29,323 nt of DNA from an uncultured Gardnerella sp. Its GTDB lineage: Bacteria > Actinomycetota > Actinomycetes > Actinomycetales > Bifidobacteriaceae. The notes beneath the pieces are model-generated. The model was not told the DNA's origin. It saw only the letters and a program-made list of their open reading frames with translations, and did no database searches. Numbering within the stretch: position 1 is the stretch's first letter; every line of letters begins with the position of its first letter. The translations under genes were made by a program, and so were the position numbers. The DNA lies in contig CAMXWX010000010.1 of assembly GCA_947252975.1 (NCBI GenBank), forward strand, positions 1-29,323, in the 5' to 3' direction. This document shows positions 1 to 29,323 of the stretch, in pieces.

Positions 1-1891
1 CTTCCATGCCACGCAAAACTCGCGAAATAGGCATTTCCAAATCAGTCATCAAACCAGTTTGTTTTCTATCATCAAGTGTTGAAGCAAAATGAAGAGCCAA
101 AAGACGAATAAGAAGCGCAGTTCTTAAGAATTTAGCTTCACGCGCTTGAGTTTGCTTTTCATTATTTTCTTCTTCACTGGCTGGCGTTTCATCGTCAATA
201 AGAAGATCGAGCTCACCCTGCTTAGCTTCATTTTCACCCAAATTATCTTCATCTGACTGAATATCTAAATAATGTTCAGCCATATTTTCTAAAGTTTCAG
301 CTCGAAAATCAGGCTCCAATAAATATGATGCCAATCGAGTATCAAGAAGTGGAGTGCCAAATGAATTATTCGAATCGAATAATTCTAACGATTTTAGCAA
401 TCCCAAATGCTTTTTATAATCATGCAATACTGTTATTGAAGAATTTTTTTGCAAGAACTTTCGCAACATCTCGAGCAAAGCTCGATCTGCCGATTGCAAA
501 TCAGACGCGTACAATAACACAGCTTTATGAGCAACAAGAATTATTAAAGAATCTGCAGTCAACTCAAAATGATGTTTTGAATTCTTCTTGCACTCATGAG
601 CGTATATTACAACTTCTTGATTTTTCAGTATAGGTTCGGCACATTTACGAGAATTATTTATAATTTTTTCGGAACTTAATTCTTCAAAATTCTCTTCTTC
701 GGAACTTAGTTGGTCGAAAGTATCTTCAGTATTTTTTGAATCTTTCTTTATTTCTGTATAAAGTAAAGAAGAAACGGAATTCTCCCAATTAATAAAGTCT
801 TCTACAGTTTTAACATGATGCAAGTCAATGCTTGCTAGCATTTCTTGAAAATTTTCTGCGTCAATATTTGATTGATCACCTTGAACTAGCTCATCGTTAT
901 TAGCATTACCTTCATACGTAGACGAAAACATTATACGCATATTATTTTCAATAGATTGTTGCGTACCGTTGCTAAAAGTTTTGAGAATCTTTCTCTTTTT
1001 TAATTCGCCAAATTCAAGTTGAGACAGCAAGATTCCTAATTTTGCAGCATCAACATCACCAAAGCACAAATCATCTACAGTTACGCCTAAATCCAAATCG
1101 CAAACTAAAGCATTAACTTTACGGTTTAAACGAACTTGATCAATATTTTCTCTTAAAGCTTCTCCCTTTTTACCGCTAATCTCATTCGAATGTTCAATAA
1201 TATTTTCTAGGCTGCCGAATTGATTAATCCATTTAGCAGCGTACCCATCTCCAACACCTGGAACTCCTGGGATATTATCTGCAGTTTCTCCTCTTAACGC
1301 TGCTAGATCAGGATATTGCTTAGGCGTAACATGATATTTTTCAAAAACAGCATCCTTATCCATTTCTTTTAAATCTTTAAAATGCTGTCCTGGATACAAA
1401 ACAGTAATATTGTCATCTATAAGTTGGAATGCATCACGATCGCCAGAAAGTACCAAAGTTCTATAACCGGCATTCGCTCCCATTGTTGCAAGGGTGCCGA
1501 TAACATCATCACCTTCATAACCTGGTTTCTCAATATAAGTGATACCAAGAGCTTTAAGCATCTGTTGAATAATAGGAAGCTGCGAAAGAAGCTCCTGCGG
1601 AGCAGCATCACGAGTACCTTTATATTGAGGAAGCATAGTATTTCTAAAAGTTCCACCTTTAACGTCAAAAGCAATAGCTAAGCGGTCAGGCTTCTCTTTT
1701 TTTACAACCTGCGAAAGCATAGTAATAAATCCCCAAATGGAATTTGTTGCTTGCCCAGAGCGAGTAGAAAAATTATCTGCAGATATTGCAAAAAAAGCAC
1801 GGAACGCAAGAGAATGGCCATCGACAACCAACAACGTTCCTTTCTCATTCTTAAGTTCCGAAGAATGTTCTTCAACGATGTCGGTATTCAC
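1..1891 (-). CDS. polA: DNA polymerase I, 5' two-thirds (truncated by window edge)
   Basis: DNA polymerase I fills gaps after excision repair and removes Okazaki primers. The reading frame is open from a GTG at 1891 to the left edge, giving 630 codons of a protein usually near 900-950 residues. The N-terminus carries the 5' nuclease domain: LLVVDGHSLAFRAFFA at about residues 20-35 with metal-binding Asp24, then GYEGDDVIGTLA, LSGDRDAFQL and a helix-hairpin-helix around DNIPGVPGVG. The middle is a degenerate 3'-5' exonuclease-like domain (LLDTRLASYLLEP) with acidic, low-complexity inserts, as in actinobacterial enzymes without proofreading. The polymerase domain is only entered (DLEMPISRVLRGME). 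The start was chosen because the frame has a TAG three codons upstream of the GTG and a GGGTGAG-like site before it. It lies 78 bp behind pdtaR and is probably cotranscribed. Confidence 0.95.
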   Translation of the reverse strand, partial: MNTDIVEEHSSELKNEKGTLLVVDGHSLAFRAFFAISADNFSTRSGQATNSIWGFITMLSQVVKKEKPDRLAIAFDVKGGTFRNTMLPQYKGTRDAAPQELLSQLPIIQQMLKALGITYIEKPGYEGDDVIGTLATMGANAGYRTLVLSGDRDAFQLIDDNITVLYPGQHFKDLKEMDKDAVFEKYHVTPKQYPDLAALRGETADNIPGVPGVGDGYAAKWINQFGSLENIIEHSNEISGKKGEALRENIDQVRLNRKVNALVCDLDLGVTVDDLCFGDVDAAKLGILLSQLEFGELKKRKILKTFSNGTQQSIENNMRIMFSSTYEGNANNDELVQGDQSNIDAENFQEMLASIDLHHVKTVEDFINWENSVSSLLYTEIKKDSKNTEDTFDQLSSEEENFEELSSEKIINNSRKCAEPILKNQEVVIYAHECKKNSKHHFELTADSLIILVAHKAVLLYASDLQSADRALLEMLRKFLQKNSSITVLHDYKKHLGLLKSLELFDSNNSFGTPLLDTRLASYLLEPDFRAETLENMAEHYLDIQSDEDNLGENEAKQGELDLLIDDETPASEEENNEKQTQAREAKFLRTALLIRLLALHFASTLDDRKQTGLMTDLEMPISRVLRGME

Positions 1892-1969
1892 TGTTGACTA
1901 CTCACCCACGTTCCGTAATTACTAATAAATAACTATGCAGTTATATAAAAATGAATAAATATAACCCTA

Positions 1970-2764
1970 CTAATTTTCAGATGAAGATTCTGCTTTATCA
2001 TCGCTATACTTTGCAATAATAGCCATTGCAAGACGCTTCTTAGGGATACGCTGATCCATAGAAGTTTTTTGAATCCAGCGGAAAGCACCCTGTTCAGAGA
2101 ATCCAGCCTTATCCATAAGAAGACCTTTAGCACGATCTACAAGCTTACGTTCTTCTAAAGTATCTTCAGCTTTCTTCAACTTTTCTTCTGTTTTCTTCAA
2201 CTGATCTTCAGCATCGTGTAACTTGTTTTCTGCACGTTCAACACTATCTAATAAATCGTTGATTTCACTAAAGCGACCCATAGCAACTTCCAAAGCAGGA
2301 AGAAGTTTAGATTCTTCATACGGTTTAGTAACGTACGCCATCGCTCCAGCACCAGTTGCTTGTTTTACTAAATCTGACTGTGAAAAAGCAGTGAGCATTA
2401 CTACAGGAGCAATATTCTCATCACAGATTGTTGCAGCGGCGGTAATGCCATCCATAACAGGCATCTTAACATCCATGCATACAACATCTGGATGATTTTC
2501 ACGCGTCAACTCAATAGCTTCTTGACCGTTAGCAGCCTGACCTACAACTTGATATCCGTTATCTTCAAGCATTGCCACTAAATCCATACGATTAACTGAT
2601 TCATCTTCTGCAACTACCACAGTACGAATATGATTGTTTTTCTTTTCTTTAGATTCTCGCTGAGCAGCTTCATCATCTGCAGCTTTGCGCAGCTCATCAT
2701 CAGTAAGTACCTCAGGCATCGCTGGCTCTGTCCCTTCATTTTCATCCATACCTGGCATATTCAA
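1970..2764 (-). CDS. pdtaR: ANTAR-domain response regulator, PdtaR-like (264 aa)
   Basis: A two-component response regulator whose output domain binds RNA hairpins and acts by transcription antitermination. The receiver domain spans about residues 46-165, with acidic pocket Glu53/Asp54, phospho-acceptor Asp98 (DVVCMDVKMPVMDG), Thr125 and Lys147. A predicted coiled coil at about 168-206 (AEDQLKKTEEKLKKAEDTLE) leads to the ANTAR domain at about 195-252 (KLVDRAKGLLMDKAGFSE). It differs from the roughly 205-residue mycobacterial protein by an acidic N-terminal extension of about 45 residues and a longer heptad region. The start ATG follows GTGAGG at good spacing; the ATG two codons later is also possible. 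No histidine kinase is encoded nearby, so the partner is unknown. Adjacency to polA matches other actinobacteria. Confidence 0.93.
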   Translation of the reverse strand: MNMPGMDENEGTEPAMPEVLTDDELRKAADDEAAQRESKEKKNNHIRTVVVAEDESVNRMDLVAMLEDNGYQVVGQAANGQEAIELTRENHPDVVCMDVKMPVMDGITAAATICDENIAPVVMLTAFSQSDLVKQATGAGAMAYVTKPYEESKLLPALEVAMGRFSEINDLLDSVERAENKLHDAEDQLKKTEEKLKKAEDTLEERKLVDRAKGLLMDKAGFSEQGAFRWIQKTSMDQRIPKKRLAMAIIAKYSDDKAESSSEN

Positions 2765-2866
2765 AACCTCACTTCATTGCCACACATTCACAGGGCAACA
2801 TCGCCATGCATCTTTAACATGGCGCTCACGCAACGGCACACTCACAAACACTAGTGGAAATTGCGC

Positions 2867-2875
2867 ATCATAACA
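2867..2875 (-). promoter_or_regulatory. Extended -10 promoter for pdtaR
   Basis: Read on the minus strand this is TGTTATGAT, an extended -10 (TGn-TATGAT). It sits about 100 bp before the pdtaR start, and no convincing -35 is present. The rest of the 226 bp between pdtaR and the end of menA holds no clear terminator or gene. Confidence 0.4.
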
Positions 2876-2990
2876 CAATTTGCAAGTCATTAAAATACCG
2901 CACGCGCACCATGTTCGTGTCAATTAATAATATCATAAGAATTGCAAGACGCGCGAACAAGCACATACAATTAGCACTATTTTGCTTATT

Positions 2991-4076
2991 TTATATAATC
3001 GCAGATAATAATACAGCCAGCGCACCAAGTATTGCCTGAGCAACGCACATAGGAAAAGCGTTCTTGTAATCACCTATAAGCACACATTTAGTAAACTTAT
3101 AAGCTTTAATTGCAATGACTAACAATAAGAGCCACTGAAAAGCAGCAAAAAATAAATGCCATGAAGTATTGCATACAATCGCACTAAAACTGAGGAAAAC
3201 TTCAACACTATAAAAGCGCCATATTGATGGCACTGCAGAAGGTAACACAATAATCAAAATAGAATATGCGATCAATAGAACAGCAGAAACAATGCTCATA
3301 GCAGCGCATAAACGCCTACCATTGCGCTCACCAATTCTAACCATAGCAGTTATTTTTCCATGCTCTTTATCGCTTTTAATATCTCGAAGATTGTTTACCA
3401 TCATTAAGCAAGCCGAATAAGCACCAGGAATGCAAGATATTAGCAAACAAGCCAAAATCCTTTGCCCGCCATTAATAAATATACTAGTTTCTGGAATACC
3501 AATTCCATATGTAATTGCGCATAACGAACCAATAAAAGGAACAGGACCGAAAAATACAAACGCACTTACTTCTCCCCAACCTTTATAACCGTAAGGATGT
3601 TTACCCCCGGCATAAAACCAGGCTGCAGCAAAGCACGCAATTCCAAGTAAAATAAACCAATATATTCCAGTTCGCAAAACAATAATCAAACCAAAAATAC
3701 AAGAAATAAAAGCAGAAATTATTACAGCTTTAAGCACAGATTTCGGGGAAATTCCAGCATTTGCAAGGCGCCAAGATACATCGCATAAAGGCTTTGAATT
3801 ATTGCTACTTAAAGCACGCAAACTACGATTCTCATCCAAGCCATTCAATCCGTCACAATAATCATTGGCATAATTGACGGCGATTTGCATAAACGCAGCA
3901 ACCATGCAGCACAAGAAAAATTGTATAAAACATTGCTCTAGATGCATAATTGGTTCTTCAAAATACGAAAATCGCATCATTCTAAATGAAACCGCAAACG
4001 CCATAACAACAGGAACTAAGCCTATTGGAAGCGTGTAAATTCTTGCACCCTTAAGCCAAATTTTTACACTTTTCAT
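2991..4076 (-). CDS. menA: UbiA-family prenyltransferase, MenA-like
   Basis: An integral membrane prenyltransferase of the UbiA superfamily. MenA attaches a polyprenyl chain to 1,4-dihydroxy-2-naphthoate in menaquinone synthesis. The first Asp-rich motif is NDYCDGLNGLDENR (residues 71-84) and the second is NNLRDIKSDKEHGK; both match the MenA branch more closely than UbiA or heme O synthase. About eight to nine hydrophobic segments are visible. I start at ATG 4076, which has TGAGG six bases upstream; the ATG at 4088 has no ribosome-binding site. It is the last gene of the ECF operon, 54 bp after ecfT. No other menaquinone gene is in the window, and bifidobacteria are fermentative, so the true aromatic substrate is uncertain. 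Confidence 0.82.
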   Translation of the reverse strand: MKSVKIWLKGARIYTLPIGLVPVVMAFAVSFRMMRFSYFEEPIMHLEQCFIQFFLCCMVAAFMQIAVNYANDYCDGLNGLDENRSLRALSSNNSKPLCDVSWRLANAGISPKSVLKAVIISAFISCIFGLIIVLRTGIYWFILLGIACFAAAWFYAGGKHPYGYKGWGEVSAFVFFGPVPFIGSLCAITYGIGIPETSIFINGGQRILACLLISCIPGAYSACLMMVNNLRDIKSDKEHGKITAMVRIGERNGRRLCAAMSIVSAVLLIAYSILIIVLPSAVPSIWRFYSVEVFLSFSAIVCNTSWHLFFAAFQWLLLLVIAIKAYKFTKCVLIGDYKNAFPMCVAQAILGALAVLLSAII

Positions 4077-4130
4077 CAAAAGCCTCATAAATTATTTATG
4101 ATTTATTTATTTATGATTTACACAAATATT

Positions 4131-4904
4131 TTACACTAAATTTGGCAAAAAGATTGAAGTGCATATTGGTAAAGCAATAATAAGTGCAGAAATAACTAAA
4201 GACAAGAATCCACGCCATCCGAATGGGTATTTGTAATACGAAGACTTGCGTGTACGCAAATAAAAGCCGCGCTCTTCCGCTGCTAGCGCAGAACTATCTG
4301 CTTTACGCACTGAAGAAACCAAAAGAGGCACAATAAGAGGCATCATAAGTTTTAATTTTTTAAATGGATTTTTACTATCGTATTCAACTCCGCGAGCCAT
4401 TTGAGCTTCTGTGATTTGAGACATTTCTTGCGCAAAAATAGGCACAAAACGAACCGCAGTAGTTATAGTAAAAGCATAACAATATGGAATATGCAAATAT
4501 TGGACTACAGCATTTGCAAGATCGTTTAATTTAGTTACTGTTAGCACTGTAACAAGAGGAAAAGCAAAACAGAACAAACGCAAAGAAGCTTTCGCTCCAA
4601 TATCAATACCTCTTAACGTAAACCATAGAAAAATATAGTTCCCACTTTGAGCAATAACAGTTTGTAGCAAAAACATTACGCAAGAAATTATTAGCATAGC
4701 TTTAATAAGGCCAAATAATGTTTTAACAACATGAGTAAAAGCCATGCCAACAAAAATAATAACAGCTAGCGCAATAAGTACAGAATACTGTTTAGCAATA
4801 AATACGCTTATTACAATACTCGCAGCAAGAATTAGCTTCGCAATAGGGTTTGTGCGGTGAAGGAATGTGTTGCCTGATTGATATGTTAATAGTCTCGTTT
4901 TCAT
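4131..4904 (-). CDS. ecfT: ECF transporter T component (transmembrane coupling protein)
   Basis: EcfT is the membrane scaffold that couples the ATPase to the substrate-binding S component. The 257-residue protein has several hydrophobic helices, then the long cytoplasmic coupling-helix region with the two diagnostic Arg motifs: MARG at residues 169-172 and EERG at 210-213. These dock into the ATPase grooves. A last transmembrane helix ends the protein. The start ATG is 26 bp downstream of the ATPase gene, with an AAAGG site further upstream than ideal. Position and order (S, A, T) indicate one transcript. Confidence 0.92.
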   Translation of the reverse strand: MKTRLLTYQSGNTFLHRTNPIAKLILAASIVISVFIAKQYSVLIALAVIIFVGMAFTHVVKTLFGLIKAMLIISCVMFLLQTVIAQSGNYIFLWFTLRGIDIGAKASLRLFCFAFPLVTVLTVTKLNDLANAVVQYLHIPYCYAFTITTAVRFVPIFAQEMSQITEAQMARGVEYDSKNPFKKLKLMMPLIVPLLVSSVRKADSSALAAEERGFYLRTRKSSYYKYPFGWRGFLSLVISALIIALPICTSIFLPNLV

Positions 4905-4930
4905 AAATATCAGATGCCTTTATTTTACTT

Positions 4931-6895
4931 CTAACTATTCTGCTGATTATGCTGCTTATTCTGACTAAGTTTTGCGATTTTACCAAAACGCAACGCTTCA
5001 ACTAATTCTTTTCGCGTATACAATCCATAGCATTGCTTAAAACCGTTAGAAACCAAACCTTGGCAAACAGCACACAATAATGGTGGATATAAAGAAGCAG
5101 CTGAACAGACGTCTAGTTTTTCAAAAACATCATGCGCTGAACCATCAATAATAAGCTTTCCATCATTAATCGTTATAAGTCTAGTTGCATAATCAAGCAC
5201 AACTTCCATATCATGACAAACCATAATCACGCAACAACCGTGAGCTCGCAACTCCTCAACTACTTGCATAATTCTCACGCATTCATGGTAATCAAGCCCA
5301 CAAGTTGGTTCATCGAGAACAAGTATTTTAGGACGCGTTACGACAGTTGCAGCCAATGCCACCATTTGTCTCTGCCCTCTAGAAAGCATGAATGGGCTGT
5401 CAGTAGGATTTAAGTCAAGTTTCTCAATAATTTCCATTGCATGCGTTTTCGCCTGACTAGAATCTTCACCAATTAAAATACAGCTCAACTCTACTTCTTC
5501 AAGAACAGTCTCTTTACATAATTGATGATCAGGATTTTGGAATAATGTCGCAACATATTTTGCTATTTGACTAATTCGCAATGGCTTGGTGTCGATACCG
5601 TCAATTGTCACACTACCTTCAGTAGGTCTTAGTAAACCGTTAATAATTTTTGTAATAGTAGTTTTTCCGGCACCGTTTTTACCAATTAATGCGATCAATT
5701 CACCAGCATAAGCATCAAATGAAATATCTTTTAGAGCCTTGACATCATTTGCATAAGCAAAACTCACATGATCTATTGAAAGGCATGGCTTATCAATATT
5801 ATTAACTGCATTGTTAGCTCTTTTAGAATCTTCTTTATTAAGTTCTAAATCAGCTTCTACATCATACACATCATCGCGATTAGAAAGTTTAAAATAATCA
5901 GAACGCAAAGTTTTAACAATAGTATTTACAGTTTCATCAACGCCAACACTAAGAGGTGATGGATCGCAAATTTGTTCATCTTGCAATTGTTTAAGCAATC
6001 GCGTAGTACGTGGATAATTAATACCTACTTTACGAAGTAACTCTATATCTTTAAGAGCTTCGCAAACAGGAGCATCGAGAACAAGCTCACCTTTAGAAAG
6101 CACTATAAGACGCTTGCAATATTCACTTAATAAAGCTACTTTTTGCTCAATCACTACAATAGTAATACCAAAGTTTTTATTCAAATCACTTAAAACGTCG
6201 AAAATCATACGTGAAGAAACTGGATCCAGCGCACAAGTAGGCTCATCTAAAACCATCACTTTAGGCCTTAAAGCCAAAATAGCAGCTATTGCAACCTTCT
6301 GCTTTTGACCTCCAGATAGCGTATCTAAATCACGATTTCGCAAATTGCTAATACCAACAGTTTCTAGTGCATTTGCTATACGCTCAGGAATTTCATCGTG
6401 CGAAACTCCGAAGTTTTCTAAGCCAAAAAGCAACTCATCTTCAACGTTTGCAGCAACCATTTGCGCATCAATATCTTGAATAACAGAGCCAATTAAACAA
6501 GCAATATTAGTGAGCTCAAGAGTAGTAGTGTCATGACCAGCAATTCTGACAGTTCCGAAAAACTTTCCCGAATAATGGTGAGGAATTGCTCCAGAAAAAA
6601 GTGAAGCAAGAGTTGTTTTACCAGACCCAGAAGGTCCAATAATTCCAACGAATTCACCTTGATGAATACTAAGGTTTACTTTATGAAGAGCATAGTTGCA
6701 ATTATCTTCATTGTCTTTTTTATCTTTATTTGCAACACTTTCATCACTATGAGTATCGTAACGAAAAGATACATTGCTTAATTCAAGCAATGGCACTTCT
6801 TTTACTGATTCATCACTTTTTTTCATAGGCTCTTTACACGGTTCGGCAGAATCAACTAAATGATTATCTGCAACATATTTTTCTTGCTGAGACAT
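4931..6895 (-). CDS. ecfA: ECF transporter ATPase, two ABC domains fused (654 aa)
   Basis: Energises the ECF importer. Two complete nucleotide-binding domains are fused in one chain. Domain 1 has Walker A GPSGSGKTT (about 87-95), signature LSGGQKQ (193-199) and Walker B VMVLDEPT (213-220). Domain 2 has GKNGAGKTT (405-413), the typical EcfA Q-loop LFQNPDHQL, signature LSRGQRQ (504-510) and ILVLDEPT (524-531). Most ECF systems use two separate ATPase genes, but fused forms are common in actinobacteria. The frame opens at 6970, but only the ATG at 6895 (MSQQEKY) has a good site (AGGA, five-base spacing), so I use it. Residues 30-65 are acidic and poorly conserved. It lies 223 bp after the S component with a hairpin between them. 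Confidence 0.93.
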   Translation of the reverse strand: MSQQEKYVADNHLVDSAEPCKEPMKKSDESVKEVPLLELSNVSFRYDTHSDESVANKDKKDNEDNCNYALHKVNLSIHQGEFVGIIGPSGSGKTTLASLFSGAIPHHYSGKFFGTVRIAGHDTTTLELTNIACLIGSVIQDIDAQMVAANVEDELLFGLENFGVSHDEIPERIANALETVGISNLRNRDLDTLSGGQKQKVAIAAILALRPKVMVLDEPTCALDPVSSRMIFDVLSDLNKNFGITIVVIEQKVALLSEYCKRLIVLSKGELVLDAPVCEALKDIELLRKVGINYPRTTRLLKQLQDEQICDPSPLSVGVDETVNTIVKTLRSDYFKLSNRDDVYDVEADLELNKEDSKRANNAVNNIDKPCLSIDHVSFAYANDVKALKDISFDAYAGELIALIGKNGAGKTTITKIINGLLRPTEGSVTIDGIDTKPLRISQIAKYVATLFQNPDHQLCKETVLEEVELSCILIGEDSSQAKTHAMEIIEKLDLNPTDSPFMLSRGQRQMVALAATVVTRPKILVLDEPTCGLDYHECVRIMQVVEELRAHGCCVIMVCHDMEVVLDYATRLITINDGKLIIDGSAHDVFEKLDVCSAASLYPPLLCAVCQGLVSNGFKQCYGLYTRKELVEALRFGKIAKLSQNKQHNQQNS

Positions 6896-6953
6896 AACAT
6901 TCCTAACTCTAACACACCGAGCAAACGCTAAAAAATTAATAACACAAAAACAC

Positions 6954-6989
6954 AAGTTGACATCAATCATATTAGACTGATGCCAACTT
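6954..6989 (-). terminator. Hairpin between S-component gene and ecfA
   Basis: On the minus strand AAGTTGGCATC pairs with GATGTCAACTT (one G-U), with a 14-nt loop, followed by GTGTTTTTGTG. The shape suits a weak terminator or processing site. It would lower ecfA-ecfT expression relative to the S component. The 223-bp gap has no gene. Confidence 0.4.
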
Positions 6990-7118
6990 GCTTTTATACC
7001 TTTATATTTATACTTCTATGACTTTATACATTTATACGCATTAAACACATTCGTTAATAATGATGTATAACGTGCAATTAAACATGCAATCATAAGAATT
7101 TCTTAGTTACATTATTTA

Positions 7119-7745
7119 TTATTTGTGCAATACAAGTCGCAATGGAGTATAAAGAATTTCAACAATAATCGCATTAAATGCAGCAGTACCAAAAATAATT
7201 GGCATCATTACGATTACCATGTTTGGAGAATGAAGAATAAAGTAAGCAGCAATAGAAGCGAAAATGCAACCAGAAATTACTGTTGTAACAAAAGTTGCAA
7301 TAAATGGGAAAACACTTACTTTACGAGCAGCATCCTTTGGGAAGAGATGGACATATCCAATTAAAATAGCTGTCATAATAATTGCAGCAGGAATGTCACA
7401 CGCATATTCAAGGAATGGAATCGAAGTATTAAGTTGGATTAATGTTGCAGCAAGAGCTCCAATAATAGCTCCTTGATAAATCTTTGGACGAACCAACAAA
7501 ATCGCCAAGCAGAATGAAGCAATAACAAACTCAGGCTGGATATTTCCAATAGAAAGAGGCTTGGCAACAGTAAAATCAAGAATGCATCCTGCTGCAAATA
7601 GAACTGCAACCAGCACTAACGAAGTAATATTTAGTGCATGATTCTTAACTTTCGCATTTTTCATCATTACCGACGCAACATCAGCAGTTGCATTTGCGAC
7701 GCCGCTAGTAGCTTCCATAACTTTTTCATTAGTTTCATTAGCCAT
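7119..7745 (-). CDS. trpP: ECF transporter S component, TrpP-like (predicted tryptophan uptake)
   Basis: A small polytopic membrane protein (208 residues) that would bind the substrate for the ECF importer encoded just downstream. After a polar N-terminus of about 37 residues come about six hydrophobic segments (roughly 38-60, 70-86, 90-106, 113-133, 146-173, 178-200). From memory, the pattern of Bacillus TrpP is recognisable: IQPEFVIASFCLAILL and FNAIIVEILYTPLRLVL align with its KPD...GILL and C-terminal LN...ILYP regions. No alignment was run. Independent support comes from the Trp-rich leader peptide and terminator upstream, which indicate control by charged tRNA-Trp. The start follows AAGGAGAG with five-base spacing. 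Tryptophan specificity is an inference from those two lines; membership of the S-component group is firm. Confidence 0.82.
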   Translation of the reverse strand: MANETNEKVMEATSGVANATADVASVMMKNAKVKNHALNITSLVLVAVLFAAGCILDFTVAKPLSIGNIQPEFVIASFCLAILLVRPKIYQGAIIGALAATLIQLNTSIPFLEYACDIPAAIIMTAILIGYVHLFPKDAARKVSVFPFIATFVTTVISGCIFASIAAYFILHSPNMVIVMMPIIFGTAAFNAIIVEILYTPLRLVLHK

Positions 7746-7803
7746 GATTTCTCTCCTTGTTTAAGCTTCATATTATTTGAATACAAAGCTATCGAATATT
7801 TTG

Positions 7804-7831
7804 TTGTGATTTGTGATTTGTGATTTGTGAT
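7804..7831 (-). repeat. Four tandem 7-bp repeats in the trpP 5' leader
   Basis: On the plus strand TTGTGAT occurs four times in perfect tandem. It lies between the attenuator terminator and the trpP start, within the transcribed leader. Copy number could vary by slippage and alter the leader length. Confidence 0.85.
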
Positions 7832-7860
7832 TTGGTTATTTTTGAAATTTAAGGCTTGTA

Positions 7861-7897
7861 TACAAAAAGACCCCCGGGGCTTACCCGGAGGTCTTTT
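7861..7897 (-). terminator. Attenuator terminator of the tryptophan leader
   Basis: On the minus strand AAAAGACCTCCGGG pairs with CCCGGGGGTCTTTT through a 5-nt loop. That is 14 bp with a single G-U, and it runs into a T tract. The mismatch is C-A in plus-strand orientation but G-U in the minus-strand RNA, so the structure is built for the minus strand. It sits 21 bp after the leader peptide stop and about 115 bp before trpP, the layout of an amino-acid attenuator. A candidate antiterminator pairs GTCTTcTT, just after the Trp codons, with AAAAGAC of the left arm; this is tentative. Confidence 0.88.
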
Positions 7898-7918
7898 ACA
7901 AGCTTTTATACGCAGCTT

Positions 7919-8023
7919 CTAAAACTTCAGAGTAAACTCACGCCAAAAAGAAGACTGCCACCACCACATACGTGCAGCATTAAGAGTATCGAAAGATTCA
8001 GCATTCATGTTCATGTTAAGCAT
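7919..8023 (-). CDS. Tryptophan leader peptide (34 aa, WWW)
   Basis: A short reading frame with the strongest ribosome-binding site in the region: AAGGAGG eight bases before the ATG. It encodes 34 residues. Residues 19-28 read MWWWQSSFWR, so four of 34 codons are Trp, three of them consecutive at 7958-7966. The stop TAG is followed 21 bp later by a strong terminator and then by the TrpP-like gene. By analogy with trpL, ribosomes stalling at the Trp codons when charged tRNA-Trp is scarce would prevent terminator formation and switch on the transporter. The peptide itself probably has no other function. It is too short to be found by standard gene callers. Confidence 0.88.
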   Translation of the reverse strand: MLNMNMNAESFDTLNAARMWWWQSSFWREFTLKF

Positions 8024-8306
8024 GATGTCTGCCTCCTTAACTCATTAATACTAACTGTGGTTCACGCACAAACCCCAACCGAAGTATTCGATATTTGTTT
8101 GTGTTGGAAATGATGCTAACACCATAAAAGTACAAATGCAAACATTTTTTCAAAAATATTCTCCTAATGAAATAATTATTACAAAAATATTTATAAATTT
8201 ATTATTCGTAAATCCTTATTTTGCAAAGAAAATCTCGTTTTAAATAAAGAAACTCCCGAAATAATGTAAAAGAAAAAATTTACTTAAATAAATGCAACAC
8301 GCTGAT
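8024..8306. other. Intergenic region upstream of the tryptophan leader
   Basis: 283 bp between the leader peptide and the end of the hexosaminidase gene. It is very AT-rich around 8140-8280. It must hold the promoter for the tryptophan operon, but I see no pair of -35 and -10 boxes good enough to call, and no strong terminator for the upstream gene. Confidence 0.5.
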
Positions 8307-9734
8307 TCATTTAGTTATTTTAGAATTTTTTACATTTTGACTCTTTAATTGCTGAGCAATTTGCAATTTTACTGCAATAATTCGCTTTACAGACTCATCA
8401 ATTCGAGACTCAGGTATATCACCTTGACGAACTGCATTAACAACAGAATAATACGCTTGACGCAAATTTGCAGGAGAAAGTAATATATCGATGCCTGCTT
8501 TAATTCCTGTAATTGCAGCAACTCCAGGAGAATAGCGCAACGATATTGCGCCCATTCCTAAAGAGTCAGAAATAAGAATACCTTTATAACCAAGCTTTTT
8601 ACGAGCTAAACCAGTAACAATTTTCTCAGACATGCTAGCAGGAATATCATCACCTGTAATCTTCGGATACGACACGTGACTGACCATAATAAACTTAACA
8701 CCAGTGTCTACAGCATCTTTGAATGGTACTAAATCTATTTTTCTTAACGCAAGTGGAGTTTGGTTCGAAACAGTAACGCCTTTGTGAGAATCCTCAAAAG
8801 TTGAGCCATGACCAGGAAAATGCTTATACGTGGCAAAAACGTGATGCTCTTGCAAACCGTCAGTAAACGCATCTGTCATATTTGCAACTAGCGAAGCATT
8901 AGAGCCGAATGAACGCTTGATCATCAGGTTATTATCCGGATTAGTAATCACATCAGCAACTGGAGCAAAATCAACATTAAAACCTAAATTCGAAAGATAA
9001 TTACCAATGTAAGCACCAGTTTTATAAGCTTTGCGAGTTTTCTTAGTCGCTCCAATATCCCTCATATTAGGCGAGGAATTAACACCCATTTGAGGATTTG
9101 AGCTAACTCGCGCAACAGTGCCACCTTCTTCATCAACAGCTACTAAAGCAGGCAGTGACACTCTAGATTCGCTTATTGATTGCAACCCAGAAATCATTTG
9201 CTGAATTTGATTAGGATTCTGAATATTCTCCCTGCTATACATTATTCCGCCAACAGGTATGGAATTAAACGACTGCTGCATTTGCGAGCCAGAAGATACC
9301 ACAGTCCCGTATGTTCCAGCTAATTCTTCAGGCTTAACTATGAACATTTGAGCAACTTTATCTTCAAGAGACATCTTTGATAGCACATTTTTAACAACAC
9401 TGCTATTAGGGTCAATCCCCCGTCTTGCTTGCCTTTTACGTGCTTGCTTTAGTGCTTCAAGTTTTTTAGCCACATCCGCAGGGTTAACTGTTTTCTTACT
9501 AACATAAGTTTTAGAAGAAACATTAAAAAAATGCGAGCGCATAACAGATACTGCAGCAAACATAGATATTGTAAGTAAAACAATAGCTATAATAGCCACT
9601 AAAATAGCAGCAAAACGCTTTCTTGGAACAACACTTGCAATTTGATTATGATGCTGAGCACTACGATATTGCATAGTGCGACCATCTACATAATGCGGAC
9701 TGCTTTGTAGTTTACGTGTCCTTTGCTTTCGCAT
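8307..9734 (-). CDS. Membrane-anchored GH3 beta-N-acetylhexosaminidase (NagZ-like)
   Basis: A glycoside hydrolase family 3 enzyme of the NagZ/beta-hexosaminidase group, which removes terminal N-acetylglucosamine from cell-wall fragments or glycans. The 475-residue protein starts with a basic cytoplasmic stretch, one transmembrane segment (about 40-64) and a charged linker, so the catalytic domain (about 118-455) is exposed outside. Key motifs are VDEEGGTVARV (200-210), KHFPGHG with its catalytic His region (304-310) and the nucleophile Asp390 in ISDSLGMGAI. The (beta/alpha)8 barrel is present without the second GH3 domain, as in NagZ. GAGG precedes the start. It lies 52 bp after the vWA/lectin gene and is probably cotranscribed. 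Substrate (peptidoglycan turnover or host glycan) cannot be decided here. Confidence 0.88.
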   Translation of the reverse strand: MRKQRTRKLQSSPHYVDGRTMQYRSAQHHNQIASVVPRKRFAAILVAIIAIVLLTISMFAAVSVMRSHFFNVSSKTYVSKKTVNPADVAKKLEALKQARKRQARRGIDPNSSVVKNVLSKMSLEDKVAQMFIVKPEELAGTYGTVVSSGSQMQQSFNSIPVGGIMYSRENIQNPNQIQQMISGLQSISESRVSLPALVAVDEEGGTVARVSSNPQMGVNSSPNMRDIGATKKTRKAYKTGAYIGNYLSNLGFNVDFAPVADVITNPDNNLMIKRSFGSNASLVANMTDAFTDGLQEHHVFATYKHFPGHGSTFEDSHKGVTVSNQTPLALRKIDLVPFKDAVDTGVKFIMVSHVSYPKITGDDIPASMSEKIVTGLARKKLGYKGILISDSLGMGAISLRYSPGVAAITGIKAGIDILLSPANLRQAYYSVVNAVRQGDIPESRIDESVKRIIAVKLQIAQQLKSQNVKNSKITK

Positions 9735-9786
9735 AACGAGTTTCCTCTAATTCGCTAAAAATGAACCAAAAAGTAGTAGCGTAATA

Positions 9787-11469
9787 CTAATGCCTATTTA
9801 TCTCACAAACATAGCCAGTTTTACCGCTAAAGGTTTTACGCAATGTAGGAGTCGTAAATAAATCATCGCGCTGATCATTCCAAGACCACTCATCATTTAA
9901 ACGCCAAAGCATAAGATAGAACTCAGGCTCTCCATCTTTATCGTTTCGACTTGGTTCTCCTGGCAACCAGTTTTCATACTTTACTTTTTCACCAGTAACC
10001 CAGTGCGCAAATACGTCACCATTCTCACGTTGCGAAGTATAACCGCCAATCCACACATACTTAACGCCTTCCTTTTTCGCCATATTGATTACCTTTTTCT
10101 CTTTACTCTTACTGGTAAGAGTTACTAAGTAACCACCATCTTGCATGCATGCACTATTAGCTTCAGTCCACTTCACATCGCCCTTATGTAGCACGAAGCG
10201 AGTTGCACCCTTCTTATAATTCTTCTTCTTAATTGGCTTAAACGACAAATCATCACCAATACCACCAGACTGATGATTCTTGGAATCTGCAACCAATGCA
10301 GAAACCACTCGATCAGCATACGCATTCGAAGAAGAATCAGAATCATATTCTAAACAATAAACATTATCTTGATTGACTCGAATTCTATTCATTACCTCTT
10401 GCATATCTGAAATTGAATTCATATCCCAGAAGTAACCATTCGTTTCATTCGCAATATTTTGCAGAGTACTTGAATCAGCTTCACTAGTACCAATCAAATA
10501 TACAGGAATACCTTTTTCTTTAGCTAAAGAAATAACCTCATCAGCAGTATGAGTACTCTCATTATCTTGACCATCAGTAAACGCAATTACGCAATTAAAG
10601 CCAGGATGATTAGAAGCATTAGTAATTCCGGTATAAAGTGCGTCATACAAAGCTGTCATGCCGTAAGGAGTCATATTATCAATGCCTGTAAGCAATCGAT
10701 CTTTATCGTTAGTATACGTTGCCATATACATTAAGTAACTATCGAAAGATATAAGCTCTCCTGTATCGCCAACCTTATAATTAAGATTGCGCACAAAATC
10801 ACTCATAGTACGTTTCATCGTATCTATAGAATCTTCCATAGATCCAGATTTATCAAGCAGAATTTCGTAATTAACACCTTGTTTATCTTTAATGCGCTCA
10901 ACTTTATGGATAAGTCTTTCAGCTTCTCTGCCACCACCAATCTTCTCACGAATTGCAGCAGTAGGAGAATCGATTTCCAAAGCTTTTCCACTACTATCAG
11001 TAAGCGAAAAGTACAGTTTTACATGAGGATATTTAGATACGTCAGAGTCAACAATTTTCAACTTATAATCCGCGTATTTATTGGATTTCATAATTTCTTT
11101 TCGCAAAGTTTCGTAAGGAATTTGTTTTGGTCTCATATAATCCCAAATGCAATACCCGAAAATACTTGAAAGAATAACAGCAATCATAACAATAATAGCT
11201 ATAATAATATTCCTTCGCTTCGCATCATTTTCAGCAGCAACTTGCGCATACCCGTATTGTTGTTGATACGGGTATTGTGTATTTGCTTCAGGGCGATAAT
11301 ACTGATTAGGAATGTTGCTGGTATAAAATACTTGCGTTTGCGCTTCAGGATGAGGCTGCTCTGCTTGCTGAGACTGAGTATTATTTGCTGAAGAAGTAAT
11401 TTCTGCACCACACTGCGTGCAGAACCTCGTATTATCTTTTAAAATAGCTCCGCAATTAACGCAGTACAT
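9787..11469 (-). CDS. Zinc-ribbon, vWA and C-type lectin domain membrane protein (560 aa)
   Basis: A multi-domain surface protein not assignable to a named gene. Residues 3-20 form a zinc ribbon (CVNC and CTQC). A Gln/Tyr/Pro-rich linker leads to a single transmembrane helix (about 87-108). The outer part has a von Willebrand factor A domain (about 200-365) with the MIDAS motif DKSGS (206-210), Thr272 and FTDG Asp299. It ends in a C-type-lectin-like domain (about 421-558) with YVWIGG, GEPSRND, WSWNDQRDD and GYVCE; Cys441 and Cys555 would make the canonical outer disulfide. The frame opens with a GTG 13 codons earlier, but zinc-ribbon proteins of this kind start at the MYCVNCG position, so I use the ATG at 11469. 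Likely roles are adhesion or glycan/protein binding; this is inference. Confidence 0.85.
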   Translation of the reverse strand: MYCVNCGAILKDNTRFCTQCGAEITSSANNTQSQQAEQPHPEAQTQVFYTSNIPNQYYRPEANTQYPYQQQYGYAQVAAENDAKRRNIIIAIIVMIAVILSSIFGYCIWDYMRPKQIPYETLRKEIMKSNKYADYKLKIVDSDVSKYPHVKLYFSLTDSSGKALEIDSPTAAIREKIGGGREAERLIHKVERIKDKQGVNYEILLDKSGSMEDSIDTMKRTMSDFVRNLNYKVGDTGELISFDSYLMYMATYTNDKDRLLTGIDNMTPYGMTALYDALYTGITNASNHPGFNCVIAFTDGQDNESTHTADEVISLAKEKGIPVYLIGTSEADSSTLQNIANETNGYFWDMNSISDMQEVMNRIRVNQDNVYCLEYDSDSSSNAYADRVVSALVADSKNHQSGGIGDDLSFKPIKKKNYKKGATRFVLHKGDVKWTEANSACMQDGGYLVTLTSKSKEKKVINMAKKEGVKYVWIGGYTSQRENGDVFAHWVTGEKVKYENWLPGEPSRNDKDGEPEFYLMLWRLNDEWSWNDQRDDLFTTPTLRKTFSGKTGYVCEINRH

Positions 11470-11562
11470 GATTTTCTTCTTTCTCTTCCTTATTAGTAAA
11501 ACATTCACATACAGTTATAAAAAACCAAACTATCTATTAATTCTATACCCTGCTTCAAACAC

Positions 11563-11604
11563 AAAGCCGAGGATATCGCAACAAATGCAATTATCCTCGG
11601 CTTT
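11563..11604 (-). terminator. Strong terminator after the amylopullulanase gene
   Basis: AAAGCCGAGGATA and TATCCTCGGCTTT form a perfect 13-bp stem with a 16-nt loop, 45 bp past the pullulanase stop. It isolates that gene from the vWA/lectin gene. T-rich flanks on both sides would allow it to work in either direction. Confidence 0.85.
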
Positions 11605-11649
11605 TATAATGAGCGAACTTATTAGTTTATTTATTTACTAATAAAAACC

Positions 11650-14600
11650 TCACGAATTCCTATAGCGCTTGTGACTCTTAATACGAAGTAGCAATACGCT
11701 CGCAGCAGCAATAAGTATTGAGCATACAGCAGTAACTACGAATATATTACTGCCTGTTGCACTTAAACTATGAAGCTGTTGCGAAACTGCATTGTTTGTT
11801 ACTGTGATATCTGTCCAAGCAACTTGATTACCTTTCTCGTCAACCAAAACAACCGTATGCTTTCCGATGTATCCAGCTGGGAATTGAGCATCAAACTGAG
11901 GCTTGCCATTAACCATGCGAACAGTCACAAACTTTGAACCATCAGCACCCTTAAGCAAACGAGGAGACGAGTAAATGTACGCGTATGCATAAACTACTCC
12001 ATCGCGCTGCAAACGCTCGATGAACTCGCTGTTTACAAGATTAATTCTTACACTGTTAACAACACCTGCAGTTGCAACGTTATTGTTACCAACGCTAAGA
12101 GTTCCCTTTAATTCTGGATTAAGCTGCTGAACAGTTTTCGGAGCAACAGGTACAGGAGTGGATTCTGCTGGTTTAGTTGGCGCAGAATGCTCAGACTTTG
12201 CCGGTGCAGACTGTTCAGACTTAGCACGCGCGGACTGTTCAGACTTAGCACGCGCGGACTGTTCAGATTGCTCAGCTGGAGTTTCAGTCTTAGACTGATC
12301 CGGCTTAGTCTGATCTGGCTTAGACTGATCCGGCTTAGTCTGATCCGGCTTAGCTGGAGTTTCATGCTCAGATGGCTGAGGCTGAGGAGCCGGTGCCGGA
12401 GACGGTGTTGGTGCAGGCTGAGGCGTTGGCACCGGAGCCGGAGCAGGTGATGGCGAAGGCTGTGGACCAGGCTGAGGAGCCGGAGCAGGATTCACAGGAC
12501 CAGGAGTTGGAGCTGGAACTGGCGCTGGTTGCGGACCAGGCTGCGGCTGAGGTCCAGGAGCTGGTGTTGGAACTACAGGAGCAGGAGCAGGTGGCTGAGG
12601 CGTTGGCGTCACAGGACCAGGACCAGGCTGAGGCTGAGGTTGAGGACCAGGCTGAGGATTTACAGGACCAGGTGCCGGCGATGGCTCAGGCGCAGGATTC
12701 ACAGTACCATTAACTAGTTCGCTTACGTCAGCAGGATGCAATTTATATTCAGCGACCTTTTCAAGATCAATAGAATTCTTATTATTCTTCTTTTCAGCAA
12801 CCTTCACAAGCACTGCAGTAGAAAGAGCAGAAACCTTGTAATTTCCACTATCGTCTACAGATGCTTCAGGGAACTTTGATGCATCATCACCATTAGCTTT
12901 TCCATCAGCAATGTGCACGTGATACTTTCCTTTGCCAATATTCACAGTAGATTCACTACTATTAGCGTTGAAAATAAACACATACGTTTTATCTTTGGCA
13001 TCAACACTAAACGCATTAATACCATCGCTGCTCTTAATCCAATGCATATTCTTATTAACATCAGAATATGTAGAATCGCGTAAAGCTGGAATTTCGTTTC
13101 TTAACTTTATCAATGCCTTGAAGTATTCAACAGCATCAGAATTCTTATTAACCAAATCCCACTTAACAGAATTGTCACTATCACCAGCATTGTAGCTATT
13201 CTTATTGCCGTTCTTGCTTCGTAAGAACTCTTGACCAAGCTCAAAGAATGGCATGCCATGAGCAAACATTACAAGCGAATTAGCAAGCATTACTCGCTTC
13301 TTAAGATTCTCTTCTGACTCATGAGGCAAAGATTTCTTCAACTTATCGTAAAGATTAAGATTGTCGTGAGCTTCAACATATTGCACAGTCTGACCTGCAT
13401 TCGCATAGTGTCTATCAGTGCAACTTGAGTTTCCAGGCTGGCAACCGTAAAGATTTTGCATTACCAGATTGTCACTGCCTCTATTCCCAGACACGAATCC
13501 AGCAACATCATCATCTCCTTTGCCTTTTACAGCATCACGGAAGGAATCGTTAAAGAATGCAACGCCATTATTGTCTGCAAGCTTATACGCATTAGGCTGA
13601 ATAGTGCGGTTTCCATAAGGCAATTGGCTCATATCCCAGCCTTCGCCAAGAATAATAGAGTTTTTATCAATGTCATAAACAGCCTTACGCACTTCCTTCA
13701 TGGTTTCAAGGTCAATTAATCCCATCAAATCAAATCGGAAGCCGTCAATACCGTACTCTTTAGCCCAATACTTTACAGAGTCAACAATATACTTTCGCAT
13801 CATTTTGCGCTCAGAAGCAGTATCGTTTCCGCAACCAGATCCATTAGTAAAGCTGCCGTCATCGTTGTAACGGAAGTAGTAACCTGGCACAGTTTGGCCA
13901 AAAGCGTTCTTTTGAGCGTTATAAACGTGGTTATAAACAACATCCATAATCACGCGCAAGCCAGCCTTATGCAAACCGTCAACCATTTGCTTTAGTTCCG
14001 CAATACGCGTAGCAGGGTTTGCTGAATCAGACGCATACGAACCTTCTGGAACGTTGTAATTGATTGGATCGTAGCCCCAGTTTTGAGCACCTGACTTGCC
14101 GTAACTCAAATCTCCTGCTTCATTCACAGAACCAAAATCATACATTGGCATGATTTGCACGTGAGTGATGCCTAGGGACTTCAAATAATCCAAACCAGTT
14201 GACTTGCTTCCATTCTTAGTGTCAGATTCAATTACACCGAGATATTTGCCGCGCTTTGCAACATCTACGCCAGAACTTTCATGAATCGAAAAGTCGCGAA
14301 TATTCATTTCTGCAATAGTCGCATCAGTTGGGCGCTTACCAAACGATGCCATGCGAGTTACAGGTGTTGCCATACTGCCACCGAATACAACAGATCTCAT
14401 TCCATTTCGCACAGCAGCTTTTGCATAAGGGTCTGGAGAATTATTAACAGCACCATCTGCAAAATGAACCTTGTACGTATAAGCAGTGCCAGCATTTGCA
14501 TCACTCGTAGTAATACTCCACACACTATTATTGCTTTCAAGCTTCATCTCTTGCGTTTTATCTTCTGGAGCATTCTCAGCATCAGACTGATAAGTTACCA

Positions 14601-17600
14601 GCTCAACTTTCGTAGCAGTTGGTGCCCAAAGCTTGAAAGTCGTAGAATTACCACTTACAACAGCACCCAAGTCGTCGCCAGCATAAGCGTATTTCTTATC
14701 AAATTCATCAGTGCGAACAATCTTAGAGCCTTTAACAGTTGACACAGACACTGTTTTAGGCATTCCACCAACACCCTTAATGCTGATTTCATACATTTTC
14801 TTAAGATCTAAGTCGTTTTTTGCAGTGATTACGATCTTATTATCCACAACAGCGACTTGCGAGATTTCTACTGCCTTATGTTGATCTTTCTTTGAATCTG
14901 TAACATCAGTTACAGTAACATTTTCCTTCTTTACTTCCGAAGGGTCACCGCTCACATTTACAGTAAATTCCTTCAAAGAAGTAATATCAGCATTAATAGC
15001 ATTAGACTTTGTATTGATTACATTTGGGCTTAAGTAAACTCTACTATCACCCTGCATAAGCCAGATTTCAGCGTTGCCAGTTTTGCCATCTTGGCTTACA
15101 GTGATTGCCTTTGCAGGAATCGCGCGATCGCCTTCACCAGGATCTTTAGCAACCCAATCGTTTCCTTGCATGGAATAGCGCACAATAAACTTCGGATCTT
15201 TCACACCAGAATCATCGTTGAATGTATATTCTGCAATCTTTCCGAAATCATCATGAGCCATAAAATCTCGCTTTACGCCTTCTTGCTTACCATACCAAGT
15301 CCAAAGATTCCAACCAGCGTAATCCTTGTTTGTTCTGCGGTAGTGAACAGTAACGTTTAACGTTTTAATGTTATTAAGCTTGTCAGCAACTTCAGATGGC
15401 GGTTCAGCAAAAGTATCTTCATTCCCGCTTATAACCCAAGCTTGACCTACTCCATCTTCGATATTATAAATAAAACGGTTTTTTGTTCCGTCCTTATGCC
15501 AATTTTTATTATCAGTTCCTGGATCAGTAGTGATAATAAATCCGACTTTTCCACTCTCGTAAGTGCCATCGGCCTCAACTGTGTAAGTCTTACCAAAAGC
15601 GTCTTGACCATTAAACGCATGCCAGCCTTTTATCTCTCTACCATCTGCATCTTTAAGACCCCAGATATAAACACCTTTATTCGTGTTTTTTTGATTATAG
15701 TGAATAACAATCTTTGTCTTTAATGCAGAAGGTTTTGAAGATTCAACCTTGCAAGGAACATCAGAAACATCAGCATTCCCGACAAGATTTTTGTTTACTA
15801 CATAATTCTTTGCACCAGCAGGAATAGTGAAATCGCCACTCTTCTGACCATTTACGTGATACCAATTACTTCCACCGTCGTTAAATACAGCTTTAAACTC
15901 ACCACGATTAGTAATAGTCTTTGCAAACCAATCATTGCAAACTTTGCGCATTGGCAATCCAGGAACTGCAGTCCAATTATCACCACTTATTTGATAATGA
16001 ATATTTACAGAACTTGGATTACCTGCTTTACCTTTAGCATTGAAATATACAGTTGTTGACTGGTCTTGAACATCGTCGACATTGTATTTTGGATCAGATT
16101 CATTGCGCGCTGCAATCTTTTTAACGTTATCCTTAGTTGCATCCACATGCAAAGCAATTGCAGAATAAGGAGCGATAGTCGCAGCAACCTTGCTATCTTC
16201 AACTTTAACAGTCTTAGAGCAGTCACCTGCAGCATAAACGTTGCAGTACTCACCATTTGGCAAATCAGTCTTATACAAAACTCTCTTTGCGTTTGGCGTA
16301 TTGTTGATTGCTAAGAAACCCTTCTTCTCGCGGCTAAATGCAATGTTATTATTGTCACTCTCCTGCCAATTAGTGACTTGAGCACCATTCACAGCATTAA
16401 AGAAGCCAATCATTCCACGAATCGAAGTCCAACGCTGAGTGCACTGCCAGCCAGTTTTTGGAGAACAATTTACATCTGGAACAGACGTATCGGTCGCATT
16501 AGGCGCACCATCATCCTTATGTCCATCCGCAAACCTGTACCCTGAATAAATGTTTGGGTTTCCATACGGGTAGCCAAGCATAAACGCGTTTGCAAGCTCG
16601 TAGCGAGGACCATCCTTATAAGTAAGAGTGCGCACATAATTTTCGCGAGGAGTATCCCAATTTGTTACAAAAATCGAAGCTTTATCGCTTTGAACAAGCC
16701 CATTAGTAATACTCTTTAGATTCGAAATTGATCCATAAAAATCGTTCTTTAAACGGTAGGAATACTGGAATTCGTTGACTTCGCCTTCGTTTAAATGCTT
16801 AGCTGGCTGGATTTCTGGAGCTTCAGAAGGATCGCCAATCGTCTCCTGCATCCACCAAATCTTGTCAGGAGTAGTATTTGCCTGCTTTGCAGCTTCAGCT
16901 TTAATGGCTTTCATATCCGCTGGCGAAATATGCTTAACGGCATCCACACGGAAACCAACAACACCCATCTTAAGCAAATCTGCAAAATACTTGCCTAAAA
17001 CTTGCTGAACATGCGGCTTTGAAGTATCCAAATCAAGCAAACCTACAAGCCTGTGAGTCCAAACTTCTTCAGCATTCTTGTAATTTTTAATATTTTCAGC
17101 ACTCTGATGGAAATCATCCTTAGTATATCCAGCTGTTTTGAAAGTTTGCGTAGCAGCATCGTATTCACTTCCACCAACGCCAACTTTATCTTTATTACCA
17201 GCACCAGTCATGTGATTAATAACAGCATCAGCAATGATTCCAACACCAGCAGCCTTGCAAGTCTGAATCATCTGCTTAAACTCAACTTCAGTACCGAGCT
17301 TAGAATCAAGCTTATAGCTCACAGGCTGGTAAGAAGTCCACCACTGAGAACCCTTTACATGATCATTCGGAGGAGACACTTGCACATACTTCACACCCTC
17401 AGGTTCGTAAGTTTTAGTGCACTCTTGAGCAATACTCTTCCAATTCTGCTGGAATGCAGTAACAATAACACCTTTACGGTTAAGAGTTAGATTTTCATTA
17501 TTTGAACTATCGCTAACAGCGTTTGCACTACCAGTAACAGCAAAACCAGTTACAAGCATTGCAACAGACGCAACAATAGCAACCATCTTCGATGCAAAGT

Positions 17601-17616
17601 GTCGACGATGACTCAT
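11650..17616 (-). CDS. pulA: Secreted cell-wall amylopullulanase (alpha-amylase + pullulanase, 1988 aa)
   Basis: Degrades extracellular glycogen or starch, cutting alpha-1,4 and alpha-1,6 links. Order: signal peptide (1-33, ending SANA); GH13 amylase (about 50-495; Asp225 in GFRVDAVKH, Glu258 in WWMQET, Asp321 in TNWD); CBM25-like module (about 518-620); two CBM41-like modules (633-740, 752-865); linker; CBM48 (982-1080); GH13 pullulanase (about 1100-1530) with NWGYDP, nucleophile Asp1296 (GFRFDLMG), Glu1325 (ILGEGWD) and EAHD 1415-1418. Then come a Pro-rich stretch (1640-1750), KPDQ and SEQSARAK repeats, a folded segment, LSATG (1951-1955), a hydrophobic helix and a basic tail, i.e. a non-canonical sortase signal. 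The start was moved to ATG 17616, which has AAAGGA behind it; the frame extends 10 codons further. Conserved region IV of the amylase has Trp where His is usual. Confidence 0.93.
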   Translation of the reverse strand: MSHRRHFASKMVAIVASVAMLVTGFAVTGSANAVSDSSNNENLTLNRKGVIVTAFQQNWKSIAQECTKTYEPEGVKYVQVSPPNDHVKGSQWWTSYQPVSYKLDSKLGTEVEFKQMIQTCKAAGVGIIADAVINHMTGAGNKDKVGVGGSEYDAATQTFKTAGYTKDDFHQSAENIKNYKNAEEVWTHRLVGLLDLDTSKPHVQQVLGKYFADLLKMGVVGFRVDAVKHISPADMKAIKAEAAKQANTTPDKIWWMQETIGDPSEAPEIQPAKHLNEGEVNEFQYSYRLKNDFYGSISNLKSITNGLVQSDKASIFVTNWDTPRENYVRTLTYKDGPRYELANAFMLGYPYGNPNIYSGYRFADGHKDDGAPNATDTSVPDVNCSPKTGWQCTQRWTSIRGMIGFFNAVNGAQVTNWQESDNNNIAFSREKKGFLAINNTPNAKRVLYKTDLPNGEYCNVYAAGDCSKTVKVEDSKVAATIAPYSAIALHVDATKDNVKKIAARNESDPKYNVDDVQDQSTTVYFNAKGKAGNPSSVNIHYQISGDNWTAVPGLPMRKVCNDWFAKTITNRGEFKAVFNDGGSNWYHVNGQKSGDFTIPAGAKNYVVNKNLVGNADVSDVPCKVESSKPSALKTKIVIHYNQKNTNKGVYIWGLKDADGREIKGWHAFNGQDAFGKTYTVEADGTYESGKVGFIITTDPGTDNKNWHKDGTKNRFIYNIEDGVGQAWVISGNEDTFAEPPSEVADKLNNIKTLNVTVHYRRTNKDYAGWNLWTWYGKQEGVKRDFMAHDDFGKIAEYTFNDDSGVKDPKFIVRYSMQGNDWVAKDPGEGDRAIPAKAITVSQDGKTGNAEIWLMQGDSRVYLSPNVINTKSNAINADITSLKEFTVNVSGDPSEVKKENVTVTDVTDSKKDQHKAVEISQVAVVDNKIVITAKNDLDLKKMYEISIKGVGGMPKTVSVSTVKGSKIVRTDEFDKKYAYAGDDLGAVVSGNSTTFKLWAPTATKVELVTYQSDAENAPEDKTQEMKLESNNSVWSITTSDANAGTAYTYKVHFADGAVNNSPDPYAKAAVRNGMRSVVFGGSMATPVTRMASFGKRPTDATIAEMNIRDFSIHESSGVDVAKRGKYLGVIESDTKNGSKSTGLDYLKSLGITHVQIMPMYDFGSVNEAGDLSYGKSGAQNWGYDPINYNVPEGSYASDSANPATRIAELKQMVDGLHKAGLRVIMDVVYNHVYNAQKNAFGQTVPGYYFRYNDDGSFTNGSGCGNDTASERKMMRKYIVDSVKYWAKEYGIDGFRFDLMGLIDLETMKEVRKAVYDIDKNSIILGEGWDMSQLPYGNRTIQPNAYKLADNNGVAFFNDSFRDAVKGKGDDDVAGFVSGNRGSDNLVMQNLYGCQPGNSSCTDRHYANAGQTVQYVEAHDNLNLYDKLKKSLPHESEENLKKRVMLANSLVMFAHGMPFFELGQEFLRSKNGNKNSYNAGDSDNSVKWDLVNKNSDAVEYFKALIKLRNEIPALRDSTYSDVNKNMHWIKSSDGINAFSVDAKDKTYVFIFNANSSESTVNIGKGKYHVHIADGKANGDDASKFPEASVDDSGNYKVSALSTAVLVKVAEKKNNKNSIDLEKVAEYKLHPADVSELVNGTVNPAPEPSPAPGPVNPQPGPQPQPQPGPGPVTPTPQPPAPAPVVPTPAPGPQPQPGPQPAPVPAPTPGPVNPAPAPQPGPQPSPSPAPAPVPTPQPAPTPSPAPAPQPQPSEHETPAKPDQTKPDQSKPDQTKPDQSKTETPAEQSEQSARAKSEQSARAKSEQSAPAKSEHSAPTKPAESTPVPVAPKTVQQLNPELKGTLSVGNNNVATAGVVNSVRINLVNSEFIERLQRDGVVYAYAYIYSSPRLLKGADGSKFVTVRMVNGKPQFDAQFPAGYIGKHTVVLVDEKGNQVAWTDITVTNNAVSQQLHSLSATGSNIFVVTAVCSILIAAASVLLLRIKSHKRYRNS
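12209..12267 (-). repeat. 24-bp tandem repeats coding SEQSARAK
   Basis: Two perfect 24-bp units (12209-12232 and 12233-12256) plus 11 bp of a third, with diverged copies on the low-coordinate side. They encode the stalk repeats SEQSARAK, SEQSAPAK and SEHSAPTK of the amylopullulanase. The units are multiples of three, so copy-number change keeps the frame. Confidence 0.9.
12288..12355 (-). repeat. 15-bp tandem repeats coding KPDQ(T/S)
   Basis: Four in-frame 15-bp units encode KPDQT, KPDQS, KPDQT, KPDQS in the stalk of the amylopullulanase. Alternate units are nearly identical (30-bp period). The Pro-rich segment at 12367-12699 next to it is also made of short degenerate coding repeats. Confidence 0.88.
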
Positions 17617-17683
17617 CAGTATCCTTTCCTCCATTGGTATCAACACGCTTCTTCCTTGGGCGCATTAATAGCCTCAATGCACA

Positions 17684-17720
17684 AACGATGGCTAGCACTA
17701 CTATGTTGCCAGCCATCGTT
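17684..17720 (-). other. 5' UTR hairpin of the amylopullulanase mRNA
   Basis: AACGATGGCT and AGCCATCGTT form a perfect 10-bp stem around a 17-nt loop, between the promoter and the start codon. No T tract follows, so it is not a standard terminator. It may stabilise the mRNA or modulate translation. Confidence 0.55.
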
Positions 17721-17760
17721 ATAAATATGCATTATCAGCGGAGAAAATTATAACATCTAC

Positions 17761-17811
17761 ATATTGACAATATTGCAATAACTATACAAAAAACTGTAAT
17801 AATGTCAATAT
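17761..17811 (-). promoter_or_regulatory. Amylopullulanase promoter with palindromic operator candidates
   Basis: On the minus strand TTGACA (17803-17808), a 16-bp spacer and TATAGT (17781-17786) form a strong sigma-70-type promoter. The perfect palindrome TATTGCAATA (17771-17780) abuts the -10 at the start-site position. ATATTGACA and TGTCAATAT (17761-17769, 17803-17811) are exact inverted copies flanking the core. Either could be a sugar-regulator operator. The predicted 5' UTR is about 155 nt. Confidence 0.72.
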
Positions 17812-17863
17812 AAATTTACTTCCAGCCGTCTTTCACTTCGCAGCTTACTTATTAGAACCTGCC

Positions 17864-19501
17864 TTATTTTTTGCATAGAATCAGAACTAACTCAATCAAT
17901 AGCACAGCGAAAACAATTACAATCATTAACAAAGTACTAAACGTGGAAGTACTTCCAAAATGCTCTACAGCCTTAACATGCAAAGCAATAGCAGAATAAG
18001 CTGGAATAGTTATCTCTACTTTCCCACCATTTACAGTAACTGTGCTAGAGCATTTACGTGAAGCATATACGTTACAATACTCACCATCAGGCAAATCAGT
18101 TTTATAACTCACATTTTTAGGCTTATCAGTATTGTTAATCGCCAAGAATCCCTTGTTTCCGCGACTAAAAGCAATGTTATTATCGTTGTCATCCTGCCAT
18201 TGAGTCACCTTCGTGCCCTTAACAGCATTGTAGAATCCAATCATTCCACGAATCGAAGTCCAACGCTGAGTGCACTGCCACTGAGAATTCTTTCCGCACT
18301 TTACATCTGGAATGTGCATATCAGTTGCACCAGGAGCACCATCATCGCGCTGCGTGAACCTATATCCAGAATAAATATTTGGTGTTCCATACGGATAAGC
18401 AAGCATAAAAGCATTAGCTAACTCGTACTTTGCTCCATCCTTATAAGTGAGAACTCGAGTCGAATTGTCACGCTCAGTATCCCAGTTAGTCACAAAAATA
18501 GCGGCTTTCTTATTAGGAATAAGCTGATCTGTAATATGAGACAAATTCTCAATTGAGCCATAGAAATAATTACGCAAGCGATATGAGTATTCAAACTCAT
18601 CTACTTCACCTGTACCAACATATTGATCTGGCTGAATTTTAGGATCTTGTTCAGGAAAACCAATTGTTTCTTGCATCCACCAAATATTTTCAGGCTTCAT
18701 TCCAGCAGCTTTAGCAGCAGCTTCTTTTATGCCTTTCACATCTTCAGGACACATATGTTTTGTGGCATCAACTCTAAAGCCCGCAACACCCATTTTCAGC
18801 AATTTTGCAAAATAGTTACCAAGAATTTTTTGTACATGAGGCTTAGAAGTATCCAAATCAAGCAAACCAACTAAACGATAATTCCAAACAACTTGCGCAT
18901 CTTTATATGTGTAAATATCTTTATCTATTTGGTGAAAATCATCTTTTGTGTAACCAGCATCCGGATAGCTTTGATTTGCCGCATCATACTTACTACCGCC
19001 AACACCTACAGTATCTTTATTACTATCGCCGGTTGTGTGATTAATTACAGCATCAACAACAATTCCAACACCAGCTGCCCTGCAAGTAGTAATCATATTT
19101 TTAAACTCGTCTTCAGTGCCAAGCTTTGAATTTAGATTGTAGCTAACTGGCTGATAAGAAGTCCACCATGCTTTACCTTTAATATGATCCTGCGGCGGCG
19201 AAACCTGTACATAACTCACACCCTCAGGACCATAAGTTCGCTTACACTCTTTTGCAATACTCTTCCAATTTTGCTGAAAAGCAGTAACGATCACACCTTT
19301 TGGCGGAAGACCGTCTGTTGATTTAGTTGAAGCAAATGCCGAAGAGTTTGGAACAATAGCAAAAATACACATTAATACCGTTGCTACAGCAGCAATTGCA
19401 GCAAAAGAGCACATTACATTGCGCTTGTAATTATTGATTAATTCGCAAGCATAATTACTTTTTTTACGCTCACTTGCTTGCAATTGTGCACTGTGGATCA
19501 T
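17864..19501 (-). CDS. Membrane-anchored extracellular alpha-amylase (GH13, 545 aa)
   Basis: Endo-acting alpha-1,4-glucan hydrolase of family GH13, closely related to the amylase half of the adjacent pullulanase and probably a duplicate of it. Residues 28-57 form a signal sequence or N-terminal anchor. The catalytic barrel runs from about 68 to 430. Asp150, Asn154 and His155 (region I), nucleophile Asp245 (GFRVDATKH), acid/base Glu278 (WWMQET) and Asp341 are present, and Trp340 replaces the usual region-IV His. A small beta domain follows (to about 512), then a C-terminal transmembrane helix (522-542) ending CKK without a sortase motif. There is no CBM. The frame extends upstream through the tRNA terminator, but ATG 19501 has AAAGGA with good spacing, so it is the start. 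Confidence 0.92.
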   Translation of the reverse strand: MIHSAQLQASERKKSNYACELINNYKRNVMCSFAAIAAVATVLMCIFAIVPNSSAFASTKSTDGLPPKGVIVTAFQQNWKSIAKECKRTYGPEGVSYVQVSPPQDHIKGKAWWTSYQPVSYNLNSKLGTEDEFKNMITTCRAAGVGIVVDAVINHTTGDSNKDTVGVGGSKYDAANQSYPDAGYTKDDFHQIDKDIYTYKDAQVVWNYRLVGLLDLDTSKPHVQKILGNYFAKLLKMGVAGFRVDATKHMCPEDVKGIKEAAAKAAGMKPENIWWMQETIGFPEQDPKIQPDQYVGTGEVDEFEYSYRLRNYFYGSIENLSHITDQLIPNKKAAIFVTNWDTERDNSTRVLTYKDGAKYELANAFMLAYPYGTPNIYSGYRFTQRDDGAPGATDMHIPDVKCGKNSQWQCTQRWTSIRGMIGFYNAVKGTKVTQWQDDNDNNIAFSRGNKGFLAINNTDKPKNVSYKTDLPDGEYCNVYASRKCSSTVTVNGGKVEITIPAYSAIALHVKAVEHFGSTSTFSTLLMIVIVFAVLLIELVLILCKK

Positions 19502-19556
19502 CGTTGTTCCTTTCACATCACGTACAGCACTTTCATTGTGCGAGAATACTTTTATT

Positions 19557-19562
19557 ATTATA
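19557..19562 (-). promoter_or_regulatory. Possible -10 box for the alpha-amylase gene
   Basis: A perfect TATAAT on the minus strand, 55 bp before the start and downstream of the tRNA terminator. No clear -35 is seen, so an activator may be needed. Confidence 0.4.
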
Positions 19563-19600
19563 CGCTTATTGTTTATGTACGAGACATTAAAATATAAAAT

Positions 19601-19630
19601 AAAAACGTCGCCTAGCAAGCTAAGCGACGT
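19601..19630 (-). terminator. Terminator of the tRNA gene
   Basis: On the minus strand ACGTCGCTTAG pairs with CTAGGCGACGT (one G-U or mismatch) around a TTG-type loop, followed by TTTTTATTTTAT. It starts nine bases after the tRNA and separates it from the amylase gene. Confidence 0.85.
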
Positions 19631-19638
19631 CGTGCACG

Positions 19639-19712
19639 TGCCCCCGGTGAGACTCGAACTCACACTGCACAGATTTTGAGGCTGTTTCCTCTACCAATTG
19701 GGATACAGGGGC
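19639..19712 (-). tRNA. tRNA with CAA anticodon and short variable loop (Leu-like, isotype uncertain)
   Basis: A 74-nt tRNA. The acceptor stem GCCCCTG/CGGGGGC has seven pairs (one G-U) and discriminator A73. The T arm is GTGAG-TTCGAGT-CTCAC. The anticodon loop CTCAAAA gives anticodon CAA (Leu, UUG codons). Leucine tRNAs normally have a long variable arm, but here it is only five nucleotides (GCAGT). The D stem is weak (about three pairs) and the pair next to the anticodon loop is a C-U mismatch. No CCA is encoded. It may be an unusual leucine tRNA, another isotype, or a decaying copy. Confidence 0.75.
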
Positions 19713-19830
19713 ATTTTTAATTTTCCGCATTTTTTTGCGACTTGTTGACTATAGCACACTTTAAGCCACATGCAAATAGTTAAAGCGTTTTGCGCGTGTC
19801 GCAAATCAACAATATTGATCATACATAACA

Positions 19831-19867
19831 TAATGCGCGCAAACTGCAAAACAGCTAGCGCGCATTA
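19831..19867 (-). other. Perfect hairpin downstream of pyk
   Basis: TAATGCGCGC and GCGCGCATTA pair perfectly over 10 bp with a 17-nt loop, about 80 bp past the pyk stop. No T run follows on the minus strand, so it is at best a weak terminator. The remainder of the 233 bp between tRNA and pyk shows nothing else clear. Confidence 0.45.
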
Positions 19868-19945
19868 CGCAAACTATACTACTGCGCAAATGCACTTAAA
19901 CTAGAAGAACTAGCGTATTAGTACAAGAAACGCAGAATCAAGCAA

Positions 19946-21385
19946 TTAGTCGCAAGCACCGACGGTGTGAACGTAGATGGAGTCAGTGCGACCAGCCTGG
20001 CGTTCACCCTGAGCAGTGCTCAAGATAACAATCTGATCACCATCGGAAACCTTACCAGCTTCGCGAAGAACCTTGTCGGTGAAGATCATCAAATCATGAC
20101 GGTTCATGTCATGGTAATCTTCACTAATCAAGAAGCCTTCAGTACCCCAGCTCAAAGCCAACCAACGATAAGTGTGCTCATTGTTAGTCAAGCCGTAGAT
20201 TGGAGCGGTTGGGCGTTCGCGAGAAATGCGATGAACCGTGCGTCCAGTCTGAGTGTACGCAACAATAGCCTTAGCGTTGAGCTTATCTGCCAAATCAACA
20301 GCTGCAGAAGAAACTGCACCGGTGCTAGACATGTCAAGCTCAACAGCAGGAATGCGATCATAGCCGTGCTCAGTAGCGTACTGAGAAATGCGAGACATGG
20401 TCTTTACGGTAACATCTGGATACTTACCAACAGCAGTTTCGTTAGAAGTCATTGTTGCGTCAGCACCGTCGAGAACGGCGTTAGCGCAGTCAGAAGCTTC
20501 TGCACGGGTTGGAACTGGAGAGTTAACCATTGTGCCAAGAACTTCAGTAGCAACGATAACTGGCTTTGCATAGCGACGAGAAAGCTCAATGCAACGCTTG
20601 GTGACAAGTGGAACCTCTTCGAGAGGCATTTCCACAGCCATATCACCACGTGCAACCATAATGCCATCGAAGGTCTTAACAATCTCTTCCAAGTTTTCAA
20701 CAGCCTGTGGCTTTTCAATCTTGGCGACGATTGGAATGCGACGACCTTCTTCGTCCATGATTTCGTGAGCGCGATCAATATCGGTAGCGAAACGCACGAA
20801 GGACATAGCAATAATGTCAGCACCAGTGCGAATAGCCCAACGAAGATCAGCCTCATCCTTTTCAGTCAAAGCTGGGAGGGAAACTGCAACGCCTGGGAGG
20901 TTAATGCCCTTGTGGCTGGAAACTGGACCAGCAACAATAACCTTAGTGTGAACGTCGTTGCCTTCTACCTTAGTTACCTCAAGGCGAACCTTACCATCAT
21001 CGATAAGAATTGGGTCGCCTGCGTGGCAATCTCCTGGCAAGCCCTTAAAGGTTGTAGAAGTGCGGTGCTCGTCACCTTCAACATCATCAGTAGTGATGAT
21101 GAACTCCTGACCTTCTTCCAAATAAACCTTATCTTCGCCTTCAGCATTCTTCTTGAACCATCCACAGCGAATCTTTGGACCTTGCAAATCAACAAGAGCA
21201 GCAACATTGCGGCCAGTGGACTTGGAAGCTGCACGAACGTTGTTGTAAACGCGCAAATGATCTTCAGGAGTGCCGTGAGAACGGTTCAAACGAGCAACAT
21301 CCATACCAGCTTCAACAAGCTTGGTAATACCTTCCAAGGATTCGGTAGCTGGACCAATAGTATCAACGATTTTGGCTTTACGCAT
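19946..21385 (-). CDS. pyk: Pyruvate kinase
   Basis: Last step of glycolysis: phosphoenolpyruvate plus ADP to pyruvate plus ATP, in the cytoplasm. At 479 residues it has the usual length. Visible motifs are the N-terminal KIVDTIGPA and ARLNRSHG (substrate Arg and Asn), DLQGPKIRCG, the B-domain (about 70-170), MSFVRFATDIDR, the catalytic Lys in IVAKIEKPQAVENL, and ARGDMAVEMPLEEVPLVTKR with metal-binding Glu/Asp. The C-terminal effector domain (about 340-479) is complete. The start has a TAGGTAGG site. It sits downstream of an AraQ-like operator and is probably transcribed alone. In bifidobacteria it ends the route that receives triose phosphates from the fructose-6-phosphate shunt. Confidence 0.97.
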   Translation of the reverse strand: MRKAKIVDTIGPATESLEGITKLVEAGMDVARLNRSHGTPEDHLRVYNNVRAASKSTGRNVAALVDLQGPKIRCGWFKKNAEGEDKVYLEEGQEFIITTDDVEGDEHRTSTTFKGLPGDCHAGDPILIDDGKVRLEVTKVEGNDVHTKVIVAGPVSSHKGINLPGVAVSLPALTEKDEADLRWAIRTGADIIAMSFVRFATDIDRAHEIMDEEGRRIPIVAKIEKPQAVENLEEIVKTFDGIMVARGDMAVEMPLEEVPLVTKRCIELSRRYAKPVIVATEVLGTMVNSPVPTRAEASDCANAVLDGADATMTSNETAVGKYPDVTVKTMSRISQYATEHGYDRIPAVELDMSSTGAVSSAAVDLADKLNAKAIVAYTQTGRTVHRISRERPTAPIYGLTNNEHTYRWLALSWGTEGFLISEDYHDMNRHDLMIFTDKVLREAGKVSDGDQIVILSTAQGERQAGRTDSIYVHTVGACD

Positions 21386-21510
21386 AATGCCTACCTATTT
21401 TCTATTTCTGTTTATTTTTTATGAGCGATTTAATGATAAAACCATAAAACGCCCAATTCCGCTTTCCAGTGTATCAACGTATTGTGACCGCTTATTGTAT
21501 TTATTCGGCG

Positions 21511-21530
21511 TTTTGTGAACGCTCACAAAA
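21511..21530 (-). promoter_or_regulatory. LacI-family operator (AraQ-like) upstream of pyk
   Basis: On the minus strand TTTTGTGAGCGTTCACAAAA, an 8+8 bp inverted repeat around the centre GCGT, matches the LacI-family pattern TGTGAGCGnTCACA, which I recall as the site of the bifidobacterial regulator AraQ. It lies 126 bp before the pyk start, upstream of where a promoter should be, consistent with activation. A related half-site TTGTGACCG (plus strand) is at 21482-21490. Confidence 0.72.
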
Positions 21531-21596
21531 AATACTCAAGGAATATCTATTTACTACGATTAAACACAACTAGCTACGCTCTCTTATTAATCGCGT

Positions 21597-21626
21597 TTAG
21601 CTTGCGATTAGCCGCGATTAACGCAC
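21597..21626. repeat. Short dispersed repeat, copy 1 (left of the toxin-antitoxin pair)
   Basis: TTAGCTTGCGATTA (21597-21610) and GCGATTAACGCAC (21614-21626) both recur exactly at 22533-22546 and 22540-22552, on the other side of the toxin-antitoxin genes. Confidence 0.75.
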
Positions 21627-21785
21627 TATATAGCTAACACTAGCTAGCGCAAATGCCTAGCATGCTTACGATTTACACCAGCCAGACTACTTTGCAACCT
21701 GCTTATTCTGCACAAGCTCAGCCTAAAGCAGCCACGCATTAAACCTTTTATCAATAAAAAAGCTGTAGATTAAAAATGTGTTATT

Positions 21786-22067
21786 TTATTTCTTAAATAA
21801 TTCTGAATGCGTACCAAGCCTATATAACATCAAAACAAGAACTTCATTCTTAATTTCATAAACTAAAAGCCAATCTGGTTCAATATGACATTCTCTTGTT
21901 CCGCTATATTTTCCAGTCAGAGCGTGATCACAATATTTAGCTTCTAGCACACCACCGTTAGCTAAAACATCAATTACTTTTAAAAGATTATCCGTATTTT
22001 TATTTTGTTTCTTAGCTAATTTAAGGTCTTTTTTGAATTGATTCGTGAATTTTACTTCATATTTCAT
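21786..22067 (-). CDS. YafQ-family mRNA interferase toxin
   Basis: A RelE/ParE-superfamily toxin (93 residues) that would cleave mRNA in the ribosome A site and arrest growth. All residues expected for a working YafQ-type active site can be placed: His48 (CDHAL), His61, Asp65 and Trp66 (CHIEPDW), His87 (GTHSELF) and Phe91. The start ATG overlaps the antitoxin stop (ATGA), so translation is coupled. The intact catalytic set suggests an active toxin. Family assignment is firm; its activity in this strain is inferred. Confidence 0.92.
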   Translation of the reverse strand: MKYEVKFTNQFKKDLKLAKKQNKNTDNLLKVIDVLANGGVLEAKYCDHALTGKYSGTRECHIEPDWLLVYEIKNEVLVLMLYRLGTHSELFKK

Positions 22068-22336
22068 AAATCAAGAGCCGCCTTAAGATCTCCCATATTC
22101 CGATAACCCTTTACACTAGGATCAGACGCAATTCGTCTACCTTCCTCAATAGCAGCAATCGTTGTATCATTTGGAACCTCTAATTTAAGAGAAAATGGAA
22201 TCCCGTTCTCACGAATAGTTGTTCGCAAAAACATGTTAATCGCTGTTGTCATATTGAGCCCGAGTTCTGAAAAAATCTTATCAGCTTGTTCTTTAATTCC
22301 CTTATCTGTTCTAATATTTAAATTCGTAGTAGTCAT
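22064..22336 (-). CDS. RelB/DinJ-family antitoxin
   Basis: A 90-residue antitoxin. The N-terminal half is a ribbon-helix-helix DNA-binding fold (NLNIRTDKGIKEQADKIF, then LGLNMTTAINMFLRT, typical of DinJ), and the C-terminal half (from about 55) would wrap and inhibit the toxin. The ATG at 22336 has a strong GGAGGTG site six bases upstream; an earlier in-frame ATG lies inside that site and is rejected. The dimer or the complex with toxin should repress its own promoter at 22360-22388. Confidence 0.93.
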   Translation of the reverse strand: MTTTNLNIRTDKGIKEQADKIFSELGLNMTTAINMFLRTTIRENGIPFSLKLEVPNDTTIAAIEEGRRIASDPSVKGYRNMGDLKAALDL

Positions 22337-22359
22337 ATACAACACCTCCATCTTCTTTT

Positions 22360-22388
22360 ACTATACGCAAACATTCGTTTACATTCAA
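22360..22388 (-). promoter_or_regulatory. Promoter and probable self-repression site of the toxin-antitoxin operon
   Basis: On the minus strand TTGAAT (22383-22388), a 17-bp spacer and TATAGT (22360-22365). The spacer holds the imperfect inverted repeat GTAAAC-GAAT-GTTTGC (five of six pairs), suitable for a ribbon-helix-helix repressor. Confidence 0.7.
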
Positions 22389-22518
22389 CATATTGTCATT
22401 GCATTGTATATAACTTAAACTAACTAAAGTAATCCAATAATCTTTAATTCACATGATTGAATAAATTAAACTCTCTTACTAATTAAGTAGTTTTAAGCCC
22501 AAAATTACATATTTCGCA

Positions 22519-22561
22519 CGATTAACTCACGATTAGCTTGCGATTAACGCACGATAACACA
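22519..22561. repeat. 11-bp tandem repeats (CGATTA...), copy 2 of the dispersed repeat
   Basis: Four adjacent units with 11-bp spacing: CGATTAACTCA, CGATTAGCTTG, CGATTAACGCA, CGATAACACA. An 11-bp period is about one helical turn. Parts are identical to the repeat at 21597-21626. The region lies between the toxin-antitoxin promoter and the end of uvrB and encodes nothing. Confidence 0.75.
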
Positions 22562-22577
22562 CAATCATTTATGAGCA

Positions 22578-22618
22578 ACGCTCACTTATTAGCTCACTCA
22601 TTACGCTCACTTATTAGC
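22578..22618. repeat. 16-bp direct repeat spanning the uvrB stop codon
   Basis: ACGCTCACTTATTAGC occurs at 22578-22593 and 22603-22618. The second copy covers the last codons and the stop of uvrB. It looks like a small local duplication. Confidence 0.7.
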
Positions 22619-24721
22619 CGCATCCATTTGACGCAACTCTTTCTTTAGATCGCGAATTTCGTCGCGCAATCGCGCTGCAAGCTCGAATTGCAACTGTTGC
22701 GCAGCAACATGCATTTGCTCGCTCAAATTTTTAATCAGCGACATAATATCGTCTTGCGGCAGCTCAGAAATATTCGCCATACGCTTTTCTTTGCTTTGCC
22801 GCCCAAGATTTGGCTCTTTTGGCACTCCATAATGCGAGTTCCCAGCCTTATTAGCATTTCTGTAACCGCCTGCTAGCAAAGTTTGCGTATCAACATCCTC
22901 TTTAGCGAGCATGTCGTTAACATCGCTAATCTTCTTTCGCAAAGGCTTAGGATCAATTCCATGAGCCTTGTTATATGCGATTTGCTTTTCACGGCGGCGC
23001 TCTGTCTCGCTAATCGCCTTACTCATAGCATCCGTAACAGTATCCGCATACATAAGAACAGTCCCAGAAACGTTACGAGCAGCACGACCAATCGTCTGAA
23101 TAAGCGAACGGTAGGATCTTAAGAAGCCTTCCTTATCTGCATCCAAAATCGCAACAAGCGAAACTTCCGGCAAATCCAAACCCTCACGAAGCAAATTAAT
23201 GCCAACAATCACATCAATTTTGCCTTCGCGAAGCTCGCGCAAAAGCTCAACTCTGCGCAAAGTATCGACATCCGAATGCAAGTACTCAACTTTAACACCA
23301 AGCTCAAGGAAGTAATCAGTTAAGTCTTCCGCCATTTTCTTCGTAAGCGTAGTAACAAGCACGCGCTCATCTTTTGCTACTCGCGCCTTGATTTCCGCAA
23401 GCAAATCGTCAACCTGACCTTCTACAGGGCGAACCTCAATCTTAGGGTCAAGCAAGCCGGTAGGGCGAATAATTTGCTCAACTACACCATCTGAAAGCCC
23501 AAGCTCGTAATCTCCAGGCGTTGCAGAAAGATACACAGTTTGACCAACGTGCTCCAAAAATTCTTTCCACTTTAACGGTCGATTATCCATTGCCGATGGC
23601 AGTCTAAAGCCATGTTCTACAAGCGTTCTTTTGCGCGAAGCATCGCCTTCATACATAGCTCCAATTTGCGGCACTGTTACATGCGACTCGTCTAAAACTA
23701 GCAAAAAGTCATCCGGGAAAAAGTCAAGCAGAGTATGCGGAGGCGTGCCTGCATCGCGTCCGTCAAAATGCCTAGAATAATTCTCCACTCCTGGGCATAC
23801 ACCAACTTGGCGAAGCATCTCCAAATCGTACGTAGTTCGCATTTCCAAACGCTGAGCTTCCAGCAATTTGTTCTGCTTTTTAAGCTGAGCTACTCTCTCG
23901 TCGCGCTCTTTTTCAATCGCCTCTAACGCGCGCTCCATGCGCTCCGGTCCTGCAATGTAGTGAGACGCTGGGAAAATATGAACACTACTCTCCTGGCGAA
24001 TTACTTCTCCTGTAAGAGGATGTAACATAGTAATTCTGTCGATTTCGTCACCGAAGAACTCAATTCGCACAGCTAATTCTTCGTACACTGGAATAATCTC
24101 AACCGTGTCACCGCGCACTCTAAAAGTTCCGCGCGTAAAGGCAATGTCATTGCGTTTGTATTGCATACTCACAAATTGACGCAATAAATCATCTCTCTCA
24201 AGTTGCTCGCCAACGCTTAGCATAAGCATTCGCTCGGCATACTCCTCTGGAGTACCGAGTCCATAAATGCAAGAAACAGTAGCCACAACAACGCAATCGC
24301 GTCTAGTAAGCAAATTCGCTGTAGCAGCATGACGAAGCCGCTCAACATCGTCGTTAATATTCGAATCTTTTTCAATATACGTGTCTGTTTGCGGAATATA
24401 CGCTTCCGGCTGATAGTAATCGTAATAAGACACAAAATAGCTCACGGCATTATCTGGCATAAGCTCGCGAAATTCCGCGCAAAGCTGAGCTGCCAAAGTT
24501 TTATTCGGCTCAATAATAAGTGTCGGTCGTTGCAAACGCTCAATAAGCCAAGCGGTTGTAGCAGTTTTACCAGTTCCAGTAGCACCCATTAAAACAACGT
24601 CGTTTTCTCCGTTTTCAATGCGATTCGCTAACTCTTCGATTGCTTGCGGCTGGTCACCCGAAGGCGCATACGGCGCTTTTACTACAAAAGGCTTGTTTGT
24701 GCGCTGAATTTTATTCGACAT
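22607..24721 (-). CDS. uvrB: Excinuclease ABC subunit B
   Basis: UvrB verifies bulky DNA lesions after delivery by UvrA and loads UvrC in nucleotide excision repair. The 704-residue protein is complete. Walker A is GATGTGKTA (46-54), the damage-probing beta-hairpin [12 protein letters not shown] is at 99-110, the Walker B region is VLDESHV, and helicase motifs include [10 protein letters not shown] and [10 protein letters not shown]. The C-terminal UVR domain (about 655-700, [21 protein letters not shown]) contacts UvrC. The start follows GGGGAAG. It is 22 bp behind coaE, so the two are probably cotranscribed, as in other actinobacteria. Confidence 0.97.
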
Positions 24722-24743
24722 AATCTTTTACTTCCCCAGTTCT

Positions 24744-25445
24744 TTACTTCCCCAATTTCGCAATTTCAGCACTTTTATTGTTTATTTCGCGCAACCATGA
24801 TTTCAACGTATCGTCAACACTGTTAAGCATAGATTCCATTGGTTTAGTGGAATCAACTACAAAATCCGCCATATCTTTTCGAACTTTACTTGGAAGTTGA
24901 CTATTTATGCGCGCTAAAGCCTGACTCTCAGTCATGTTCCGCTCGCTTATCATTCGCTTAACGCGAATTTCTTGAGGCGCTTCAACAGTAATAATATGAT
25001 CAAAACTAAATGGAATGCTGTCGATTACTTGCGCAAGAAGTGGAATGTCATGCACAATAACTGAATTTATACTGTCCAACACGTTGCAATTTTCTTTAGC
25101 ATTGCAATTTTCCTTAGAAATTTTACTAATATACTCGCTTTCTAAAAGCTTTGCGCAATCATAAATAGCAGGATGAATTATAGACTCAATCTTACTTAAC
25201 GCTTGCTTACGTTCATCGTCGTCACCAAAAATACGCTCCGCAATAAACGCACGATTTAAAGAACCATCATTCTTAACAGCATTTTCCCCAAAAATACCTA
25301 CTATGTGTTGCAATACTGCGCTTCCCGGTTCCACTACTTTACGCGCTAAAACATCGTAATCAATAACAAACGCACCAAGCAAACGCAAATGGTTTACTAC
25401 AGTAGATTTTCCGGCTGCAATTCCGCCTGTTACCGCAATCCGCAT
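24744..25445 (-). CDS. coaE: Dephospho-CoA kinase
   Basis: Last step of coenzyme A synthesis, phosphorylating the 3'-hydroxyl of dephospho-CoA. At 233 residues it is close to the usual length, with no C-terminal GrpB-like fusion as in mycobacteria. The P-loop is GGIAAGKST (7-15), followed by DYDVLARKVVEPGS, the HPAIYD motif, VHDIPLL and the lid region VKRMISERNMTESQALARI. Start choice is weak: ATG 25445 begins at the conserved MRIAVTGG, ATG 25454 adds three residues, and neither has a clear ribosome-binding site. A duplicated KENCN sequence lies in a loop at about residues 110-120. Confidence 0.93.
   Translation of the reverse strand: MRIAVTGGIAAGKSTVVNHLRLLGAFVIDYDVLARKVVEPGSAVLQHIVGIFGENAVKNDGSLNRAFIAERIFGDDDERKQALSKIESIIHPAIYDCAKLLESEYISKISKENCNAKENCNVLDSINSVIVHDIPLLAQVIDSIPFSFDHIITVEAPQEIRVKRMISERNMTESQALARINSQLPSKVRKDMADFVVDSTKPMESMLNSVDDTLKSWLREINNKSAEIAKLGK
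25084..25119 (-). repeat. 18-bp tandem duplication inside coaE
   Basis: Two 18-bp units (16 of 18 identical) encode the duplicated KENCN stretch. The frame is kept. Confidence 0.75.
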
Positions 25446-25469
25446 TATTGTCATATATAAATTATAAGT

Positions 25470-25499
25470 AATGCCCCAGTAAATAATTACCAGGGCATT
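25470..25499 (-). terminator. Hairpin between TM2 gene and coaE
   Basis: AATGCCC pairs with GGGCATT and, after a two-base internal mismatch, GTAA pairs with TTAC. No long T run follows on the minus strand, so termination may be partial. It could also sit in the coaE 5' leader. Confidence 0.5.
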
Positions 25500-25521
25500 G
25501 TTATTAAAAGAAAACAAATGG

Positions 25522-25848
25522 TTAATCTTGTAATTCTGCACCATCAGCATCTTTATGCCACTTAGTCCCAGGCTTTGAGCAAAGAATGCAAATTCCTTCA
25601 ACACATGACCATATAATCGAAATACCTGCAAGCAAACCAATAGAAAGAACAGAAATCAACAATTGGGCAATAGCCTTGCCTTTAAAGCCAAGGTAGAAAT
25701 TGTGAATCCCTAAACCACCTACAAAAATCGCTAAAAGACCAGCAGCAAGCTTATGTCGAGAACTTACTAAAGTAGCATTATTCGCTGAATTATTTCCATC
25801 GTATGAAGGAAACTGAGCATTCTTCTGATTGTTATCAAATGTACTCAT
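25522..25848 (-). CDS. TM2-domain membrane protein (108 aa)
   Basis: A small membrane protein with a TM2 domain: two hydrophobic helices (about 35-52 and 62-85) joined by the conserved turn GIHNFYLG. The N-terminal 30 residues are polar and Asn/Gln-rich; the C-terminus is short and charged. The biochemical function of TM2 proteins in bacteria is unknown. I start at ATG 25848 behind GGTGA; a GTG four codons earlier is too close to AGGA. It is bracketed by two hairpins, so it may be its own unit between rpsA and coaE. Confidence 0.85.
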   Translation of the reverse strand: MSTFDNNQKNAQFPSYDGNNSANNATLVSSRHKLAAGLLAIFVGGLGIHNFYLGFKGKAIAQLLISVLSIGLLAGISIIWSCVEGICILCSKPGTKWHKDADGAELQD

Positions 25849-26002
25849 AATTTTCACCAATCCTCTTAATAACTTAATTAATGCTTTAACAAAATCATAT
25901 AATCGCGCTTCTTAAAAGAAAATTTGTTGTACTCACATTTAATTACAGAATATAAATTATAAAATCAGAGTATTTAGAGCACATTGTCATAATCGAAATA
26001 CA

Positions 26003-26037
26003 CAAGATGCCCTGATGATTACTCACAGGGCATCTTG
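26003..26037 (-). terminator. Terminator after rpsA
   Basis: CAAGATGCCCTG and CAGGGCATCTTG form a perfect 12-bp stem with an 11-nt loop, 22 bp past the rpsA stop. The following sequence is only moderately T-rich. Confidence 0.75.
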
Positions 26038-26059
26038 TTCATACGCTTTTAGTAGAAAA

Positions 26060-27562
26060 CTACTTCTTTTCGCTTAAAAGCTGTTCGCGCAAAGCTGCGA
26101 GCTGATCAGAATCAGCTAAAGCACCTTCACTAGTTGTTTCAGAAGAATAGTTGGAAGCAACTTCTTCCTTCTTTTCTTCCTTAGCTGGCTTCTTTTCAGC
26201 TTCTTCTTGCTGACCGTCAGCAGCAGCAGATTCTGCTGCAGCTGCAAGTTCCTTAGCAGCGAAAGCCTTGTGCTCTTCCCAAAGCTCGTGAGCTGCAGCA
26301 TACTGAGCTTCCCACTCTTCGCGCTGCTGCTCGTAACCAGCCATCCACTCGTTAGTGTTTGGATCGAAGCCTTCTGGGTACTTGTAGTTGCCTTCAGCAT
26401 CGTACTCAGCTGGCATACCGTAAAGAGCTGGATCGAAATCTTCAGAATTTGGATCAACAGCCTCATTAGCCTGCTTCAAGGAGAGGGAAATACGACGGCG
26501 ATCAAGATCAACATCAATAACCTTGACGAATACGTCTTCATTTGCCTTAACAACAGTTTCTGGATTCTCTACGTGACGGTTTGCAAGCTCAGAAATGTGA
26601 ACCAAGCCCTCAATGCCATCTTCAACGGAGATAAACACGCCGAACTGAACGATCTTGGTGACCTTACCCTTAACAACCTGTCCAGGAACATGAGTGCGAG
26701 CGAAGCGCTGCCATGGATCTTCCTGAGTTGCCTTAAGGGAAAGGGAAATACGTTCGCGATCGAGATCAACGTCGAGAACCTCAACGGTAACCTTATCGCC
26801 AACCTTAACAACCTCAGATGGGTGATCGATATGCTTCCAAGAAAGCTCAGAAACGTGAATGAGACCGTCAACACCGCCGAGATCAACGAATGCACCGAAG
26901 TTTACGATAGAAGACACAACGCCTTCACGAATCTGACCCTTCTTAAGCTGCGAGAGGAAGGTCTCACGAACTTCAGACTGAGTTTCCTCGAGGAACTGAC
27001 GACGAGAAAGCACAACATTGTTGCGGTTCTTATCGAGCTCAAGAATCTTAGCCTTAATCTTCTGACCAATGTATGGAGAAAGATCGCGAACGCGACGCAT
27101 TTCAACCAAGGATGCTGGTAAGAAGCCACGCAAACCGATATCTACGATCAAGCCGCCCTTAACAGCCTCAATAACGGTACCTTCAACGATGCCGTCTGCA
27201 TCCTTAATCTTCTCGATGTCACCCCAAGCACGCTCATACTGTGCACGCTTCTTGGAGAGAATAAGACGTCCTTCCTTGTCTTCCTTAGTGACAACAAGGG
27301 CTTCAATGGTGTCGCCAACCTCGACAACATCATCTGGATCAACGTCTTTTTTGATGGAAAGTTCACGGGAAGGAATTACACCTTCAGTCTTGTAGCCGAT
27401 GTCCAGCAATACTTCGTCGTGATCAATCTTTACGACGGTACCTTCAACTAAATCACCATCATCAAAATTCTTGATGGTTGAATCGACTGCCTTGATGAAG
27501 TCTTCTTCGGTGCCAATATCATTAATCGCAACCTTGGCGACTTCGTTATTATTCTCTGCCAT
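26060..27562 (-). CDS. rpsA: 30S ribosomal protein S1
   Basis: Binds mRNA and helps it load onto the 30S subunit. The 500-residue protein has four S1 (OB-fold) repeats at about 36-105, 122-187, 208-277 and 294-363. The last two are the best conserved (GAFVDLGGVDGLIHVSELSW; GVFISVEDGIEGLVHISELA). Four repeats is the actinobacterial form; proteobacterial S1 has six. The C-terminal 130 residues are acidic, Ala/Glu/Lys-rich and probably disordered. Codon use is more biased toward C-ending codons than in neighbours, as expected for high expression. No obvious ribosome-binding site precedes the ATG, only AAGAAG. Confidence 0.97.
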   Translation of the reverse strand: MAENNNEVAKVAINDIGTEEDFIKAVDSTIKNFDDGDLVEGTVVKIDHDEVLLDIGYKTEGVIPSRELSIKKDVDPDDVVEVGDTIEALVVTKEDKEGRLILSKKRAQYERAWGDIEKIKDADGIVEGTVIEAVKGGLIVDIGLRGFLPASLVEMRRVRDLSPYIGQKIKAKILELDKNRNNVVLSRRQFLEETQSEVRETFLSQLKKGQIREGVVSSIVNFGAFVDLGGVDGLIHVSELSWKHIDHPSEVVKVGDKVTVEVLDVDLDRERISLSLKATQEDPWQRFARTHVPGQVVKGKVTKIVQFGVFISVEDGIEGLVHISELANRHVENPETVVKANEDVFVKVIDVDLDRRRISLSLKQANEAVDPNSEDFDPALYGMPAEYDAEGNYKYPEGFDPNTNEWMAGYEQQREEWEAQYAAAHELWEEHKAFAAKELAAAAESAAADGQQEEAEKKPAKEEKKEEVASNYSSETTSEGALADSDQLAALREQLLSEKK

Positions 27563-27708
27563 TAGTTATTAGTGGTTTCTTCTTGGGGTGGATATTACTC
27601 GATATTTAATTATGTATTTACGTTACGCATGTATGCCATGCACACGCTTTGTCGATTTTATATACAGGCATAGCCAAAATTTACGTTTTACTTCGGGCGT
27701 GTCGCATT

Positions 27709-28593
27709 TTATTTGCAATTAAGTGCTCGCTCAGCCATATCTACAACATTCGCCAGCAACATAGCTCGAGTCATCGGACCTACTCCACCAGGATTCGGAG
27801 AATACGCTCCAGCAATTTCGCGACAAGCTGAATCAACATCACCTTTTACGCGGTATCTACCAGCTTCTTCATCAAAAACACGAGATACGCCTACATCAAC
27901 AAGAACAGCACCAGGTTTAATATCTTCTGGCTTAACAAAACCAGCACAACCCATTGCGGCAATTATTACATCAGAACGACGCATAATCTCCTGCACATTC
28001 CGAGTATGCGTATGACACAACGTAACAGTTGCATCTACTCCCCTGCGGGTTAAAAGAAGGCCAATAGTACGTCCAACCGTAATGCCACGACCAAGCACAC
28101 AAACTTCCTTACCAGAAAGTTCAATACCGTATTCATCAAGCAAAGCTAAAATTCCACGCGGCGTGCACGGCAAAGGTGTTGTAATATCACCGGAAATATG
28201 CGTAACAAGTTCACCCAAATTATACGGATGCATTCCATCACAATCTTTTGCAGGATTAATAGAAGAAATAACTTTTTGAACATCAATTCCTTTTGGCAAT
28301 GGCAGTTGCACAATAAATCCAGTACAAAGAGGGTCATTATTTAATTTCTGTAAAGCAGCAAGAATCTCATCTTCACTAGCATCTTCTGGCAGATCGCAAC
28401 GAATAGAATTAATCCCCACTTCTTCGCAATCACGATGCTTACCAGCAACATATTTCAACGAACCAGGATCACTACCTACAAGTAACGTGCCCAAACCTGG
28501 ATTAATGCCTTTTTTATGTAAAATAGCAACGCGCGCTGCCAAATCTTTTTTAATTTTACTAGCTAAAGCTTTACCATCTAACACAATAGCCAT
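27709..28593 (-). CDS. folD: Bifunctional methylenetetrahydrofolate dehydrogenase / cyclohydrolase
   Basis: Interconverts 5,10-methylene-, 5,10-methenyl- and 10-formyl-tetrahydrofolate, supplying one-carbon units for purines and formyl-Met. The 294-residue protein is of typical length. The active-site Tyr/Lys motif is SLKYVAGKHRDCEEVGI (catalytic Lys at about 52), followed by PAKDCDGMHP, PCTPRGILALL, the nucleotide-binding GRGITVGRTIGLLL and the C-terminal PGGVGPMTRAMLL. ATG 28593 has a strong GGGAGGA site; the frame extends eight codons further but without one. It is transcribed away from the lipoprotein gene on the right. Confidence 0.96.
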   Translation of the reverse strand: MAIVLDGKALASKIKKDLAARVAILHKKGINPGLGTLLVGSDPGSLKYVAGKHRDCEEVGINSIRCDLPEDASEDEILAALQKLNNDPLCTGFIVQLPLPKGIDVQKVISSINPAKDCDGMHPYNLGELVTHISGDITTPLPCTPRGILALLDEYGIELSGKEVCVLGRGITVGRTIGLLLTRRGVDATVTLCHTHTRNVQEIMRRSDVIIAAMGCAGFVKPEDIKPGAVLVDVGVSRVFDEEAGRYRVKGDVDSACREIAGAYSPNPGGVGPMTRAMLLANVVDMAERALNCK

Positions 28594-28642
28594 AAAAAAT
28601 TTCCTCCCAACTCGCACAATTCGTAAGGATAGGCTATCGTGA

Positions 28643-28670
28643 AGTATAGAAGATATGGGTCGACTAACAA
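28643..28670 (-). promoter_or_regulatory. Promoter for folD
   Basis: On the minus strand TTGTTA (28665-28670), a 16-bp spacer and TATACT (28643-28648), about 50 bp before the start. It lies in the divergent region shared with the plus-strand lipoprotein gene. A small inverted repeat, GTGCG-CCGA-CGCAC, nearby could bind a regulator. Confidence 0.5.
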
Positions 28671-28715
28671 TTTTGCGTGCGCCGACGCACCATTATCACG
28701 GGAGGAGTCACAGTG

Positions 28716-29323
28716 ATGCGTACCGTTCTTTGTGCAGTAAAGAAGTTTGGAAAAACTGCCATAACATGCCTTATTGCTTCTGCAGTAATACTTGGATTTG
28801 CAGCTTGTGGAAAAACTGAGGAAAAACCAAAAGAAAAACCAAAAGCTGCAACAAATATTTCCGTTGTATCCACTGTTGACACCTGGGGTAGCTTAGCTCA
28901 AGAGATCGGTGGCTCTGACGTCAAAGTTGAATCAGTTATGACTGGCTCAGATACAGACATATCGTCGTTTAAACCTAGCTCAAAAGATTTAAAAAATATG
29001 CAGAATGCACAAGTATTAGTTACAAATGGTGCAGGCTACGATGATTGGGCAAACAAAGTACACCCAGCTAAAGCTGAAGTGCTTAGTGCAGCAGGTACTG
29101 TAGGAGCACTTAACGGAGACAATCCATATCTTTGGTTTTCTCACGATGCTAGGGACGCAATGGCATCTGCCATGGCTGACACCTTCTCCAAAGTTTTGCC
29201 ATCAAAAAAACAAGCTTTTTCTAAGCGACTAGCACAATGGCAGGAAAAGGAAAAGAAATTAACCACCTACTTAAGTGATTTCTCTAAAGAAAATGGTAAT
29301 GCAAAGTATGCTTCTACATCTCC
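28716..29323 (+). CDS. Metal-type ABC transporter substrate-binding lipoprotein (cut by window edge)
   Basis: N-terminal 202 residues of a cluster A-I (ZnuA/TroA-like) solute-binding lipoprotein, the only plus-strand gene. A basic start and hydrophobic segment lead to a lipobox-like FAAC (Cys about 31). Next is a Lys/Glu-rich linker and then the fold signature: VVSTVDTWGSLAQEIGG, FKPSSKDLKNMQNAQVLVTNG, then NPYLWFS and a long charged helix. The usual metal-binding His in DPHEYEP is DISSFKP here, and the second, in DPHVW, is NPYLW, so two metal ligands appear to be missing. The start is ATG 28716 or the adjacent GTG 28713; GGGAGGAG precedes both. Function in metal uptake is therefore less certain than the family. 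Confidence 0.85.
   Translation, partial: MRTVLCAVKKFGKTAITCLIASAVILGFAACGKTEEKPKEKPKAATNISVVSTVDTWGSLAQEIGGSDVKVESVMTGSDTDISSFKPSSKDLKNMQNAQVLVTNGAGYDDWANKVHPAKAEVLSAAGTVGALNGDNPYLWFSHDARDAMASAMADTFSKVLPSKKQAFSKRLAQWQEKEKKLTTYLSDFSKENGNAKYASTS

What the first reader, a model, noticed from the sequence alone, without database searches (positions are those of the whole stretch)
7861..8040. Ribosome-mediated tryptophan attenuator controlling an ECF transporter
A leader ORF with a strong SD encodes MWWWQSSFWR within 34 codons. A 14-bp GC-rich terminator with T tract follows 21 bp later, then a TrpP-like S component. All parts of an amino-acid attenuator are present, in the right order and on the right strand. 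B. subtilis TrpP is controlled by TRAP, and many firmicute relatives by T-boxes. A peptide-based attenuator on an ECF importer is unusual and fixes the likely substrate as tryptophan.
Basis: partly seen in the sequence, partly recalled or inferred. Interest (0 to 1): 0.8.

Follow-up and report, generated by a model that had tools for sequence, protein, structure and literature searches.

The report
Tryptophan-codon attenuator before a tryptophan importer
Just ahead of a probable tryptophan-uptake operon in a Gardnerella-like bacterium lies a tiny gene rich in tryptophan codons followed by a transcription stop signal, very probably a switch that turns uptake on when the cell runs short of tryptophan.

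Summary
In detail: on the minus strand a 34-codon ORF (8023..7919, SD AAGGAGG) encodes MLNMNMNAESFDTLNAARMWWWQSSFWREFTLKF. A 14-bp terminator with a T tract starts 21 nt after its stop; then come a TrpP-like S component, a double EcfA and EcfT. The same leader and terminator precede the gene in all 12 genomes that hold it, of 189 family genomes searched. Conserved in the 13 sequences are a promoter-like site, four Trp codons, the terminator (three core pairs changed on both sides) and an RNA segment that stays nearly unchanged past a frameshift. trpA is in 0 of these 12 genomes, trpB in 4. In the one trpB upstream region I could read, a second Trp leader (MNTRFWRSWRS) has three overlapping complementary segments in textbook order. 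No TRAP gene or T-box was found. Best reading: a ribosome-mediated tryptophan attenuator. Weak point: I found no antiterminator that captures the terminator's GC arm; the only conserved 2:3 pairing competes with its A-tract, and modelling leaves the core intact in every ribosome state. 'All parts present' is therefore too strong. A new member of a known kind, on an unusual target.

The parts
8113..8141 (-). Probable promoter of the leader transcript (TTGCAT 8141-8136, 17-nt spacer, TAGCAT 8118-8113)
   Evidence: Mean pairwise identity 0.93 among 13 loci against 0.32 just upstream; the consensus scan did not list it
8067..8103 (-). 5' UTR stem-loop (CACAAAC...GUUUGUG), role unknown
   Evidence: Folds with a closed outer stem in 12 of 13; in L004 the outer pairs are lost
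8032..8038 (-). Shine-Dalgarno AAGGAGG of the leader ORF
   Evidence: GGAGG in 13 of 13
7919..8023 (-). Leader ORF, 34 codons, MLNMNMNAESFDTLNAARMWWWQSSFWREFTLKF
   Evidence: 29-35 codons in the 13 sequences
7958..7966 (-). Three tandem Trp codons (a fourth at 7945-7943)
   Evidence: All four present in 13 of 13; codons 19-27 mean pairwise identity 0.98
7949..7958 (-). Segment 1, GCAG-n-CUUCU, begins in the third Trp codon
   Evidence: Pairs with segment 2; nine pairs identical in 13 of 13
7912..7920 (-). Segment 2, AGAAGCUGC, overlaps the stop codon
   Evidence: Invariant in 13 of 13, also in the four sequences where one base fewer puts it after a new stop
7894..7904 (-). Segment 3, AGCUU-G-UAAAA: candidate partner of segment 2 (2:3) and, with its As, the start of the terminator 5' arm
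   Evidence: GCUU invariant in 13 of 13 inside a variable linker; helix length within chance in 12 of 13
7864..7897 (-). Intrinsic terminator: A-tract, GC core 7893..7869, T5 tract
   Evidence: two-sided changes at 3 of 9 core pairs
7854..7859 (-). ACAAGC, 3' arm of a lower stem that lies past the T tract and pairs with segment 3
   Evidence: Duplex calculation; 6 or more pairs in 8 of 9 main-clade sequences, 5 in L004
7119..7745 (-). S component (TrpP-like), 208 aa
   Evidence: Pfam TrpP 25.4 bits, E 1.4e-5, below the 27.2 cut-off; fold matches in the PDB led by ECF S components, E 0.07-0.5
4931..6970 (-). Fused double ECF ATPase (EcfA1-EcfA2), 679-aa ORF
   Evidence: TIGR04521 and TIGR04520 over cut-off
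4131..4904 (-). EcfT, 257 aa
   Evidence: Pfam CbiQ 92.5 bits; a CbiQ match lies within about 4 kb of the S gene in 12 of 12 relatives

Best explanation
This is a ribosome-mediated transcription attenuator that senses charged tRNA-Trp and controls a tryptophan importer of the ECF type. Transcription starts at a conserved promoter-like site about 85 nt upstream of the leader ORF. When tryptophan is plentiful the ribosome runs through the Trp codons to the stop codon, covers segment 2, and RNA polymerase stops at the terminator 21 nt further on. When tryptophan is short the ribosome stalls at Trp20-22 or Trp27, which breaks the 1:2 hairpin; segment 2 (AGAAGCU, with UUUUA) then pairs with segment 3 (RGCUU, with UARAA), takes the A-tract away from the terminator and lowers termination, so the importer genes are read. 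Shown from sequence: promoter-like site, SD, leader, Trp codons, terminator, operon, conservation. Inferred: transcription start, tRNA charging as the signal, stalling, and the 2:3 step, which is the least secure.
For: Leader and terminator precede the S gene in the window and in all 12 genomes found to hold it. All four Trp codons are kept in 13 of 13, although codons 1-18 vary (identity 0.78 against 0.98 for codons 19-27). Two-sided changes keep the terminator paired. In four sequences one base fewer changes the peptide end to RSLL, yet the RNA from there to segment 2 is almost unchanged (identity 0.94 over all 13), so the RNA itself seems selected. trpA 0 of 12, trpB 4 of 12: import matters. 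In L042, upstream of trpB, a leader MNTRFWRSWRS is followed by overlapping 1:2, 2:3 and 3:4 complementary segments. TRAP family 0 of 12; no T-box in Rfam. Among weak Rfam matches on this strand His_leader has the lowest E (22.1 bits, gathering 49, E 0.23), a hint only. TrpP orthologues in G009 and G010 pass the Pfam cut-off.
Against: I found nothing in the freed RNA that pairs with the GC arm of the terminator. With a ribosome at any of three Trp codons the core still forms with probability 1.00 in 13 of 13; only the A:U extension drops (0.78-0.96 with the ribosome at the stop, 0.51-0.86 when stalled at Trp20). The AAGCU part of 2:3 is only 0.10 in the window at Trp20 and 0.02-0.99 across the set at Trp22. 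The 1:2 region is no more stable than shuffles (z -0.02 to -1.13 in 7 of 7 tested). The 2:3 helix is no longer than in shuffled linkers in 12 of 13. Segments 1 and 2 are invariant, so covariation cannot test them. In L042 the folds do not tell ribosome states apart: with the whole terminator 3:4 wins in 4 of 4 states, and with the 5' arm alone 2:3 forms in 3 of 3, also without a ribosome. No expression data.
Confidence: 0.78

Rival explanations
1. The leader ORF is translated and Trp-sensitive, but regulation is not by competing hairpins: a stalled ribosome alters mRNA decay, ribosome-polymerase coupling or downstream translation, and the terminator only sets a fixed level of read-through.
For: No structure that excludes the GC core of the terminator was found; a lower stem past the T tract, kept in 8 of 9 main-clade sequences, could form only in read-through RNA.
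Against: Segments 1 and 2, and GCUU of segment 3, are invariant, the last within a variable linker; the trpB leader read in L042 has ordinary overlapping segments.
Confidence: 0.13
2. The nascent peptide itself binds free tryptophan in the ribosome and arrests it (TnaC-like, recalled), rather than Trp codons sensing charged tRNA.
For: The MWWWQ(S/T)S(F/L)W core is strictly conserved.
Against: The end of the peptide, where such arrest would occur, is replaced (REFTLKF to RSLL) in four of 13 sequences; an importer should be induced by shortage, not by excess.
Confidence: 0.04
3. TRAP or a T-box controls the gene, as TRAP does trpP of B. subtilis.
For: Control of B. subtilis trpP by TRAP (titles of papers in a reference list).
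Against: TRAP family 0 of 12 genomes while B. subtilis rings as control; no chain of spaced (G/U)AG triplets longer than 2 in the three leaders checked; no T-box in Rfam at gathering or relaxed threshold.
Confidence: 0.01
4. A small unrelated Trp-rich gene with an ordinary terminator that happens to lie before the importer; the importer has its own promoter.
For: The spacer after the terminator is 103-146 nt, enough for a promoter.
Against: Leader and S gene occur together in 12 of 12 genomes; the spacer is the least conserved stretch downstream of the promoter-like site (0.55 against 0.93 for that site). The consensus scan listed no promoter in the spacer on this strand, but it also missed the site before the leader, so this says little.
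Confidence: 0.04

Closest known systems
trp operon attenuators of Corynebacterium and Streptomyces (TrpL leaders)
   Same: Actinobacteria; leader peptide with two or three UGG codons; GC-rich terminator with poly-U (PMC1262725, parts 1-2 of 3 read).
   Different: They control biosynthesis (or trpS) and have complementary triples (gGCC-rGCy-GGCC) in antiterminator and terminator; here the target is an importer and the triple (AAGCU-AGCUU-AAGC) lies at and beyond the base of the stem, not in its GC core. B. longum was among that study's genomes; in the parts read no trp attenuator is reported for it.
E. coli trp attenuator (his leader: recalled)
   Same: Order of leader ORF, regulatory codons, 1:2 hairpin, terminator.
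   Different: In E. coli trp 2:3 and 3:4 have similar stabilities (passage of PMC1183508); here 3:4 is far more stable and 2:3 takes only the A-tract.
B. subtilis trpP (yhaG), under TRAP
   Same: Same Pfam family, PF17099, of the importer (B. subtilis rings as control).
   Different: There TRAP blocks ribosome binding (title in a reference list); here no TRAP gene and a Trp leader peptide.
C. glutamicum TrpP (Cg3357) beside the trp operon
   Same: Actinobacterial gene of the same name next to a Trp leader.
   Different: Leaderless transcript with a start apart from that of trpL, transport role in doubt (passages of PMC11995493); PF17099 does not ring in C. glutamicum (control list).

Membership tests
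Ribosome-mediated (trp-type) transcription attenuator | Short leader ORF with its own SD in the 5' transcript | tested here: met
   13 of 13
Ribosome-mediated (trp-type) transcription attenuator | Run of codons for the amino acid handled by the downstream genes | tested here: met
   Four Trp codons in 13 of 13; downstream gene TrpP-like, substrate not proved
Ribosome-mediated (trp-type) transcription attenuator | Intrinsic terminator between leader and gene | tested here: met
Ribosome-mediated (trp-type) transcription attenuator | 1:2 hairpin that the stalled ribosome would disrupt | tested here: inconclusive
   Present with nine invariant pairs in 13 of 13, but stability is within shuffles in 7 of 7 tested
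Ribosome-mediated (trp-type) transcription attenuator | Antiterminator (2:3) that excludes the terminator | tested here: inconclusive
   2:3 pairs kept in 13 of 13 apart from one mismatch each in L003 and L025, but they exclude only the A-tract pairs; core P 1.00 in all states
Ribosome-mediated (trp-type) transcription attenuator | Read-through rises when tRNA-Trp charging falls | not testable with these tools
   No expression data
TrpP family (PF17099), ECF S component | Score over the Pfam gathering cut-off | tested here: inconclusive
   Window protein 25.4 against 27.2 bits; orthologues in G009 and G010 pass, G002 does not; among 115 relatives many carry PF17099 precomputed and many do not
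TrpP family (PF17099), ECF S component | S-component fold with EcfA and EcfT alongside | tested here: met
   Model pLDDT 79; 13 of the top 14 PDB matches are described as ThiT, RibU, biotin or other ECF S components, the other as 'a transporter' (4huq chain S); E only 0.07-0.5; EcfA and EcfT adjacent
T-box | Match to the Rfam T-box model | tested here: not met
TRAP regulation | TRAP gene in the genome | tested here: not met
   0 of 12 relatives; the window's own genome is not held

The most novel reading that the evidence does not exclude
Gardnerella-type bacteria, which lack trpA, run a small tryptophan-scavenging regulon (ECF importer in all 12 genomes, trpB for indole salvage in 4) by leader-peptide attenuators without TRAP or T-box. 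In the importer's leader the switch works by removing only the A-tract from the terminator, a graded control in place of the usual all-or-none antiterminator.
Probability: 0.2. Interest if true: 0.6.

Novelty: new member of a known kind. Interest (0 to 1): 0.42.

Why it matters
If right, it supports tryptophan as the substrate of this ECF importer, gives a natural read-out of tryptophan shortage in these bacteria, and extends leader-peptide attenuation from biosynthesis to uptake by an ECF transporter. It also offers a case in which the terminator core is not masked, so the role of the A-tract in termination can be tested directly.

Tried and rejected
T-box and TRAP: rejected. Frameshift into an open frame that would carry the ribosome over the terminator: rejected; the first stop in each of the three frames lies before the terminator core in 12 of 13 sequences, and in L037 one frame runs to +79, inside the 5' arm. 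Read-through of the leader stop into a frame open across the terminator: possible only in the window and its near-twin L001, not in the other 11. Pairing of the leader SD (GGAGG) with CCUCC of the terminator: considered by eye, not tested. A wider search for Trp leaders in 112 genus genomes used too loose a pattern (111 of 112 hit, and the reversed-pattern control hits often) and tells nothing. The 15-mer hit in G027 lies inside a long reading frame that looks like coaD (label recalled), a chance match; the S-protein hit in G066 (E 3.7e-4, 29%, one stop inside) was set aside. each hit 8 of 151 genomes, sharing seven. The structure-pair count failed on length and was replaced by my own count.

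Full report
What is there. On the minus strand the window carries, in order, a promoter-like site (TTGCAT, 17 nt, TAGCAT; 8141..8113), a 5' stem-loop (8103..8067), an SD AAGGAGG (8038-8032), a 34-codon ORF (8023..7919) with three tandem Trp codons and a fourth seven codons after the first of them, a terminator (7897..7864) and, 118 nt after it, the start of a 208-aa protein, followed by a fused double ECF ATPase and an EcfT protein. None of 400 simulated windows held an SD with an in-frame WWW leader, and the feature is conserved, so chance is out.

Conservation. A search of named genomes gave ten loci, L001-L010, labelled Gardnerella or Bifidobacteriaceae. The 189 genomes held of the family were then searched with a homologue (P0107, 58% identical to the window protein): 12 have a match at E 1e-8 or better, the same 12 as in the genus search of 112 with the window protein. 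These are the genomes of L001-L010 plus two unnamed ones, G139 and G188. Each of the 12 has the leader and terminator before the gene. With the window that makes 13 sequences; L001 is nearly the same as the window (99% protein identity), so they are not 13 independent cases. The peptide core MWWWQ(S/T)S(F/L)W is in 13 of 13. Mean pairwise identity is 0.32 upstream of the promoter-like site, 0.93 in it, 0.64 in the 5' UTR, 0.83 from SD to ATG, 0.78 in codons 1-18, 0.98 in codons 19-27, 0.94 from there to the end of segment 2, 0.75 in the linker, 0.82 in the terminator, 0.55 in the spacer and 0.85 at the SD of the S gene.

Selection on RNA. In four sequences (L009, L010, L025, L037) one base fewer is present after the fourth Trp codon. 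The peptide then ends in RSLL instead of REFTLKF or similar, and the stop comes nine bases earlier. The RNA that follows, down to AGAAGCUGC, is nearly unchanged. The terminator keeps its pairs through changes on both sides at three of nine core pairs (C-G to U-A and G-C to A-U in L009 and L010, the second also in L025 and L037; G-C to A-U at another pair in L007).

Segments and the weak point. AGAAGCUGC (segment 2, overlapping the stop codon) pairs with GCAGnCUUCU (segment 1, starting in the third Trp codon); all nine pairs are identical in 13 of 13, so covariation cannot test them, and the stability of this region is within shuffles (z -0.02 to -1.13; seven of the 13 sequences tested). Segment 2 can also pair with RGCUU in the linker, and UUUUA beside it with UARAA (one mismatched pair in L003 and in L025). 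GCUU is invariant in the linker. But as a bare helix it is no longer than in shuffled linkers (single-base shuffles) in 12 of 13; L004 alone, with 12 pairs, exceeds all 2000. I modelled five states (no ribosome; stalled at Trp20, Trp22 or Trp27; at the stop), letting the ribosome hide everything up to 15 nt from the start of its A-site codon. Without a ribosome 1:2 has probability 0.75-0.99. With the ribosome at the stop, 2:3 is 0. The AAGCU part of 2:3 ranges from 0.10 (the window) to 1.00 at Trp20, from 0.02 to 0.99 at Trp22 (0.52 in the window) and from 0.14 to 1.00 at Trp27 (0.97 in the window). In every state and sequence the terminator core has probability 1.00; only the A:U extension falls. 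So I find no classical antiterminator that seizes the GC arm. Either A-tract loss is enough to weaken a terminator with only five or six U, or another step is missing. A lower stem beyond the T tract (segment 3 with ACAAGC) has 6 or more pairs in 8 of 9 main-clade sequences; it can form only in read-through RNA.

Function of the operon. The S protein scores 25.4 bits to Pfam TrpP, slightly below the 27.2 cut-off; NCBIfam has no match. In a search of 396 genomes of the order, three have a match, two of them over the cut-off (G009, G010), and all three are among the 12. Of 115 homologues found, many carry PF17099 and one is named tryptophan transporter. A predicted model (pLDDT 79) matches ECF S components of known structure first (13 of the top 14 so described), with match probability 0.93-1.00 but E-values of only 0.07-0.5. 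A CbiQ/EcfT match lies within about 4 kb of the S gene in 12 of 12 relatives, and each genome has 3 to 7 CbiQ matches. trpA is in 0 of 12 genomes and trpB in 4 of 12; both ring in all 14 control genomes (trpB over its cut-off in 13). The relatives therefore should not make tryptophan from scratch, though four may convert indole.

A second leader. Upstream of trpB in L042 (genome G003), an SD-led ORF encodes MNTRFWRSWRS, and three complementary pairs exist: CUGGCGUAG with CUAUGCCGG (-12.3 kcal/mol), UAUGCCGGAUUCA with UGAAUGGCAUA (-9.3), and GCUGAAUGGCA with UGCCAUCCAGC (-13.8) before six T. The segments overlap as in a textbook attenuator, which makes the same logic likelier for the importer. 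Two limits: it was read in one genome only (the matching stretch in L041 reads N), and the folds do not tell ribosome states apart: with the whole terminator 3:4 wins in all four states, and with the 5' arm alone 2:3 forms in all three, also without a ribosome.

Other controls. No TRAP gene (0 of 12), no T-box. Below threshold, His_leader and Phe_leader are among the matches listed on this strand (E 0.23 and 4), alongside chance matches such as RNAI.

Prior work. Seliverstov et al. 2005 (PMC1262725; parts 1 and 2 of 3 read) predicted trp attenuators in Corynebacterium and Streptomyces, one before trpS in Streptomyces, and a Cys leader before cbs in B. longum; in these parts no Trp transporter. 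A T-box survey (PMC2494555; passages) does not hold the words trpP or yhaG in its main text. C. glutamicum trpP is leaderless and has its own start, apart from trpL (PMC11995493; passages). Nine searches for a Trp leader before a tryptophan transporter or in Gardnerella/Bifidobacterium showed no such report as far as titles and abstract starts tell; three of the lists were cut (10 of 23, 15 of 23, 15 of 28), and the library holds only open-licence PMC papers. Beyond these I saw passages of PMC4347634 and PMC1183508.

Verdict. A real, conserved Trp leader with terminator before a TrpP-like ECF importer; very probably a ribosome-mediated attenuator (0.78). It is a new member of a known kind on an unusual target, with an open question about how stalling weakens so strong a terminator.

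Noticed in passing
L042:1201-1368 (genome G003): A second Trp leader (MNTRFWRSWRS) with overlapping complementary segments and a terminator upstream of a trpB gene in a genome without trpA.
   Followed up: partly
window 8103-8067 and homologous 5' UTRs: A 5' stem-loop, CACAAAC...GUUUGUG, is kept in 12 of 13 with a changing inner helix between promoter and leader; role unknown.
   Followed up: partly
G006, G008, G010, G139, G188: A second S component follows the first in tandem in 5 of 12 genomes.
   Followed up: no
L009, L010, L025, L037: One base fewer after the fourth Trp codon gives a shorter peptide while the RNA segments stay.
   Followed up: yes
Bifidobacteriaceae: The TrpP-like S component was found in 12 of 189 family genomes, which suggests gain by transfer or wide loss; P0107 and P0112-P0115 are more distant relatives of unknown host.
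   Followed up: no
window 6991-6952 (-): A 17-pair terminator-like site lies between the S gene and the ATPase gene and overlaps the start of the longest ATPase ORF; it may tune expression within the operon, and the true ATPase start may lie further downstream.
   Followed up: no
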